From positions 62,001-126,000 of the IMG/VR virus record IMGVR_UViG_3300047547_000041: DNA of 64,000 nt; one strand, written 5' to 3'. Below, in pieces: positions 1 to 64,000 of the stretch. Every line of letters begins with the position of its first letter. Within the stretch, counting starts at the first letter, position 1. The notes beneath the pieces were generated by a model. The model made no database searches, had not been told where the DNA came from, and saw nothing but the letters and a program-made list of their open reading frames with translations. The translations under genes and the position numbers were made by a program. The stretch comes from a virus.

Positions 1-359
1 CAAGCGCATTTCATCACATTGTTTCGGGTGGTCAAGACTACCGGGTTACTGTGATGGCGTTGTTTTCAAACGCCCCTATTTTGATCAACGCTGGTCCGGA
101 AATTGTATCAACTGAGAAAATCTCTAGTGGTACAACTATCGGTGTCAACAAAAAGGTTTCCGTGCTGACAACTGCCGGTAACTATGCACTCGATAACGGC
201 TCACGCGATGGACATGTGAAAACCATTTACAACTTTTCACCTAGCGTGTCAACTGTGACAGGTTCATTCGCTAAACCCGGTTCAGAATCTCTACAGGAAG
301 ACGAATCAATTACTATGGTTTGGCAAGATGGTGTATGGTTGGTGATTCAAAGGACGTAA
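1..359 (+). CDS. 3' part of a virion/fibre-like protein (partial)
   Basis: The reading frame is open from base 3, so the gene begins outside the window; the GTG/ATG codons near 51 are internal. The visible 118 residues are rich in Thr, Ser, Val and Gly, and end with a WQDGVWLVIQ segment. That ending resembles the C-terminal beta-rich domains of phage head or tail fibre proteins. The gene stops at TAA, and a TTG-started gene follows after one base. No family is recognised with certainty; a structural role is inferred from composition and the late-gene context. Confidence 0.6.
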   Translation, partial: SAFHHIVSGGQDYRVTVMALFSNAPILINAGPEIVSTEKISSGTTIGVNKKVSVLTTAGNYALDNGSRDGHVKTIYNFSPSVSTVTGSFAKPGSESLQEDESITMVWQDGVWLVIQRT

Positions 360-360
360 T

Positions 361-699
361 TTGAAAAATCAAGACTGGTATGAGGTTGCAGCAAATTCGT
401 ACAACCCCGGAACCATCGTCACAAAGAAAGAGTTTAACGCCGATCTGAGAAGATTTGGCGTTTTTCTTTCCAACATCCAAAAAGAAGAATTGACCGATAG
501 TGATATTCGCAGTCTTATCAATTCTTTGATCATTCTCACAAACACCTTTGGTGTTGATGGGACATATAAGGTGTAGAAGATTAGATCATGCAAGCAAACC
601 ATCAACCGGGTCAATTGCATTTTCTCAAGACTCAATTTGATCGAACCGGTTAAATATACCGAAGACGCCTTTACCAAAATTTTTGAAAGCATTCTATGA
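361..699 (+). CDS. Conserved T4-like small protein, one internal UAG
   Basis: The gene starts at TTG with an AAAGGA ribosome-binding site seven bases upstream and runs 112 codons to TGA. An in-frame UAG at 574-576 splits it in the standard code. The frame beyond that codon stays open for 40 codons and ends in an ATGA overlap with the next gene, which supports readthrough as sense. The SLINSLIILTNTFGVD segment resembles a small conserved protein of marine T4-like phages (an LLNHLIILYNVFG-type motif). Its function is unknown; a role in virion assembly is inferred only from position. Confidence 0.6.
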
Positions 700-1334
700 A
701 GATTGTTGACAACCTTATTGCGATGCGAATCGTGTATTTGTTGGTCTAGCCTTTTGACAAGTGGCAAGCATACAAACTTGACGCGATTGATGAAAACGGT
801 CAACCGTTGCTGAAAATCAAGGACATGACTGATGACCAAAAATCAAATTGGACAATGCTTCACCGGCTGGTGGCAAGAATTAAGAGACTATTGGGTACCG
901 TTCCTATGGGTAAGACTCTTATTGCTAGTTCACTTGCTGCATACGCTTTGGTGAGAGAAAGTGAAGAGTATGGCGCAGAGTCTGTTGACTTTGACAAGCG
1001 TTTCAAAACTCTGGTCGAGTCGTATCAAGGAACTCTGAATGAATCGTCTGAAGATTTCTTGAAAATTGATGAAGCTGTTAAGACCATGTTCACGCTTTAC
1101 GCGATGATGGAAGACGGTGAATCGGCACCATCATCTTCGGCAAATATCACATCAAACGTTGCCACATATGACGCTCCGATTGGTTCACAAGTCATTCGCC
1201 GCAACAAAAAGCTGTTCAAGCTGAAGAAGTCTGACATTCTCGATTCAACCAAGATGAAACAGATGGTTGAAGAACATGGTGATTTTCTTGCCGAAGAAGA
1301 AGAAACCGGCAATCTCTATCAGGTGTCAAAATGA
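696..1334 (+). CDS. Conserved T4-like protein of unknown function, one internal UAG
   Basis: The protein has 212 codons. It begins MKIVDNLIAMRIVYLLV, then a UAG at 747-749 (codon 18), then PFDKWQAYKLDAIDENG. Residues on both sides of the UAG match one family found beside structural genes in marine T4-like phages (pattern LLvxPFxKxxAYKLGIID, then LHRLVxRLKR), so the UAG lies inside the protein. A methionine at 807 would lose this conserved N-terminus. The C-terminal third is acidic (EEEETGNLYQVSK). It overlaps the previous gene by ATGA and the next by four bases. The biochemical role is unknown. Confidence 0.7.
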
Positions 1335-1675
1335 ACATTACCACAATGAAATACATCGGTGCGTTTTTGGTGATTTGTGGAATCATCTATATGTCACTGT
1401 CATGGTTTAACGGTGTCAAAGAAGCCAGCTACAACGCCGGGTTTCAGAAAGCCGAAGAAGCACACCAAATTCAGGCAGAAGAAAACCGCAAAAAGACCGA
1501 TGAACTTTTGAAAGAGATTGAAGAACTTCGTAAAACAACTCGAACGGTAACTGAGACAAAAATCAAAACTGTCACTGAAGTTATCGAGCGCGAGAAATTT
1601 GTTGTTCCTCAATTGAAAACCGATCAAGAACTGACTGACGCTGTTAAGAAACAATTTGAGGACATTGCAAAATGA
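1331..1675 (+). CDS. Inner-membrane spanin subunit (Rz-like)
   Basis: The protein has 114 residues with one N-terminal transmembrane helix (about residues 7-26, IGAFLVICGIIYMSLSWF). A charged, Glu/Lys-rich periplasmic helix predicted to be a coiled coil follows (residues 35-105). This is the architecture of an i-spanin such as lambda Rz. The next gene, overlapping by four bases, is a small lipoprotein, completing a typical Rz/Rz1-like pair. The pair would fuse inner and outer membranes in the last step of lysis of a Gram-negative host. The lysin gene is not adjacent; a candidate lies at 38,081-38,455 on the other strand. Confidence 0.75.
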   Translation: MNITTMKYIGAFLVICGIIYMSLSWFNGVKEASYNAGFQKAEEAHQIQAEENRKKTDELLKEIEELRKTTRTVTETKIKTVTEVIEREKFVVPQLKTDQELTDAVKKQFEDIAK

Positions 1676-1986
1676 AATCTCTAATCTCACTCATTTTTGT
1701 TGTCATGCTGGCTGGCTGTCAAACTCAACAAATTACGCGAGAAGTTCCGGTTTACATCGAAAAGCCCGCACTGGAAGTTACAACTCCTGCAAAGCCAGTT
1801 TTCAAAAATACAACCACATGGAAAATCGATAAAGATGGAAACGTGGTTTCTACAACTCGTCAAGAATTTGACGATTTTGTGGTTGACTTGATCGAAATCA
1901 AAAAGTATGTGAAGTCTCTGGAAATTACCTTGAAGTCTTACAAAGACTATTACGAATCCGGGTTGCCCAAGGATTCTGGTAAGTAA
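1672..1986 (+). CDS. Outer-membrane spanin lipoprotein (Rz1-like)
   Basis: The protein has 104 residues starting MKSLISLIFVVMLAGCQTQQ. The signal peptide has a clear lipobox (LAGC), so Cys16 would be the lipidated N-terminus. The mature part is short and hydrophilic, with early prolines (VPVYIEKPALEVTTPAKP), as in o-spanins. The start overlaps the i-spanin end by ATGA, implying translational coupling. Together they would bridge the periplasm for lysis. The last codons carry the TAAGTA motif that may serve gp18. Confidence 0.75.
   Translation: MKSLISLIFVVMLAGCQTQQITREVPVYIEKPALEVTTPAKPVFKNTTTWKIDKDGNVVSTTRQEFDDFVVDLIEIKKYVKSLEITLKSYKDYYESGLPKDSGK
1980..1985 (+). promoter_or_regulatory. Late-promoter-like TAAGTA upstream of gp18
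   Basis: TAAGTA lies 57 bases before the gp18 start codon, inside the end of the o-spanin gene. It belongs to a set of eleven TAA(A/G)TA motifs placed before virion genes and resembles the core of the T4 late promoter (TATAAATA). Recognition by a gp55-type sigma factor is inferred. Confidence 0.35.
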
Positions 1987-2042
1987 CAACATGGATTTTG
2001 TTGAGGCAACTCTTTCAAACTGTTTTTAATAAGGATTCTCTA

Positions 2043-4673
2043 ATGAGCAAATACACTTCTGTTGGCGTTTACAGTCGAGAAAAAGACGCCTCGCTGGTGG
2101 TTCCCGGCGCTGCTACTTCCGGTGCTGCAACTGTCATTTCTTCGATTTGGGGGCCAATGAGTTTGCCCCAATTGGTTGGTAATGAGGCTGATATTGTTGC
2201 CCTGTATGGTAAGCCTGTTGATGAAACCGCTTCGAGTTTCTTCACTGCTGCTGACTTTTTGGCATACTCGAATCAAATGTTTATCAACCGTATCGAAACC
2301 GATTCAACAAACGCTGTTTCCAAGCCTGTTGAATACAAGCTGAATCGTGTTGATGTTACCGCTGGTGGTCGTGGTTATACCCAACTGACCAACGTGACAT
2401 TTTCGGCACCTTCGGTTGGTGGCGTGACCGCAACCGGCGTTGCTAACGTGGTTGCTGGTAAGGTTGAATCTGTGGTTGTCGGCAATACCGGTGCTGGATA
2501 TGACTCGGACACTACCATCACTTTTAGTGCACCTCCTACCGGTGGCGTGACTGCAACGGGTGTCGTGGTTCTGAGTGATAGCCCTGTTACCAATGTGGTT
2601 TTGAACTCTGGTGGTTCTGGTTACGATCCTCTGACAACTACTGTTACGTTCTCAGCGCCAGAAAAGCCTAACGGTGTTCGCGCAACTGCTACTGCCGTTG
2701 TGTCACAGTCTGGTGTTGTCACGAACATCATTTTGACCAATCCCGGTTCTGGGTATGAATATCCTCCCACCATTCAAATTACTGATGGTGCTGATGGTAC
2801 CGGCGCTTCAGCAACCGCTTTTGTTGAGGCGAACGGTGGCATCGTTCGCGTGATTATCACCAATCCCGGTTCCGGTTATTTTGCAACTCCCACATACACG
2901 CTGGCTAATATCGGTGGTGGCACTGGTTTTGTTGGTCAGGTTGTTGGTGGTGGTAAGGTTGAATCGGTGACGATCACTAACCCCGGTTCCGGTTACAAGT
3001 CTGCACCAACTGTTTCACTGGCTGGTACGGGTTCTGGCGCTACGGTGAAGGCTGTTTCTACCGCTGTTGGTGTGAAGATTGCTAACGCTGTCAAGTATGA
3101 CGAACTGTTTAGCAACGGTATTTCCACCTATGGTGAATTTGCGGCTCGTTACGCCGGTAAACTTGGTAATAGCATTCGCGTTTCGATGGTTGACAGTGCA
3201 ACTTGGGAATTTCAAATCTCTGGCGTGATCAGTTCTTCGGTGTCTTCTGATATTGTTTCGGGTATTGGCACTCAATTCACCCAAGAACTTGAAGCCGGTA
3301 CAACTTTGGTTGATACACAAGGTCGCAAGATTGGTGTTGTGAAGACTGTGGTTTCGGATGTTTCTCTGCGTCTGGAATCGATTGCATCGCGCGACACATT
3401 CCAAGAAAATGCTGTTGCCAAGTGGGCTTTCCAAGGTCTGTTCAATGGTGCCCCCGGTACTTCGGAATATGCTCGCGCTAACGGTTCAGTGAATGACGAA
3501 CTGCATATTGCTGTGGTTGACGTTGATGGTAAGATTACTGGCATCCCCGGTGGTTTGATCCAAAAAATTGAATATGCATCGAAGGCTGCTGATGCGATTG
3601 ACTTCCAAGGTCAATCGAGCTATTACGCTCAAGTTATCCGTAGCAAGTCGGCATACATTTATCAACTGTCACACCCAACGGAAACTTCGAATTGGGGTCA
3701 GGCGACTTCTTCGATTTCGTCTTACGATCTGTTGAGCAAGCCTGTTACCGCAACTTTGGTTGGTGGTACTGACGATTTCATTGTTACTTCTGGCAACTAC
3801 CGTGCTGCATGGGATACTTTCTTGGATACCGTGTCTTACGATATTGGTCTGCTGCCTGTTGGTGCTGCTAAGGCATCCGAAGCTCAGTATGTGATTGACA
3901 ACATTGCTACCAAGCGTGGTGATGCCGTTGCTTTCCATTCGATTTCGGTTCCTGCCAGTGGCGCTCCCATCCTGGGCACATCAGAAACTCGTTTGAACGA
4001 TGCACAAGCCTATCGCACTGCCGTGGGTGATTCTTCGTATGCATTCCTTGATTCTGGCTACTACAACCGCTATGACAAGTACAACGACAAGATTCGTCTG
4101 GTTCCCCTGAACGGTCAAATCGCTGGCCTTGCCGCCCGCACTGATAAGACTGATGACGCATGGTACTCGTTCGGTGGTCTGACTCGCGGTCAAATTAAGA
4201 ATATCGTCAAGCTGTGCTGGAACCCCACACAAGCTGAACGTGATGTTCTGTATCCCGCTTCGATCAACCCTGTGGTTACTTTGCCAAACCAAGGCACTGT
4301 TCTGTACGGTGACAAGACCATGACCGCAAAGCCATCGGCCTTTGACCGTATCAACGTTCGTCGCTTGTTTATTGCACTGCGCAAGAGTATTTCCCGCAGC
4401 GCACAATACCAATTGTTCGAATTCAACGATGCTATCACTCGTCAACAATTTGTTGGTGCTGTTGAGCCTTTCCTGAGAAACGTTCAAGGTCGTCGTGGTA
4501 TTGAAGCATTCAAGGTGGTTTGTGACGAAACCAATAACGGTCCCGAAGTTCGTGCAAATAACGAATTCCGTGGCACTATTTTGGTCAAGCCAAACTATTC
4601 GATTAACTTCATTGAATTGACTTTCACGGCTGTTGGCCCGCAAGTTGATTTCACTATCGCCGCAAACGTGTAA
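2043..4673 (+). CDS. 18: Contractile tail sheath protein with inserted GSGY repeats
   Basis: The protein has 876 residues, longer than T4 gp18 (659). The start MSKYTSVGVYSREKD at 2043 is chosen for its AAGGA site; an upstream in-frame start at 1998 lacks one. N- and C-terminal parts look like T4-type sheath (IWGPMSLPQLV early; RAQ/FVGAVEPFLRNVQGRRGI and a TAVGPQVDFTI end). Residues about 100-340 are an insertion of six degenerate repeats of about 35-50 residues built on GSGY followed by P/T-rich strands (TNPGSGYEYPPT, TNPGSGYFATPT, TNPGSGYKSAPT). These probably form outward-facing beta domains on the sheath. No UAG occurs in this highly expressed gene. Confidence 0.9.
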   Translation: MSKYTSVGVYSREKDASLVVPGAATSGAATVISSIWGPMSLPQLVGNEADIVALYGKPVDETASSFFTAADFLAYSNQMFINRIETDSTNAVSKPVEYKLNRVDVTAGGRGYTQLTNVTFSAPSVGGVTATGVANVVAGKVESVVVGNTGAGYDSDTTITFSAPPTGGVTATGVVVLSDSPVTNVVLNSGGSGYDPLTTTVTFSAPEKPNGVRATATAVVSQSGVVTNIILTNPGSGYEYPPTIQITDGADGTGASATAFVEANGGIVRVIITNPGSGYFATPTYTLANIGGGTGFVGQVVGGGKVESVTITNPGSGYKSAPTVSLAGTGSGATVKAVSTAVGVKIANAVKYDELFSNGISTYGEFAARYAGKLGNSIRVSMVDSATWEFQISGVISSSVSSDIVSGIGTQFTQELEAGTTLVDTQGRKIGVVKTVVSDVSLRLESIASRDTFQENAVAKWAFQGLFNGAPGTSEYARANGSVNDELHIAVVDVDGKITGIPGGLIQKIEYASKAADAIDFQGQSSYYAQVIRSKSAYIYQLSHPTETSNWGQATSSISSYDLLSKPVTATLVGGTDDFIVTSGNYRAAWDTFLDTVSYDIGLLPVGAAKASEAQYVIDNIATKRGDAVAFHSISVPASGAPILGTSETRLNDAQAYRTAVGDSSYAFLDSGYYNRYDKYNDKIRLVPLNGQIAGLAARTDKTDDAWYSFGGLTRGQIKNIVKLCWNPTQAERDVLYPASINPVVTLPNQGTVLYGDKTMTAKPSAFDRINVRRLFIALRKSISRSAQYQLFEFNDAITRQQFVGAVEPFLRNVQGRRGIEAFKVVCDETNNGPEVRANNEFRGTILVKPNYSINFIELTFTAVGPQVDFTIAANV

Positions 4674-4679
4674 TAAAAA

Positions 4680-4700
4680 GTGGGGGTTAAATACCCCCAC
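4680..4700 (+). other. Perfect 8-bp hairpin between gp18 and gp19
   Basis: GTGGGGGT and ACCCCCAC flank the five-base loop TAAAT. No T-run follows, so it is not a classic terminator. It may protect the abundant gp18 mRNA 3' end or attenuate transcription. The loop overlaps the TAAATA motif at 4688-4693. Confidence 0.6.
4688..4693 (+). promoter_or_regulatory. Late-promoter-like TAAATA upstream of gp19
   Basis: TAAATA lies 27 bases before the gp19 start and forms the loop of the gp18/gp19 intergenic hairpin. It matches the TAA(A/G)TA set seen before other virion genes. Confidence 0.4.
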
Positions 4701-4720
4701 ATAGTTAAAGGAAAAATCGA

Positions 4721-5254
4721 ATGTCAACAATTACTGATTTTCGTTCTCGTCTTGCCGGTGGTGGCGCACGCCCATCGCTGTTCAAGGTGATTCTGAACTT
4801 CCCCGCATTTGTGCCGCTTGGCCCGGGTGCATCGCGTTCCGCTGAACTGTTGGTCAAGGCCGCATCGCTGCCAGCAACAACCATGGAAAAGGTGCCTGTG
4901 GATTTCCAAGGTCGCAAGGTCAATCTGACCGGTGAAAAGAATTTTGAAGACTGGACAATCACCGCTTATAACGATACGGATTTCTTGATCCGTGATGCGT
5001 TTGAGCAATGGATGGAAGGTATGAACGGTTCGGAAACCAATGCCGGTCTGCAAAATCCTTCTGAATATGTTGTGGACATGGTTGTGATTCAACTGGACCG
5101 CAACCAACAACCAATCAAGACATACAGCATCAAGAATGCTTTCCCGACAAGCGTTGGTGCAATTGAACTTGATTATTCGTCTACCGGTCAGATTGAAACT
5201 TTCCAAGTTACTCTCGCCATGGACTACTTCACTTCTGTTGGCGTCAACGCCTAA
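4721..5254 (+). CDS. 19: Tail tube protein
   Basis: The protein has 177 residues, close to T4 gp19 (163). It begins MSTITDFRSRLAGGGARPSLFKV and contains FEDWTITAYNDTDFLIRDAFEQWM, typical of T4-type tube subunits. The tube polymerises inside the gp18 sheath and forms the DNA channel. An AAAGGA site sits before the ATG. It lies between gp18 and gp20 exactly as in T4. There is no UAG, as in the other abundant structural genes. Confidence 0.9.
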   Translation: MSTITDFRSRLAGGGARPSLFKVILNFPAFVPLGPGASRSAELLVKAASLPATTMEKVPVDFQGRKVNLTGEKNFEDWTITAYNDTDFLIRDAFEQWMEGMNGSETNAGLQNPSEYVVDMVVIQLDRNQQPIKTYSIKNAFPTSVGAIELDYSSTGQIETFQVTLAMDYFTSVGVNA

Positions 5255-5257
5255 GTA
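5252..5257 (+). promoter_or_regulatory. Late-promoter-like TAAGTA upstream of gp20
   Basis: TAAGTA overlaps the gp19 stop codon and lies 27 bases before the gp20 start. It is a member of the TAA(A/G)TA set. Confidence 0.3.
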
Positions 5258-5284
5258 GTGAACTGAAAACAACAGACTATACTC

Positions 5285-6796
5285 ATGGCGCAATTTTTTG
5301 GTTACGAATTCAAGCGTAAGGCGGATAAGGAGCAAAATGCTTCTTTCGCACCGCCCGCTGTCACCGATGGTGAAATTATCAATGATCAAGGTGTCTATGG
5401 TGCATTCAATGCATTCTCGATGCAACTTGGTCTTGATGATATTACGGATGAAAACGCAATCATCAAAAAGTGCCGTGATATTTCTACAACGTCTGATGTT
5501 GATCAAGCTATTTCTGAGATTGTGAGTGAAGCAATCGTGTTCGATCCGGGCAAAAAGGTTGCACAACTCGCTTTCTCAGAAAATTTTGATGAATTGTATA
5601 ACGAGAAGCTGAAGAAAATTCTCACCGAAGAATTTGAAGTTGTTTATCGTTTGTTTGATATGAACAACAAGGCACAAGATCATTTCAAGACATGGTATGT
5701 CGATGGTCGTCTTTGTTTTCACGCTATTGTTGATGCTGCTAGCCCTAAGGATGGCATCAAGGAAATTCGTTAGATCGATAGTCTGAATATCAAAAAGATT
5801 GTCGAAGTCAAGAAAGAAAAGTCTAACGAATCCGGCAGTATTGGTGTTGTTCTGTATAAAGACAAAGAGGAATACTTTGTCTATTCGGCTAAGGGGTTTG
5901 CGGGTAAAGATAATGTTGAGGGACTGAAGATTAGCAAGGATGCTATTATCTGGTCAACATCTGGCATCAGAGAAGGCGTAACTCACAAACCCCTTTCTTT
6001 CCTGTACAAAGCTATTCGACCCGCAAACCAATTGCGCATGATCGAAGAAGCGTTTTTGATTTATACGGTTACCCGTGCACCAGAACGTCGAGTCTTCTAT
6101 ATCGACACAAATGGTATGTCGCGCACCCGTGGTGAACAGTATATCCGCGAAATCATGAATCGTTATCGCAACAAGCCGGTGTACGATTCAAAAACTGGCG
6201 CTCTGAAAGAGGAAAGCCGCCATAACACAATGCTTGAAGATTTTTGGTTGCCTAGAAATGGCACCAAGGGTACCGAAGTTCAAACTTTGCCGGGTGGTAC
6301 TGGTTTGAGCAATACCGATCTTTTGGACTATTTCAAGAACAAGATGTACAACGCTTTGAACGTTCCGCTTGGACGTTTGCAACCCAATCAGGCATTCTCA
6401 TTGGGTCGAAGCAATGAAATTAGCCGTGATGAAGTCAGGTTCAGTCACTTTGTTACCAAGTTGCGTGCACGTTTCTCTAAGGTCTATATTGAGGCACTTG
6501 GTAAGAATCTGATTCTCAAAGGTCTTATTTCCGCTGATGAATGGGAACAACTTTCACAAGCAATCACCATTGATTTCAACAAGGACAATTTCTTTGCTGA
6601 AATTAAGGAAGCAGAAGTTCTGCGCGAACGTCTTACCACATTGCAACAGGCTGAACCATTTATCGGTAAGTATTTCAGCGATGAATATGTTTTCAAGAAC
6701 ATTCTGAGAATGAATCAGGATGAAATTGATTCAATCGTCAAACAAATTCCGACACAAGTAGAACCCGCTGGTGATCCAAATCAGCAACCCGCATAA
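5285..6796 (+). CDS. 20: Portal vertex protein, one internal UAG
   Basis: The protein has 503 residues (T4 gp20: 524). The N-terminal half (GAFNAFSMQLG, ISEIVSEAIV, FKTWYVDGRLCFHAIVD) and C-terminal half (FLYKAIRPANQLRMIEEAFLIYTVTRAPERRVFYIDTN, AEPFIGKYFSDEYVFKNILRM) are both plainly gp20. They join in one frame through a UAG at 5771-5773, in the segment GIKEIR-UAG-IDSLNIKKI. T4 has Arg at that place as I recall, and many cyanophage portals have Tyr. The portal is the dodecameric gate for DNA packaging and the initiator of prohead assembly. This gene alone makes a simple nonsense mutation unlikely. Confidence 0.93.
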
Positions 6797-6815
6797 ACAG
6801 TAAGGTTGAACACAA

Positions 6816-8462
6816 ATGAGCAAATTGATTGATTCCATTCTCGATGGCGACTTTGAATCAGTTGTCGAATCAGTTACTGAACTGATGGACTTTAAGACTG
6901 ATGATGCTGTTCTTGATTTGGCTGAAGGCTATGACAGTATCAATGAAGAATTGTCTTTGGGTGCAAATGACCATAAGGTTCTCGCAGCATTTGCCAAGGG
7001 CGAAAAGGCCGAATCGAAGAAGCTATCAACCGATGGTAAAACCCTTCATGGAAATTGGATGGGTGGCGGTTCGATTGCCAAGCATATCGATGGTAAGGTT
7101 CATCTGCGCCAGATGACTTCGCGTTCTGAACAAACTGTTCATCGTGCACTGAAAAAGAAGCACCTCGCTAAGAACGATATTGCCGAATGTGTTGATACTG
7201 AATTTGATGAATCGACACAACAAATCGAAGAAGGTCGTCGTATTGTTTCGACCCATGAATATCGCAACCATTCCGCCAAGGTTTACAAGAATTCTGAAAC
7301 CGGTGAACATGAAGTCGAGTTTTACAAAGATGGTAAACACCTGAAGGATGCAACTTATCACACCGATGATAAGGCTGACGCTCAAGGCACCGCCAAGCAT
7401 TTCATCTCTAAGGCAACCGTTTCTGAAGATTTTCAACTCGATGAACTGAGTCAAGAAACATTGAAGTCTTACATCAACAAGAATGTTGAAGATGGTTATG
7501 TTGTCGCCCGCCAAAAGGGTGTCGCTAAGGCCGCTTTGAGAACCCAAGGTTTGTCACATAAGCCCGGTTCGGTCGGTCTGCACAAGATTTACAAGACCGA
7601 CGAAAAGAAAAAGATTACCGAAGGTGAAGAACAACTTGATGAACTGAGCAAGGAAACTCTGTCAAATTACATCAAGGGTGCAAGCGTTGACATGGGTGAG
7701 TATATTGGTATGGCCGCTAAACGTCGCAAGAATGCCGAGAAGGAAACCAGTCAAGTTGGCAAAGATCACAATCATGCTATTGCCAATGCATATTCTAAAA
7801 AGGCTGATAGTCGTTTGAACAACATTAAGAAAGCTGCAACGAAACTGGCTGAAGAAGCTATCAATGAACTGAGTAAAAATACTCTGGCAAGCTATATCAA
7901 GGGAGCAAGCAATTCTGCCGCTGGTTTTGCAGGTATGTCCGCAATGCGAGATGCTAAGGCCGCTGTCGCTACTAGCGATGCTGCCAAAAAGCGTCACACA
8001 GACATTGCCGACGAATATGCTGAGAGGTCATATAAACGTTTGCAAGGTATCAAAAAGGCTGCTTCGAAGCTGGCTGAAGAAACTGAAGAAATCGGTTATG
8101 GCGATTTGATGGAACTGTCGGAAGGCATTTACGTCAAGGCCGATGAAGCCAGCAAAATGGGCGATGCGGCAAGCGCACCCCGCGAACCCTACATGAATTT
8201 TGAGAAAGTTGACGAAAAGGGCAACTACGCTGGTAACAATGGCACACATTTCTCTCATGGTATCAGGGTTTTCAAGTTTGCCAATAAGAAGGCTTACGAA
8301 TACGCCAAGAAACTTGACCGTCCTTTGTCTGAAATGGGTGAACATGAGTTCCATGCCGTTGTGCACAACCATGAATCCGAACCAAAGTATTTTGTCAATG
8401 GTAAGGAAGTTTCGAAACCTTCTGAACATCACGAATATATCAAGAATCGTCTGAAAATCTAA
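6816..8462 (+). CDS. Prohead core protein with DELSKxTL repeats
   Basis: The protein has 548 residues and is acidic and Lys/Ala-rich. It contains at least three copies of a module starting DELSxxTLxxYI (DELSQETLKSYI, DELSKETLSNYIKGAS, NELSKNTLASYIKGAS), the last two followed by a Lys/Ala helix ending KKAATKLAEE or KKAASKLAEE. Such modules are common in core proteins encoded between portal and protease in marine T4-like phages. It takes the place of T4 gp67/gp68 and probably forms internal prohead scaffold cleaved by gp21. The C-terminal 110 residues (YMNFEKVDEKGNYAG onward) look like a separate domain. Confidence 0.6.
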   Translation: MSKLIDSILDGDFESVVESVTELMDFKTDDAVLDLAEGYDSINEELSLGANDHKVLAAFAKGEKAESKKLSTDGKTLHGNWMGGGSIAKHIDGKVHLRQMTSRSEQTVHRALKKKHLAKNDIAECVDTEFDESTQQIEEGRRIVSTHEYRNHSAKVYKNSETGEHEVEFYKDGKHLKDATYHTDDKADAQGTAKHFISKATVSEDFQLDELSQETLKSYINKNVEDGYVVARQKGVAKAALRTQGLSHKPGSVGLHKIYKTDEKKKITEGEEQLDELSKETLSNYIKGASVDMGEYIGMAAKRRKNAEKETSQVGKDHNHAIANAYSKKADSRLNNIKKAATKLAEEAINELSKNTLASYIKGASNSAAGFAGMSAMRDAKAAVATSDAAKKRHTDIADEYAERSYKRLQGIKKAASKLAEETEEIGYGDLMELSEGIYVKADEASKMGDAASAPREPYMNFEKVDEKGNYAGNNGTHFSHGIRVFKFANKKAYEYAKKLDRPLSEMGEHEFHAVVHNHESEPKYFVNGKEVSKPSEHHEYIKNRLKI

Positions 8463-8473
8463 GGAACTGAACT

Positions 8474-8860
8474 ATGCCATTGCTCAGAAAAATTGTTTAC
8501 AACAACCCCCTGAAAACGGTTGTTAAATGGACTGGTTCAGGGACCGATACCCTGAACATTTCTACCGACATTCTTGACGCTGACCGTTCACAAACAGTGA
8601 TTGGTGGTGAAACACCAAAGGTCAACATCATGTCAGTGTTTTCAAGCACTAACACAACGGGTGAAGTCAAAGTTACCCGAAACGCTCAAGACGTTGTTGA
8701 CCTGTTTGGTGTGTGTTCTTTACCTAACCAGTCTTCTACATATGTTTTTGATGAAAACAACACTAGCAACATTGCTGTGTCTCTTTCTCAAAATGGTACG
8801 TTGATTCTGGAACTGCGTAAGCTGTCTGGTTATCAGGTGCCTAACGTCAACGGATACTGA
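8474..8860 (+). CDS. Small head-associated protein between core protein and gp21
   Basis: The protein has 128 residues, Thr/Ser/Asn-rich and predicted mostly beta. It starts MPLLRKIVYNNPLKTVVKWTG with an AAGGA site. Similar small beta proteins occur between portal and protease in marine T4-like phages and are thought to be virion components or internal proteins. I do not recognise a catalytic motif. The stop codon lies one base before the gp21 ATG, suggesting coupling. Confidence 0.5.
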   Translation: MPLLRKIVYNNPLKTVVKWTGSGTDTLNISTDILDADRSQTVIGGETPKVNIMSVFSSTNTTGEVKVTRNAQDVVDLFGVCSLPNQSSTYVFDENNTSNIAVSLSQNGTLILELRKLSGYQVPNVNGY

Positions 8861-8861
8861 T

Positions 8862-9503
8862 ATGCAACTGATTACTGAACAATCTCATGAAATCGAGATT
8901 TAGAGTGAGGGTACCGGCGATAAGAAGCAATTCTACATCGAGGGTATCTTTGCTCAAGCCGAAAAGAAGAACAGAAACGGTCGAATCTATCGTAAGAATG
9001 TTCTGGAAGAGTCGGTCAACAAATATGTTGAAAACTATGTGAAGACCCGTAAGGCTGTTGGTGAAATGAGTCACCCACAACGCCTGAACGTTGATTTTGA
9101 GCGTGCTACACACCTTGTTACCAATCTGATGTTTGAAGGTAATGATGTGATTGGTAAGGCTCGCGTTCTGACAACGCCTTTGGGTCAAGTGGTTCGAGGT
9201 CTTTTGGAATCTGGCGTTGCCGTGGGTGTTTCAACCCGTGGTGCCGGTGAAATCCAAATGGTTGAAGATGTGAAATATGTCAAGCCCGGGTTTCAAATGA
9301 CTGCTATTGACGTTGTTTCTGATCCTTCTGCCCATGATGCATGGGTTGATGGGATTATGGAAGGTGTGCAATGGGTTCAAACCGCTGACGGCGAATTTGT
9401 TGAATCTCTGAAAAGTGAAATTCGTAAGGCATCTTCGAGTCAATTGAATGAAGCCAAAATGAAGGCATTCAGTGATTTTCTCAATCACATCAAACAAATC
9501 TGA
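8862..9503 (+). CDS. 21: Prohead maturation protease, one internal UAG
   Basis: The protein has 213 residues (T4 gp21: 212). The frame starts MQLITEQSHEIEI, has UAG at 8901-8903 (codon 14), and continues with the conserved YIEGIFAQAEKKNRNGRIY. The catalytic His is in GEMSHPQ and the Ser in GVSTRGAGE, as in the S78/U9 prohead protease family. It cleaves core proteins and gp23 at (L/I)-x-E sites during maturation. Without reading UAG the only later start (9039) would delete the N-terminal strand bearing EGIF...NRNGRIY, so UAG must be sense. Confidence 0.9.
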
Positions 9504-9506
9504 CCG

Positions 9507-9512
9507 TAAGTA
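9507..9512 (+). promoter_or_regulatory. Late-promoter-like TAAGTA in the gp22 leader
   Basis: TAAGTA lies four bases after the gp21 stop and 99 bases before gp22. A transcript starting here would carry the alternative-hairpin leader at 9521-9591. Confidence 0.35.
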
Positions 9513-9520
9513 AACCCATG

Positions 9521-9591
9521 AATGGTTCCCATATGAAATTTTTGTCGATAGATGAATTGGGAACACCATTTCGGAAACGAAAAAGTTCCCA
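9521..9591 (+). promoter_or_regulatory. gp22 leader with two mutually exclusive hairpins
   Basis: The 108-base gap before gp22 holds GTTCCCA at 9525-9531, TGGGAAC at 9558-9564 and a second GTTCCCA at 9585-9591. The central arm can pair with either outer arm but not both. With the first it extends to AATGG...CCATT with a two-base bulge. This resembles an attenuator or translational switch. It carries no gene. Confidence 0.45.
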
Positions 9592-9611
9592 AACAATCTA
9601 AAGGAAACTAA

Positions 9612-10865
9612 ATGTCACTGAAACAAATCATTGAATCGAAGCTGGCCGATGCTGCCAAGTCTATCGAAAAGCCCGAAGTTAAGACCATTGGTATTGACGA
9701 AGAAATTGAATCAACTCTGGAAGCTGAAATTCTTGAGCATACTTGCAACTTGGATGAATCGGAAATCAATGAATCCGAGAAAATGTCTGACGCTGCTCAT
9801 GAACTGGTTCTCCATGCTGACAATACTAGTCAACTGTACAAGTCGAGTCATCAACCCATTGTTGCCAATCTGAAGAAGAAGGCCGCTAAGGGCCAATACG
9901 ACAAGGAAAAAGCTAAGAAGCTGTGGGGCTACCACGCTGACCGTGCTGCTCAATCGTATGCCAAGGAACACGGTGACGGTAAGACCCCATGGCACAAGAT
10001 GTTCACCACTGCTGACCGTAAGCAAGCCGCCGCCAAGTTTGAGGCTGACAACCATGATGAAATTCATTCGAAGAATGAATCGGTTGAGGCTAAGGAAACC
10101 AAGAAAAAGGAACGTGAAGAAAATATCATCATGTCCAAGAAGAAGGTTTCTGAACAAGTGCAAGGTCTTTTGGCCGCTGAAGGTTTGTCAGAAGAATTCC
10201 GCGAACAAGCCGCTACTTTGTTTGAAGCCGCTATCGCTGATCGAATGATTGAAATCACTAAGGAACTTCAGGAACAGTATACCACTGAACTGGAAGAAGT
10301 TAAGGAATCTCTGTCTGAAAAGACTGAAAAGTATTTGGAAGCTGCTACTGCTGCTTGGATTGCCGAAAACCAAGTTGCAATTAAGGCATCTTACAAGTCG
10401 CTCATTGCGGAAAAATTTATTGATGGTGTTAAGCAATTGATGGAAGATTGCGGAATTGAAATTCCCCATGAGGATGAATCGGCACTCGAAGCTGCTATGA
10501 CTAAGGTTTCAGCGTTGGAAGAAAAGCTGTCTGAAAAGCATACCAAGGAATGTGAATTGATGGAAGAAATCGCAAATCTGAAGAAGGTTGTGATTAAGGG
10601 TGATGTTTCCGAAGGTCTGACAGTTATTCAAACCGAACGTTTTGAAGCTCTGGTCGAACATATCGAGTTCAAGAATGATGACCAATATCGTCGTCAACTC
10701 GAAATGGTCAAGGAAAGTTTCTTGTCCGGTAAAACTCAGGAACCTACCAAGGCTGTTGTGACTGAAAGCAAGACCAATCAAAAGGTCATTGTTGAAAGCA
10801 CCAAGACCAAGACTGGTTCAACCGTCGAATCTTACCTCTCACACCTGCAAAACGTTAAGTTTTAA
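9612..10865 (+). CDS. 22: Prohead scaffold protein with an N-terminal extension
   Basis: The protein has 417 residues against 269 for T4 gp22. Residues about 175-417 are gp22-like: MSKKKVSEQVQGLLAAEG, EEFREQAATLFEAAI, long Glu/Lys coiled coils, and a C-terminal YRRQLEMVKESFL region. Residues 55-165 carry an extra domain (HADNTSQLYKSSHQP, YDKEKAKKLWGYHADRAAQSYA) found in several phage proteins. A second in-frame ATG at 10,131 precedes the gp22-like part and could give a shorter form. AAAGGAAACTAA precedes the first ATG. The protein forms the core around which gp23 assembles and is later digested by gp21. Confidence 0.8.
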   Translation: MSLKQIIESKLADAAKSIEKPEVKTIGIDEEIESTLEAEILEHTCNLDESEINESEKMSDAAHELVLHADNTSQLYKSSHQPIVANLKKKAAKGQYDKEKAKKLWGYHADRAAQSYAKEHGDGKTPWHKMFTTADRKQAAAKFEADNHDEIHSKNESVEAKETKKKEREENIIMSKKKVSEQVQGLLAAEGLSEEFREQAATLFEAAIADRMIEITKELQEQYTTELEEVKESLSEKTEKYLEAATAAWIAENQVAIKASYKSLIAEKFIDGVKQLMEDCGIEIPHEDESALEAAMTKVSALEEKLSEKHTKECELMEEIANLKKVVIKGDVSEGLTVIQTERFEALVEHIEFKNDDQYRRQLEMVKESFLSGKTQEPTKAVVTESKTNQKVIVESTKTKTGSTVESYLSHLQNVKF

Positions 10866-10871
10866 TAGTTT

Positions 10872-10903
10872 GGATTGTGGAATTTGAAAGAGTTCCACAA
10901 TCC
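10872..10903 (+). other. 11-bp hairpin between gp22 and gp23
   Basis: GGATTGTGGAA (10,872-10,882) pairs perfectly with TTCCACAATCC (10,893-10,903) around a ten-base loop. No T-run follows, so it is more likely an mRNA stabiliser or weak attenuator than a strong terminator. Confidence 0.6.
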
Positions 10904-10909
10904 GCAAGG

Positions 10910-10915
10910 TAAGTA
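10910..10915 (+). promoter_or_regulatory. Late-promoter-like TAAGTA upstream of gp23
   Basis: TAAGTA lies just after the gp22/gp23 hairpin and 36 bases before the capsid gene, where a strong late promoter is expected by analogy with T4. Confidence 0.4.
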
Positions 10916-10951
10916 CCACTATCAAAGATTGTTAATAGAAAGGTTCATAAA

Positions 10952-12205
10952 ATGGACGCAAATCAACTGAAAGCCCTGATGGAAAAGTGGGCACCCGTTC
11001 TGGACACTACCGATGCTCCCGCTATCGTTGGTCAAGAAAAGCGTATTGCTACCGCTGTGATGCTGGAAAACACCGAAAAGGATGCCCAAGCCACGCAACA
11101 AGTGCTGGCCGAAGATGCCACCAACAACACTTCGGGTATTGCCGATCACACCCCCGTGCTGATCAGCATGATTCGTCGTGCCGCCCCTCAACTGCTGCCC
11201 TTCGACCTGATGGGCGTGCAACCTCTGGCTCAACCTTCGGGTCTGATCTTCGCTATGCGTTCGCGTTACACCGACAAGAACGGTCCCGAAGCTCTGTTTA
11301 ACGAAGCTGATTCAGACTTCTCTGGCGCTGCTACTCCCCAACAAGCCGGTACTAACCCTGCCGTGCTGGCCGATTCGACCCCTGGTTCGTACACCGCTGG
11401 TACTGGTCTGGAAAAGTCGATTGGTGAAACCCTGGGTGGTTCTGGTCCCGCTTTCGGTACCATGGCTCTGACTGTGGAAAAGGTTACCGCAACTGCTGTG
11501 ACCCGTGCACTGAAGACCGGTTACACCGCTGAATTCGCTCAAGACCTGAAGTCGCTTCATGGTCTGGACGCTGATTCGGAAATGTCGCGTATGCTGTCTT
11601 CGGAAATCATCGCTGAAACCAATCGTGAATGCGTGCGTACCCTGTACCGTGCTGCCAAGATTGGCGCTCAAGATGCTACCGTGGCTGGTACCTTTGACTT
11701 GGATCAAGACGCTAACGGTCGTTGGTTGGCTGAACGTCACAAGGGTCTGATGTTCCAAATCATGCGTGAATCGAATGCTGTGGCTCAACAAACTCGTTTG
11801 GGTAACGCAACTTTCGTGCTGGCTTCGGCTGACGTTGTGGCTGCTCTGGCTATGATTGGTCAACTGGACTATTCGCAAGCTGGTGCCTCGCTGACCGTTG
11901 ACCAAGCTAACGTGACCTTCGCCGGTACTCTGAAGAATGGTCTGAAGGTGTATGTCGATCCGTTCTCTGGCGTGTCGGCTGGTAATGAACAGTTCGCGAT
12001 GGTTGGCTATAAGGGTCAATCGCCTTTCGCCGCTGGTTACTTCTACAGCCCATATGTGCCTCTGACCATGGTTCGTACCATCGATCCTACTACCATGACC
12101 CCAATCATGGCTTACCGTACTCGTTACGCTCTGACGGCTCACCCCTTCTTCGGCGCTTCGAACAACCCCTGCTATCGTCTGTTCCGCGTGCGCAACGTGC
12201 AGTAA
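10952..12205 (+). CDS. 23: Major capsid protein
   Basis: The protein has 417 residues. NNTSGIADHTPVLISMIRRAAPQLLPFDLMGVQP is diagnostic of T4-type gp23, as is the end MAYRTRYALTAHPFFG...RLFRVRNVQ. A gp21 cleavage site (VLAE before DATNN) would remove the first 54 residues. Codon use is strongly biased (CTG, TCG, GCT, CGT) as in highly expressed genes, and there is no UAG. It forms the hexamers of the head shell. It is followed by a strong terminator at 12,225-12,250. Confidence 0.97.
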   Translation: MDANQLKALMEKWAPVLDTTDAPAIVGQEKRIATAVMLENTEKDAQATQQVLAEDATNNTSGIADHTPVLISMIRRAAPQLLPFDLMGVQPLAQPSGLIFAMRSRYTDKNGPEALFNEADSDFSGAATPQQAGTNPAVLADSTPGSYTAGTGLEKSIGETLGGSGPAFGTMALTVEKVTATAVTRALKTGYTAEFAQDLKSLHGLDADSEMSRMLSSEIIAETNRECVRTLYRAAKIGAQDATVAGTFDLDQDANGRWLAERHKGLMFQIMRESNAVAQQTRLGNATFVLASADVVAALAMIGQLDYSQAGASLTVDQANVTFAGTLKNGLKVYVDPFSGVSAGNEQFAMVGYKGQSPFAAGYFYSPYVPLTMVRTIDPTTMTPIMAYRTRYALTAHPFFGASNNPCYRLFRVRNVQ

Positions 12206-12224
12206 TTGTTGTAAGACTCAACAC

Positions 12225-12250
12225 AAAGGCCCTTCGGGGCCTTTTTCTTT
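12225..12250 (+). terminator. Rho-independent terminator after gp23
   Basis: AAAGGCCC, loop TTCG, GGGCCTTT, then TTCTTTT. A UUCG tetraloop on an eight-base stem followed by a T-run is a textbook intrinsic terminator. Confidence 0.9.
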
Positions 12251-12281
12251 TGCTATGCGGTAAAACTAGGGTAGAACTCGA

Positions 12282-12310
12282 TTGAAAAACACGAAAAAGT
12301 GTGATACAAT
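12282..12310 (+). promoter_or_regulatory. Sigma70-type promoter in the gp23-gp25 gap
   Basis: TTGAAA (12,282-12,287) and TACAAT (12,305-12,310) are 17 bases apart. The spacer contains the inverted repeat ACAC-GAAAAA-GTGT, echoing the hairpin spacers of the - strand promoters. It would drive the structured segment that follows. Confidence 0.6.
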
Positions 12311-12624
12311 AAAAGTGATGTTTACCTGCACTAAACATTACAATGATAACACACAGATTGAACGAAGTTCAAGCTGTCGCTTGAAGGAAGTTGCTAGCAA
12401 CTTCATGAAAGCTGAACATTATGAACATCTTGTTAGAAAATTTTTCAACAAGATTTCTAACAAGATGTAAATGATGTGTATAAGTTATGAACGTTACGAT
12501 GTGATGCAAATGGGAGAACCTATGTCTGAGTGGTTCAGACCATGCTTTACCGTTTACAACAAGTTCACATCATTCAGTCGCATACTGCGTATGCTTTGTG
12601 AATGATCGGCTTCGCCGGTATCAT
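12311..12624 (+). other. Structured intergenic segment, possible small RNA or small peptides
   Basis: This lies between the terminator-promoter pair and gp25. It has several inverted repeats: CATCTTGTTAGAAA at 12,427 with its complement TTTCTAACAAGATG, GCATAC-TGC-GTATGC, and a GATCGGC-TTCG-CCGGTATC hairpin near 12,605. Two short frames exist: about 51 codons from the ATG at 12,318 (ends FFNKISNKM), and about 44 codons from 12,471 (contains MSEWFRPCFTVYNKF). Neither matches a family I know and neither has a clear ribosome-binding site. A non-coding RNA is as likely as small genes. No tRNA cloverleaf was found. Confidence 0.35.
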
Positions 12625-12625
12625 G

Positions 12626-12631
12626 TAAATA
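12626..12631 (+). promoter_or_regulatory. Late-promoter-like TAAATA upstream of gp25
   Basis: TAAATA lies 33 bases before the gp25 start, after the structured gap, and would head the baseplate gene run. Confidence 0.4.
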
Positions 12632-12664
12632 TGATATTCGACACCAAAGATCACAATCACTAAA

Positions 12665-13069
12665 ATGTCAGAAACTTTCAAAATTGTCTCTAGGAACTAT
12701 AGAGACATTTCATTTTCATTTCAACCTCACCCCGAAACTGGTGCACTAGCATCTAAAAAGGATATTGAGGCTGTTAAGCAATCTGTTAGAAACCTGATCT
12801 TTCTGAACAAGGGAGATAAACCGTTTCATCCTGAAATTGGTACGGATATTCAAAAACTTCTGTTTGAAAACTCGTCAATCCTTGTTCTTGGTCTTATTGA
12901 GGAAGACTGTCGAAGAGTCATTCAAAACTATGAACCCCGCGCAAATCTAATTTCGGTTAGTGCTAAGTATGGCGATGATCTTCACACTGTTTAGATTTCA
13001 GTTGTTTTTGAAGTCGTTGGTATCGAAGAAGAAGTCACCCTTGATGTAATTGTAAGGCGAACACGATAA
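12665..13069 (+). CDS. 25: Baseplate wedge protein gp25, one internal UAG
   Basis: The protein has 134 residues (T4 gp25: 132). It has the gp25/lysozyme-like fold pattern: AVKQSVRNLIFLNKGDKPFHPEIGTDIQKLLFE, then RRVIQNYEPRANLISV. A UAG at 12,992-12,994 interrupts the last beta segment (DLHTV-UAG-ISVVFEVVG), and the protein ends normally 25 codons later at VIVRRTR with TAA. T4 has a hydrophobic residue at this place. gp25 forms the wedge core with gp6 and gp53 and starts sheath assembly. The TAATG overlap couples it to gp6. Confidence 0.88.
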
Positions 13070-14874
13070 TGTCACTCATTCAAGACCCAAGTTTTGACGG
13101 TATCAAATCTTCACTGATCGAATACCTGAAGTCTCAAGATACCTTTACCAATTACGATCTGGAAGGTACGGCTTTCAACATTCTGTTGGATGTTCTGGCT
13201 CAAAACACTCACTATTTGAGTTTGCTTGCAAACATGGTGGGCAATGAAGCGTTTCTCGATACCGCACAAAAGCGTTCTTCTGTTGTAAGTCATGCCAAAG
13301 TTTTGGGTTACACCCCAACAAGTGCCAAGTGCTCTACCACAACTTTGAATGTTAACCTTCTGAATGTCGTCAGTGGTTCTGATGTTGGCAATCTCGAAAC
13401 TTTCACAAAGTTCCAAAGCACATATCTCGGCAACACTTACGATTTCTACACGATCAATCAATACCAAGTTTCGAGTGTTGAAGATGAATTCATCTTTGAG
13501 AATGTTTCGGTGTTTGCCGGTAAACCTTTCACTGATCGTTACACATTCGATGCATCAACCAATGAACTTCAGAAGTTCAAAATTGTTTCAAAGTTGGTCG
13601 ATACAAACACGGTTCGGGTTTACGTTCGTCAGGCATCGGATACCAATTTTGTTCTGTTTTCTCCCGCACAAGACATTACGGAAATCACTGCCGATTCCGA
13701 TGTTTACTTTTTGCAAGAATCGTTTGATGGGTTCTTTGAAATCTACTTCGGTCAAGGCATCTTGGGCAAGGCACTTCAGAATGGTTCCGAGGTTCGTATT
13801 GAATACTTGTCGGCTGAATACACAACGCAAACCAACGGATGCAATAACTTTTCATTGGTTACCGACATTGGTTACAACACAACCTGTTTGACCTTTGATT
13901 CGGCGTTTGGCGGCGCGGGTGTGGAAAGCATTGAAAGCATCAAGGAAACGGCCCCAAAGGCGTTTGCAGCGCAAAATCGTGCTGTGACCGCATCTGACTA
14001 TGACTACATCATCAAAAAGAGTTTCCCGTATGTTACCGGCATCTCTGTTTGGGGTGGCGAAGACAACTCACCTCCCGTTTACGGTAAGGTGTTCATCTCG
14101 CTGAGTCCTGAACCGGGCAAGTACATCTCTTAGGAAACCAAGAACAACGTTATCGCGGAGTTGATTCGTAAAAAGAGTGTTCTTACTGTGATTCCCGAAT
14201 TTGTTGACCCTGATTACATCTATGTTTTGGTCAACAGTGATGTTAAGTATCGTCCTCAAGGTTCCGTCACCAATAAAAGTGATATTGTGAGTGTTGTTTC
14301 TGCCGGTATCAAGTCATATTTGGATTCAAACATTGGCGTTTTCTTGTCTGGTATCGATTACTCGAATCTTGTTGCATTCATTGACAAACTTGACGGAAAC
14401 ATTGTTTCAAATCAAACTCGTCTGCGTCTGAAAAGAAAGCTGCAACCTGTTTTCAACACAATCACAACATATTCTGTTCCATTCAGAAACCCGATTCAGC
14501 AAGGTTCTGTTTACAGTGATGCTTTCTTGATTTCTGTTGACGGTCAAATCAAAACCTGTTATCTCCGCGATGGTGAATCTATCACCGTTTCGAGAGATTC
14601 GAAGGGTTTGGTAAACACTGTTGGTGTTATTCAGTTGGTCGATTACGAGACTGGTGAAATCTACAAAGATGTTGGCTCGATTGTTTACACCGCTTCAGAT
14701 TCTGGTCAAGCTGGGTTCATTTCATTTGGTTTGAACATTGGTTCTCTGCAAGCACAAAAGTTCGACCTTGAACTTTATGCAACACCTCAAGACCTCAACA
14801 TTGCAGGATATTTCAACACCATTTTGACAGTAGATAACGAAAGTGTTGACTCTATCAAGGTGGCGGTTAAGTGA
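13069..14874 (+). CDS. 6: Baseplate wedge protein gp6, one internal UAG
   Basis: The protein has 601 residues (T4 gp6: 660). Gp6/J-type features include IEYLKSQDTFTNYDLEGTAFNILLDVLAQNTHYLSLLANM and YGQ-type GFFEIYFGQGILGKAL, then AVTASDYDYIIKKSFPYVTGISVWGGEDN. A UAG at 14,131-14,133 sits in PGKYIS-UAG-ETKNNVIAELI. The C-terminal third (VIPEFVDPDYIYV, IDKLDGNIVSNQTRLRLKRKL) continues in frame. gp6 dimers connect the wedges around the hub. The stop overlaps the next gene. Confidence 0.88.
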
Positions 14875-16316
14875 TGACGGATATTTCAATTTTCATCAAG
14901 TCGCAGATTCCGGCGCACCTGAGAAGCAATGAACTGTTTGTTCAGTTTCTTGTTTCTTACTATACATGGTTGAGTAAATTTCAGCGCAGAATTCCAGAAG
15001 TCACACGGCTAGAAACAAACGTTATTCTGTACGTTGATATCGGTTACGTTGAGTCTGGTTACATCAAGGGTTTCACCGAAGAACGGGTTGTGACTGATGT
15101 TGCTGAAGTTCCTCAAGAATTCAACCCCGCTGGTCTGTTCACAAATTTGTCAACTATTCTGGATATTGACAGAACGTTTGACATTTTCCTTGATATGTTC
15201 TCCAAGACATATGCAAGTGCTGTTTACGCAAGTAATGAATCTGCTGCCAAGCTGCTGGTAAAGAACATTCGTTCAATCTATGAGGCTAAGGGTACGCCCG
15301 GCGCGATCAAGAGTTTGTTCAGAATTCTCTATCAGGAAGAAATCAACATCACGACACCGTATGACAGTACCATGCTTGTTTCCGGTGGTGTTTGGAAAGT
15401 TCCAAAGAAGATTCGAGTCAACGTTGCTTACGGTGATGCGAGTGACATTGAAAATTCATGGGTCGCTGTTGACTTTGGCGGAACGAAAAGACGCTTGCCC
15501 GTTGTTCGAGCCATTCCAGTTTTCAATCCATTGGATGCCGGTGGTGTTTATCTTGATTTGGAATTTGAAAACCTTGGCGATTTGAACATTCCACCATCCA
15601 CACTGATCACACTGACCGATAGATTCCGTGGATCGGTTGTCCATGTTCCAACAAAATACAAAATTCTGAGCCCCGGTACAGGGTTTCAAATTGGTCAGAA
15701 GTTTGAACTCATTGACAATAACGGCTACGGTTCAGTTGTTCGAGTAACTAAGATCACACCGGAAGGTGGCATTTCTGCGCTTGCATTTGATGAACGTGGT
15801 TTTGGATACACTAAGAAGTTTTCTGCAACTCTGACAAGTAGCGGAAAAGAATTCTCAAAGTCTGATACCCCGGGTCGTTATACCGATAGCGTCAATTTTG
15901 GCGATTCGGGAACAGTTTTGGTTAATGGTGTAGAATGGGCAAAGTTTGGTAAGGGCGCGTCTATCGTAAAGAAAAACGAAAGTGCGATTATTGAGTTTGA
16001 TGTTTATGGGAATTACGATGAAGAAGGCTATTTTCTTTCTGGCACTTTTATTTCTGACAGTAGTTTGTATGACGGATTCTACTTCCAACAATACTCATAT
16101 GAAATTTCAACAACCGCAGAACTATCAGACTATGAGGACATTCTGAAAAGAACTGTTCACCCTGCCGGTACAAAGAATTTTTCCAAGCGCAGAATTGAGA
16201 ATACTTTGAGTCCGCAATTCTTCGCCGGTATCGAAAATGTTCCAATTGTCGCATTGATTAACGATAGTTTCGATTTTGATGACGATACTACCGTTCAAAA
16301 ATTTCTTTCTCTGTGA
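14871..16316 (+). CDS. Baseplate wedge-type protein (gp7-like position)
   Basis: The protein has 481 residues beginning MTDISIFIKSQIPAHLRSNELFVQFLVSYYTWLSKFQ. The segments LDIDRTFDIFLDMFSKTY, LLVKNIRSIYEAKGTPGAIKSLFRILYQEEI and VSGGVWKVPKKIRV match a family that follows gp6 in marine T4-like phages and is usually called a baseplate wedge protein. The middle contains one GTGF/GFGY beta unit like the sheath repeats. It is much shorter than T4 gp7 (1032), so equivalence to gp7 is inferred from position. Confidence 0.65.
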   Translation: MMTDISIFIKSQIPAHLRSNELFVQFLVSYYTWLSKFQRRIPEVTRLETNVILYVDIGYVESGYIKGFTEERVVTDVAEVPQEFNPAGLFTNLSTILDIDRTFDIFLDMFSKTYASAVYASNESAAKLLVKNIRSIYEAKGTPGAIKSLFRILYQEEINITTPYDSTMLVSGGVWKVPKKIRVNVAYGDASDIENSWVAVDFGGTKRRLPVVRAIPVFNPLDAGGVYLDLEFENLGDLNIPPSTLITLTDRFRGSVVHVPTKYKILSPGTGFQIGQKFELIDNNGYGSVVRVTKITPEGGISALAFDERGFGYTKKFSATLTSSGKEFSKSDTPGRYTDSVNFGDSGTVLVNGVEWAKFGKGASIVKKNESAIIEFDVYGNYDEEGYFLSGTFISDSSLYDGFYFQQYSYEISTTAELSDYEDILKRTVHPAGTKNFSKRRIENTLSPQFFAGIENVPIVALINDSFDFDDDTTVQKFLSL

Positions 16317-16319
16317 CGA

Positions 16320-16325
16320 TAAATA
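16320..16325 (+). promoter_or_regulatory. Late-promoter-like TAAATA
   Basis: TAAATA is in the 33-base gap after the gp7-like gene, 24 bases before the next start codon. Confidence 0.4.
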
Positions 16326-16349
16326 AACCGCAACACATTAGGAAAAGAC

Positions 16350-16799
16350 ATGCAAGACAATATCAAATATACCGGTGAACTGACAGTGATGATTCATGAT
16401 GGTATTACGGGTGAGTTGAAATCTACGGAAGTCCATAAAAACCTTGTTGTGAAGGTTGGTCGAGACTTTGCCGCCCGAAGACTTCATAGCAATGCCGATT
16501 CCCCAATGTCTCACATGGCAATTGGTACGAACAACGTTACACAAACACCAAGTAATCAAATCTTGGGCGCGGAGATTGCCCGTGTTGCATTTGCTAGTGT
16601 GCCGACCACAACGGATTCAACAACAACCTTTGTCGGCACTTTTAACGCTGGTGTTGGTACGGGTACGATTACCGAAGCTGGCATTTTTAATGATGCTGGT
16701 TCAAATACCGGTGTGATGTTGGCTCGAACCACATTCAATGCCAAACCAAAGTTGTCCACTGATATTTTCACTATCATCTGGAACATCACCGCAAACTGA
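16350..16799 (+). CDS. Small tail/baseplate structural protein
   Basis: The protein has 149 residues. HKNLVVKVGRDFAARRL and SHMAIGTNN begin a domain seen in many phage tail-collar or fibre-associated proteins, with TFVGTFNAGVGTGTITEAGIFN in the middle and a NITAN end. It lies between two baseplate genes, has an AGGAAAAG site, and is followed by a TTG-started gp8-like gene. A structural role is likely; the exact position in the virion is unknown. Confidence 0.6.
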   Translation: MQDNIKYTGELTVMIHDGITGELKSTEVHKNLVVKVGRDFAARRLHSNADSPMSHMAIGTNNVTQTPSNQILGAEIARVAFASVPTTTDSTTTFVGTFNAGVGTGTITEAGIFNDAGSNTGVMLARTTFNAKPKLSTDIFTIIWNITAN

Positions 16800-16811
16800 T
16801 AGAGGTTTATT

Positions 16812-18542
16812 TTGGCAATCATCAAACACGGTCTTAGAAGATCACTGGCTGAAGTTTTCTACAATGAAGTGGTGACGAACCAAACACGGTTCTACTACTT
16901 CATTGGTGATACTTTGCAAGCCTCAAGCACAAATGTCATACAAGAACCAGATGATTCATATTCGTATGAACTTTCAACTCGTCGCAATATCATTGCAGCG
17001 AAGAAGATTCGTGCATCCGATTTGAGTTTTGTTATCAGAAAAATCGAATGGGTTTCGGGTGCTGTTTATGACGATTATGACGAATATGCTGATGGCTATT
17101 TGTCGGCCACTGGCGCGAATACTTTGCGAGAGTCGAATTTCTATGTTGTGACTGATGAAAATCAGGTTTACAAGTGTATTTCAAATTCTGGTGGTCAACC
17201 ATCAACGGTTAAACCTACCGGAATGACTACAACAGTTTTCAGAACTTCTGACGGTTATAAGTGGAAGTTCATGTATAAGATTCCTCAAACTCTTATCAAT
17301 CGTTTTGGTAGCACATCATACATCCCCGTAACAAACCCTGCAACCCGCCTTTCTTTGTCTTCTGGTGGCATTGACCGGGTTATCGTTAGTGCGTTGGGTA
17401 GCGGATATATCTCGGCAACGATTACTGTTGAAGGTGATGGCACTGATGCAGTTTTGACTCCCGTTATCGAGAATGGTCAAATTGTTCGAGTGGTTATCAC
17501 TGACGCTGGTGTTGGCTACAGCTATGCGAAACTTGTTGTTTCCGGTATCGGTGAAGATGGTAACCCGATCACAATCGAAAATCAAGCAAAATTGAATGCT
17601 GTTTTGGCTGTTGAAGCTGTTGACACTAAGCAAGAATCTGTTGAACTCAATTCAGTCCCCGGGGCAATCGAAAACATCAAGATTTTGGATGGTGGTACAA
17701 ACTACAGTGAAGGTACAACGACTTTCAACGTTGTTGGTGACGGTACTGGTTTGGTGTTCACACCAGTTTTCAACAACGGTGTTATCACAGAACTCAAAAT
17801 TGAGAGTGCTGGTCGAAACTATTCATATTTGACCATCACCGCACAAGACTAGGTTAACAACGAGTTTGGCGCAGTTTTCCGACCAATTATCAGCCCTCCC
17901 GGTGGTCACGGTTCAAATGCTGTTGATGAACTGTTTTCTTCCGTTGTCGCTGTTAGCACAAAGATTCGGTCAGAACTGAATAACGGGGTCAACGTTACAA
18001 ACAATTACATTCAAAACGGTATCATTCGTTCTATCCGTGGGTATAGAACGGGTCGTTTGATCGATAAGGATTACGCTAGTGCATGTTTTGTCGTCTATGG
18101 CGCAATTCGTGCGATTGATTTCCCCGTCGATTCAAAACTTGTTTCGCCCGAAGCCGGAAACACATTCACTGTTGTTGACTCCAAAGATGGTCAACTTTTG
18201 ATTGCATCTGATTCGACTAGAGGTCTTGAGATTGATCAGATTTTGTATTCTGTAAGTAACAACGTTTCTTTCAGTGTAACCGATTTGATTGAGCCGGATT
18301 TCGATGTTTTTAGTGGAACCGTTTGTTCGATCAACAATCAGTCGCCATTCACACATTCTGATAATCAGACTTTGGAACTCGTTACATATTTGGTGTTTGA
18401 AGATGTGGCAAGTTTGTCACGCACAAAGATGCCAGAATCTGAAATTTTGCCGCCTACACCAGTTTCATCGAGTAATGTTGTTTTTGGTGGTAATGATGTT
18501 GTTTTGAATGGCAACTCTATCATTTTTAGAATGCCGACTTGA
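16812..18542 (+). CDS. 8: Baseplate wedge protein gp8-like, one internal UAG
   Basis: The protein has 576 residues. It starts at TTG with AGAGG upstream (MAIIKHGLRRSLAEVFYNEV). NQVYKCISNSGGQPSTVKP and DGYKWKFMYKIP are typical gp8 features. Between residues 190 and 350 it has GSGY/GVGY/GTNY beta repeats like those in gp18. A UAG at 17,850-17,852 follows TITAQD and the conserved FGAVFRPIISPPGGHGSNAV comes right after it, so the frame is real across UAG. T4 gp8 is 334 residues; the extra length is mainly the repeats and C-terminal domain. It connects gp7, gp10 and gp6 in the wedge. Confidence 0.75.
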
Positions 18543-18551
18543 GTTCATCCA

Positions 18552-18557
18552 TAAATA
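18552..18557 (+). promoter_or_regulatory. Late-promoter-like TAAATA upstream of the giant baseplate gene
   Basis: TAAATA lies 30 bases before the 2032-codon gene, in the short gap after gp8. Confidence 0.4.
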
Positions 18558-18587
18558 GATCAGCTAAACCGTATAGGATACCGTCTA

Positions 18588-21500
18588 ATGTCTCTCCAAA
18601 CTTCACAAGCACCTTATTTTGACGATTTCTCCGAAGACAATGGTTTCTATAAGATTCTGTTTCGTCCCGGTTTTCCTGTTCAGGCGCGTGAACTGACGCA
18701 ACTTCAGACAATCATTCAAAACCAAGTTTCAAAGTTTGGTGAACACATTTTCAAGAATGGTTCGATGGTTGTCCCCGGTCAAGTTTCGTTTAGCACTGAA
18801 GCTCAGTATGTCAAGCTGGCAATCACAACCACATCCGGTATTCCAACAAATACTGTGATCGATTCGTTTATTGGTAAGAAGGTTGTTGGTCGCACTTCTG
18901 GTATTGTTGGTGAAGTTCTGGCTGTTGCTGGTAACACTTTGGATGGTGTTGACCCCAATACGATCTATGTTCGTTATGAAACGTCTAGCCTTGACGGTAA
19001 TGGTAAGGTGTTTCTTGACAATGAAGCTGTGAACGTTGAAGGTTTCGCCTTTGATGTGAATGTTACGGGTACCGGGTTTGGTTCTACGGCTTTCATCGGT
19101 CGTGGCATTTACTTTGTCAATGGTTATTTTGTTCTGGTCGAAGAACAAACGATCATTTTGGACAAGTACACCCGCACTCCAAGCTATCGAGTCGGTCTGA
19201 AGGTTTTTGAGAAAGTTGTGACTTCGGATGAAGATAGTTCGCTGCTTGATCCTTCGCTTGGTTCACCAAACTTTGCCGCGCCCGGCGCACATCGTCAGTT
19301 CATTGCATTGAATTTGACTAAGATTCCGCTTAACTCTGTTGATGACAGTGATTTCATCGAATTGCTGGCTCTGGAAAATGGTCTGCTGCAAAGAATTGTT
19401 AATAAGACTGCTTACGGTGCAATTGAAGACACTCTCGCCCGTAGAACTTATGACGAATCTGGTGATTACGTTGTCACCAATTTTGACGTTGCTATCAAGG
19501 AAGAACGAAACAACAATCAAGGCGAGTGGCAACCCGGGCGTCAATACTACCGTGGCGACTATTCTGTTTCCAACTCTAAGTTGTATCTGGCTACCAATAA
19601 TGCAGTGTCTGGTACAAATGCGCCAAGTCACGCAACCGGTATCGTTTCCGATGCAGTGACCGGTGGCGTTCTGTGGGAACAAGTTGATTCGGCTGTTTAC
19701 AATTTGGGTCAGAATATCAATGGTAACCCCGAAAACTTTGCCATGGTTATCGATCCGGGTAAGGCATACGTTCGTGGTTACGAAATTGAAAAGACCGGTC
19801 AGGAAGTTTTGAGTGTTCCAAAGTCTCGCGATTTCAAGCAAACCGGTTCGACTTATATTGATCCTCTGTATGGGAACTATGTTCAAATCACTAACGCTTC
19901 CGGTGTTGTGCCTATTGCAAACTATGCAAAAATTGAACTGCATTCACATTTCACAACTGCTCATGGAACATCGCCCGCTGCCAAGATTGGTACTGCGCGT
20001 GTTCGTCACGTTGAAAAGATTTCCGGCACCCCCGGTTCAACAACCGAAGTCTTTAACCTGTATTTGTTCGATGTTGTTCTGAACACTGGATTCACATTCT
20101 CTCGCGATGTTAAGGGTCTTTTCTACGATAACCCTGCTGGTGGCGCGACAAAGGATTTCTCTGCTGATGTTGTTCCCGATTTGGTTCAATTGACTGGTTC
20201 GATTTCCGTTTCTAACACTTCGGTCACTGGCAACGGTACATCGTTCACCACACAATTGAAAATTGGTGACTACATCAAGTTTGACGGTGTGACAACTCGC
20301 GTGACTGCAATTGCAAGCGATAACGCTTTGACGATTTCGAGTAACGCAAACGTTACGAACCTCGCGTTTTACCGTGTTGAAGTGATCAACTATGAAAGCG
20401 CACTGACTGACGCACTGTTTGAACTGAACACTCCATACGTTCGTTCTGTGCGCAATTCAAGTAACCAGAATGCTACCGCATACACCGCTGTCGGAACGTT
20501 CACTGGAACGGCTTCTGCTGCTTCTGGTGGCACTTGTACACTGTCTATCACCTCTACGTCTGGTTCGTTCGCTTCAGGTGCTGATAGCGACAACTACATC
20601 ATTTACAACAACGAAACCGGCCACACAGTTCCGTTCATTTCTGTCTCTGTTGCCGGTAACAATGCAACTATCACACTTTCGTCAACTTACGCAAACGTTT
20701 CGTTTGTGGTGATTGCTGCTATCAACAAAACCGGAACTTTGCTGACTGAAAAAATTAAGACTCTTAGCACTCAAACTCTGACGATTTCTACATCTGATTT
20801 GGCAACCGCTAAGAAGATTTCTTTGGGTAAGGCTGACGGTTTCAGAATCAAGTCTATCAAGCAAGATTCCGGCACGTTTGATGACCCTACCGGTCTGTTC
20901 ACCAAGAATATCACCAACAACTATAGTTTTGATAATGGTCAACGAGATTCGTTCTATGACCTTGCATCAATTTCTTTGAAGTCTGGTGCTTCGGTTCCTA
21001 GTGCACCGATTCAAATTGTGTTCGAGTATTTCCAACATTCGAACGGTGACTATTTCACTGTGAATTCCTATAACAGTATCGACTATTCACAAATTCCTAG
21101 CATCAATGGTGTGTATCTGGCTGATGTTATCGATTTCCGCCCACGGATTTCTGATGATGGTCTGAACTTTGTTGGTGCTGGTTCAAATGCTGGTTTGTTT
21201 ATCAAGCCCGGCACTTCCATTCTTACAGATTATTCGTACTACCTCCCCCGTATTGATTCTGTTAGTTTGGCATCGGATGGTAAGTTTATTCGAGTTGCCG
21301 GTATTCCTAGCGAACTGCCAACTGTTCCTAGCAAGCCCGATAACGCCATGGCGTTGTACAATGTCAACATTCCGGCATATACCGGTGATGTTCGCGAAAT
21401 TTTCCTGAATCCATTTGACAACAAGCGATACACCATGCGCGACATTGGTAAGATCGAAAAGCGTGTTGCAAATTTGGAAGAATATGCCATTTTGAACACC

Positions 21501-24500
21501 CTTGAACAAAATACCGCTAACACATCGATTTACGATAGCAAGCGAGAAGAAAAGTTCAAGACTGGTTTCATTGTTGACAACTTCAGCGACACCAAGACCG
21601 CCAATACAGAATCGCCGGAATTCTCAGTTTCGATTGATCCTAGTTTGAATGAATGTCAACCATCGTTCACGGTTGAAAACGTTGACTTGGTTGAGTCTGC
21701 AACTTCCGCTGCTGCGCGTGCCGCATCGAATTATGCATTGACCGGTGATCTGATCACGTTGCCTTTCACCGAAGTCAAGTATATCGAGAACCCATTTGCT
21801 TCGCGCATCATCAATGTCAACCCATATGCAGTGTTCACTTTCATCGGCAATATGGATTTGACACCAAGTTCCGACACTTGGTTCGAAACTCGTTACCTGC
21901 CACAAATTGTTATTCGTCGCGAAGGCAATTTCAATTTGTTCAAGAATCTCTATGATGGTAAAACTCAATGGAATAGCTGGCAAACCAACTGGTCTGGTGT
22001 GTTGGCGACTCGCACTGAGCAAGTTATGGATTGGGTCAATGGTAGATTCGGCTTTGAAACTAACACAACTGTTCAGTCAAATCAGACTAGAACCGGTGTG
22101 ACAACATCTGTCACCGAACGTTTTGACAACAAGCTGATTGGTGACAGAATTGTTTCGACAACTTCTGTGCCATTCATCCGTGCCCGTAGAATTTTGGTGC
22201 AAACCAAGGCTCTCAAGCCTAGCACAAAGTTCTTCCCATTCTTTGACAATGTTGATGTTTCTCCTTACATTGATTATCCAACTCGAATTGCTTACAGTAC
22301 AACATCTCCATTGAATTTCGACGATTCGACGAACGTTGGTGGCGACATTTTTGAAAACGCCCGTAAGATTTCTGGTGATACGACAAGTTCTCTGTCTCGC
22401 GGGGATGTTATCAGAAACTCGAACGGTGCAACCGCTGTTGTGATTGGCACCTTCACCGAAAACAACATTCGATATTTGGATGTTATCAACGTCAAGGGTA
22501 CTTTCTCAACTGGTAATGTGATCACGGGTAGCATTTCAAACGCCACTGGCACCATCATCACAACGCCAACTGTTCTGAACAATTTGATCAGTAACAAGTC
22601 GGGTGAGTTGAACTTCATTTTCCGTTTGCCATGTGATGATATCCAACGTTTCAACACTGGTACACGACAGTTCAAGTTGATTGATTCTTCTACAAACAAT
22701 CAAACTTCTGGTAACTATACCTCTGTTGCGTTCGGGTCATATGAAGCAACTGGCGTTCTGAATACTCGTCAACAGACTATCGAATCGACTCGCAACGCCA
22801 ACGTTGCAAGTCAGTATGTCAGTGAAACTAGAACCACGATTACCAATCAGACAACCTTTGTCGCACAAGATTTTTGGGTTGATCCTTTGGCACAATCTTT
22901 CTTTGTTGACAACTCTGGTGGCTGTTTCATCACATCGGTTGACATTTATTTTGCTTCCAAGGATGCATCAATTCCTGTTTCTCTCGAAATTCGAGAAATG
23001 GTGAATGGCTACCCTGGCAAGAAAATTGTGCCATTCTCCAAGGTTGTTTTGAAGCCTTCTGATGTTAAGATTTCGGGTTCGACCGTTACTGTTGATGGGG
23101 CGAATGTTGCATCGTTCAACACTCCAACACGTTTCACGTTCAAGTCTCCCGTGTATCTGATGGAAAACACCGAATACTGCTTTGTGCTGTTGTCGGATTC
23201 CAACAAGTACAACGTGTGGATTTCGCATCTTGGCGACAAGATTCCCGGCACAACTCGTTACATTTCGGAACAACCTTACGCGGGTTCTATGTTCAAGTCG
23301 CAAAATGCTTCTACTTGGACTGCCGAACAAATGGAAGACATTAAGTTCACCATCAACCGCGCCAAGTTCAACACCAATGTAAACGCTGTTGTTGATTTTG
23401 TCAACGGTGAACTGCCTCAGGTGAACTTGACAACCGACCCAATTGCAACGACCAACGGTGTTTCAAAGGTTCGAGTCAACTTCCCCAACAACTGTTTGAG
23501 CGTTGGTGATAAGGTTAATCTGGTCAACACCGATGAAACCATTACTTCTATCAATGGTATTCCATCTTCTGAAATTTTTGGTGAGCATATTGTTCTTAGC
23601 ACTGATCCGGACAGCATTGTGATTGATGTTGCTACGAATGCAACTGCTACAGGTTTCGGTGGTGGCGATAGCGTGTTTGTTGTTCCTAACATCACGTTTA
23701 ACAACATTCATCCAAACATTCAGCACACAAAGTTGGTCGATACATCAATTGATTTCCAAGCTGCATTCACTACAGGCAAGTCATATGATGGTACGGAAAT
23801 TGCCTATAGCCAAACCGGTTACACAAATGTTCAAGTTGGCGATAACACGGAACTTCCGGTGACATATGGTGTTTACAGTAAGTTGAATGAAACGACTTAT
23901 CTGGCAAGCAACAAGTCTTTGAAGGTTCGAGCATTTTTGAGTTCCAAGCGTGACAACCTTTCGCCGGTCATTGACGTACACCGCACCGATGTTACTTTGA
24001 TTCGACATGAGTTGAATGCGCCAACATTTGAAAACTCGGTTGTCAGTGATATTGATCGTAGATTGATTATTTCTGATGCTACCGATATTTCATCGTCAAC
24101 AACAGGTTTCTCAAGTTCTAACGCATCTCGTCAACAACTCAATACAATTGAAGTTGGTCAGTATATTCGTGTTGATTCAACCTCGAATTCTGGTGACTAT
24201 CTGGTTACCGATGTTTCGATTGGTGATACTTCGACAACGATTACTGTTAATACACCACTGACAGCATCAACAACGGGGCAACTTGTCAACGTTTCCGTGT
24301 ATGACAGATTCTTTGAAGAAACCAATCCCAATAGTGGTTCGGCAAGGTCTAAGTACGTTACCAAGTCTATGGTGTTGAACAACTCTTCGGATTACCTGAG
24401 TGTTGCATTTGACGCGAATTTGGTTGCTGGTAGCGATGTGAGAGTTTTCTACAAGATTTCTCCTGTTGGTTCAACTCTGAATTTTGAAAACCAAAAGTGG

Positions 24501-24686
24501 GTTGAAATGACTTTGGAAAATCGTAAGCAGTTCGTATCGTTTGGTACCAAGTCTTTTACCGAACTTCGCTATCGCGCTGAAAACTTGCCAAACTATGACA
24601 CTGTTGCTGTTAAGGTTGTTGAGTATTCTTCTAACCAATCGGCAAAACCGATTATCCGTAGATTCAGAATGATTGCTGGTGTATGA
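18588..24686 (+). CDS. Giant baseplate-associated protein (DUF4815, gp10-like)
   Basis: The protein has 2032 residues, the largest in the window. The N-terminus YFDDFSEDNGFYKILFRPGFPVQARELTQLQTIIQNQVSKFGEHIF is the signature of the DUF4815 family, which marine T4-like phages encode in the gp10 position. The middle contains repeated short beta units. Around residue 1420-1560 is a galactose-binding-like segment (FWVDPLAQSFFVDNSGGCFITSVDIYF). The 6.1-kb frame has no UAG. It probably forms the baseplate periphery and anchors fibres. It overlaps the next gene by ATGA. Confidence 0.75.
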   Translation: MSLQTSQAPYFDDFSEDNGFYKILFRPGFPVQARELTQLQTIIQNQVSKFGEHIFKNGSMVVPGQVSFSTEAQYVKLAITTTSGIPTNTVIDSFIGKKVVGRTSGIVGEVLAVAGNTLDGVDPNTIYVRYETSSLDGNGKVFLDNEAVNVEGFAFDVNVTGTGFGSTAFIGRGIYFVNGYFVLVEEQTIILDKYTRTPSYRVGLKVFEKVVTSDEDSSLLDPSLGSPNFAAPGAHRQFIALNLTKIPLNSVDDSDFIELLALENGLLQRIVNKTAYGAIEDTLARRTYDESGDYVVTNFDVAIKEERNNNQGEWQPGRQYYRGDYSVSNSKLYLATNNAVSGTNAPSHATGIVSDAVTGGVLWEQVDSAVYNLGQNINGNPENFAMVIDPGKAYVRGYEIEKTGQEVLSVPKSRDFKQTGSTYIDPLYGNYVQITNASGVVPIANYAKIELHSHFTTAHGTSPAAKIGTARVRHVEKISGTPGSTTEVFNLYLFDVVLNTGFTFSRDVKGLFYDNPAGGATKDFSADVVPDLVQLTGSISVSNTSVTGNGTSFTTQLKIGDYIKFDGVTTRVTAIASDNALTISSNANVTNLAFYRVEVINYESALTDALFELNTPYVRSVRNSSNQNATAYTAVGTFTGTASAASGGTCTLSITSTSGSFASGADSDNYIIYNNETGHTVPFISVSVAGNNATITLSSTYANVSFVVIAAINKTGTLLTEKIKTLSTQTLTISTSDLATAKKISLGKADGFRIKSIKQDSGTFDDPTGLFTKNITNNYSFDNGQRDSFYDLASISLKSGASVPSAPIQIVFEYFQHSNGDYFTVNSYNSIDYSQIPSINGVYLADVIDFRPRISDDGLNFVGAGSNAGLFIKPGTSILTDYSYYLPRIDSVSLASDGKFIRVAGIPSELPTVPSKPDNAMALYNVNIPAYTGDVREIFLNPFDNKRYTMRDIGKIEKRVANLEEYAILNTLEQNTANTSIYDSKREEKFKTGFIVDNFSDTKTANTESPEFSVSIDPSLNECQPSFTVENVDLVESATSAAARAASNYALTGDLITLPFTEVKYIENPFASRIINVNPYAVFTFIGNMDLTPSSDTWFETRYLPQIVIRREGNFNLFKNLYDGKTQWNSWQTNWSGVLATRTEQVMDWVNGRFGFETNTTVQSNQTRTGVTTSVTERFDNKLIGDRIVSTTSVPFIRARRILVQTKALKPSTKFFPFFDNVDVSPYIDYPTRIAYSTTSPLNFDDSTNVGGDIFENARKISGDTTSSLSRGDVIRNSNGATAVVIGTFTENNIRYLDVINVKGTFSTGNVITGSISNATGTIITTPTVLNNLISNKSGELNFIFRLPCDDIQRFNTGTRQFKLIDSSTNNQTSGNYTSVAFGSYEATGVLNTRQQTIESTRNANVASQYVSETRTTITNQTTFVAQDFWVDPLAQSFFVDNSGGCFITSVDIYFASKDASIPVSLEIREMVNGYPGKKIVPFSKVVLKPSDVKISGSTVTVDGANVASFNTPTRFTFKSPVYLMENTEYCFVLLSDSNKYNVWISHLGDKIPGTTRYISEQPYAGSMFKSQNASTWTAEQMEDIKFTINRAKFNTNVNAVVDFVNGELPQVNLTTDPIATTNGVSKVRVNFPNNCLSVGDKVNLVNTDETITSINGIPSSEIFGEHIVLSTDPDSIVIDVATNATATGFGGGDSVFVVPNITFNNIHPNIQHTKLVDTSIDFQAAFTTGKSYDGTEIAYSQTGYTNVQVGDNTELPVTYGVYSKLNETTYLASNKSLKVRAFLSSKRDNLSPVIDVHRTDVTLIRHELNAPTFENSVVSDIDRRLIISDATDISSSTTGFSSSNASRQQLNTIEVGQYIRVDSTSNSGDYLVTDVSIGDTSTTITVNTPLTASTTGQLVNVSVYDRFFEETNPNSGSARSKYVTKSMVLNNSSDYLSVAFDANLVAGSDVRVFYKISPVGSTLNFENQKWVEMTLENRKQFVSFGTKSFTELRYRAENLPNYDTVAVKVVEYSSNQSAKPIIRRFRMIAGV

Positions 24687-24886
24687 CAAATAAGGTAGGC
24701 ATTGAAACAGATGCCTCCCTTGAGCGAGATATTCACTCAGGGGCGGTGCTAAATAAAGACACAGATGCATTGCAAAAACATATTGCTTCGCGTCAACGTA
24801 TCAAAATTCTTGAACAAGATATTCAGGAACTCAAAACGGGTATGTCTCAAATTTTGATGTTGCTGCAAGAACTCAAAGGAAAATAA
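24683..24886 (+). CDS. Small coiled-coil protein
   Basis: The protein has 67 residues and its start overlaps the end of the giant gene (ATGA). The sequence is charged and helical (IKILEQDIQELKTGMSQILMLLQELKGK), with a heptad pattern at its C-terminus. It may trimerise and link fibre proteins to the baseplate. No family is recognised. Confidence 0.55.
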   Translation: MTNKVGIETDASLERDIHSGAVLNKDTDALQKHIASRQRIKILEQDIQELKTGMSQILMLLQELKGK

Positions 24887-24889
24887 CCG

Positions 24890-26470
24890 ATGGCAATCAT
24901 TACACTTCGCAATGAAAAGGGTTCGGCCCTTACCATTGCTGAAATGGACGCGAACTTTGTCAACTTGAACACCGACATTCAGACCCGTCTTCCAATCGAA
25001 TCTTTCAGTGGCGAGGAAATTCTTTCTCGTTTGTTGAATGTTGACGGTTCCGGTTCTGGTCTTGATGCTGACACGATTGATGGGTTCTCCACCTCGATTG
25101 TTTCAACAGGTTCAACCGTTGTTGTTCGAGATTCTACCGGCGCTATCAATGCTGGCGCGGGGTCGTTTACAACACTTTCTGGCACAACGTTGACGCTTGC
25201 GAACAATTTGATTGTTGGTGGACAAGCATCAATTGTTTCAAACCTGATTGTCAACGGAAACTTGACCGTCAACGGTACATCAACGTCTGTCAATACTTCG
25301 GTTGTCACAATTGAAGACCCGATCATTGAAATTGGTGGTGGTGAAGGTGGCTCGGCCCCTGCTACTAACGATGGTAAAGACCGTGGTATTGTTTTCCGTT
25401 ATCATGATGGCAACACCGCAAAAACTGGCTTCTTTGGTTATGATGCCCGCATGGCTAGGTTTGTGCATATTCCTGATGCTACTGTTACAGGTGAAGTTGC
25501 CACAGGCGTTTCTGTACCTTTGGTTTACCCCGAAGAAACTATTCAAATCAACCGTCTTGGTGTTGGTATGTCTGCTAGTACCAACTACAGTATTAACGCA
25601 ATTGGTGGTATTTCCGGTGCATCATAGAGTCTGAGTCAGTCGAACCCAACGGAAAAGTTGGAAGTCGGTTCCGGCTCTGTTAGAACTACTGGCGACAACC
25701 ATGGTCTGAAAATTTCAAACGCTGCTGGGAACGGTGGTGGTAACATTATCGCGTTGAATGGTGCGAATAGTGGTTTGTCGATTTCATCGGGTAATGGCCC
25801 GATTAACGTTTCACATTCACTTTATCTCAAGTCTCAGTCAAACACCAATCAGTCATACATTCACATTGTCAATACTGCAACCGGTACAAACTTGACAGAT
25901 GGGTTGATGATTGGTAATGATTCAAGTGGCAAGACTTTTATCCGCAACTTGGAAAATGCCGGTGTTAGCATTCTGACGAATAACACAGAAGCTGTTGCAG
26001 TTGATCAAAACCAAAATGTTGGTATTGGTATCACACCGACACGAAAACTTCATGTCAACGGTATTATCAAATCTGAAGTTGGTGGTATCGAGTTTCCTGA
26101 TGGGTCGGTTCAAACAACTTCTGCGTCAGGTGTGCAACCAAACTTTGAACTACAGCACGCTCAAATCGCATCAACGACATTTACAACAAGTGTGATTGGT
26201 CAACAAGTTATTGACACAATTTCGGCAGTCAATTTCACAACGATCAACTACACTGTCCAAATTTTTGCCAATGGTTCATATCATAGCACGAACTTGACCG
26301 TTGTTCATGATGGTGTGAATGCATATATGTCCGAGTATGGTGCGATCACAACGGTTTCTACGTTGGGCACATTCACAGTAGATATCAGCGGTGGATTGGT
26401 CAGATTGTTGTTCGATCCTATTTTTGCAAATAGCACAATCAAGGCTGTTCGCACTTCGATTAAGGCATAA
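24890..26470 (+). CDS. Tail fibre protein, one internal UAG
   Basis: The protein has 526 residues. MAIITLRNEKGSALTIAEMDANFVNLN is a common start of phage fibre proteins. The middle has beta-helix-like strands (VVGGQASIVSNLIVNGNLTVNG), then HVNGIIKSEVGGIEFPDGSVQTTSA, a typical fibre/chaperone-type segment. A UAG at 25,625-25,627 lies in GGISGAS-UAG-SLSQSNPTEKLEVGSG; the TEKLEV repeat after it belongs to the same fibre architecture. It is the first of four fibre genes. Confidence 0.7.
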
Positions 26471-26472
26471 TT

Positions 26473-27771
26473 ATGGCGACAACGAATGTTAATTTTCAGG
26501 TCAAGAATGGCCTTGAGGTTCCAACTGCAAACGACATTTACGTTTTCGGGAAGACCCCCGCATTGGTAAGTCCGTTCGCTACATTCGATTTCTCCCGTTC
26601 AAAGGTTCTTGACCCTAGAATTACACTGACTAGAAATAGTGTCGCAACCGGATACAACGAATTTGGTAAGCTGATCACTTATGCAAATGATACACCAGTT
26701 TTCGAATGTGATTCCTTTACGGGCGAAAGTCTCGGGCTTTTGATTGAAGACTCCGCGATCAATTACGCTTTGTATTCTGAGCAAGCTGATAATGCAGTTT
26801 GGACAAAAACAGAAACTACAGTTTCCGCGACTACTTCTGTAGCTCCCGATGGAACATTGACTGCCGATAACTTCATCCCAAGCACAAATTCAACTGCGCA
26901 CTCGATTGAACAAATTGTTACATCAACAACTAGTGCAGTGACTATTTCTGTTTTCGTTAAAGTCAACTCACTGGTTAACAAGGTTTCGATTTCACCGGGT
27001 GGCGCAAACAGACTTGCACATTTTGATTTCACCAATTTGACTGTTGCAACTGAATCTGCGGTTCGTTCAGCAAAGATCAAAAAATTGAGAAACGGTTGGT
27101 ACCGAATTTCAGCCAGTTATGCCGCTAGCGCAACCGCGTATGACCGTTTCCGTTTCTTCGCTTCCAGTGGTTCACTAGGAAACTCTGCAACGGCTTCGAA
27201 TGGTACCAATGGTATCTTGGTATGGGGCTTTCAGTTTGAACGCAATACGCTGGCTACATCTTACATCCAAACGGTTGCGTCAACTGCGACTCGCGCAGCA
27301 ACCCAAGTTTCTATCACCGGCACAACTTTTACAGATTTGTTCAAGGCTGTTGATGAAGGAACGCTCGAAGTGTTTTACAGGGTGTCCGAAGACGTTGACG
27401 GTTCGAGAGTTTTTGTGAGTCTGAATAATGGTACAGCAAATAATGCATTGAGCATTTTGTCAAGTGCCGAAAACCAAGTTTCATCGTCTGTTGTCAGTGG
27501 TGGTACAACAGTTGCCTCTCTTACTGCTACCGACAACGCTATTGGCGAAACGTCAAACGTTGTTGCAGCGTACAACACAAACTTTTTCACCTTGAGTGCT
27601 AACGGTGGCAATGTTGTTACTGACGTTACTGGTACTGTTCCATCATTCAACAGAATTGATATTGGTAGTTTGTCGTTTCAGTCTCAAACATATTGCAACA
27701 CGACAATTCGTAGAATTTGTTTTTATCCAATTGCTTTGACAATTGACGAGACTAAGATTCTCTCAGTCTAA
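26473..27771 (+). CDS. Tail fibre protein with a LamG/concanavalin-like domain
   Basis: The protein has 432 residues. The first 30 resemble attachment segments of the neighbouring fibres. The rest (ATFDFSRSKVLDPRITLTRNSVATGYNEFG, EQADNAVWTKTETTV, KKLRNGWYRISASY, WGFQFERNTLATSYIQT) matches phage proteins with a jelly-roll carbohydrate-binding domain. It probably helps recognise host surface glycans. There is no UAG. It starts two bases after the previous stop without a strong ribosome-binding site. Confidence 0.65.
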   Translation: MATTNVNFQVKNGLEVPTANDIYVFGKTPALVSPFATFDFSRSKVLDPRITLTRNSVATGYNEFGKLITYANDTPVFECDSFTGESLGLLIEDSAINYALYSEQADNAVWTKTETTVSATTSVAPDGTLTADNFIPSTNSTAHSIEQIVTSTTSAVTISVFVKVNSLVNKVSISPGGANRLAHFDFTNLTVATESAVRSAKIKKLRNGWYRISASYAASATAYDRFRFFASSGSLGNSATASNGTNGILVWGFQFERNTLATSYIQTVASTATRAATQVSITGTTFTDLFKAVDEGTLEVFYRVSEDVDGSRVFVSLNNGTANNALSILSSAENQVSSSVVSGGTTVASLTATDNAIGETSNVVAAYNTNFFTLSANGGNVVTDVTGTVPSFNRIDIGSLSFQSQTYCNTTIRRICFYPIALTIDETKILSV

Positions 27772-27774
27772 ATA
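27769..27774 (+). promoter_or_regulatory. Late-promoter-like TAAATA
   Basis: TAAATA overlaps the preceding stop and lies 36 bases before the next fibre gene. Confidence 0.35.
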
Positions 27775-27810
27775 TAGTTTTAACGACCTTTTGGGGATAG
27801 GGAACCAATA

Positions 27811-30132
27811 ATGGCGTCACAAAGTTTGTTTGGTAAGGGTCCAAACCAAATTCCAAGAAATTCTGATCTTGGAAATATCGCGTTTCAAAACTCTGATTTC
27901 TTGAGAGTTACAAAACTTTCTTCTGATTTTTCACTGGCTGTTGGTAAAACTGTCGCGTCACATGCTGTTGATGTTGTTGGTGATGTGAATAGTACGGGCG
28001 TTCTAAGAATTAACGGTTCACAAATTCTTTCGAGTACATCACTTGCAGAAAGTGTTGTCAATTCTTCTTTGACAAGTGTTGGTAACATCACTACCGGTAC
28101 ATGGTCGGCATCAATTGGTGCGGTTTCTGGTGCAAACCTCACAAACCTTACCGCTGGCAATCTTACCGGCACGATTACACCATCAGTTCTTGGTAATTCA
28201 ACATTGTTTGTTGGAACCACACCAATTTCGCTTAACAGGTCGTCGTCAAATCTGACGCTCGCCGGTATCACATCGATTCAATAGCCCGGTTCTACATCGG
28301 GTACTGTAACGTTGGTTCCTAACGCTGTTGCTGGTACAACTACACTGACTCTTCCCGCAAATTCTGGAAATATTGCTCGACTTGAAAACAACCTTGGTAG
28401 CTTTGCTCAAACAACATCGGCTCAGTTGTCAAACATTATCAGTGATAAAACTGGTTCAGGTTTGTTGGTTTTCGCAAATTCTCCATCACTTCAAACCCCA
28501 TCAGTTTCAACGTCAATCAAATCAAATTCTTCAACTTTTAGCATTTTTCCGGATACAGTTACATCTTTGTCTATTGGAGGAACTGAAACAACATCACTGA
28601 GTATCGCTGATGGTGTAGTCAACTCACAAGTCGTCAGAATCTTTTCTGGTGATGTTCCTTCTACAGTTACAAGAAATTTTTTTATTGGTACTGGCGCGGA
28701 GTTGGGGTCTACAACCAATGTTACCGTAGGGAGTTCGGCAAATGGTCTGACAACCTTTTCATTCTCAAATACATTGCTGAAAAATATCTCTAGTGGTAGT
28801 TTTACATCAGCAAGTGGCAGTTTTAGTGGCGCGGTTACCGCTTCTCAATTTGTTTCAACTGTCGAAAACGGTACATCACCATTTGTTGTTAATTCTTCAA
28901 CAAAAGTCGAAAACTAGAATGTTCATTCAACCGAAACAACTTAGCAGTTTTCGATCCCGATACAGATTGATGTATCGGGAGATGTTACTAACACACAGAT
29001 TCGAACTTTCGATGGTACAGCAAACGTTTCTATTCCAACTCAAATTTTGACTGATATCACACCAACAAGTGTTTCTACAACGTCGCAGGGCGCCTTGAGT
29101 GGTTTCCGAAACCGTGTTATAAACGGTTGTATGAGAATTAGTAATAGATCGAATCAATCTTATATTAACACAACAGATGGTTCGATTCGTAAAACATTTT
29201 CAGCAATCGATAGATGGTATATGCGTGGTAGTGGTGGTTCCGGGGATGCTTTTAACGTATCGCAAGGTTTGAATTCTATTGTTTTCAACAATATCGTATA
29301 TCCAGCCTGCCGACAAACCGTTACATCAGCGGCAAATCCAACAACTTTGTCAGGTTTTTTCTTTTACAGTGGAATTTCTCAACTTATCGAGTCAAGTAAT
29401 GTCTATGATATGTTTAACGGTTCATCGAAAACTTCATTGTCTTTTATTTTTCTCACAAATGTTACGGGGACATACCCAGCGGTTCTAACGACTATCAGTT
29501 CAAATGGTAATGAGGCTAATACTTATTCGTTCACCTTTTCTGCAACTGCAAATACACCAATCAAAGTATCATATCTTATCCCATCTGTCACTCTTACAAA
29601 TAATTCTCCTACGACTTCTAGCGGTTTGCGGTTATCTATAGGCTCTATAGCATCAACGAATTATCAAACACCTTCGGCAAACGGGAGTATTTGGTCTGGT
29701 ATTACCGGTGAAGCCCCTCCCAATGTTACTAATTGGTAGACAACTTCTGGAAACTATATTTCTGTGGCACAAGTTCAATTTGAGCTTGGTCATGCAACAT
29801 CTTTTGAACACAGACCTATTCAAATCGAACAAATGTTGTGCCATAGGTATTTTTGGAAAATTCGTAGAACTATTCAAACTCGCGTTTACAATCCAAGTAC
29901 AGCAAGTCAAACAAATTACATTCATGTACAATTGCCGACTCAAATGAGAATTGTTCCTACTGTGACATTTTCAACAAACACACAAACTGCCGGGACTACA
30001 GTGGCGTCAACAAATGTTAGTATTGATGGTTTTGAGATTTCACAAACTTCAACCGCTGTTGGTGACTATAGTGTAAGCATTGCGGGTCCAACTGGAACCA
30101 GTGTAAATCTATCCGCTAGCGCAGAACTATAA
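27811..30132 (+). CDS. Tail fibre protein, four internal UAGs
   Basis: The protein has 773 residues, paralogous to the next gene. Both start with PNQIPRNSDLG/PDQIPRNSDLG and LDVVGD-type segments, and share SNSTFSI and the QGALSGFRNR motif that begins the C-terminal receptor-binding part. UAGs are at 28,282, 28,915, 28,942 and 29,737. In the paralogue the residue matching the second is Leu (VANLNV versus VEN-UAG-NV). The third and fourth match Asp and Ala. The C-terminus (VQFELGHATSFEHRPIQIEQMLCHRYF) is a common fibre end. Four UAGs in one still-coherent gene argue strongly for recoding. Confidence 0.8.
28264..28355 (+). repeat. 92-base exact repeat, copy 1
   Basis: This is identical to 30,624-30,715 in the neighbouring fibre gene, including the shared in-frame UAG, while flanking sequence has diverged. 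It suggests recent gene conversion or domain shuffling between the two fibre genes. Confidence 0.85.
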
Positions 30133-30133
30133 G

Positions 30134-30139
30134 TAAGTA
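30134..30139 (+). promoter_or_regulatory. Late-promoter-like TAAGTA (doubled)
   Basis: TAAGTAAGTA (30,130-30,139) contains two overlapping TAAGTA motifs, ending 31 bases before the next fibre start codon. Confidence 0.35.
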
Positions 30140-30170
30140 AATTTATCAACCGTTTGTGTAGGAACCAATA

Positions 30171-32465
30171 ATGGGTACAAAAAGACTGATTGGCATTCTG
30201 CCCGATCAAATTCCAAGAAATTCTGATTTGGGGACACTTGCTTTCCAAAGTTCGGAATATGTCCGTGTTACCAGACTCGCATCAGATTCTTTTGTTGCTG
30301 TTGGTAAGGCTATCGCTTCACACCCATTGGATGTTGTTGGTGATCTAAACAACACTGGTTCATATCGAATCGGTGGAAACGTTATTCTGTCCACAACTAC
30401 ATTGGGTAACAGTGTAGTCAATTCATCGCTTACAAGTGTTGGAACAATCACAAGTGGTACATGGTCAGGTTTGTTCGGAAACATTTCTGGTGCAAATCTG
30501 ACGAACCTTACTGCCGGAAACTTGACCGGTACAATTCCTTCTGTTGTTCTCGGCAATTCCTCACTTTATGTTGGTACAACTCAGGTTGCGTTGAATAGAC
30601 CTTCAGGCAATCTCGCACTTTCTGGTATCACATCGATTCAATAGCCCGGTTCTACATCGGGTACTGTAACGTTGGTTCCTAACGCTGTTGCTGGTACAAC
30701 TACACTGACTCTTCCAACATCGAGTGGCACCATTGCACTGTTGGCAAACAACCTTGGTAGCTTTGCTCCAACAACATCGGAGGAATTGCTAAGTGTTATC
30801 AGTGATGAAAGTGGTTCCGGCCAATTGGTGTTTTCAAACTCGCCAACATTGACAACCCCAACAATTTCAACGTCGATCAAATCAAATTCTTCAACGTTCT
30901 CTATTGTGCCGGAAACCGTGACAACATTGAATGTCGGTGGTTCCGATTTGACCGACTTAACTATTGGTGCAAACACAACTACATCTCAAACTGTAAACAT
31001 TGCAACAGGCGCGACAACAACTGGAAACACCAAGTCAATTTTTATTGGTACCGGTGGTCTGAGTGGTTCAACCACTAATGTTACTATTGGTAGTAACACA
31101 GGCGCAGGAACTTTGCAAATTAACAGTCCATCAGTATCTTTCTCTGGCAATATGAATGTTGATGGTAGTGTTACTGGCAACACAGCAACATTTGTTTCGT
31201 CCGCAACTTCGAGGACATTTAATTCAACAGTCGCTACTGGTACTGCGCCATTTGTCGTGAACTCGACAACCCGTGTCGCGAATTTGAATGTTGCTGCTGC
31301 TGATGTTGCTGACAGGCTTACAACTCCTAGAACTATCAGTCTCAGCGGCGCTGTGACGGGCAGCGTGTCATTTAATGGTAGCTCAAATGTTAATATCGTA
31401 ACATCGGTTACAGGCTCAATTACGCCATCTAGTATTGTTACCACACAGCAGGGTGCGCTGAGTGGTTTCAGAAATCGAATTACTAACGGTGACGCAGTTT
31501 CATCTATTGTATATCCAACATCCACTATTACCGCTGGCAATTCGGGGTTTTCCGGTCCCGCGAGATGGAAAATTGTACTGAACAATATAACCGGGCTGGC
31601 AATTACACAAACTTCTATTATCAACACCAACGCTACAACAACACCTGTTGGCGGCATTAAACAAGCCGTAAGTTCTGCTGGTCCAGCCTCAATTGGCGCA
31701 ACTCAATACTACCCTGGTATTCATCAAGTTATTGAGAGTGTAAACTGTGTTGATCTTTCTCAAAAAACTATTACAGTTTCTTTCTATTTTAGGTCTTCTG
31801 TGTCTGGAACATATGCGCTTGCTATTGGACAACATTCGGATGCATCAAACGCTAACCCATCGTTTAGTTATGTGACAACTTTTACTATAGCTGTTGGTCA
31901 GGGCACTACGTTCCCTACCAGAATTGTTAAAACTATCCCCGCTGGTGGTATTACTCAAATTGCTTCGGCTAATGGTAATAAGGGAATTTCAATTTACATT
32001 GGTGCTATTGCAGGTTCAAATTTTGTTGCTGCTGCTGATACATGGACAAATACTTTTGCTGTTTCTACTGCGAATGCAACAAATTGGGCGGCAACCGCAA
32101 GTGCGGTAATTGAAGCATATAACATTCAATTGGAAGAAGGGCCAGTCGCAACACCATTTGAAAAAAGAACAGTCAGTGCTGAAAACCTACTGGTTAACAG
32201 GTATGTAGTTATTACAACTCGTCCCGTGTCATTTCTTGGATACAGCCCAAATGCGAATGGTATCGCATACATGAATTATCATTTCCCCACGCCTATGAGA
32301 ATTGCTCCAACACCAACATCAAATTTTACGGTTAGTGCAAATACTACGGGGTCATTTCTTGATGTTGGTGTTGATGGTATGACACTATCCGCTGTGAGGA
32401 CTGATGCGGCAGCATCAATCTCGGCAACATACAACACAGGCAACATCATTTCAGCGGAGTTCTAA
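30171..32465 (+). CDS. Tail fibre protein, one internal UAG
   Basis: The protein has 764 residues and is a paralogue of the preceding gene. A UAG at 30,642-30,644 sits in GITSIQ-UAG-PGSTSGTVTLVP, exactly matching the first UAG of the paralogue. Related phage fibres usually have an aromatic or hydrophobic residue before the PGSTSGT-type motif. The C-terminal half (GARWKIVLNN, YNIQLEEGPVATPFEKRTVSAENLLVNRYV) is a typical receptor-binding/collar-like region. A terminator follows at 32,512-32,536. Confidence 0.8.
30624..30715 (+). repeat. 92-base exact repeat, copy 2
   Basis: Identical to 28,264-28,355; see that entry. The UAG at 30,642-30,644 is inside it. Confidence 0.85.
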
Positions 32466-32511
32466 GTAATTCAAAACTATAAGTCAGGGACAAAAAGTAA
32501 GGAAGGATTTG

Positions 32512-32536
32512 AGAGGGCTTCGGCCCTCTTTTCTTT
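32512..32536 (+). terminator. Rho-independent terminator after the fibre genes
   Basis: AGAGGGC, loop TTCG, GCCCTCT, then TTTCTTT. It is placed 46 bases after the last fibre stop codon. Confidence 0.88.
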
Positions 32537-32538
32537 GG

Positions 32539-32544
32539 TAAGTA
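32539..32544 (+). promoter_or_regulatory. Late-promoter-like TAAGTA
   Basis: TAAGTA lies immediately after the terminator and 24 bases before the holin-like gene, as expected for a new transcription unit. Confidence 0.4.
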
Positions 32545-32568
32545 GGAAATCGCATATTGAGGTAAAAC

Positions 32569-32841
32569 ATGTCACCCGCAAGAAACAGACTTTAGGAAAT
32601 CATCACTGACAGTAAAGACAAAAGATTGTCGCTGACCAAAATTGGTTCGTTCATGTCTTACATCATCATGAGTGTTGGTTTCGTTTACATCACCATGAAA
32701 ATTGGTTTTGTTGCTGAAATGTGGATGATCTATGCCGCTGTTATGTCGGGTCATCAAACACTCAATAAGTTCTTGTCCCTGAAGTATGGCGCAGACAAGA
32801 ATACCTCTAACGAAAGTTCAAACGATGGCACTCCCAAGTGA
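32569..32841 (+). CDS. Small membrane protein, holin-like, one internal UAG
   Basis: The protein has 90 residues. MSPARNRL is followed by UAG (32,593-32,595), then EIITDSKDKRLSLTKIGSFMSYIIMSVGFVYITMKIGF. The DSKDxRLSLTKIG stretch before a membrane helix is a recurring pattern in small phage membrane proteins, so the N-terminal part upstream of UAG belongs to the protein. There are two hydrophobic helices (about residues 28-46 and 50-66) and a polar tail. A holin role is possible but not shown. A GAGG site precedes the ATG. Confidence 0.6.
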
Positions 32842-34645
32842 TTTGAAATCAAGTCTCAAGAATCAGTCAAAATCATCTGATATTGAAAAGAGTCTTGAGA
32901 AACAAAACCAAAATATTGGCGAAACGCTCAAGGAATCAATCAAGGATGGTTTCACTGAAGCTAAGAGTAGTGCTTCGGAATTCCGTACCAAATACTTTTC
33001 TCGTAGAGGTATTGGTAGAGAAACCATTCGAGGTGGTTTGTCAATTGCGGAAGAAATCATCCCGTTCGCAAAGAGTATCACAACGCCTATCAAGATGACG
33101 CTTGAGCGTGATTTGCAGGCTGAAATCAAGACTAAACGCGCACTGAACAATACTGAACTCAAGCGTGATGAAAAGGCTCAAAACGTCTTGCTTGAAAAGT
33201 TTGGCGAGTCTGTCAAAGACCAAGAACAAGGTCTGAGGGACAAGTTCAAACAAATCATGAAACTCAAGGAAGAGGGTTTCAATGAACGTGACATTTTCGC
33301 TCAAGAAGGTTTCAAAGACTTCGAGAAGTTCTTTTACAACAGTTTCAAGAAAACTGAAATCTCGCAAGATTCAAACCAAGAAAGTGGTTTGGGTGGTGAA
33401 ACCACAACCGCAATCAAAGAACAGACAAAGATCATCACCGATCAAACTCAGGCGTTGCGTGATCAAACGCCCATTCTGAGCGCACAGGAAGAATCTCTAA
33501 AGAATATCAACACTTTGGTTGAACAGGTTGCAAATAGCCCACTGGCTAAAGAAATTCTGAACGATTACCAAACCAAACTCGAACAAATCATTAAGACTCG
33601 CGCAGAACAACAACCAAAAACTCTCAGTGATGAAGAAAAGGTTGCAAAGACTGTCACGGAGTTGGACGCTTTTACAGAATATCGAAAACTCAACAAAGAC
33701 CTTGAAAATAAGTTGAAGCCTATTGTTGAGAAAGAGACTGTCAAAAAGAAAGTTTCCGAAAATCCCGGTTTGCCACTGATTACGAAACTTGAGAAACAGA
33801 AAGATCAGCTACCATTTAAGAAAACGGGTGTTGCAACTGGTTCTGCACTGTTGATGCAATTGCTTGAACGCGCGGGTTCAAACCCTAGTGATTCTATTGC
33901 TCAAAAACGTGCACAAGAAACACAAAAGGAAAACGAACTGGTTCACAATGAACTGCAATCCGAACAAAACAAAAAAATTGATACTGTAGCACAAAACACC
34001 GATGAAACCGTCACGGTTTTGAAATCAATTGAGGCAAAACTTGATAAGGGTGGTGACGACACTGGTTCTTTCTATGATCGTCTGAAAGACCGATTTGGTG
34101 GTGTTATTGGCGGTGGCGGTGGAAAGGGTGGCAAGGTAACGCCTCCGAAACCATCCCCGGGCGATGCTGGAAAAGCTAGCAAACTTGGAAAAATTGGTAA
34201 AGCTGGAAAAATGGGTTCGAGTCTTTTGAAGAAGATTCCGGGCGTTGGTCTTGCCGCTGGCATCGGTCTTGCGGGTAGTGCATTGCTTGATGGTGACTTT
34301 GTTGGTGCCGGGCTGAACCTTGCTTCCGGTGTTGCATCAACGGTTCCGGGTATTGGAACCGCAATTTCTTTGGGTCTTGATGGTATCGATATGGCGAGAG
34401 ATTTGACCGCTGTGACAGATAATATTTCCGCTGGTGTGGATATGTTGCCCGATGTTTTGGAGAAAGCCGCAGATTCGAATCAATCGTTCATGGATGTTAT
34501 CAAACAATCTCAAACACCATCAATTGTTGATGCATCAACAGTGAACAACAATACATCGATTCAATATGTTGCGCCAAGGGTAAGAAATCCTGAACCAACA
34601 TTTGAGCGTCTTAGTAATTCCAGATATGACACAAGGGTGAACTGA
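32825..34645 (+). CDS. Tape-measure-like virion protein
   Basis: The protein has 606 residues. The start MALPSDLKSSL at 32,825 overlaps the previous gene. The N-terminal 400 residues are long charged helices (KSLEKQNQNIGETLKESIKDGFTE, QTKIITDQTQALRDQTP). A Gly-rich linker (GVIGGGGGKGGK) follows, then a hydrophobic Gly/Ala segment (LLKKIPGVGLAAGIGLAGSALL, VPGIGTAISLGLDGIDMARD). Helical length with a late hydrophobic segment fits a tape measure or an internal tail/hub protein; T4 gp29 is of similar length (590). The match to gp29 is inferred from length and composition. Confidence 0.45.
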   Translation: MALPSDLKSSLKNQSKSSDIEKSLEKQNQNIGETLKESIKDGFTEAKSSASEFRTKYFSRRGIGRETIRGGLSIAEEIIPFAKSITTPIKMTLERDLQAEIKTKRALNNTELKRDEKAQNVLLEKFGESVKDQEQGLRDKFKQIMKLKEEGFNERDIFAQEGFKDFEKFFYNSFKKTEISQDSNQESGLGGETTTAIKEQTKIITDQTQALRDQTPILSAQEESLKNINTLVEQVANSPLAKEILNDYQTKLEQIIKTRAEQQPKTLSDEEKVAKTVTELDAFTEYRKLNKDLENKLKPIVEKETVKKKVSENPGLPLITKLEKQKDQLPFKKTGVATGSALLMQLLERAGSNPSDSIAQKRAQETQKENELVHNELQSEQNKKIDTVAQNTDETVTVLKSIEAKLDKGGDDTGSFYDRLKDRFGGVIGGGGGKGGKVTPPKPSPGDAGKASKLGKIGKAGKMGSSLLKKIPGVGLAAGIGLAGSALLDGDFVGAGLNLASGVASTVPGIGTAISLGLDGIDMARDLTAVTDNISAGVDMLPDVLEKAADSNQSFMDVIKQSQTPSIVDASTVNNNTSIQYVAPRVRNPEPTFERLSNSRYDTRVN

Positions 34646-35058
34646 TGAACTATCCAGTTAATCACAATTTGCATCCATTTAACGTTTACAATCAAAACAG
34701 GTTTGATATGACATACCTTGACATTTATGTTTCGACTGGTACAGACTTTGAGTTTACTTTTGATGTGAGCGAATTCATCGAGCCGGAAGACGATTAGCTT
34801 GATGGTTCGTGGACAATTGAAACCGTTTACTCTCAAAGCCGATATTCAAAAGTTAAACAGAATTTCTCGACGGAGATTTTGAATTCAAGAGAAATCAAAA
34901 TCAGTTTGCAAGATTCGCAGACCGTAAATCTCAAATACAATAAATATGTGTATTCGGTTTTTCTTGTAAAAGATTCTGCGAAGCGAACCCTTATTTCTGA
35001 AGGCGTGATGCAAGTAAATCAGATTGTGACTCCTAACAGACAGAATGGGGGAATTTAA
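34645..35058 (+). CDS. Virion-associated beta protein, one internal UAG
   Basis: The protein has 137 residues. It overlaps the previous gene (TGATG) and the next (TAATG). The N-terminal part FEFTFDVSEFIEPEDD is followed by UAG (34,795-34,797), then LDGSWTIETVYSQSRYSKV and YNKYVYSVFLVKDSAKRTLISEGVMQV. That reads as one small beta-sandwich of the kind found beside neck genes. The function is unknown; its place directly before gp13 suggests a neck or tail-completion role. Confidence 0.6.
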
Positions 35059-36023
35059 TGCCTATCATTTCGACTAGAGAAGAATTCATTGACAATGTGA
35101 AACGCCGCCTTGGATGGCCCGTTATCAGTTTGGAACTTGAAGAAAACCAGATTGACGACCGTGTTGATGAAGCAATCGATTTTTTCTTTGATTTCCACTA
35201 TGACGGTACTGTTAGAACCTACTTGAAGCACCAACTGAGTGCAACAGAGGTATCATTCGTGAGTCCTGCTTAGGGAATCATTCCGGGTGAGCGTTTGGAA
35301 CGCTCAGATGGCTCAGGGTTCACCGTTTTGAGTGTTGCCAATGGCTCAGGTAGTGTCCTCACAAAAAACTCGTCTGGTGTCCAAATTGGCGAAACGCTGA
35401 CCGGTAACATGTCCGGTGTCACTGTTGTGATTGACGCTGTTGATATCGGAGACATTGAAAACCGGTTCATCGACCTTCGTGACATTAACGGTAACCATGT
35501 GATTCGAGGCGTTTCAAGAATTGTTCCGATTGAGAGTGCATCCGGTACGTCAAATGGTCATGTGTTTGATGCGCGTTATCACGCAACAATTGACGCTTTG
35601 TATACCATCAATCATGGCGGAATGCTTGACTACAGCATTGCAATGTCAAACTTGACTTTGTTGGATCAAGTTTTGCGCCCACGCCAATCAGTTCGGTTCA
35701 ACAAGGCTCAAGGGTTGCTGTATGTTGATATGGATTGGGAAAAATACACCCCGGGCGACTAGATCATTGTTGATTGCTTCCGTGTTGTTGATCCTGAAAT
35801 TTTCAGCGACATTTACAATGATCGAAACTTGCAAAAACTTGCCGCAGCATACCTGAAAAAGCAATGGGGTACAAACATCAAGAAATATGCAAACGTTTCT
35901 CTGATTGCTGGTGTCACGATTGACGGTAACACGATTTATCAGGAAGGTGTTGCGGAGTCTGCCGAAGCTGAAACTTCTATCAGGGATAACTATGAAATCC
36001 CACCTATCGGATTCTTTGAGTAA
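35058..36023 (+). CDS. 13: Neck protein gp13, two internal UAGs
   Basis: The protein has 321 residues (T4 gp13: 309). FIDNVKRRLGWPVISLELEENQIDDRVDEAIDFFFDFHYDG is the conserved start. IENRFIDLRD and SVRFNKAQGLLYVDMDW follow, then UAG at 35,760-35,762 in PGD-UAG-IIVDCFRVVDP, then YNDRNLQKLAAAYLKKQWGTNIKKY. At this UAG T4 has Leu and cyanophage homologues mostly Tyr, as I recall. A first UAG (35,271-35,273) precedes a short inserted domain (residues 72-130). gp13 binds the portal and gp14 to close the packaged head. Confidence 0.88.
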
Positions 36024-36817
36024 TGGCAACAATCAACCCATTTTTTAACCGTTCGGCCAAACAAGTCGAGGCCGAATATGTTCAGGACATGATTGAAGAA
36101 TCTATCAAGATTCAGGGTCTTGAGGTTTACTACATTCCTAGAATCCTGAACAATTTTGACAAGATTTTCGGCGAGTCAACTGACGTTTCTTTCAACGTTG
36201 CTATTCCAATGGCAATGTATCCCGAAACTCGTCAATTCATCGGTCAAGACACGTTGACACGTTTCGGTTTGCAGTCTTTCCAAACATGTGATTTTTCTGT
36301 TGGTAGAAGACACTTCGAAGAACAATATCGAGATAATATCCCACCATCGCGTGACCCAAAACTAACTTGGCGACCATGTGAAGGTGACTTGATTTTCATT
36401 TCGTCTAATGTTATTCAGGGCAACCCATCAATTTTTGAAATCAAGTTTGTTGATGATGATTCACCTGTTTGGCACCAATTGGGTAAGAATTTCACATGGA
36501 AACTCAATTGTGAATTGTTCCAATACAGCAAAGAAGAGTTCTCTACCGGTAACACCGAAATTGACAATGATGTGTTCGGAAAGTACAACACAACAAATGA
36601 GAAATACATTTTGTTGGAAATCTCTTCGGATGCCATTCAAACCAGTTTGGCATATGAGCAATCCGGTACACCGATCAATCTTGAGGCATCAGAAAATTCA
36701 GAAACTTCTACTGTTGTGACAACGCCATATGGCGACAACATGGAAATCAAACAAGAATTTTGTGAGAAAATCGTAACTAATGAATGGGATGAATCCGATC
36801 CCTTTGGAGGTTTCTAA
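36023..36817 (+). CDS. 14: Neck protein gp14
   Basis: The protein has 264 residues (T4 gp14: 256). VQDMIEESIKIQGLEVYYIPRIL is the T4 gp14 hallmark, along with EGDLIFISSN and SIFEIKFVDDDSPVWHQLGKNFTWKLNCELFQYSKEEF. It joins gp13 at the head-tail connector. It has a TAATG overlap with gp13 and a TAATG overlap with gp15. No UAG. Confidence 0.92.
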   Translation: MATINPFFNRSAKQVEAEYVQDMIEESIKIQGLEVYYIPRILNNFDKIFGESTDVSFNVAIPMAMYPETRQFIGQDTLTRFGLQSFQTCDFSVGRRHFEEQYRDNIPPSRDPKLTWRPCEGDLIFISSNVIQGNPSIFEIKFVDDDSPVWHQLGKNFTWKLNCELFQYSKEEFSTGNTEIDNDVFGKYNTTNEKYILLEISSDAIQTSLAYEQSGTPINLEASENSETSTVVTTPYGDNMEIKQEFCEKIVTNEWDESDPFGGF

Positions 36818-37638
36818 TGATTCCGGGTTTCACTGGTCATCAAGTAATTCGTAAAACGGTTGTTGCTTTTGGTAGCTTGTTTTCTCGTTTGTACGTTATC
36901 ACCAGAAATAAGGATGGTGAAATCATTCAATCGAAGAAGATTCCGATCACATATTTGCCAAAGGAAAAGTGGGTTCGTCGTACTGGTGAAAACCCTCTGG
37001 TCACAAACGAAATTTTGACAACTCTTCCGCGTGCTTCGTTCGAGTTGACAAACCTTTCATACAACTCTTCGCGTCAGTTGCCAAAGTTCAACCAAACTTC
37101 CATCAATGGCGGTGGAACACAGGGTTCACCAACGCCTTACGACTTGTCATTTAACCTTTATGTGACCACCAAGACGCTTGATGAAATGTATCAGGTCATG
37201 GAGCAAATTCTTCCATTCTTCAGCCCGGAATAGGTTGTCAGTGTGAAGGTGGACGGTTCATCTGATGGTGTCATGGATGTTCCAATTATTTTGGAAAGCA
37301 ATACAACTGAAGACTCGTATGATGGTGATTTTGTTGACCGTAGAGAAATCATCACGACATTCACGTTTACAGCCAAGGTAAATCTGTATCAGGCAACCAA
37401 GGGTATTGATTACGCCAAAATTGCCGGTATTGTTGATGAATGCTGTAATGATGGTGAAGTGCTTGGTAGAATCAAGAAAGTCATTATCGACATTCCTCAA
37501 GGCAACACAAGGTATACGGCACAAGTTGTGCAGGCTTCAGCCGAAAAGGAAGACTTGCACAAGGTTATCGAATCCGAAAACGAAATGCCTATCGAAGACC
37601 TTATCAAAAACGTGAACATTCATCCTGAGTATTTCTGA
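36817..37638 (+). CDS. 15: Tail sheath stabiliser gp15, one internal UAG
   Basis: The protein has 273 residues (T4 gp15: 272). It has KIPITYLPKEKWVRR, LPRASFELTNLSYNSSRQLPKFNQT, PTPYDLSFNLYVTTKTLDEMYQVMEQILPFFSPE, then UAG at 37,231-37,233, then VVSVKVDGSSDGVMDVPIILES. In T4 this place reads LPYFQPHF, so the UAG aligns with Phe; relatives have Phe or Tyr. gp15 caps the finished tail and joins it to the neck. Confidence 0.9.
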
Positions 37639-38084
37639 TGCCAACGAAAAATCAAAATCAAAGTATCGCTGATGCGCTTGACGTTGAACCTTTCTTCCCT
37701 GAACAGGAAGAGAGTTTTGATATTGTTGAGCAAATCGAGAATTAGCCTGATCAGGGTTCGGTTGATGAATATGCTGAGTAGGCAAAATCAAAGGCAATTG
37801 CCAAGAAACAAATCATTGGTTTGATGCAAACCGCAAATGAGGCAATTTCGGAACTTCATGAAATCGCTCGTTCAACAGAAAAATCTTTCGACTACGAACG
37901 TGTTTTCAAGGGTATTGAGTCGGTTTCGCATCTTGCCAAAACTCTAGTCGATATTGACAAGCCTGTTGAGAAAAAGCAACCACAGAGTTCAACTGTGATT
38001 GACAACAGTGTTACAAACAACACCATGAGTTTGAACACCAATGATGTTTTTGATGCTGTTCGTAGAGCACTGAACAAAGATTAA
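37638..38084 (+). CDS. 16: Small terminase subunit gp16-like, two internal UAGs
   Basis: The protein has 148 residues (T4 gp16: 164). The core AIAKKQIIGLMQTANEAISELHEIARSTEKSFDYERVFKGIESVSHLAKTLVDIDK and the tail VIDNSVTNNTMSLNTNDVFDAVRRAL match gp16 of T4-like phages (helical ring former, then NVTNN-type tail). UAGs are at 37,743 and 37,779, both before the helical core. No methionine lies between the second UAG and about residue 62, so a shortened protein would lose the first helix. Here gp17 does not follow; the - strand lysin gene does, with convergent stops overlapping. Confidence 0.78.
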
Positions 38085-38455
38085 ATCTGACAGAAGACCT
38101 GTTTACCAAGTCTTTTCTTTTTCTTGCATTCATCTGCCCAATGTGGGTAAATGTCGGCGCGATAGAAGTGTGTGGCCCCCTTTGTGGGGTCTTTCTTTTT
38201 CCCATCGAGAATTTCTTGAGCGAGGTTCATTGATTTGAACCATGCTTCCGACTCAGTGACCTTTGGCGAAGTCTTGTTCGGTTTGACCCATGAGAATTGA
38301 TTTTTCTGTTTCACTGTGTCGCAAACACGTTCTTCATCATTTTCCGAACGATTCATGACAACGTGTGCCACAGCGACTTGAGCGACAACCGGTTCTGACC
38401 GACTTTCATGGTAGATGGTTGACGCCAAGCAAATTAGTGCAGTTTGTAGAATCAC
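38081..38455 (-). CDS. SleB-type cell wall hydrolase (endolysin)
   Basis: The protein has 124 residues. TALICLASTIYHESRSEPVVAQVAVAHVVMNRSEN...VCDTVKQKNQFSWV is the Hydrolase_2/SleB signature: Glu in YHESRSEP, the AVAHVVMNR helix, QFSW. It cleaves peptidoglycan and is the likely endolysin. No signal peptide longer than a weak hydrophobic start is seen, so release would need a holin. It is the last gene of the - strand block, and its start overlaps the previous gene by four bases. Confidence 0.85.
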   Translation of the reverse strand: MILQTALICLASTIYHESRSEPVVAQVAVAHVVMNRSENDEERVCDTVKQKNQFSWVKPNKTSPKVTESEAWFKSMNLAQEILDGKKKDPTKGATHFYRADIYPHWADECKKKKRLGKQVFCQI

Positions 38456-38643
38456 GATTTTTCCAACACCCCATCAATTTCTTGATCAGTTGCCCATATT
38501 TGACCACCCGTGTCCAGAAGTTCAATGTTGTGTGGCATGGCATAGTCTTCGGGATCGCGACAAATATAAATCGCCTCACGATGTTCACCATATGCGAAGT
38601 ACCAACAACGTTCACCACGTTCGAAAAATTTCAGTAGCTTCAT
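38452..38643 (-). CDS. Hypothetical protein
   Basis: The protein has 63 residues starting MKLLKFFERGERCWYFAYG, chosen because its ATG overlaps the stop of the upstream gene (TGATG). It resembles small phage proteins with an EAIYICRDPEDYAMP segment. No function is known. Confidence 0.6.
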   Translation of the reverse strand: MKLLKFFERGERCWYFAYGEHREAIYICRDPEDYAMPHNIELLDTGGQIWATDQEIDGVLEKS

Positions 38644-38801
38644 CAGAACCCCACTTCGATCTTGCCATTTTCGCGGGTAACCTTTGCCCATGGCAGTGCC
38701 ACCATAGCAAAAAGAATTACAATCGGTAAAACAATCATCGCGACTGCACCGATGATAGGCAGAGTGAAGAAAATGAAAGTCTTGATTGCGAAGTTGGACA
38801 T
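38643..38801 (-). CDS. Small membrane protein
   Basis: The protein has 52 residues: MSNFAIKTFIFFTLPIIGAV then more hydrophobic residues to about 38, then a polar tail. A TAAGGAAAATC site precedes the ATG. It is the first gene after the hairpin promoter at 38,835-38,863 and lies in an operon with the lysin, so a role in lysis is possible but unproven. Confidence 0.6.
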   Translation of the reverse strand: MSNFAIKTFIFFTLPIIGAVAMIVLPIVILFAMVALPWAKVTRENGKIEVGF

Positions 38802-38834
38802 GATTTTCCTTAGTTGATTTGTTGCGATGTATGA

Positions 38835-38863
38835 ATTATGTCCCTTCGGGACCATCTTGTCAA
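38835..38863 (-). promoter_or_regulatory. Sigma70-type promoter with hairpin spacer
   Basis: On the - strand TTGACA, 17 bases, CATAAT. The spacer holds GTCCC-GAA-GGGAC. Upstream is the conserved CTGTTACAACTTTGTG block. It drives the membrane protein, the 63-aa gene and the lysin. Confidence 0.8.
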
Positions 38864-39262
38864 TCACAAAGTTGTAACAGTTTGTGTGGTTTCAGTGTAG
38901 GTAAGATTCCAACGTTCGGCAATTCTTTTCATTTCGCGTTCAAAACTTGGGGCTCCATTGACGCTCCAAATACCATCATGTGCCCGTTGAAGTTCTGTCA
39001 GAAGATTCAATTGATGAACAGAAAAGAACTTTTCGTATTCAGCCTTTCGATAGCGTTCCATCGAAACAATTGAAGTTCCGTGTCCCACAATACTATCCCA
39101 CGAATTTGCAGTTTCATCATCGATGCAATGACCGACAGCACATTTCAAACCACCATTACCACGATATGCACAACCATAGTCACGAGATGATTGTTCGTAA
39201 CCCTGTTCGCGAATACCGAACAGTGCCTTGTCAAAGATTTCTTGATTGGTCAGTTGAGTCAT
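38864..39262 (-). CDS. Member 1 of a four-copy Cys/His phage family
   Basis: The protein has 132 residues: MTQLTNQEIFDKALFGIREQ, then GCAYRGNGGLKCAVGHCIDDETA. Three more copies occur at 58,110, 58,531 and 62,964. The invariant core CxYRGxxxxKCxVGHCIDDETA could bind metal. The start is set by the duplicated leader AACTTTCAATTGAACATCATG. The function is unknown; the family is probably involved in early host takeover given its promoter and copy number. Confidence 0.65.
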   Translation of the reverse strand: MTQLTNQEIFDKALFGIREQGYEQSSRDYGCAYRGNGGLKCAVGHCIDDETANSWDSIVGHGTSIVSMERYRKAEYEKFFSVHQLNLLTELQRAHDGIWSVNGAPSFEREMKRIAERWNLTYTETTQTVTTL

Positions 39263-39297
39263 GATGTTCAATTGAAAGTTGTGTTGCGATGAAATGA

Positions 39298-39326
39298 ATT
39301 ATGGTTCAGAAATGTTTCAGTGTCAA
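39298..39326 (-). promoter_or_regulatory. Sigma70-type promoter, same cassette without hairpin
   Basis: TTGACA, 17 bases, CATAAT, with the conserved upstream CTGTTACAACTTTGTTG and the downstream TCGCAACACAACTTTCAA leader. The spacer is not palindromic here. Confidence 0.78.
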
Positions 39327-39342
39327 CAACAAAGTTGTAACA

Positions 39343-39370
39343 GAATGAAAAAAGACCCCGAAGGGTCTTT
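39343..39370 (-). terminator. Rho-independent terminator after gp32
   Basis: On the - strand AAAGACCC, TTCG, GGGTCTTT, then TTTTCATT. It lies 20 bases after the gp32 stop. Confidence 0.9.
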
Positions 39371-39390
39371 CGTGTCAGGTCAATCAGAAA

Positions 39391-40473
39391 TCAATCAACC
39401 AGATTCTTGAAGAAATCGTCTTCGTCATCAATCGCAGGGGTTTGATCCGCGACGGGCTTCTTTGTAGCCTTTGACGACTTCGTTTCCTTCACCGCAACAT
39501 TTTCCGAGATTTGTTTGGTGGTTTCCTTGATATCAAAGAATCCATCATCGTCATCATCAGACCATGGCGCAGTCTTATCAGCCGCAACAGACTTCTTTTC
39601 AGCAGTCTGTTGCGGCATCGTGACACTATCGGGAATGTCAGTGAAACCATCGTCATCATCAAGATTGTTGTCTTGATTGTCGCCACTCTTTTCCGACTGT
39701 TGACCCGAATTCTTCTGATCGATGTTCATCACCCAATTGTACTTGTTCATCAACTCTTCGGGAGTCAGGAACTTTTCAGGCTTGATGAATTCTTGAAGAT
39801 CATAGCACTGAGCCATGATTTCATCATGATCACCGGGACAAGGCTTGATCTTACCAAACTTCGAATCATCGTAGTTGTTCAGATTATTGACTTGCTTGCA
39901 AACGTAGGTAAAATTTGCACCGTTGGTCAGGTCGAACGGGTTCAGAGGTTCGGGAATTTCAACGTCATCATCATCCATGTCAAGCATAGCGGGTTGTTGT
40001 GGCTTTGCGGCCTTAACAATCAAATCCATGATTGACTTACCGAAACGGAACACCTTAACCTTACCGTTGTTCTCTGGCTTTGCCGGGTCTTTCACAACGA
40101 GAATGTTGGCGTAGAAGTATTCATTTCGGCGTTGCTTCGTGGCTTGCTTTTTCAGTGATTCGTTACCACTGTTGTAAAGATCACCATTCATCGTGTAAAT
40201 GGGGTCTTCCAGACCAATCGAAGTTGGCGAGTTTTCAGCGAAATAACGCTTCTTACCGTTGACAGTGTTGAAGAAATAATACTGATAACGACGAACGAAC
40301 AGATCACCGTCTTCAGCCTTAGGTGGCAGGAATCGAATCACAGCAGCGAATTCGCCCTTTTCATCAACAGTGCCTTGCCACAGCAGTTCCTTTTCACCGT
40401 CATTGGTCTTTTTGTATGTGGTCTTCTTGGATTGAACACCATCGATAGCATTAAGCAGTTTTGAGAAGTCCAT
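39391..40473 (-). CDS. 32: Single-stranded DNA-binding protein
   Basis: The protein has 360 residues (T4 gp32: 301). The N-terminal LAST-like basic stretch (VQSKKTTYKKTND), OB-fold segments (FAAVIRFLPPKAEDGDLFVRRYQYYFFN, LKKQATKQRRNEYFYANILVVKDP), and an acidic C-terminus rich in DDDDDGFFDI for binding gp59, gp43 and UvsX are all present. The zinc ligands of T4 gp32 are missing: the segment ENSPTSIGLEDPI has no Cys or His, as in many cyanophage versions. It is followed by a terminator and lies next to gp59. No UAG. Confidence 0.92.
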   Translation of the reverse strand: MDFSKLLNAIDGVQSKKTTYKKTNDGEKELLWQGTVDEKGEFAAVIRFLPPKAEDGDLFVRRYQYYFFNTVNGKKRYFAENSPTSIGLEDPIYTMNGDLYNSGNESLKKQATKQRRNEYFYANILVVKDPAKPENNGKVKVFRFGKSIMDLIVKAAKPQQPAMLDMDDDDVEIPEPLNPFDLTNGANFTYVCKQVNNLNNYDDSKFGKIKPCPGDHDEIMAQCYDLQEFIKPEKFLTPEELMNKYNWVMNIDQKNSGQQSEKSGDNQDNNLDDDDGFTDIPDSVTMPQQTAEKKSVAADKTAPWSDDDDDGFFDIKETTKQISENVAVKETKSSKATKKPVADQTPAIDDEDDFFKNLVD

Positions 40474-40509
40474 AAGTTTTACCTTTCAGTTTTGAGTTTA
40501 ACGTAAGTT

Positions 40510-41046
40510 TTACAAGAATTTTTCAGCATTGAAAAACGCTTTGTATTTAGTGAGTCGAAAAGCAAGGGGTTTGAAACCAATCAACATAGTGTCATAGTTG
40601 GCACTTTTGAGAAATTTCTTCTTTGCTTCGATCACCATTGCAAACTCTGGTGTGACTTTCTTTGCCGCCACCAGTGAAAGCAATGTTAGCACAGGATGGT
40701 TGCTTTTTTGCAACGCCTGTTGAAAAGTCTTGTTGTCTGCATCAAGGTTGTGCCGAATGGCCCGCATCCTACCAACGTATTGCAAATACAGTTCATACGA
40801 TGTACCGTTATCGATCCATCGGATATCTTTGTCATCAAGATGACATGCAACACAAGACTTTGAGAGTTCGCGCAAATCTCGATACTGATTTGCAATAGAC
40901 TGAATCTTTCGGTACTCCGCTTCTGTTAGGTTTTGAAACCTAGCCTCAAGTCCCGAAAGATGTTCCGTGGAAGTCGCATCAAACTTCACCTGAGTAAAGT
41001 GAAGTCTGATAAGTTCCATGTGACGAAATGCGTCAAATTCATTCAT
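40510..41046 (-). CDS. 59: Helicase loader gp59-like
   Basis: The protein has 178 residues (T4 gp59: 217). YELYLQYVGRMRAIRHNLDADNKTFQQAL corresponds to the T4 segment YREYIGRLKQIKFKFEEDI, followed by a C-terminal helical half (HPVLTLLSLVAAKKVTPEFAMVIEAKKKFL) like T4 PKVQSSYIFKLLQSNIISFETFILLDSFL. It would load gp41 onto gp32-coated forks. Adjacency to gp32 is the same as in T4. It overlaps the phosphatase gene by four bases. Confidence 0.75.
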   Translation of the reverse strand: MNEFDAFRHMELIRLHFTQVKFDATSTEHLSGLEARFQNLTEAEYRKIQSIANQYRDLRELSKSCVACHLDDKDIRWIDNGTSYELYLQYVGRMRAIRHNLDADNKTFQQALQKSNHPVLTLLSLVAAKKVTPEFAMVIEAKKKFLKSANYDTMLIGFKPLAFRLTKYKAFFNAEKFL

Positions 41047-41768
41047 TTGAGTCTTACATGAGAAAGTTTTCCGGTGTAGTAGGCCCCGGTGTCAATGAAC
41101 GACCATGACCAATCATTTTTCTGCAATTCTACAACATCATCAACGATGGTGTGACCCGAAATGATGTTCGGAAATTGAGGATCGTTCAGAGCAGGGTTTT
41201 TAAGCAGTTCTGCGCGTTTGTTTGGGTAGATGTAGTGTCGCTCCCATTGGTGAACTGGACACTCCCAAAACCCTTTATTTCGCGGTTTGGTGACTTGTTC
41301 AAACCATTTCTCTGACAGTGCCGGTTCAGTGATGTGGTCAAGGTTCAATTCAGCATGAACAAGCATTGTCTTGCGATTTGAACCGGTGTCGATAACGATC
41401 AGGTTCGGACACTTTTGAGGAATGTCCAACGTGATACCCTTCAGCACATCACGATCTTCACTGTAAGCCCAAAGCCCACCGTTTTGGATGAACAGGTCGG
41501 AATCGAAATTGTCATCAATCCAATCACACAGCATTCTTTCATGGTTGCCTTCGATTGAAAGGAACCATGGTTCATAGATCAGGTTCAAACACTTCATCGA
41601 TTCTTCGCCACGGTCAACCAAGTCGCCACAGCAAATGCACAAATCGGTGGAAAAGTTGAAGTTCACGTTGTCGAGTAGTTCCATCAGTTCATCATACGAA
41701 CCGTGAATGTCGCCGACAACAATGACCTTGTTCCAGTCTTTTACGTTGATGTGTTTAACGTTAATCAT
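41043..41768 (-). CDS. Lambda-type serine/threonine protein phosphatase
   Basis: The protein has 241 residues. The metallophosphatase motifs are complete and in order: GDIHGSYDEL (residues 19-22), GDLVDRGEE, GNHERML, then HAELNLDH and SGHTIVDD. This is the PPP-like phage phosphatase family (lambda NinB/NinI region type). It binds two metal ions and removes phosphate from Ser/Thr, possibly also Tyr or His. The host or phage target is unknown. It overlaps both neighbours by ATGA. Confidence 0.88.
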   Translation of the reverse strand: MINVKHINVKDWNKVIVVGDIHGSYDELMELLDNVNFNFSTDLCICCGDLVDRGEESMKCLNLIYEPWFLSIEGNHERMLCDWIDDNFDSDLFIQNGGLWAYSEDRDVLKGITLDIPQKCPNLIVIDTGSNRKTMLVHAELNLDHITEPALSEKWFEQVTKPRNKGFWECPVHQWERHYIYPNKRAELLKNPALNDPQFPNIISGHTIVDDVVELQKNDWSWSFIDTGAYYTGKLSHVRLK

Positions 41769-41914
41769 TTTAGTGTGAAGTAGATTGCGATGTTTGAAAT
41801 TGTGTAACCAAAATACATGAAACCAACTGCATAGTTTTTCTTTAGCAGTTGGTCAACACATATGAACAGATATCCTATTGTGCAAAATGCGAGGAAAATC
41901 TGTGAGTAGTTCAT
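41765..41914 (-). CDS. Small two-helix membrane protein
   Basis: The protein has 49 residues: MNYSQIFLAFCTIGYLFICV, a short loop DQLLKKNYAVG, then FMYFGYTISNIAIYFTLK. The start and stop overlap both neighbouring genes (ATGA each), which strongly supports translation. The function is unknown. Confidence 0.65.
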   Translation of the reverse strand: MNYSQIFLAFCTIGYLFICVDQLLKKNYAVGFMYFGYTISNIAIYFTLK

Positions 41915-42105
41915 TTTTGATCCGGTGCCAATTCGAGGTTGTCAACACTGATCAGGTTTGTCCTCAGTTGTCGTTCACGCCGAACAGTGATGAAGTCAAC
42001 ACCTTCCTTTTGAACAATGGTGTTGTCCACAACAATGAACTTGTCCACACCATTGATGAACTTCACCTTTTTTCCGATTGTGAACTTTTTGTGCTTAGGT
42101 GTCAT
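41911..42105 (-). CDS. Hypothetical protein, small basic beta fold
   Basis: The protein has 64 residues: MTPKHKKFTIGKKVKFINGV, then KEGVDFITVRRERQLRTNLISVDNLELAPDQK. The pattern resembles KOW/SH3-like small phage proteins. It overlaps both neighbours. No function is known. Confidence 0.55.
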   Translation of the reverse strand: MTPKHKKFTIGKKVKFINGVDKFIVVDNTIVQKEGVDFITVRRERQLRTNLISVDNLELAPDQK

Positions 42106-42340
42106 TTTTTCTTTCCTTTACATATTTTGTCGCCGCTTCAGTGCTGGTGAATGCAATCATCTCAAAATTTCCAGTACCACTGTCATTATAGAACAAAAAC
42201 AGACTGGTTTTGGGTCGGAGTTCACCCTTCATGACATATTTGAAATGTGAAATCTTCAGTTGTTCACCGGTTGTTTCATGCACCATTGTGGGTTGAGGAA
42301 AGATTTGATAACGTTCAATGTTACGCAGCATAGGGGTCAT
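42095..42340 (-). CDS. Hypothetical protein
   Basis: The protein is about 81 residues if started at MTPMLRNIE (42,340); an ATG at 42,331 is an alternative. It contains SLFLFYNDSGTGNFEMIAFTSTEAATKYVKE, a small alpha/beta unit. It overlaps the upstream stop and the downstream start. The function is unknown. Confidence 0.55.
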   Translation of the reverse strand: MTPMLRNIERYQIFPQPTMVHETTGEQLKISHFKYVMKGELRPKTSLFLFYNDSGTGNFEMIAFTSTEAATKYVKERKNDT

Positions 42341-42503
42341 CCTCACTCAGATTTCCAATCTTGGAATGTGAAATTACACCCTTGACTTTGACGACATTGC
42401 TTTCCAGAAAGTCAATGATTTCTTGAGTTGTATTGCCGCCGAAACCAAAGAACAGAAGAATTGGGGTGGTGTTTTCGGGCAGATTTTCAGGAATGCTGTG
42501 CAT
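42321..42503 (-). CDS. Hypothetical protein
   Basis: The protein has 60 residues (MHSIPENLPENTTPILLFFG). No family is recognised. It is kept because it lies in a tightly packed, co-directional run and overlaps the next gene. Confidence 0.5.
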   Translation of the reverse strand: MHSIPENLPENTTPILLFFGFGGNTTQEIIDFLESNVVKVKGVISHSKIGNLSEDDPYAA

Positions 42504-42507
42504 GGTA

Positions 42508-43113
42508 TCAACCTTTCAGGAAAGAATTCAGAACATCACGAGTCAGTTCGAGTTCGGCAAGACGCTTTTCGCAGTTCTTCGTTTGTTCTTCGAGTTCGAC
42601 CATTTTAATCGTGAACTTTCGATTCATGGTTGTGGCGCGAGAAATTTCCAGTTGCATCATCAGGTCAAGACCGTTCAAACGACGCTTCACATGTTTGATC
42701 GAATTCTTGATTTGATGGTGTGCAGATTGGATGCCGCTTCGACGCTTCAGATTTCGCTTTTGTTGAGCACTCATTTGTTTCTTCTTTGGTTCTTCGGTCA
42801 TTGGTACTTGAATGGGTTGGTTGACGATTGGCGAAGTTTCCAGTGCTTCATTCGCGAGTTTTTGTGCATACACATTTTGCAAAATCCCCCTAACCGATGG
42901 GCGATTTTGTGTATCAACGTAGTAGTTTTTCCCGGGCATATCAAAATACTTTGCGATTTGACCATACCTACGGTATGAACGTCGAGTGCCATTATAAATG
43001 GGCCAAAATTCAATTTGTGCGCCACGCTTGGCGGCTTCGATCAAAGCCCAACGCGGGTAACATTCAGAAATGCCTTCAATACTCAGCAGTTCATTCATAT
43101 CGAGTTCTTGCAT
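42508..43113 (-). CDS. Hypothetical helical protein
   Basis: The protein has 201 residues from MQELDMNELLSIEG (GAAAGG site). The N-terminal half is globular (YPRWALIEAAKRGAQIEFWP, RSYRRYGQIAKYFDMPGKNYYVD). The C-terminal half is a basic linker and a coiled coil (MVELEEQTKNCEKRLAELELTRDVL). No known function; DNA or RNA binding is possible from the basic stretch KKKQMSAQQKRNLKRRSG. Confidence 0.55.
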   Translation of the reverse strand: MQELDMNELLSIEGISECYPRWALIEAAKRGAQIEFWPIYNGTRRSYRRYGQIAKYFDMPGKNYYVDTQNRPSVRGILQNVYAQKLANEALETSPIVNQPIQVPMTEEPKKKQMSAQQKRNLKRRSGIQSAHHQIKNSIKHVKRRLNGLDLMMQLEISRATTMNRKFTIKMVELEEQTKNCEKRLAELELTRDVLNSFLKG

Positions 43114-43130
43114 GATAGACCTTTCAAAAA

Positions 43131-43478
43131 TTAGCAACGGTTTGCACGTTCGTGACAAGCAGCTTCGGCAACCATCCAAGCAAGATGGTTAGCCAGATAT
43201 GTGTCGATTTCCTTACCCGACAGGGTGTTGTACACGACCTTCCGACCATGGGCTTTTTCAAGTGCCGAAGTGCTGACGATACCTTCATCAACCATTTCGT
43301 CAATCCATTCAAAAATCAGTTCACGATTGTCTTCGTAGAACTTGTTGGTTTCGCTGTAGTAGATGAAACCACTGAAGCCACCAGCAATACCATGATTGCA
43401 AACATCTTGGAAGCATTGCTCGAACTCTTCTTCGCCACCGAATTGTTCAACCACAGCGTTGTACAGATTTTGGTTCAT
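43131..43478 (-). CDS. Conserved phage protein of unknown function
   Basis: The protein has 115 residues: YNAVVEQFGGEEEFEQCFQDVCNHGIAGGFSGFIYYSETNKFYEDNRELI...YLANHLAWMVAEAACHE. This resembles a small acidic family (DUF7222-type) common in phage accessory regions. No catalytic motif is seen. It is co-directional with a 3-base gap to the next gene. Confidence 0.6.
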   Translation of the reverse strand: MNQNLYNAVVEQFGGEEEFEQCFQDVCNHGIAGGFSGFIYYSETNKFYEDNRELIFEWIDEMVDEGIVSTSALEKAHGRKVVYNTLSGKEIDTYLANHLAWMVAEAACHERANRC

Positions 43479-43480
43479 GA

Positions 43481-43726
43481 TCAGATTCCTACTTCGTTGA
43501 TTTGATGTTTGAGATTATCCAACTCTTCCATCAGTTTGTCAATACGTTGGATGATTTTTTGTTTTTGCATTCTTCGGTCGGCGTCTTTGTCATATTGAAC
43601 CCAAATCATCCGATGGCAACCTTGAGCCGAAAGTTTCCGACAAAGATCATGTTCATAGATGGCGACACAACCGCCACAACCAAGGCTTTCGCGTTGACGA
43701 TAGTTGCCACATTCGGAAATTCTCAT
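43481..43726 (-). CDS. Hypothetical protein with Cys cluster and coiled-coil tail
   Basis: The protein has 81 residues. The N-terminal half has six Cys (CGNY, CGGC, LCRKL, GCHRM) and may bind zinc. The C-terminal helix (MQKQKIIQRIDKLMEELDNLKHQI) is a coiled coil. It is the first gene after the promoter at 43,766-43,793. Confidence 0.55.
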   Translation of the reverse strand: MRISECGNYRQRESLGCGGCVAIYEHDLCRKLSAQGCHRMIWVQYDKDADRRMQKQKIIQRIDKLMEELDNLKHQINEVGI

Positions 43727-43765
43727 GATGTTCTTTCTGTTGAAAACTGTGTAGCGATGGAATGA

Positions 43766-43793
43766 ATTATGGCCCCGAAGGCCATGTTGTCAA
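43766..43793 (-). promoter_or_regulatory. Sigma70-type promoter with hairpin spacer
   Basis: TTGACA, 16 bases, CATAAT on the - strand. The spacer has GGCC-TTCG-GGGCC. The conserved CTGTTACAACTTTGTG block lies upstream of the -35. Confidence 0.78.
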
Positions 43794-43826
43794 GCACAAA
43801 GTTGTAACAGTTTACTTTGTTGCGAG

Positions 43827-44384
43827 TTAACCACGGTCTTCCAGCTTGACAGATTCTTCGATGATTCGAGCGAACTTTGCTTCCAAAACAGGATTTTGTT
43901 GGTTGAATTCTTCGGCACTTTGGTAGTATTCGAGTGAAACCTTAAACTCACCATCTCTACCTTGGTACAGAATTTTGTACGTCTTCACCGGATCAGGCTT
44001 GATACGAAACTCGCAATGTGGGTGCGTCAGACAATCAGTATGCGCGGCTTCAACCCAAATATCATCATCTTCGTCTTTGTATTGCAGTTGAATGTTCTTG
44101 TTGTTTGCAATAGCAATGAGGATTTCCGCGTGTGGATGGCGCAAAACATCTTCGGTATGTTCCAGACACTCAAACGGAATACCGAGAAAATCACGATATC
44201 CGGAAGAATTGGTGAATTCAACCCTGCAATAGTCACTGTACACTTTTGTGACTGTCATGACGCAATCATTGGGGATACTTTTTTCAAATGCGAGACTCCA
44301 ACCAACCCGACTCTGAAGTTCGTCGAGTGAAAGTGCATTTCGGATGAAGCGAACAGTGTCGCCAACGTAGAAAGTTTTTTCCAT
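43827..44384 (-). CDS. Member of a three-copy accessory family
   Basis: The protein has 185 residues. The C-terminal half FRIKPDPVKTYKILYQGRDGEFKVSLEYYQSAEEFNQ...FARIIEESVKLE is shared with the next gene and with the gene at 61,956. The N-terminal half (MEKTFYVGDTVRFIRN, FTNSSGYRDFLGIPFECLE, HPHAEILIAIANN) is also related to the neighbour, suggesting tandem duplication. The function is unknown. Confidence 0.6.
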   Translation of the reverse strand: MEKTFYVGDTVRFIRNALSLDELQSRVGWSLAFEKSIPNDCVMTVTKVYSDYCRVEFTNSSGYRDFLGIPFECLEHTEDVLRHPHAEILIAIANNKNIQLQYKDEDDDIWVEAAHTDCLTHPHCEFRIKPDPVKTYKILYQGRDGEFKVSLEYYQSAEEFNQQNPVLEAKFARIIEESVKLEDRG

Positions 44385-44386
44385 GA

Positions 44387-44989
44387 TTAGACCTTCGTGT
44401 TATGAGATTCAACAAACTTTTCGGTTTCGGGAATGATTCGAGCGAAATCAAAATTCGAACCGGAATATGATTTCGTGAATTCTTCAGCATCTTTGTACAT
44501 GCCCTGACTGATTTCGACATTACCACCTAGAGAGTAGAGAATTTTGTACTTCTTCACCGGATCAGGCTTGATACGATATTCTACACCAACAATGAAGATT
44601 GGGCTTGCAGTGTCAACCCAAGCACCATCAGTTTTATCATAAGTTTGAAATTTCAGCGTGCAGTCATTTGCATACGCGATCATTAGATCAGCATGAGGAT
44701 GCCTGTTCGGAGACTGTACAACAGGTTCTTCAACAAAGTGTTCAAGGCATTCAATTGGAACATTGATACTATTCCAATTCCCATCTTTTGTGGTGTATTC
44801 AACACATGCGATGGTTCGACCCTTCATGCCAATTTCAAAAGAAGAAAATTTGTGTTCCGAACCTGCGAGAATCTTTTCTTGCAGTTCTGATGACCAATAA
44901 ATGTAGTTGTCCCGAATGTCTCGAATCGAAATACGGGGGATGAAAACCACACGGTCACCACTTTTGAACTTTTCATGTTCCATGATCAA
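44387..44989 (-). CDS. Member of a three-copy accessory family
   Basis: The protein has 200 residues (MIMEHEKFKSGDRVVFIPRI). Shared features with the downstream copy are IECLEHF, NRHPHADLMIAYAND, YRIKPDPVKKYKILYSLGGNVEISQGMYKDAEEFTK, FARIIPETEKF. A tandem paralogue; function unknown. It is driven by the promoter at 45,013-45,041. Confidence 0.6.
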   Translation of the reverse strand: MIMEHEKFKSGDRVVFIPRISIRDIRDNYIYWSSELQEKILAGSEHKFSSFEIGMKGRTIACVEYTTKDGNWNSINVPIECLEHFVEEPVVQSPNRHPHADLMIAYANDCTLKFQTYDKTDGAWVDTASPIFIVGVEYRIKPDPVKKYKILYSLGGNVEISQGMYKDAEEFTKSYSGSNFDFARIIPETEKFVESHNTKV

Positions 44990-45012
44990 AACTCTTTCTT
45001 TACGATGTTCCT

Positions 45013-45041
45013 ATTGTCACTGTGTACGGATTCTTTGTCAA
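45013..45041 (-). promoter_or_regulatory. Sigma70-type promoter, diverged
   Basis: TTGACA, 17 bases, GACAAT on the - strand, overlapping the end of the upstream gene. It lacks the hairpin and the conserved flanks of the other cassettes. Confidence 0.55.
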
Positions 45042-45394
45042 ATCAGTATAAACCCTTTGTTGTTTTCAACATACAGTTTTGCATACTTTGCTTTGTGAAC
45101 CGGTTCGTCATTCGACTTCATGAAAAAGTGTCCGGCGACATAGGGATTGTACGAAACTTCTTCTTCACCATGATGTGAAAATGGTTTTGTGATCAGGGTG
45201 CCAACAGCGAATGCATGAACATTCTTTTGCTTTTCCTTGATCACTCGTTGGCGAGATGCCTCACTTACCTTAAACACAACATCGCGAAGATACACCTCAT
45301 GGCAATGCGCAATGACAATACCCTTTCTGTCACCTTCATTTGCCATGATGCTAAACATCTTTTTCTGAATGTTGAAATAAACCTTAACTCTCAT
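45038..45394 (-). CDS. Hypothetical protein
   Basis: The protein has 118 residues, a mixed alpha/beta sequence (MRVKVYFNIQKKMFSIMANE, EVYLRDVVFKVSEASRQRVIKEKQKNVHAFAVGTL) typical of small phage proteins of unknown function. It overlaps the upstream gene. Confidence 0.55.
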   Translation of the reverse strand: MRVKVYFNIQKKMFSIMANEGDRKGIVIAHCHEVYLRDVVFKVSEASRQRVIKEKQKNVHAFAVGTLITKPFSHHGEEEVSYNPYVAGHFFMKSNDEPVHKAKYAKLYVENNKGFILI

Positions 45395-45695
45395 TTGGTG
45401 TTCGGGTGTTCCACTTTTTCACACATTGATCAATACCGACCGCCGAAATTTCGGCACCACAACCAAAATTGTGTTCGGTGCAATGCATAGTGTAAATCAG
45501 TTTTCGGGAGATTTCATTGTCCCCCGTTGGAAGATGATAGTAGTCAGTGACCGATTTGTGTTCATACCGGTCATAATCTTCATGATTACCTTCATAGCGA
45601 AACTCTGAACCCGTTGGATAGAGGTAGTCATGAAGGTCATCCGAGAAGAATCTTTTACCACAGAACGGGCAAGGCTTTGGTGTAGGAATTTTCAT
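45384..45695 (-). CDS. Lar-like zinc protein
   Basis: The protein has 103 residues. KPCPFCGKRF near the start, then MHCTEHNFGCGAEISAVGIDQCVKKWNTR at the end, matches the Lar restriction-alleviation family pattern (CPFCG...C...GC...A...WN.R). The Cys pairs probably bind zinc. Lar proteins modulate type I restriction in Rac prophage; function here is inferred from the family. It overlaps the next gene by one base. Confidence 0.72.
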   Translation of the reverse strand: MKIPTPKPCPFCGKRFFSDDLHDYLYPTGSEFRYEGNHEDYDRYEHKSVTDYYHLPTGDNEISRKLIYTMHCTEHNFGCGAEISAVGIDQCVKKWNTRTPNES

Positions 45696-46006
45696 TATCC
45701 GGGTCCGAAATTTGTCGTTGGTTTGGTTGCTTCATTAACAATGAAACGCCAAATCCTTTTGTACCATGGCGCTTTTGGTTCTTCACGTTGTTCGAACCAC
45801 TTTGCATCATGTCCACAAAGTTCTTCATCATTTCGAGTTCGGTCACATGAAAAATGCTCAAAAGTTTCACCATTAAAAACATAGTCACGTTTTGTGCATA
45901 CTTTGGGCGACTTCAAACATTTGACTTCGTAAGGACTACCACTTTTATGTGTAAACCCAATGGTCGAATTCTTGCACTGCGAACAAAGTTTGATTGAATC
46001 AGTCAT
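45695..46006 (-). CDS. Small zinc-ribbon-like protein
   Basis: The protein has 103 residues from MTDSIKLCSQCKNST. Cys pairs in LCSQCKN, VKCLKSPKVC, FSCDR and ELCGHDAKWFE suggest metal binding. WYKRIWRFIVNE follows. The start is chosen for overlap with the upstream stop. The function is unknown. Confidence 0.55.
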   Translation of the reverse strand: MTDSIKLCSQCKNSTIGFTHKSGSPYEVKCLKSPKVCTKRDYVFNGETFEHFSCDRTRNDEELCGHDAKWFEQREEPKAPWYKRIWRFIVNEATKPTTNFGPG

Positions 46007-46337
46007 TATGACTTTCCGGGTCAGTTTGAGTGTAGTACCAATGCAGATAATTGATTTCATCATCACCGTCAATGAAAATCTTCTGGTTTGTTTCTTCGGC
46101 ATATTGAGCGCGAAGCATCATTTCATAGTAGTGATCAATATGGCGTTCGATTGCAGCAGCCTTCAAATGCAGTCTATCAATGTCCGGTTCACCCATGAGA
46201 AACTTGTAAATTTTCCCACGCTTAGAGAACTTTTCATATTCATCGGCAATCGCCTTTTCGGCGCGAACAAGACGTTGTTGATGAAAGTTCTTTCGATATT
46301 CGGCAAACGCCTTGATAGATTTTGGTTCGTAATGCAT
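45999..46337 (-). CDS. Hypothetical helical protein
   Basis: The protein has 112 residues: MHYEPKSIKAFAEYRKNFHQ, then a basic/acidic helical run to DDEINYLHWYYTQTDPESHND. No family is recognised. It overlaps the next gene. Confidence 0.5.
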   Translation of the reverse strand: MHYEPKSIKAFAEYRKNFHQQRLVRAEKAIADEYEKFSKRGKIYKFLMGEPDIDRLHLKAAAIERHIDHYYEMMLRAQYAEETNQKIFIDGDDEINYLHWYYTQTDPESHND

Positions 46338-46342
46338 ATGAG

Positions 46343-46548
46343 TTATTCCAATGTTCCGAGATTGAGCACAACATCACCCTTGTGATTCTTTGCAATTTTT
46401 GTCGCGGCTTCAATTGTTGAGCTTGTGTTTGTTGAACCGCTTACACCAATTTGCCTCCAAATAAGAGGAAACCACCAAAACTTTACTTGGCCTCATACCC
46501 ACAAAAGTTGTCACTGACAATTCGATAACGGTTCTTGAAAATGTTCAT
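46343..46548 (-). pseudogene. Small phage protein with a one-base frameshift
   Basis: MNIFKNRYRIVSDNFCGYE reads from ATG 46,548 with an AAGGTG site. The continuing homologous frame QVKFWWFPLIWRQIGVSGST...NLGTLE is one base out of register, near 46,488-46,493. Together they match a common small phage protein (pattern YRVVxDxxxGYEVQVKxWWFPxW). The 206-base length is one short of a multiple of three. It is either a true frameshift, programmed slippage or an assembly error. Confidence 0.6.
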
Positions 46549-46558
46549 AAATTTCACC

Positions 46559-47596
46559 TTATTCGTTTTTGCCAAGCCACTTGTTAGAAACAACCTTGAA
46601 AGACCCACGACCATTCAAATGCTTGAAAACCAAACCTTCGCGGGCAACCTTCGGGTTCAGCGATGAAATGCCATCGGCTTGCTTAATGAAAGTTTCAATG
46701 TCCATGTCTTGAGGAATGGTGTATTCACTTTCCACCACTGGAACATGGTCTTTCCTGAAACCGTGAGTCACACAGAGACTGTAAACAGTTTCCGGTGGGA
46801 GATATTCTTGCGTGTCGATGTTGAAAATGTTGTAGATTCGAATCTCATGCTTCTTCAATTTGTAATGATTCGATTCGATACCGGGACCGATCAGTTCACC
46901 TTGAAATGCGAGGTTACCAGGGTACAGTTCCAACCATTCGACAAACCCAAGTTCTCGCGCAGTTTTCCAATAAGTTCCGCCATTGTCAACAAGTTCAACA
47001 TTTCGGGCGCAAACACCGATTTGACCTTCATTCTTGTAGATTGTGATAGAACCACCATCCAACTTTTCAGTCACTTGAAACTTTGTGCCAATCTCCTTAT
47101 AGACTTCGAACAGGTTCGCGATGTTTTGAATCCGTTCTTGATCAGTCTTTGGAATGATCCATGCGGGGAATTCACCCTTGGTATCAGCACCAAGGAATTC
47201 GGAAGGACGTTCCCACTTCAGGATGCCCAAAATTTCAGAAACATCGTAACCTTCATCAAGGCAGTCTGTCATACTACCACGTTCTTCAAGAATCTTCAGA
47301 GGCAAAACAAGACCCTGAGAGTATTGGCCCTTGAACTTTCTGGTGCGCAGGCGTTGACCGATAACGCCATCATATTCCATTGGAGATTCGTCATGTCGAG
47401 TCAGAAATGGTGCAATATCATGCGGAATGAATGAATCGATTTCACAGTAAACAACCCTGTCACCGATTTGATATCCCATTTCCTTTTGTGTGACAACCTT
47501 CCAACCACCGAAGTGCAGAAGATGAATGAAGTCAGCACCTTCAATCGGTGTGATGTTGTCGATTCGGCGGATAGACGCCAGCTTACGTTCTGCCAT
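46559..47596 (-). CDS. RNA ligase, Rnl5/DraRnl type
   Basis: The protein has 345 residues. It has an N-terminal OB-like domain (ERKLASIRRIDNITPIEGAD, YQIGDRVVYCEIDSFIP), then the nucleotidyltransferase domain with motif I KLDG (FQVTEKLDGGSITIYK), motif IIIa/IV-type LAFQGELIGPGI and motif V-like EGLVFKHLNG. This matches Deinococcus-type RNA ligases that seal 3'-OH RNA ends, also found in large phages. It may repair nicked tRNAs or mRNAs during infection. Catalytic Lys is about residue 178. Confidence 0.85.
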   Translation of the reverse strand: MAERKLASIRRIDNITPIEGADFIHLLHFGGWKVVTQKEMGYQIGDRVVYCEIDSFIPHDIAPFLTRHDESPMEYDGVIGQRLRTRKFKGQYSQGLVLPLKILEERGSMTDCLDEGYDVSEILGILKWERPSEFLGADTKGEFPAWIIPKTDQERIQNIANLFEVYKEIGTKFQVTEKLDGGSITIYKNEGQIGVCARNVELVDNGGTYWKTARELGFVEWLELYPGNLAFQGELIGPGIESNHYKLKKHEIRIYNIFNIDTQEYLPPETVYSLCVTHGFRKDHVPVVESEYTIPQDMDIETFIKQADGISSLNPKVAREGLVFKHLNGRGSFKVVSNKWLGKNE

Positions 47597-47618
47597 TTTT
47601 CAATCCTTTGCTTTCCGT

Positions 47619-48149
47619 TTATTTGTCTTCGGGTTCGTCAATGACCCACGACTTCCCGATCACAACACCATTGTTCACACTTTGAAAACTGAAAACGTCA
47701 TCCATGATTTCATTGGTTTCGTGACTAATCCATTGAACAAGGATATCATTTTTTCGGATGGTTGCAACAAATTGAACACCGACATTGTTATGTCTGAAAC
47801 TGAACTTGAATCCTTGGAACTTGTCAGGGTGTTGAATTGCCAACAGAACCTGTTCACGGCTAGCGGGAATCTTGGCCAGTGACATAACCTTGGGTTCCCA
47901 AAAGAACAGCATCTGGCTTTCTTCTTTAAGACGCATGAAGTAATTTTCAAACGCTTGTTCATCAAACTTGTGAACGATGTATTCATCACCATCAAAACAC
48001 ATTTCGTTATGATAGATTCTACCTTGTGCGAAACGGCAACCCTCAGCTTGAATCGCCAACAGGTTTTTTGGGGTAAAGTATTCCCGAATTTCTTGAGGGA
48101 AATTGGTGCCATCGGCACGAAAGACTTGTTTAGGTTCGGTTTGATTCAT
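47619..48149 (-). CDS. Hypothetical protein
   Basis: The protein has 176 residues from MNQTEPKQVFRADGTNF (AAGGATTG site). It is a mixed alpha/beta sequence with FRHNNVGVQFVATIRKNDILVQWISHETNE. No family is recognised. It overlaps the RNA-ligase operon direction with a 22-base gap. Confidence 0.55.
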   Translation of the reverse strand: MNQTEPKQVFRADGTNFPQEIREYFTPKNLLAIQAEGCRFAQGRIYHNEMCFDGDEYIVHKFDEQAFENYFMRLKEESQMLFFWEPKVMSLAKIPASREQVLLAIQHPDKFQGFKFSFRHNNVGVQFVATIRKNDILVQWISHETNEIMDDVFSFQSVNNGVVIGKSWVIDEPEDK

Positions 48150-48151
48150 TT

Positions 48152-48409
48152 TCAATCCTTCAGGTTAGATGCAAGTTTTTCTTCCATGTCACGCATCGCG
48201 GCATAGGTGATTGCAACGCTGTCATTGTTACCTTTGATGTAAGCATCGATGTATGGGCGAACATCTTCATCAAAGTTTTCGATGTTGAACGTCTTGCAAC
48301 CGCCCAAACCACCCATACTGTTTTGAATGGATGCGGTAAAAATGTTGGATGTGACTTTCTCACCGAAAGCCTTTACTTCTGGACTTGGGTAGTTGTTCAT
48401 GACAGTCAT
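48152..48409 (-). CDS. Hypothetical protein
   Basis: The protein is 85 residues from ATG 48,409 (the position set by the promoter leader) or 82 from ATG 48,400. It has SMGGLGGCKTFNIENFDEDVRPYIDAYIKG. It is the first gene after the hairpin promoter at 48,433-48,461. The function is unknown. Confidence 0.55.
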   Translation of the reverse strand: MTVMNNYPSPEVKAFGEKVTSNIFTASIQNSMGGLGGCKTFNIENFDEDVRPYIDAYIKGNNDSVAITYAAMRDMEEKLASNLKD

Positions 48410-48432
48410 GATGAAGTGTTGCGATGTAATGA

Positions 48433-48461
48433 ATTATGGCCCCGAAGGGCCATCTTGTCAA
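48433..48461 (-). promoter_or_regulatory. Sigma70-type promoter with hairpin spacer
   Basis: TTGACA, 17 bases containing GGCCC-TTCG-GGGCC, CATAAT on the - strand. It lies just after the regA stop, so the hairpin might also end regA transcripts. Confidence 0.8.
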
Positions 48462-48486
48462 CACTGATTTTGTAACAGTTTGTAAC

Positions 48487-48885
48487 TCACTTGCGGTTCG
48501 CACCAAGCGAGTATTTTTGCTTGAGTTGCCATTGATCACGTTCGGAGTGCTTGACGATCTTGATCATTCGAGGTGAACAAGAAACAAGTTCTTCCGATGT
48601 GACTTGCTTGCACATACCCCAATCCATCAACAGCTTTACAATCAGATTTCGACGCGCCAAATCTTCTTCATAGATGATTGTCGGCTTACCATCCAAGTAG
48701 AACAGTTCCTTGAAATGGACAATGAAATACTTCCCGCGACGATGCAAAATATGCGCAGTTTGCCAAAGAGTCTTTTCACCACGAACGGAAATACCAATTC
48801 GAGTCTAGGTTTCCCGAATCTTCAGAAAGTCATCAGGGTTTTCAATTGAAACCTCAACACCTACATCTTTATCAAATTCACTCAT
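48487..48885 (-). CDS. regA: RegA translational repressor, one internal UAG
   Basis: The protein has 132 residues (T4 RegA: 122). NPDDFLKIRET-UAG-TRIGIS, then HILHRRGKYFIVHFKELFYLDGKPTIIYEEDLARRNLIVKLLMDWGM, aligns end to end with T4 RegA; T4 has Leu at the UAG (48,805-48,807). The only methionine after UAG would remove the first 46 residues including helix 1. RegA binds ribosome-binding sites of early mRNAs, including gp44, gp45 and its own. Its place after gp62 is as in T4. Confidence 0.9.
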
Positions 48886-48923
48886 TTTTCTTGACCTCAC
48901 AAATATAACTGCACATGAAATAC

Positions 48924-49349
48924 TTACTGTTTAGACCGTTTTGGCTTACTGGTTTTGGTACTCATTTTACCACCCTTACCCTTGAGGATATCGGACTTCA
49001 TCTCTTCTGTTAAAATGTTGTCGATATACCATTTTGCGCGAATGAGATTGATATCATAAATGCTCATGACCATCTCTTCGAGTTCTTCATTGGTCTTTTC
49101 AGATTCTTTCTTTGCCCACTTGGAAAATGCCAAATCCTTTGGCAACCCATGATAGAAAAAGTCATATTGCGCTTTCTTTGGCAGTTCATAGAACTGATTC
49201 ATGGTATTGGCGAAAAGCGCACCAACCGGTGTTTGTGAGATTCCGCGATTAACCATGAAAGCGTTGTAATGACTTTCTTGAAAGTTGTCATCCCAAATGT
49301 CGGTCTTTTTCTTGACCGCATTGATAATGTCAAAGAATGGTGCAGACAT
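48924..49349 (-). CDS. 62: Clamp loader small subunit gp62
   Basis: The protein has 141 residues (T4 gp62: 187). FFDIINAVKKKTDIWDDNF, then SHYNAFMVNRGISQTPVGALFANTMNQFYELPKKAQYDFFYHGLPK..FSKWAKK, matches the gp62 pattern (FMVNRALS, ANxMN, QYxxYxxxxPK..FxKW). It forms a 1:4 complex with gp44 to load the gp45 clamp. It ends in a basic tail (KTSKPKRSKQ). It lies downstream of gp44 and one small gene. Confidence 0.82.
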   Translation of the reverse strand: MSAPFFDIINAVKKKTDIWDDNFQESHYNAFMVNRGISQTPVGALFANTMNQFYELPKKAQYDFFYHGLPKDLAFSKWAKKESEKTNEELEEMVMSIYDINLIRAKWYIDNILTEEMKSDILKGKGGKMSTKTSKPKRSKQ

Positions 49350-49351
49350 TG

Positions 49352-49609
49352 TTAAACCTCATTAGGCCATGCGAAAACCGGTAGACCACTCAGAACACCT
49401 TCAGCAATGACAAGCCTTCCGGACAAACGTTGCAGATGTTCAACGCTTCGAATCTGAGACTTTCGCACAGAGCACAAAACAAACTTCCCATCGTTCACTT
49501 CAAGGTGATAATGATACAGCGGATCGTATGCTTCATACTCTTCATCAGTTGCGAAAGACGCTGAAATCGCGGCATCCTGAACCTTGAAATGTTCCAGAAA
49601 CTTGCTCAT
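49352..49609 (-). CDS. Small protein between gp44 and gp62
   Basis: The protein has 85 residues (MSKFLEHFKVQDAAISASFA). It overlaps the gp44 stop by ATGA, so it is co-translated with the clamp loader. No family is recognised; it could be an accessory of gp44/62. Confidence 0.6.
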   Translation of the reverse strand: MSKFLEHFKVQDAAISASFATDEEYEAYDPLYHYHLEVNDGKFVLCSVRKSQIRSVEHLQRLSGRLVIAEGVLSGLPVFAWPNEV

Positions 49610-50520
49610 TTGAACTTTGCCTTCTTCATGAATTCAACGCAAAACGCTGCAATGTTGATTTCGGGGTCGGCACCATTGTTTGAACGGTATTGATACTCAC
49701 CAATGGTCAAAATGATTTCAGGAATGCAAGACGGTTCAAGAACACCATCCAAAGCCTTGTAAAGATCACGGAAAACAAGTTCAGAGGCATTGTTAGCTGC
49801 CCACTTGCGACATTCACCAAAGTTCTTTTCCTTCATTGCACTGACCAGAGATTCAATGCTACTGGTTTGCAAATTGGTCAGAATCGATTCATCAATTTCA
49901 CCACTCATTGCGAACCGTTGCAGTTCATCAATGGACTTGCGGAAGTCGGGGAAGTTCTTGTTGATCAGTGACGCGACGGCTTGCTTGTCGAACTTGATTT
50001 CTTCATTTTCAAGAATCGAGAATGCACGCTTGCTCATACCAATCACAAGTGCCTTACGTTCATCCTGAGGAACAGTGAACGAATAGGTTCGCAGGCGAGA
50101 TTGCAGGGCAGGAATGACCTTGTAGAGATTGTTTGCTGTGAAGATGAAGCTACAGGTCTTGGCGAATTGTTCAATCACACCCTTGAGCGAATCTTGAGCC
50201 TGAGATGACAGACCATCCGATTCGTCAAAGATGACAACCTTTTTGCCACCGGTCAGAGAAACCGTTGATGCAAATTGTTCAACACGGCTTCGAACCATGT
50301 CGATACCATTGTCTTTGGATGCGTTGATAAACAGCACATCCGTTTCCAATTGGTCACAAAGAGCCATAGCAACCGTTGTCTTGCCAATACCCGGTCGGCC
50401 AACAAAAAGCATGTTAGGAATCTCGCCACTGGCGACGATTTCATTCATTTGCTTCTTTGTTTCCTTTGGAATGATGCATTCATCAATGGTTTTTGGTCGA
50501 TAATCAAATGTCCACAACAT
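49606..50520 (-). CDS. 44: Clamp loader large subunit gp44 (AAA+ ATPase)
   Basis: The protein has 304 residues (T4 gp44: 319). The N-terminal YRPKTIDECIIP box, Walker A GRPGIGKTT, Walker B KKVVIFDESD (box DESD), sensor 1 FIFTANNLYKV, arginine-finger region SRLRTYSF. Four copies with gp62 open and place the gp45 sliding clamp using ATP. No UAG. It overlaps the following 85-aa gene. Confidence 0.95.
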   Translation of the reverse strand: MLWTFDYRPKTIDECIIPKETKKQMNEIVASGEIPNMLFVGRPGIGKTTVAMALCDQLETDVLFINASKDNGIDMVRSRVEQFASTVSLTGGKKVVIFDESDGLSSQAQDSLKGVIEQFAKTCSFIFTANNLYKVIPALQSRLRTYSFTVPQDERKALVIGMSKRAFSILENEEIKFDKQAVASLINKNFPDFRKSIDELQRFAMSGEIDESILTNLQTSSIESLVSAMKEKNFGECRKWAANNASELVFRDLYKALDGVLEPSCIPEIILTIGEYQYRSNNGADPEINIAAFCVEFMKKAKFK

Positions 50521-50534
50521 GATGTAGTTTCTCC

Positions 50535-50711
50535 TTAATAGACTTGGATGTAACCGGTTCGCTGATAGATTTCAGCAACCATTTCAACATTTGCCCAATC
50601 GGGAATTGTTGCAACCGAATAGTCGTCACTCATGTGAGAGTAGTATTCGACTTGATCGATTGTGCAATATGTCCCATCGGGCCAGAATGCGTATTCTACA
50701 CCATGACTCAT
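50535..50711 (-). CDS. Small protein overlapping gp45
   Basis: The protein has 58 residues: MSHGVEYAFWPDGTYCTIDQ, then a Tyr-rich acidic stretch ending TGYIQVY. The ATG overlaps the gp45 stop (ATGA) and a TAAGGAG site for gp44 overlaps its stop. Small proteins with YAFWPDGT-type starts occur in other T4-like phages. The function is unknown. Confidence 0.65.
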   Translation of the reverse strand: MSHGVEYAFWPDGTYCTIDQVEYYSHMSDDYSVATIPDWANVEMVAEIYQRTGYIQVY

Positions 50712-51373
50712 TGCGAGAACTCCGAACTAGGTTCAATACCAAGGAACATCACATACGAACCGTTATTGTTCACCCACTTGGTGATTTTCTTCTTCGACAC
50801 TTCGACGCTGTAATCACCATCAATCATCTTCATGTTGTCCAGATTGAACACAACCGAGAAGTCTTCTTCAAACTTGTCTGACAGTTCAACCGTGAAAATG
50901 TTGCTCGAAGGTGTGGTCTTGTCATAGACATTGGCAACAAACTTGCCATCCTTGGAAACAAAGGCAACTTCGTTCAAACCAAGCGTCTTCGCCGCCTTGT
51001 CAATCGAATTCTTCAGAGTTTGGGTCACATTGAATGTGAAGTCGGTTTGAGGGAACTTGACCGTATTGGGGTAATCACTCAGAAGTGCCTTGTCAGTGGT
51101 TCGGTACTTGACGTTGACCGAATTTTCGCTGATCGAAAGAACACCGTTCGAGAACGTCAGTTCAGGCGATGCAAACATACCAAGAACATTCAGGAATTCT
51201 CGCATGTCATAAATTCCGAACTCGTCATCAAAAGCATCCGGCAGTGTTGCCACCACAACCGAAGTTTTTGCTGGTGCCATGGTCTTTTGAGTGTTGCCAG
51301 CAATGAACCATGCATTGCTATTGATTTGACCGAAGTTCTTCAGGATTTCGATAGATTCTTTGCTCAGTTTCAT
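50708..51373 (-). CDS. 45: Sliding clamp gp45
   Basis: The protein has 221 residues (T4 gp45: 228). It has MKLSKESIEILKNFGQINSN, the T4-like start, IYDMREFLNVLGMFASPELTF and NLDNMKMIDGDYSVEVSKKKITKWVNNNGSYVMFLGIEP. The trimeric ring tethers polymerase and also activates late transcription with gp33/gp55 in T4. The TAA(A/G)TA motifs of the + strand are its likely indirect targets. No UAG. Confidence 0.93.
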   Translation of the reverse strand: MKLSKESIEILKNFGQINSNAWFIAGNTQKTMAPAKTSVVVATLPDAFDDEFGIYDMREFLNVLGMFASPELTFSNGVLSISENSVNVKYRTTDKALLSDYPNTVKFPQTDFTFNVTQTLKNSIDKAAKTLGLNEVAFVSKDGKFVANVYDKTTPSSNIFTVELSDKFEEDFSVVFNLDNMKMIDGDYSVEVSKKKITKWVNNNGSYVMFLGIEPSSEFSQ

Positions 51374-51385
51374 GATTAACCTTTC

Positions 51386-52756
51386 TTACATTGTCCAACC
51401 GGAAAAGTCTGTTGTTCCGGTACTTTCACCACCATTGTTGATAACATCCGACATTTGGGCTTGCGCCTTTTGGGTCTGAGTGTTGTCAACATCATACCAC
51501 ATCATCTTGTCTGTATCGACGCCAATCGCGAAGCAATTGTAGTAGTCGATTGATCCAAAACGATTCTTCAATTGCTTGATAATACGTTGCTTCATAGCCT
51601 TCAGGTCATCTGAAGTGATCATGACGAACATGCTGTCAAGCGTCATTGGGATACCCCAAGATTCCGAAACATCATTCATTCCCGGGTCAGAGCTTCCGCC
51701 ACCACCACGGGTTGTTTGCACGGCAGTCCATACAACAGTGTTTGTCTAAATTGCCATAGACCGCAACTCTTCAGCAACCGATTTTTGTAGCGTGAATGAG
51801 TTTGCTTGAGTGTTCTTAACTCTAGCCGAACCAACGATACCCATATAGTCAACCACGATCTAATCGGGTACGAAATTCTTAACTCTTTTCAGTTCATCGA
51901 TCAGGGCTAGAAAATGGTTAGCGTTTGCGCCACCGGTAGGAAACTCTCTAACGATCAGTTTACCGAAACCCTTGTCTTTCAGACTGTTGATGCGTGAAAT
52001 AAAATCACTCTTTGTCATACGCATCAATTGATCTTGGTCAACTTCAAAACGGCATTGGTCGAAACGTTTTGAGATTTCTTCCTGAGCCATTTCAGCGGTA
52101 ATGTACAAAACATTGTATCCAGCATTCAATGCGCCACGCGCAATGTTTACCAGACCAAGGGTTTTACCCGCATGGGGCGGCGCCATCAAAGCATTCAGGG
52201 TTTTTCTTGTTGGCCCACCACGCATCACCTTATCGAAAAATGGATGCCCCGTGGGAATCTTCAAATCCTTCTTGTGGTAATACTCGAAACGGTTTTCAGC
52301 ATCATCCTCATAATCATGCCCAACTCGCGTGTCGAATTTAACGCTTAGTGCATCCTGAAGAATTGATGGGATAGCATCAGAAGAACGTTTTTCATCATCA
52401 CCATTGGCAATGGTGATACTTTCCATGAGTGCATTGAAAAGTGCATTATCCTTACAGAAAGTCTCAGTTTCATCAATCAGCCAAGAAACCTCATACTCTT
52501 TCGAGAAGTCGATTGATTCTAGCTTTTCTGTAATACCATCAAGAACACTTTCGGTCTAGTTCTTCGCCTTTGACAACGAGATTTCAACTTGTTCCTTTGT
52601 GGGGCAACGCTTGTACTTGTCAAACAGATGAACGATGATTTTCAGAAGAACCTTATCAGACTTTTCCTTAAAGTATTCTTCCTTCAGATGTGGAATGACT
52701 TGCTTTGCGTAAGCCTCATACTTCATCAAACCGGTAAAAATTAGTGTTTCAATCAA
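51386..52756 (-). CDS. 41: Replicative helicase gp41, three internal UAGs
   Basis: The protein has 456 residues (T4 gp41: 475). The DnaB-type domain has Walker A APPHAGKT, Walker B VVDYMGI, and KSRYG/KNRFGSIDYY near the end. UAGs are at 52,556 (KAKN-UAG-TESVL), 51,860 (NFVPD-UAG-IVVDYMGI) and 51,746 (LRSMAI-UAG-TNTVVWTAVQ). At the second, T4 has Val; at the third, Glu. Walker A and the arginine-rich C-terminus are on different sides of UAGs, so only readthrough gives a working hexameric helicase. It is co-directional with uvsX after an 87-base hairpin-bearing gap. Confidence 0.92.
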
Positions 52757-52766
52757 TGTGTGAACC

Positions 52767-52816
52767 CCTTATAGTTCTGTGCCTCAACTGCTACTATTGT
52801 AACACAGTTGAGGCAC
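52767..52816 (-). promoter_or_regulatory. 12-bp inverted repeat in the gp41 leader
   Basis: GTGCCTCAACTG and CAGTTGAGGCAC form a perfect stem around a 14-base loop, in the 87-base gap between uvsX and gp41. The loop on the - strand contains TACAAT, a possible -10 element (a weak AACTGA lies 17 bases upstream). No T-run follows. It may be an operator, an RNA regulatory hairpin or an mRNA processing site. Confidence 0.55.
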
Positions 52817-52843
52817 ATTCAGTTACGCGCGAAAAGGGTTTAC

Positions 52844-53917
52844 TTAATCGTCACTATCCAGTGCATCGATTTCAGCCTCTCGATTGCGGGACTCTTCCAG
52901 CTTGTGACCAAGTTTGTACTTGCCCATGATGAAATTGTCGAACTTGTCACACTTGAGAATATCGGACCAGAATTCTTCGGTTTCGGTATCCTTCAGGCGC
53001 AGCTTACCACCAATCAGTTCACCGGTAGAGATATCAACCTTTTGATACCAACCTTGATTGGGCTTGACAACGTGACCGGATTCAAGTGCAATATCCATCA
53101 GACCGGAATAGGTCTTGATACCACCATCAAAGGTAACGGTAAATTCCAGCTTTGACTTTTCCTTGACGTAACGCGACTTTTCAACAGTCAGCTTAAAGTT
53201 GTATCCGATCAGGTCGGTTCCTTCTTTTTCTTGACTCTTTGTGATGATGAAGCCAGTGTTTGCACTGTACATCAGACCGGTACCACCGCTGATGATGGCC
53301 TTAGAGTACATTTCCATGGTGTTGTAGGTGTGGCAGATTGCCAAACATGGAATGTCTTTTGCTACCAGCGAAGGTGTCACCATACGGAACAACGACTTGA
53401 TGGACTTTGCACGTTGCATGTCGGCAACAGACTTTTCATCAAGTGCGTCTTCAAGTTCCTTCAACGATGCAGTGTTACCAATCGAGTCAATCGCAATGAT
53501 GACCTTATCGCCACGTTCGATTTCCTTGAGTTGACGAACAATGTCAAACTTCAACATTTCGATATGTTCGATAGGAATGTGAATAACTCGCGACGGATCG
53601 ATACCATGGGTCTTCAGGTACGCGGGGGTAATACCACCTTCCGAATCGTACAGAATGCAAACAGCTTCGGCATACTTGTCGAGATATGCCTTGACACACA
53701 GAAGCGTCAGAAGAGTTTTGTAGGACTTTGATTCACCGGCAATAAGGGTCTAACCACTTGACATACCACCACGAGTAGAACCAGAATACGCCACGTTGAT
53801 GATAGGAATGTCAACCTGAATCACATCCTTGTCATGAAACATCACCGATTCACTCAGAACAGAGGCATTCTTGGTGGGTGATGCCTTCAGAAGTTTTTCC
53901 ATCAGTTTACTAGCCAT
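52844..53917 (-). CDS. uvsX: UvsX recombinase, one internal UAG
   Basis: The protein has 357 residues (T4 UvsX: 391). It starts MASKLMEKLLKASPTKN with AAAGGA. GGMSSG-UAG-TLIAGESKSYKT places the UAG (53,750-53,752) directly before the Walker A loop; T4 has Leu there (GMQSGLLILAG). Later motifs are AVCILYDSEGGITPAYLKTHGIDPSRVIH, IIAIDSIGNTAS, HTYNTMEMYSK and GGTGLMYSA, and the acidic C-terminus. Strand exchange by this RecA family protein drives recombination-dependent replication. A truncated form starting after UAG would lack the ATP-binding loop. Confidence 0.95.
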
Positions 53918-53991
53918 GTTTTTCCTTTACGTTAAATGGGCCTTATCGTATTTTCCGTGAGTGCCCAACCTCACGAATCTTAGTTAGGGTG
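53918..53991 (-). other. Gap between 43B and uvsX with a hairpin
   Basis: This 74-base gap contains CGTGAG-GTTGGGCA-CTCACG on the - strand, and AAAGGAAAAAC before the uvsX ATG. No good sigma70 promoter is seen. The hairpin could be a translational operator or weak terminator. Confidence 0.45.
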
Positions 53992-55331
53992 TCAGCCGAA
54001 GAAACTTGTAATGTCAGCGGCATCAGGGATGACAACACCAGCAGCACTCAGGAAGTCTTCAACAGGCTTCATGAACGACTTTTCCCACATTGTACCATAG
54101 TCAATGTAAGGTTCCATCTTGAACTCGCTAGGCAGCTTGTCAATGAAACCAATCACATTGTTCTTGGTCGGATTGGGCAACACGGTATAGACAAACTTCA
54201 TTTTGTCGCCCGGGTTGATGTTAGGAACATCGTTTTCAAGTTTCTTGTCCTTGACCATCATGTTATGGACAATCGATGCGCGAACGTGAATAGGGCAACC
54301 CTTCTTGGGACCGGTAGGCGTTTCCCATTTAGCGATATCCTTTACCCCACGCGGGAATGCGATTTCTTCGGGCTTTGCATTCATGTAGATTTCGCGGGTC
54401 TTTTCGATATGGTTTTGAATCTTTCCAATGTCTTCGTCCAAAAGCATTGGCAACATATCGGTTAGATGGGTTCTAACAATTTGGGGCGTGGAAGAACGGA
54501 CAACAGTGATGCCCATGATCTTCAAATCACCTTCAGGATATTCAACACCTTCATTGTTGTAAACGCGGGTCATGTACATCTTCTTAGCAATCATCAAAGC
54601 CCGATCAGCAACGAATTCTCGCTTGAATGATAGCCGTGTAGCATCGAGGTTCAAATAATCGCTCAGAGAGGCCATAGAGGCGTTCAGGATGGGTTGAATC
54701 TTGGCATCGATCACCTTGATCAGACCGTTTGTGATCTTGGTCTTGTCTTCAACACCGGACATGTACTTCTTAACAATCTCGTCAAGACTGAAAAGAACGG
54801 AGTCAGTGTCAGTGTAGAACCTTGAGTTACATCCGAACAGTTCTTGATACCATTTATCAATTCCGTCACCAGCATATCGAACCATGCATTGACCTGTCAG
54901 TGTAATGCCTTCAGACAATCGAGAATCCTGAAGGAAGAACCAATCGTTTGCGGTTGCGCCATACATTTGTATTCAGTGCAAGTCGTTAATTTGCACCCGT
55001 CATTAAGACTGCTCATAGTCACCTATGAGATTAGACTATCTCACCATCTTCCATGGAAGATGCCCACCACTTCGAGCCACTTGACCCTACGGATAAATCC
55101 TAGTCGTTACACTTTTCCGGTTTCCCGGACTTAGCACGGTATTGTCTCAGTGAGAGTTTCACCGTTTTCGATGGGTTATTCGATCAGTGTCACCACTGAA
55201 AGCCTCTACATTCAAAGGGAATTGCCAGCAACCTTGAAAGAACTTTGCCGAGTGTCATACTCTGCAATTTTCTTATCACAGAACTTCAACTTTTCCAACA
55301 GTTCGTCATTACTCAATTTGCTTAAATCCAT
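53992..55331 (-). CDS. 43B: DNA polymerase C-terminal part (43B), split by a group I intron
   Basis: Two exons, 55,215-55,331 and 53,992-54,963, together encode 362 residues. The start MDLSKLSNDELLEKL has AAGGA six bases upstream. Exon 1 ends FKVAGNSL and exon 2 begins YGATANDWF, restoring polymerase motif B (KxxxNSLYGA). Motif C is YTDTDSV. The end is KSFMKPVEDFLSAAG..., as in T4 gp43. It supplies palm catalytic Asp residues and thumb, and must pair with 43A. Without splicing the frame hits TGA just after NSL. Confidence 0.9.
54964..55214 (-). ncRNA. td-like group I intron, ORF-less
   Basis: 251 nt interrupt 43B between codons for Leu and Tyr of NSLYG. Read on the - strand, GACAATACCGTGCTAAGTC and AAAACGGTGAAAC match the P3-P7 region of the T4 td intron (there GACAATCCCGTGCTAAATTG). 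GTGTAACGACTAGG and GAGATAGTCTAA are the R and S elements. P1 forms between exon CCUU and intron GAGG with the required U-G pair at the 5' splice site; the intron ends in G. It is short and carries no ORF. Confidence 0.9.
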
Positions 55332-56395
55332 ATACATTCCTTTATTGTTTGCATGTTCTCAATTATAGCAGACTTTGGGTAAAATTTGAAACCATAATCG
55401 GCCATCGTTTTCCCTACATGATCAACCAAGAATGGAATAGCTTGAACTCTTCTTTTTGTTATTCTCATATCGAGTTTTCTCAGAATGTTCTAATCGACTC
55501 TTTTGACACCAATAAATTTTGCGAATCTTGTAGTATTGGCAAACGCATAAGTTTTACCATTGTAAGGGAATGTCCAAACGCCGGAAAAATTTTGTGTAGC
55601 CGAATACTCGGTGTATTCTCTTCTTGTAGTACCATCAAAAATATCAACGTATATCGGTTCATTGAAATTGTTGTTTTTGTATATTCTACCCGGAACCAAA
55701 TTATCTGGTTGTGTACCTTTGTAATATCTAAAATTTTTCAAAGTTTCTGGACAGTGAAACCAATTTTTGTGACCGTTCATTATTCCTTTAAGTTTGATAT
55801 TTCCTTGAAAGAAACCTTCCGGTACTATTTCCGAATCAGAGAAATATCTAACAACGCCATATCTATTACTATGAGCGGTCTTACCGGATAGTGATTTTGA
55901 TTGTCTCTTTTTGAATTCATTACTTCTTCTATTTCCCATATTTGCCGGAACTAACTCACCTGTTGAGATTCTAGGATCATCTTTGAATACAAGAAAAGAA
56001 TCGCCAGATAGGTTCTTTACTGTAACTTTTCCAACCATTTCTTTCTTGAGTAATTGTCTATGCTATTCAGCATCGTAACCATATAATTCAATTTCTTTCC
56101 AGCAATTTTCATCAACGCTTTTCCTCAAAATCTATTTCACCGAATTGAGCATGAGTAAAGATTTTGTTATTTTGTATAGAAGTAAATGCGCTTTAGCATG
56201 ATTGATTAAAGATAGCTTCGCGCAGTTCCAAGGATAATCGGAGAAACTTCTATATTCCGGGAAGATACTTTTTGGAAGTATGTGGTGCATATCCACAAAT
56301 TCAGAACTTTCTTCCTTACTACAAAGTGCTAGATATTCATCTATTAGATCGTTTTCACCAAACTTTGAAACTAGAGTTTTCTTCTAATCTATCAT
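55322..56395 (-). CDS. HNH homing endonuclease inserted in the polymerase, four UAGs
   Basis: The protein has 357 residues if UAG is read. The HNH motif is DMHHILPKSIFPEY..PWNCAKLSLINHAKAHLLL. The middle has two beta repeats of VTVKN...VFKDDPRISTGELVPANMGN type. The end is a helix-turn-helix-like region (TTRFAKFIGVKRVD-UAG-NILRKLDMRI). UAGs are at 56,384 (codon 4), 56,132, 56,063 and 55,490. The ATG overlaps the 43A stop (ATGA), and its TAA overlaps the 43B start. It probably split the polymerase gene on insertion and may cleave an uninterrupted allele. Confidence 0.82.
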
Positions 56396-57948
56396 ACAGT
56401 AACACCGCGCTTTTTAAGTTCATTTTTGATTTGAGTCTTCAAATCCTTGTACTTGAGCATTTCCTTCTTTGCAACTTTACGACCATCGAAAACCTTTTCA
56501 GTTTCTCGCGCAATGAATCCAAGTTCATCTTTTCTAAACATTGCACCGTTTGCCAACATGGCGTAATTCATTGACTTGAGGTATTCGCCCAAACCAGAGA
56601 TGCCTTGTTTCAGAACCAATTCAACGTTGATTTTTGTGTTTTCATCAACCGGTCCATAACCATTGGCGATAGCCCATTCATTGAAATGTGCAGCTTTGAA
56701 CATTCCAACAAAGGTTTCGGTTGAAAGGTTTGATGCCATCATGATAGATGGATACTCGGATGTTGCATCAACCGAACAAGCCCACTTGTAAAGGCCCGGC
56801 TTAGGCGTCATCACATAACCACCTTCATATGGGTATGATGGACCCTTTTCACCATCAATACAGACAAGTTTCTTATCGAAGAACAGTGTCGAAACCAGAA
56901 GGTTTTCCCAATACCGAACAGGGCTGAAAACATCCTCAAGATTTGACCGCATCACTTGAGCAAGGGTGAATGCCAAGTTGATAAGATTCAGCTTATCATC
57001 GATTTCCACACAACGAATAACGTCAATACGGTTGTACTTTACAAAGTGAGTGTCCCATGCTTTTTGATAGTTGTCGCGAAATGATGCGTATGGCATTTCC
57101 AGCTTACCAACACCCAGCACCACAGTTGAAATATGGTCGAGCTTGTAGGTTTCCTCTTTCTTGAGGACGAACTTCTTATAGAGTTCCATCAGGTCAAGAC
57201 CGGCGATACCGTAAATGTCAAAATAGATGTTGGTTTCTTCTTCATCCCATTCAGACTTTTCCTCACGCTGGCGTACAACCCCAAATGGCGACAATTCATT
57301 AACAAATTCTTCACCAAGGATTTTGGAGATACGAACACAGAGATATGGAATATCGAACAACCGGCAACGCCATCCGGAATAGATATCAAGATTCAGAGTC
57401 TTCCAGTAGCGAATGAATTCGCGAAGCATGATATCTTCGCTTGTGTAATACTCGTAGTCAAACTCTTCATTACCGTAGTATGGACGACACGAAAACGTTT
57501 TCACCCGTTTGAAATTCTTGTCATAGATGGTGATCAACGTGATCATCTCAGCGGCAATCTTAGGTTCAGGGAACCCGGTCGAATACTCACCGACAGTCGT
57601 TTCAATGTCGATAAACCCGATTTTCAGGTCTTCGAAGTCACCCGAATAGTTTTGAGGGAAGTTTCGGTTGATGAAGTCTTGCGCGGAATTCTTAACACCA
57701 TAGAACTTCAGGTTCTCAACATTCCCATGAGATTCCTAGAACTTGTACTGATGGTTCGTGCTATCGAATTCGACGGGCACCAAGGGTTCACCCTTCATGG
57801 TCTTGAACTCAGACTTTTCATCACCACCACGCCGGTACAGAACAGGCTTTAGCTTTTGCTTGGTCTTGAATGGCTTACCGTCTTTGTAGCCACGAATGAG
57901 AATGTCACCCTTGTAAGTGTTCCAATATGTTGGATACATGCTTGTCAT
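56392..57948 (-). CDS. 43A: DNA polymerase N-terminal part (43A), one internal UAG
   Basis: The protein has 518 residues from MTSMYPTYWNTYKGDILIRG (AAAGGA site). Exo I is IDIETT, exo II is SGWRCRLFDIPY (the usual Asn is Arg), and exo III is YNRIDV. Palm motif A is CSVDATSEYPSIM. It ends in the fingers domain (KQGISGLGEYLKSM...KNELKKRGVTV) at TGA, just before the region that carries motif B, which is in 43B. A UAG at 57,736-57,738 lies in QYKF-UAG-ESHGNVENLKFYG. It provides 3'-5' exonuclease and half of the polymerase site, as in split gp43 of Aeromonas phages. Confidence 0.92.
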
Positions 57949-57995
57949 CAAAATCCTTTCATCACTGTCAGTCAATGGTGCAGTGTACCATAGAA

Positions 57996-58015
57996 AATGG
58001 CCCCGAAGGGCCATT
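57996..58015 (-). terminator. Weak hairpin terminator upstream of 43A
   Basis: On the - strand AATGGCCC-TTCG-GGGCCATT then TTCTA. It is the same hairpin as in the promoter spacers but here without -35/-10 elements, and followed by a short T-run. Confidence 0.55.
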
Positions 58016-58017
58016 GT

Positions 58018-58101
58018 TCACACGCAAACCTTGATGATTTCGACTATGAACGGTGCAGCAAACATTGCACCAATAGCGATAGCACCGAGAATTTCTTTCA
58101 T
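58018..58101 (-). CDS. 27-residue hydrophobic peptide
   Basis: MKEILGAIAIGAMFAAPFIV, then EIIKVCV, from an ATG with GAAAGAAATC upstream, ending in TGA at the terminator. A single membrane helix. Such micro-genes are common in phage early regions. Translation is inferred from the ribosome-binding site and tight spacing. Confidence 0.5.
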   Translation of the reverse strand: MKEILGAIAIGAMFAAPFIVEIIKVCV

Positions 58102-58109
58102 GATTTCTT

Positions 58110-58514
58110 TCAGAGTTGTTGTTCAGTTGGTTCAGTGTACACCAAGTCGAAGTGTTCCGCAAGTTCTTTCATACCGGTTTCAAACAATTCCTTGTTATGA
58201 ACCTTTGGGTTCAGTTTGCCTGTATCGTTCATACCATCATGAACAAATTGCAACCTTTCGAGAAAATCGATTTGTTCAAAATCGAAAAACAGTAAAAATG
58301 TCGGGTCGGTTTTGCCAATATGTGAAATTGAAGAGTCATCTTTAATGTCCCACAAATTTGCGGTTTCATCATCGATGCAGTGCCCAACGACACACTTCAA
58401 ACCGCCATCACCACGGTATGCACAAATATCAATCTTTTCAGACTTCACATAGTTCTGTGCACGGATTCCGAACAGTGCCTTGTCAAAGATTTCTTGATTG
58501 GTCAGTTTAGTCAT
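58110..58514 (-). CDS. Member 2 of the four-copy Cys/His family
   Basis: The protein has 134 residues: MTKLTNQEIFDKALFGIRAQ, then DICAYRGDGGLKCVVGHCIDDETANLWD, ending HFDLVYTEPTEQQL. It is tandem with member 3. The invariant CxYRGxxxxKCxVGHCIDDETA core is shared by all four. The function is unknown. Confidence 0.65.
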   Translation of the reverse strand: MTKLTNQEIFDKALFGIRAQNYVKSEKIDICAYRGDGGLKCVVGHCIDDETANLWDIKDDSSISHIGKTDPTFLLFFDFEQIDFLERLQFVHDGMNDTGKLNPKVHNKELFETGMKELAEHFDLVYTEPTEQQL

Positions 58515-58530
58515 GTTGTCACGATCACTC

Positions 58531-58947
58531 TCAAAGTTGTTGAACGGGTTCAGTGTACACCAAATTGAATTCGTATGCAAGTTCGCTCATACGTTCTTCG
58601 AAGAGTTTACCGTTTTTCTCCAAAGGATCAAAAAATTCGTCATTGCTATGGCGCATATTATCGTGAATATGTTGAATTTTTCCCAGAAAATCAACCTGGG
58701 ATTCCGAGAAATACTTCTTGAAAGATTCTGGAATTTCCTGGGAAACATATTCAATTGAAGTGTCAGATTCCAACAAATCCCACTTGTTAGCGGTTTCATC
58801 ATCGATGCAATGACCCACAGCACATTTCAAATCATCACCACCACGGTATGAACAGCCACCTTCAAATTTCCCGGATTGTTTGTAACCTTGTGCACGGATT
58901 CCGAACAGTGCCTTATCAAAGATTTCTTGATTTGTAAGTTGAGTCAT
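58531..58947 (-). CDS. Member 3 of the four-copy Cys/His family
   Basis: The protein has 138 residues: MTQLTNQEIFDKALFGIRAQ, then GCSYRGGDDLKCAVGHCIDDETANKWD, ending NLVYTEPVQQL. It has AAAGGGA before the ATG. It is adjacent to member 2, a likely tandem duplication. The function is unknown. Confidence 0.65.
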   Translation of the reverse strand: MTQLTNQEIFDKALFGIRAQGYKQSGKFEGGCSYRGGDDLKCAVGHCIDDETANKWDLLESDTSIEYVSQEIPESFKKYFSESQVDFLGKIQHIHDNMRHSNDEFFDPLEKNGKLFEERMSELAYEFNLVYTEPVQQL

Positions 58948-58956
58948 GCTGTCCCT

Positions 58957-59583
58957 TTATTCAAAAGTGATTTTGACAACGACACCGAGATTTTTCAATT
59001 CTGATGCCGCATACTTCAAGCGTTCTAGGTTCAGCTTGATATCATCATTGCGCTTCTTTTCAGCAATAGCGTGAAGTGCAGCGTCTTCAGACTTCTTAAT
59101 CAGGTAGTCAATGTCTGAAATTTGATGAGATTGTTGCTGCACCGGTTCGGGGATTTCGGGTTCGATGTAGCAATCAACCCGGGGAAGCATGATGTTGTAA
59201 TCACTGTCAAGGATTGTATCACCAACCACAGGATTTACCGGGACAATGAAGGTGACAACAACATGATGAACCTTACTGTCAGTTTCCAAACTTTTCATCG
59301 ACCATGTGAGTGCATCACTATCTTCATACTTTGGGTTTTCCCAACCATTTGCAAGAAAGTATGTTGTATTCCTATAATCATCAGAATAGATGACATAAGA
59401 ATTTTGTGGGATTTCGGGGGTATTTCGCCAATTTTCGCTGGTGATTTGAATCACTGCGATAGTTGCATCTTTATAACATTCGGTTTCATCAATGATGCTA
59501 AGAATCATACCTTTACTGATATGCGATTTTTCGGGATGAACAATTGTTTGTTCAATGTCTTGGTAGAACAGTTTGCAAATCAT
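58957..59583 (-). CDS. Hypothetical protein
   Basis: The protein has 208 residues from MICKLFYQDIEQTIVHPEKS (AAAGGA site). The N-terminal beta-rich half contains VVVTFIVPVNPVVGDTILDSDYN. The C-terminal half is helical (SEDAALHAIAEKKRNDDIKLNLERLKYAASELK). No family is recognised. Confidence 0.55.
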   Translation of the reverse strand: MICKLFYQDIEQTIVHPEKSHISKGMILSIIDETECYKDATIAVIQITSENWRNTPEIPQNSYVIYSDDYRNTTYFLANGWENPKYEDSDALTWSMKSLETDSKVHHVVVTFIVPVNPVVGDTILDSDYNIMLPRVDCYIEPEIPEPVQQQSHQISDIDYLIKKSEDAALHAIAEKKRNDDIKLNLERLKYAASELKNLGVVVKITFE

Positions 59584-59593
59584 GATGTGTCCT

Positions 59594-59950
59594 TTATTGG
59601 AAAATGCGGGCGATTTCAACGGTTTCGCCGCACGAAAATTGTGTATCGGTGAAACGATTATGCGAGATTGTGTTGGCGGCAGGTTCGATCATGAAAACTT
59701 TGAGAACATCAATACCAACTTGGATGAAAACGAACTTTCGACCATCATATTCAAAATGTTTACCAATACCAGCGACAACATATTTGTCAGGGTTATTCAA
59801 TTTGTTGACGAAAGAATTCATGTTGTCCTTCAGGTATTGCGGGAAAGTGAGTGAAGTAATTGTTTTGCTGTATTCGTCAAATGCCATATCAATCAACTTC
59901 ATATGGTATTCAGTGAATTGCGGTTCAACGAGATTACTGGTGTTGCTCAT
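59594..59950 (-). CDS. Hypothetical protein
   Basis: The protein has 118 residues from MSNTSNLVEPQFTEYHMKLI, the ATG being set by the duplicated leader (AACTTTCAAGTGAACATTATG). It contains SFVNKLNNPDKYVVAGIGKHFEYDGRKFVFIQV. It is driven by the promoter at 59,986-60,014. The function is unknown. Confidence 0.58.
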   Translation of the reverse strand: MSNTSNLVEPQFTEYHMKLIDMAFDEYSKTITSLTFPQYLKDNMNSFVNKLNNPDKYVVAGIGKHFEYDGRKFVFIQVGIDVLKVFMIEPAANTISHNRFTDTQFSCGETVEIARIFQ

Positions 59951-59985
59951 AATGTTCACTTGAAAGTTGTGTTGCTATGGAATGA

Positions 59986-60014
59986 ATTATGGCCCTTCGG
60001 GGCCATCTTGTCAA
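59986..60014 (-). promoter_or_regulatory. Sigma70-type promoter with hairpin spacer
   Basis: TTGACA, 17 bases with GGCCC-CGAA-GGGCC, CATAAT on the - strand. The conserved upstream and leader blocks are present. Confidence 0.82.
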
Positions 60015-60039
60015 TCACAAAGTTGTAACAGTTTGTAAC

Positions 60040-60399
60040 TCAGACCACGTTAAAGAACTTGGTCACGGTCACTTCGCGCGGTTCAACAAGATACATGTCA
60101 TCATAGTAAGAACCAGAATACGATGCATACGAACCATTGAACTTGATGTGAACCGTTACACCATTGCGGGTGAACTTGTACACTGACCAGTATTCTTCAC
60201 CTTGACCTTCACCACCATAGTTGTCAACGTATTCATAACTGATCGTGCCAGTAGTGGTATCGAGCCAACCATCTCTACCAGCTTCAGATTGAAACATTTG
60301 CGCTCGATAGCTATCGTAGCAACCATCTTCAGGTTCATTATCCCGAAGATAGTCGTAAAGGAAATCGAACAAAATAGTTTGTTCATTTGTTGCTGCCAT
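60040..60399 (-). CDS. Hypothetical protein, paralogue of the gene at 62,585
   Basis: The protein has 119 residues from MAATNEQTILFDFLYDYLRD (TAGGAGA site). The end SYASYSGSYYDDMYLVEPREVTVTKFFNVV matches the end of the gene at 62,585-62,953 (YSSYGGAYFYGTKIVQRITKTINVWE). The shared pattern of Tyr/Gly-rich segments suggests a small beta fold. The function is unknown. Confidence 0.6.
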   Translation of the reverse strand: MAATNEQTILFDFLYDYLRDNEPEDGCYDSYRAQMFQSEAGRDGWLDTTTGTISYEYVDNYGGEGQGEEYWSVYKFTRNGVTVHIKFNGSYASYSGSYYDDMYLVEPREVTVTKFFNVV

Positions 60400-60424
60400 A
60401 AGTGTTTCTCCTATAAAGGTTGCA

Positions 60425-61252
60425 TCAAGCAACGGTTTGTAAAATTTTCTGAACTTTTGTGAACTTTTCATAGTCCACCGACTTCATGATTTCATCAAAG
60501 TTGTCGATTGCGTAATCTCTGAAAAAACCACTGGTGAGTGTGGTGCAAATCTTACACATCGCTTTGTAGAAAGCAAGGCGTTCATTATACACCCAATCTT
60601 TCGGAACCATGAATCTTTCGGTTGCGATAACGTAAGCCTCTTCCTTGATGCACATCAACTTTTCTTCATGGGAAAATTCTTCCCACTTCTGTTTGTGGCA
60701 AAACACCGAATCAATCGACTTGTCTTGCATACGCTCATACAGCGGTCGATCTTGATGTGCGAAAAGTTCATGAAGGTAATCGTGATCATACTTCTTAATC
60801 ACATAGTCATCAAAGAATTCGTCTTTCGTCTTCTTCAGACTGATCTTGTGTTGAGGAAACTCCTTTTCCGTGTACTCGATTCGTTCTTTCAGAAGGTGAT
60901 CGTACAGCCACCGGTTCTTGTATTGGTCATGGTATCGTTTCAACCACCGGGTGTACATGGTGATATGTTTGTCAAATGACAAATCCCGCCAGAGATGGCT
61001 TCGCTTGATCAGCGCAAGAAATTCCGGCCTAGCAACCTCAACCATGTGACCATGATAGTTCACAAACTCACCAGAACCACCGAAGTTCAAAATGGCTTGA
61101 TTGTTAAGGGTTTCAGTCGGGTGCCACTCATAAAGTTTGTCAGAGACTTCATATTCTTCATGACTGATGATATCCCAATCAGTTGTTTCCTTGATTTTGA
61201 ATTCAGGATGCCAGTAGTTCAGTGCGCGGGAACCAATCAGAAGTGTTTTCAT
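60425..61252 (-). CDS. Nucleotidyltransferase-like phage protein
   Basis: The protein has 275 residues. LLIGSRALNYWHPEFKIKETTDWDII has the GS...DxD pattern of minimal nucleotidyltransferases and matches a family often encoded by large phages (DUF7275-like). The C-terminal two thirds is helical and acidic/basic, with YDHDYLHELFAHQDRPLYERM. The substrate is unknown. Its start overlaps the upstream gene by four bases. Confidence 0.65.
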   Translation of the reverse strand: MKTLLIGSRALNYWHPEFKIKETTDWDIISHEEYEVSDKLYEWHPTETLNNQAILNFGGSGEFVNYHGHMVEVARPEFLALIKRSHLWRDLSFDKHITMYTRWLKRYHDQYKNRWLYDHLLKERIEYTEKEFPQHKISLKKTKDEFFDDYVIKKYDHDYLHELFAHQDRPLYERMQDKSIDSVFCHKQKWEEFSHEEKLMCIKEEAYVIATERFMVPKDWVYNERLAFYKAMCKICTTLTSGFFRDYAIDNFDEIMKSVDYEKFTKVQKILQTVA

Positions 61253-61548
61253 TGCTTGTCCTCATTTTCCATTTCTTTAATCAGTTGATTGATCAAAATT
61301 TCCGCAAGACGTTCACGTTCAGCAAGTTCCTCAACAGACATACCTCGAACCGCGTAACCGGGTGTAGGGCTGAAAAACTTGTTGGCGACAGAGAATTGCT
61401 TGGTTGATCCAGAAGGAATGTGTTCGGGCGCATCAAGACAACCGGTGAACGCAGTTGCACAGAGTTCGGAACTTGTGTTCAAAGAGTGCAGATACACAGC
61501 ATCAATCTTTGCCCAAACGTTGTCGCGATCACGGTAAAAGTTTTGCAT
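61249..61548 (-). CDS. Hypothetical protein
   Basis: The protein has 99 residues from MQNFYRDRDNVWAKIDAVYL. The end is an acidic helix (ERLAEILINQLIKEMENEDKQ). It is the first gene after the promoter at 61,577-61,605. No family is recognised. Confidence 0.52.
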   Translation of the reverse strand: MQNFYRDRDNVWAKIDAVYLHSLNTSSELCATAFTGCLDAPEHIPSGSTKQFSVANKFFSPTPGYAVRGMSVEELAERERLAEILINQLIKEMENEDKQ

Positions 61549-61576
61549 GGTTGTCTCGAAATGTGCGTTGAAATGA

Positions 61577-61605
61577 ATTATGGCCCTTCGGGGCCATGTT
61601 GTCAA
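61577..61605 (-). promoter_or_regulatory. Sigma70-type promoter with hairpin spacer
   Basis: TTGACA, 17 bases with GGCCC-CGAA-GGGCC, CATAAT on the - strand. The -35 overlaps the stop of the upstream gene, so the conserved upstream block is replaced. Confidence 0.8.
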
Positions 61606-61886
61606 GCAACTTTTTCAATGTCGAAACATTTTCCGTACATCCTTTCAAGGTGTTGTTGGGTTTCGTAGAACATCCCTTGATCAACAACCACACCATCTTC
61701 ATCAATACATTCAACTTTGATCCACTCCATCGGACCAAGTTTGCGAACCCGAAAAACGCAAGACACTCCATAGAGAATGTCGCTTGTGCGATAAACCTTT
61801 GAATCGATGTTTGAAACAAAGATGCCTTCAACGAACTCACCATTCAAAACCTTTTCAAAAGTTTGCGGTGTTGCGTAATGTTTCAT
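61602..61886 (-). CDS. Hypothetical protein
   Basis: The protein has 94 residues from MKHYATPQTFEKVLNGEFVE, ATG set by the AACTTTCAAGTGAACATCATG leader. It contains VYRTSDILYGVSCVFRVRKLGPMEWIKVECID, a small beta fold. The function is unknown. Confidence 0.58.
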   Translation of the reverse strand: MKHYATPQTFEKVLNGEFVEGIFVSNIDSKVYRTSDILYGVSCVFRVRKLGPMEWIKVECIDEDGVVVDQGMFYETQQHLERMYGKCFDIEKVA

Positions 61887-61921
61887 GATGTTCACTTGAA
61901 AGTTGTGTTGCGATGGAATGA

Positions 61922-61950
61922 ATTATGGCCCCGAAGGGCCATGTTGTCAA
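61922..61950 (-). promoter_or_regulatory. Sigma70-type promoter with hairpin spacer
   Basis: TTGACA, 17 bases with GGCCC-TTCG-GGGCC, CATAAT on the - strand; the hairpin is in the opposite orientation to the 59,986 and 61,577 copies. Confidence 0.82.
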
Positions 61951-61955
61951 GCGAT

Positions 61956-62582
61956 TTATTGCGTGACTTCTATTTCTGGATTGAATTGCGTGACTTTTGT
62001 TTCTTCGATCAAACGGATGAAATTTTCCCCGAAGTATTGTTTCGCACCTTCATGCGTGTACAAACCAGACGAAACGTAACATTTGTTACCTGATCGAAAC
62101 ATAACTTGATAGTAGTCAGTTCCTTGGGATTCTGGCTTGATTCGAAGTTTCAAATTTGGCCAACTAAACACATGCAAACTGGTGATCGTATGCCATTTTT
62201 GAGAACTATCACAGAAATACTGAACCTCCTTACCATCCAACGCACAAAGAATGAATTCCTTATACTCATGGACAGCATTTTCAGGTTTCGAGAAAAGCCT
62301 CTTCATGAAACGTGGATCGGGACCAATCAGTTTATACGCCGGAATCATACGACGAACTTCATTTTCCCGGCACCATTCATTTGTCAACTCATATCTGGTA
62401 CCAAGAAGAAAAACGTAACGGGCATACGTTTCTTCGACCTTCGAAGACTTATATTGATCACTCGAATAGTCAAAATTCGGTGCATGAGGCAGAACCTTAC
62501 CGTTCAGAAGAATTCGGTAACCATCGACATAATCAATGATCAAATCCTTGTAACCCGCATACTTTTCAGAAAACTCCGACAT
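61956..62582 (-). CDS. Third member of the RIKP accessory family
   Basis: The protein has 208 residues from MSEFSEKYAGYKDLIIDYVD (GGGAG site). The C-terminal LKLRIKPESQGTDYYQVMFRSGNKCYVSSGLYTHEGAKQYFGENFIRLIEETKV matches the ends of the genes at 43,827 and 44,387. The N-terminal half differs, so the shared C-terminal domain is a reusable module. The function is unknown. Confidence 0.58.
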   Translation of the reverse strand: MSEFSEKYAGYKDLIIDYVDGYRILLNGKVLPHAPNFDYSSDQYKSSKVEETYARYVFLLGTRYELTNEWCRENEVRRMIPAYKLIGPDPRFMKRLFSKPENAVHEYKEFILCALDGKEVQYFCDSSQKWHTITSLHVFSWPNLKLRIKPESQGTDYYQVMFRSGNKCYVSSGLYTHEGAKQYFGENFIRLIEETKVTQFNPEIEVTQ

Positions 62583-62584
62583 GT

Positions 62585-62953
62585 TTACTCCCAAACGTTG
62601 ATAGTCTTGGTGATACGTTGGACAATCTTGGTTCCATAGAAGTAAGCACCACCATACGAACTGTAACCATACCTCACCTTGATGAACGTGGTTGTGCCGG
62701 TTTCAGTGTTGCGAACTTCATAAATCAGGAATTCATCATGATTGTCATTGTCATCATGTTCTTCCCGTTGTGACGAATCCAAAAGAGTTGCCTCGAACTT
62801 ATAAAAGCTGATTGATGGTGTTTGCAATTTACAAACCTTGTCACCAATCTTATAGAAATTGATCCAATCAATTTCTTCATTGATCGGTGTGAGAAGATGT
62901 TTGTTGAACTCTTCACGAATGTTTTCAGCATCGGTTGCGTAATTATATGACAT
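62585..62953 (-). CDS. Hypothetical protein, paralogue of the gene at 60,040
   Basis: The protein has 122 residues from MSYNYATDAENIREEFNKHL (AAAGGA site). The end RYGYSSYGGAYFYGTKIVQRITKTINVWE is shared with the paralogue. The function is unknown. Confidence 0.6.
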   Translation of the reverse strand: MSYNYATDAENIREEFNKHLLTPINEEIDWINFYKIGDKVCKLQTPSISFYKFEATLLDSSQREEHDDNDNHDEFLIYEVRNTETGTTTFIKVRYGYSSYGGAYFYGTKIVQRITKTINVWE

Positions 62954-62963
62954 GATGTTTCCT

Positions 62964-63350
62964 TTATTCGGTTGTTTCAGGTTCGGATGCAGTGTACACC
63001 AAACCAAACATTTGTGCAATGTGTTTCATGTAAGTTTCGAAGTCTTCAACGCTATCTCGCAAAATGCAGTCATGAGCAGTCTGCAAAAATCCTAACAGGT
63101 TGATTTGATATGGTTCGAAATGTTTCTTGAAATTGTTGAAGTCTACCATGTAAATGTAGTCAAGACCATTTTTACCTTTGAAAAATTCGTCCCACAAAAT
63201 CGCAGTTTCATCATCAATGCAATGTCCAACTGCACACTTGGTACCGTTTTCACCACGGTATGCGCAACCAAAGTCGCTAACTGATCGTTGGTAACCTTGA
63301 CCACGAATGCCGAACAGTGCCTTGTCAAAGATTTCTTGATTGGTGAACAT
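62964..63350 (-). CDS. Member 4 of the four-copy Cys/His family
   Basis: The protein has 128 residues: MFTNQEIFDKALFGIRGQGY, then GCAYRGENGTKCAVGHCIDDETAILWD, ending MFGLVYTASEPETTE. It has a one-base overlap with the dsbA-like stop. The core is the same as in members 1-3. The function is unknown. Confidence 0.65.
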   Translation of the reverse strand: MFTNQEIFDKALFGIRGQGYQRSVSDFGCAYRGENGTKCAVGHCIDDETAILWDEFFKGKNGLDYIYMVDFNNFKKHFEPYQINLLGFLQTAHDCILRDSVEDFETYMKHIAQMFGLVYTASEPETTE

Positions 63351-63655
63351 TACAGTTCAACCTTTTCTTCGGCAACAGTGTCGCTATCAGGAAAAACCTT
63401 CATGTACAGTTCAACAACTTCCTTGGTTTGTTCAACTGTCTGTTGCAGGTTCGACTTGTGGTAAGACACAGCGGCCTTACGCAAATGCTTCTTACTGATC
63501 TTGTGCTTTTCGGCAACGTTGTTGATGGCTTCCTTGATGAAGTCTCGTTCAGACTCAATTCGAGTCATGGATGCGGAAATTTCAAAGATGCAATCCTTGA
63601 CTGCCTTCAGTGCAATAGGATCGTTAGGGATAATGGACACATCGTTTTTACTCAT
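63350..63655 (-). CDS. dsbA: DsbA-like double-stranded DNA-binding protein
   Basis: The protein has 101 residues from MSKNDVSIIPNDPIALKAVK (AAAGGAAACA site). The segment KHKISKKHLRKAAVSYHKSNLQQTVEQTKEVVELYMKVF matches the end of T4 DsbA (FNRLLALYHKDN...ETEEVVELYDTVF). T4 DsbA binds near late promoters and enhances late transcription. This fits the TAA(A/G)TA late motifs on the other strand. Identification rests on the C-terminal half. Confidence 0.72.
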   Translation of the reverse strand: MSKNDVSIIPNDPIALKAVKDCIFEISASMTRIESERDFIKEAINNVAEKHKISKKHLRKAAVSYHKSNLQQTVEQTKEVVELYMKVFPDSDTVAEEKVEL

Positions 63656-63665
63656 TTGTTTCCTT

Positions 63666-63986
63666 TCAGTCAATACTTGTGCCGTCAGCAGGCACTTCAA
63701 TGAAACGATTCACCGTACCACGAGTGAAATTGATCCCAACCACGGGATACCCCATTGGCGATTTCGCAACGCATCGAACAGTGTAGAATTCTCCGTCAAC
63801 ACTAGTGATCAGACAATTATTGCAAAGAGTTGCAATTTCCTTCTTCTTCATTTCTTTGAAATTGATCGGTTCAAGTTTGACCTTACATCCAATCCATGAC
63901 AAACCGTTCCCACACTTAGATTTGGTCCCAACAACTTCATAAATGACGCCGGGCTCAAGTTGATCAATACGCAATTTTTCGGACAT
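63666..63986 (-). CDS. Hypothetical protein
   Basis: The protein has 106 residues from MSEKLRIDQLEPGVIYEVVG (GGAAACC site). It is a beta-rich small protein with two Cys near the middle (LCNNCLI). No family is recognised. It is the first complete - strand gene at the right edge. Confidence 0.52.
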   Translation of the reverse strand: MSEKLRIDQLEPGVIYEVVGTKSKCGNGLSWIGCKVKLEPINFKEMKKKEIATLCNNCLITSVDGEFYTVRCVAKSPMGYPVVGINFTRGTVNRFIEVPADGTSID

Positions 63987-64000
63987 GGGTTTCCTCAGAT

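Follow-up and report, generated by a model that had tools for sequence, protein, structure and literature searches.

A probable pair of paralogous structured noncoding elements in a T4-type phage

Several structured RNAs carried by phages, among them RNAC and RNAD of T4 and the GOLLD and ROOL RNAs, have been described without a known function (PMC9697503, PMC12286853). RNAC and RNAD are presented in the T4 account as small untranslated late RNAs, and GOLLD and ROOL as phage-borne, elaborately folded noncoding RNAs that are often found near tRNA islands, many GOLLD RNAs being >800 nt long. For ICP1, PMC7567579 describes a noncoding transcript of ~800 nt beside the lysis cluster and a transcribed region of ~300 bp between gp135 and gp136. 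The element reported here resembles RNAC and RNAD in being a putative small untranslated RNA of a T4-type phage; however, those RNAs belong to the late class, whereas here a host-type promoter and a paralogue were observed, and neither blastn nor Rfam provided a link, although distant homology may exist. It resembles GOLLD and ROOL as a phage-borne, strongly folded noncoding element, but these are far longer, no Rfam match was obtained here and neither copy lies in the tRNA cluster of the phage (26.5-27.9 kb of the record). The ICP1 RNAs likewise come from gaps without frames, a likeness by description and from a different phage, and the resemblance to the noncoding RNAs of phage K is one of kind, as these are described in PMC9241854. 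In the literature on phage structured and noncoding RNAs and on T4 stable RNAs, no report of this RNA was present among the matches listed.

The DNA analysed, referred to as the window, comprises 64,000 nt and spans positions 62001-126000 in a T4-like phage record of 144,840 bases. The closest named phages according to gp23 are Synechococcus phage BUCT-ZZ01 (55.9% identity; 56% as rounded for the nearest phage record) and Methylophilales phage Melnitz-3 (49.4%), and the best identity of gp6 to any phage record is 36%. These low identities indicate an isolated T4-type lineage.

Anatomy of the locus and its second copy

The gap between gp23 and the next gene is 459 nt long (12206-12664) and is followed by gp25-gp6; in the four annotated relatives the next gene begins 119, 95, 74 and 69 nt after gp23. 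The features of this copy (copy A) and its neighbours are listed below in window coordinates.

10952..12205, + strand: gp23, major head protein gene, upstream neighbour (phrog_138, E 6.6e-122)
12225..12244, + strand: terminator-like hairpin 3' of gp23 (pattern match)
12282..12310, + strand: sigma70-type promoter TTGAAA-17-TACAAT (pattern match), with an ACAC...GTGT inverted repeat in its spacer
12302-12310, + strand: extended -10 TGATACAAT, with TG before the -10 (pattern match)
12315..12341, + strand: hairpin P1, with a conserved 7-nt loop CCWGCAC (12325-12331)
12353..12377, + strand: hairpin P2a, diverged in sequence in copy B
12379..12412, + strand: hairpin P2b, diverged in sequence in copy B
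12416..12477, + strand: long hairpin P3, overlapping an AT-rich cluster (12412-12497)
12487..12560, + strand: central domain, with conserved GAACGTTAC (12489-12497) and GACCATG (12538-12544)
12524-12540, + strand: hairpin P7, inside the central domain and weak in copy A
12569..12606, + strand: hairpin P8, nearly invariant across the copies; outermost pair A-T in A and C-G in B
12607..12617, + strand: hairpin P9, CGGC-TTC-GCCG; AGGC-TTC-GCCT in B, a compensatory change
12619..12636, + strand: hairpin P10, holding the late promoter motif (pairing probability 0.90 in A and 0.21 in B)
12624..12631, + strand: T4-type late promoter motif TGTAAATA, 41 nt upstream of gp25
12665..13069, + strand: gp25, baseplate wedge gene, downstream neighbour (PF04965, E 3e-9; phrog_261), with one in-frame TAG
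12282-12470 and 12471-12605: small frames of copy A, of 62 and 44 aa

The terminator-like hairpin, promoter, repeats, hairpins, small frames and late motif had all been named in an initial annotation of this segment and were confirmed. A 14-nt inverted repeat (12427-12440/12441-12454, 86%) was seen to lie within a larger one of 24 nt (12416-12439/12454-12477), and a weak terminator-like hairpin (12685-12707) overlaps the initial codons of gp25.

A search within the phage genome revealed a second copy (copy B) at 43.3-43.7 kb of the record, 31 kb from copy A at 74.3-74.6 kb. The two ends of copy B that match copy A, both on the + strand, are 43341-43388 (92%, query 45-91) and 43636-43687 (94%, query 321-372), with E values for the matching blocks of 1.8e-17 and 7.1e-13 and about the same spacing between them as in copy A. 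The block containing the promoter and P1 (12294-12343 in A) is identical between the copies in 45 of 51 aligned columns, and the 3' hairpin block in 49 of 52. The promoter of copy B (locus L082) has the extended -10 TGGTACAAT, a 17-nt spacer and a weaker -35, GTGAGA; the inverted repeat in the promoter spacer of copy A is not kept. It is followed by P1 with the loop CCWGCAC, by hairpins of other sequence, by GAACGTTAC and GACCATG, and then by the near-invariant P8 (CATTCAGTCGCATACTGCGTATGCTTTGTGAATG) and P9 (GGCTTCGCC). Judged by sequence comparison, the diverged middle parts of the two copies are still homologous, with an alignment score of 19.5 compared with a mean of -1.3 (sd 4.8, max 13.5) for 200 mononucleotide shuffles. 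A covariance model built from the 3' halves of the two copies, with pairs limited to P7-P9 (model R1), found copies A and B as its sole matches in the phage genome at E up to 1.

Because the end hairpins and the -10 region of the promoter recur in the second copy, the segment is more than a chance arrangement, and the paralogue gives good support to the initial proposal that the late module contains an independent, structured unit with a promoter of host type. Within 9000-16000 neither promoter patterns (14 vs 10.7 +/- 4.5) nor terminator patterns (7 vs 6.5 +/- 2.5) exceeded shuffled sequence. The extended form TGNTA[CT]AAT occurs at six sites in the window, one of which precedes the listed start of a DnaB-like helicase gene by ~40 nt, and this site suggests, short of proof, that extended -10 promoters may serve pre-late genes. 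For the late core TAAATA (e.g. at 16319 and 18551), eight sites were counted on the + strand of the window and one on the - strand. Of 24 + strand starts listed by hand, six are preceded by this core at a distance of 32-47 nt, including that of gp25. Given TGTAAATA before gp25, and ACTAAATA after copy B and preceding its downstream gene, a T4-type late promoter motif follows each putative RNA. A pattern search of A and B found no intrinsic terminator common to both copies.

The surroundings of both copies also differ from those in related phages. In all four annotated relatives gp23 is followed on the same strand by 1-3 other genes and then by uvsY and/or a uvsW-type helicase (the BUCT-ZZ01 annotation names only a helicase there, no uvsY). 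Here, the uvsW-uvsY-PAAR-gp55 block (L085:941-4145) lies 31 kb from gp23 on the other strand. Copy B adjoins the 5' end of gp55, between minus-strand gp55, uvsY and uvsW on one side and plus-strand genes on the other; the first gene after it encodes a 243-aa protein with no Pfam match and the second weakly resembles a minor tail gene (phrog_4120, E 1.2e-4). As this order of gp23 and uvsW-uvsY-gp55 differs from that in the four relatives, both copies are considered to lie at rearranged module boundaries.

Folding, coding potential and searches for relatives

Copy A (12317-12660) is predicted to fold at -100 kcal/mol with a z-score of -5.1, and copy B with a z-score of -8.3; in neither case did any of 100 shuffles reach as low a value. 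The 300-nt window at 12317 (z -4.55) ranked third of 213 consecutive windows (20 shuffles each), and since two others score lower, folding alone would not settle the reality of the segment. The stronger-folding windows, 5117-5416 (z -5.8) and 317-616 (z -4.8), are mostly under long open frames. The antisense strand of copy A folds equally well (z -5.2), and the assignment of a strand thus rests on the promoter.

Both copies contain, in the same order, P1, the adjacent P2a and P2b, the long P3, the central domain with P7, P8 and P9; copy B has an extra hairpin, P2c. The mean pairing probability of P1 is 0.98 in A and 0.39 in B (under half-formed in the predicted ensemble of B), and that of P7 is 0.33 in A and 0.99 in B. 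Pairs were mapped between the copies through alignments of sequence alone at four gap settings, and sliding the partners by 1-3 served as the control. Of the 110 pairs in the fold of A, 85-101 could be mapped and 70-73 were kept paired in B, compared with 27-48 for slid partners. In the reverse direction, 87-96 of the 117 pairs of B were mapped and 61-70 kept (28-41 slid). The kept pairs are mostly unchanged in sequence, and double changes numbered 3-7 compared with 0-6 when slid. Structure-aware pairwise alignments gave 38 and 23 double changes; these counts are not taken as evidence, since the method forces pairing and the shuffle control of the middle block was not significant. In that control, the variable middle reached a structure-aware alignment score of 111, which is within the range of 60 shuffles of B (91 +/- 16, max 123), with 17 double changes compared with a mean of 21 in the shuffles. 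Conservation of structure in the middle block is accordingly not proven, the score being within shuffles and the sequences only two. Clean compensation is seen in P9 (C-G to A-T) and in the outer pair of P8 (A-T to C-G), but given the middle-block control the two-copy covariation can be regarded as suggestive only.

The early peptide proposed in the initial annotation did not find support, as no frame is common to copies A and B. The 62-aa and 44-aa frames are both interrupted in copy B, where TAA or TGA breaks all three frames, also if TAG is taken as a sense codon. A one-base indel separates the copies already within P1, the 62-aa frame begins at a TTG inside the -35 hexamer, and the one amino-acid stretch common to both copies, FSRILRMLCE, stems from the invariant P8 DNA. 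The shared end blocks, the divergent middle and the lack of a common frame together speak for a paralogous pair of genes for noncoding RNA and against a peptide.

The initial annotation had also suggested a check for a tRNA or a known RNA family in the segment, and none was found. Rfam 15 gave no match at gathering score in the 64-kb window, and no tRNA or tmRNA was detected in the window (ARAGORN, Rfam) or at copy B (Rfam). Permissive Rfam scans returned 19 matches for A and four for B, none at gathering score and all with E 0.03 or worse, of which 15 and three, respectively, were to microRNA or snoRNA-type models. Several candidates were dropped: tmRNA, the glutamine riboswitch and 6S RNA had no Rfam match (a permuted tmRNA is carried by phages of the Melnitz group, according to the genome description in PMC9004378), a photosystem-linked cyanophage RNA was set aside as PF00124, a photosystem gene, has no match in the phage genome, and a retron or DGR RNA was rejected with no match to the PF00078 reverse transcriptase in the phage (the control was positive in 3 of 14 genomes).

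Sequence searches elsewhere were also negative. The best blastn matches among 50,697 phage records had E values of 0.4 (A) and 1 (B), with two and 12 weak matches and none to T4. In viral contigs, three exact patterns had no match, a 5' hairpin pattern had three, none with the promoter or the 3' module, and a gapped P8 pattern had ten, none backed by the covariance model; all 13 inspected matches are chance. One pattern searched in genome contigs had no match. Model R1 was run on 50 records, namely this phage, 45 of 80 gp23-related viral contigs (many of them short fragments) and four phage genomes; the best match in the 49 other records was S-SKS1 (E 0.18), and no convincing relative was found. 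Nor did gp55 and gp6 reveal close relatives of the phage in viral contigs. Since the searched collections seem to hold no close relatives of the phage, the absence of the RNA elsewhere is weak evidence.

Competing explanations

The two copies form a genuine pair of compact, structured and paralogous noncoding elements, which are probably RNA genes. We favour, with moderate confidence, the reading that the phage has two paralogous genes for a noncoding RNA, of which the segment is one, the folded RNA being the product and acting before the late switch. Host RNA polymerase would transcribe each copy from its extended -10 sigma70-type promoter, with early timing suggested by the promoter type and a 5' end expected at ~12317 in copy A. 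The product would be an RNA of ~320-345 nt with a 5' hairpin, a variable hairpin block, a central domain and a near-invariant 3' hairpin pair. The late promoter motif, which would lie at the 3' edge of the RNA, may drive the neighbouring gene, the late mRNA of which would then be independent of the RNA. The most likely mode of action would be that the conserved ends of the folded RNA bind a protein or a nucleic acid before the late switch. What survives of the first interpretation is the structured unit with its host-type promoter, without the peptide, and nothing found in the analysis points to a target for the decoy role it had also mentioned. Several results sit less comfortably with RNA genes, including the small excess of double changes in two sequences, the lack of a conserved intrinsic terminator, the weakly formed P1 and weak -35 of copy B, promoter pattern counts no higher than in shuffles, the two windows of lower z-score and the equally strong antisense fold. 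The pair nevertheless offers a natural comparison between the parts that are kept (promoter, 5' loop and 3' hairpin pair) and those that vary.

The strongest rival takes both copies as replication origins of the T4 R-loop type, in which a transcript from a host-type promoter hybridises over an AT-rich unwinding element and primes the leading strand; this is possible, though we consider it doubtful. In the treatment of T4 origins in PMC3016281, oriF and oriG consist of a promoter and a downstream AT-rich element, with R-loops shown for oriF, and oriE apparently depends on an early promoter. The same source places three active origins near transcription divergence with compositional shifts, and reports no common motif among T4 origins and no need of a specific sequence for oriF R-loops. 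The present copies are like oriF and oriG in having a sigma70-type -10 promoter (matched as a pattern, not as a function, upstream in both) followed by an AT-rich element: across the 106 kb covered, 60-nt windows with at least 75% AT form only 11 clusters, and each copy holds one of these. They are unlike them in forming two copies with conserved blocks and strong folding, and an origin would leave the near-invariant P8 and P9 unexplained, as T4 origins lack a common motif. AT-richness is in any case usual for noncoding DNA, and the transcript would not be notably G-rich (65 G and 56 C of 324).

The case for an origin appears better for copy B and weaker for copy A. Copy B lies at a transcription divergence beside gp55-uvsY-uvsW, and at a change in GC skew, which is negative in 8 of 12 bins at 20-43 kb and positive in 17 of 19 bins at 43-80 kb. 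However, the skew largely tracks the coding strand and varies beyond 80 kb, and the frame map before 43 kb is mixed. Copy A is at neither a strand nor a skew switch and shows a local skew dip only. If true, the origin reading would bear on the control of R-loop formation and of origin usage in T4-type phages, which PMC3016281 lists among the open questions.

In such an origin the fold of the transcript may help, as in ColE1 RNA II. The two copies might even be duplicated origins built around a conserved folded pre-primer RNA, similar to ColE1 RNA II, and shut off at the late switch; we regard this as unlikely, and if true it would represent an origin design different from that of T4, whose origins have no motif in common.

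It is also rather improbable that the segment acts as a structured 5' leader, with sigma70 transcripts running into gp25 or the gene after copy B and the fold blocking or attenuating early expression until the late promoter takes over. Each copy does directly precede a same-strand gene with no clear terminator between them, and the weak terminator-like hairpin in the first codons of gp25 would suit attenuation, but it has no + strand counterpart in B. Moreover, the late promoter motif at the 3' edge would yield a main late mRNA that lacks the leader, and the downstream genes (gp25 and the 243-aa protein) are not recognisably related.

A repeat acting as DNA, either as homologous sites or as a mobile unit at recombination junctions at module boundaries, is very unlikely. 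The placement of copy A next to gp23 and of copy B beside the gp55-uvsY-uvsW block, unlike in the four relatives, and the equal folding of both strands of copy A would be in keeping with hairpins that function as DNA, but oriented end hairpins and a conserved promoter whose register is fixed are more easily explained by transcription. That one of the small frames encodes an early peptide is hardly credible, as both are open in copy A but, besides the P1 indel and the TTG start in the -35 hexamer, neither runs through copy B.

Amber codons and other features of the genome

TAG is apparently a sense codon in this phage, as 33 in-frame TAGs were counted across 22 of 26 genes checked, including gp25, gp6, gp55, uvsW and the helicase gene (examples at window 12992-12994 and 14131-14133). 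The phage carries an 85-nt tRNA with a CUA anticodon (L089:1010-1094, - strand), 69 of whose 85 bases are the same as in the tRNA-Leu(CAA) of the same cluster. This resemblance suggests that amber may be read as leucine rather than as the glutamine of table 15. Homologue residues were readable at 10 of the 33 TAG sites and are mixed, the commonest being Leu, Ile/Val or Tyr at four and Glu, Asn, Asp or Gln at six.

The largest gap without an assigned gene in the frame survey is at window 54967-55321 (355 nt). On either side of the extended -10 that precedes the helicase gene, TGTTACAAT, lie the arms of a perfect inverted repeat of 12 bp, GTGCCTCAACTG/CAGTTGAGGCAC (window 52779-52816, - strand), which could possibly be an operator or attenuator.
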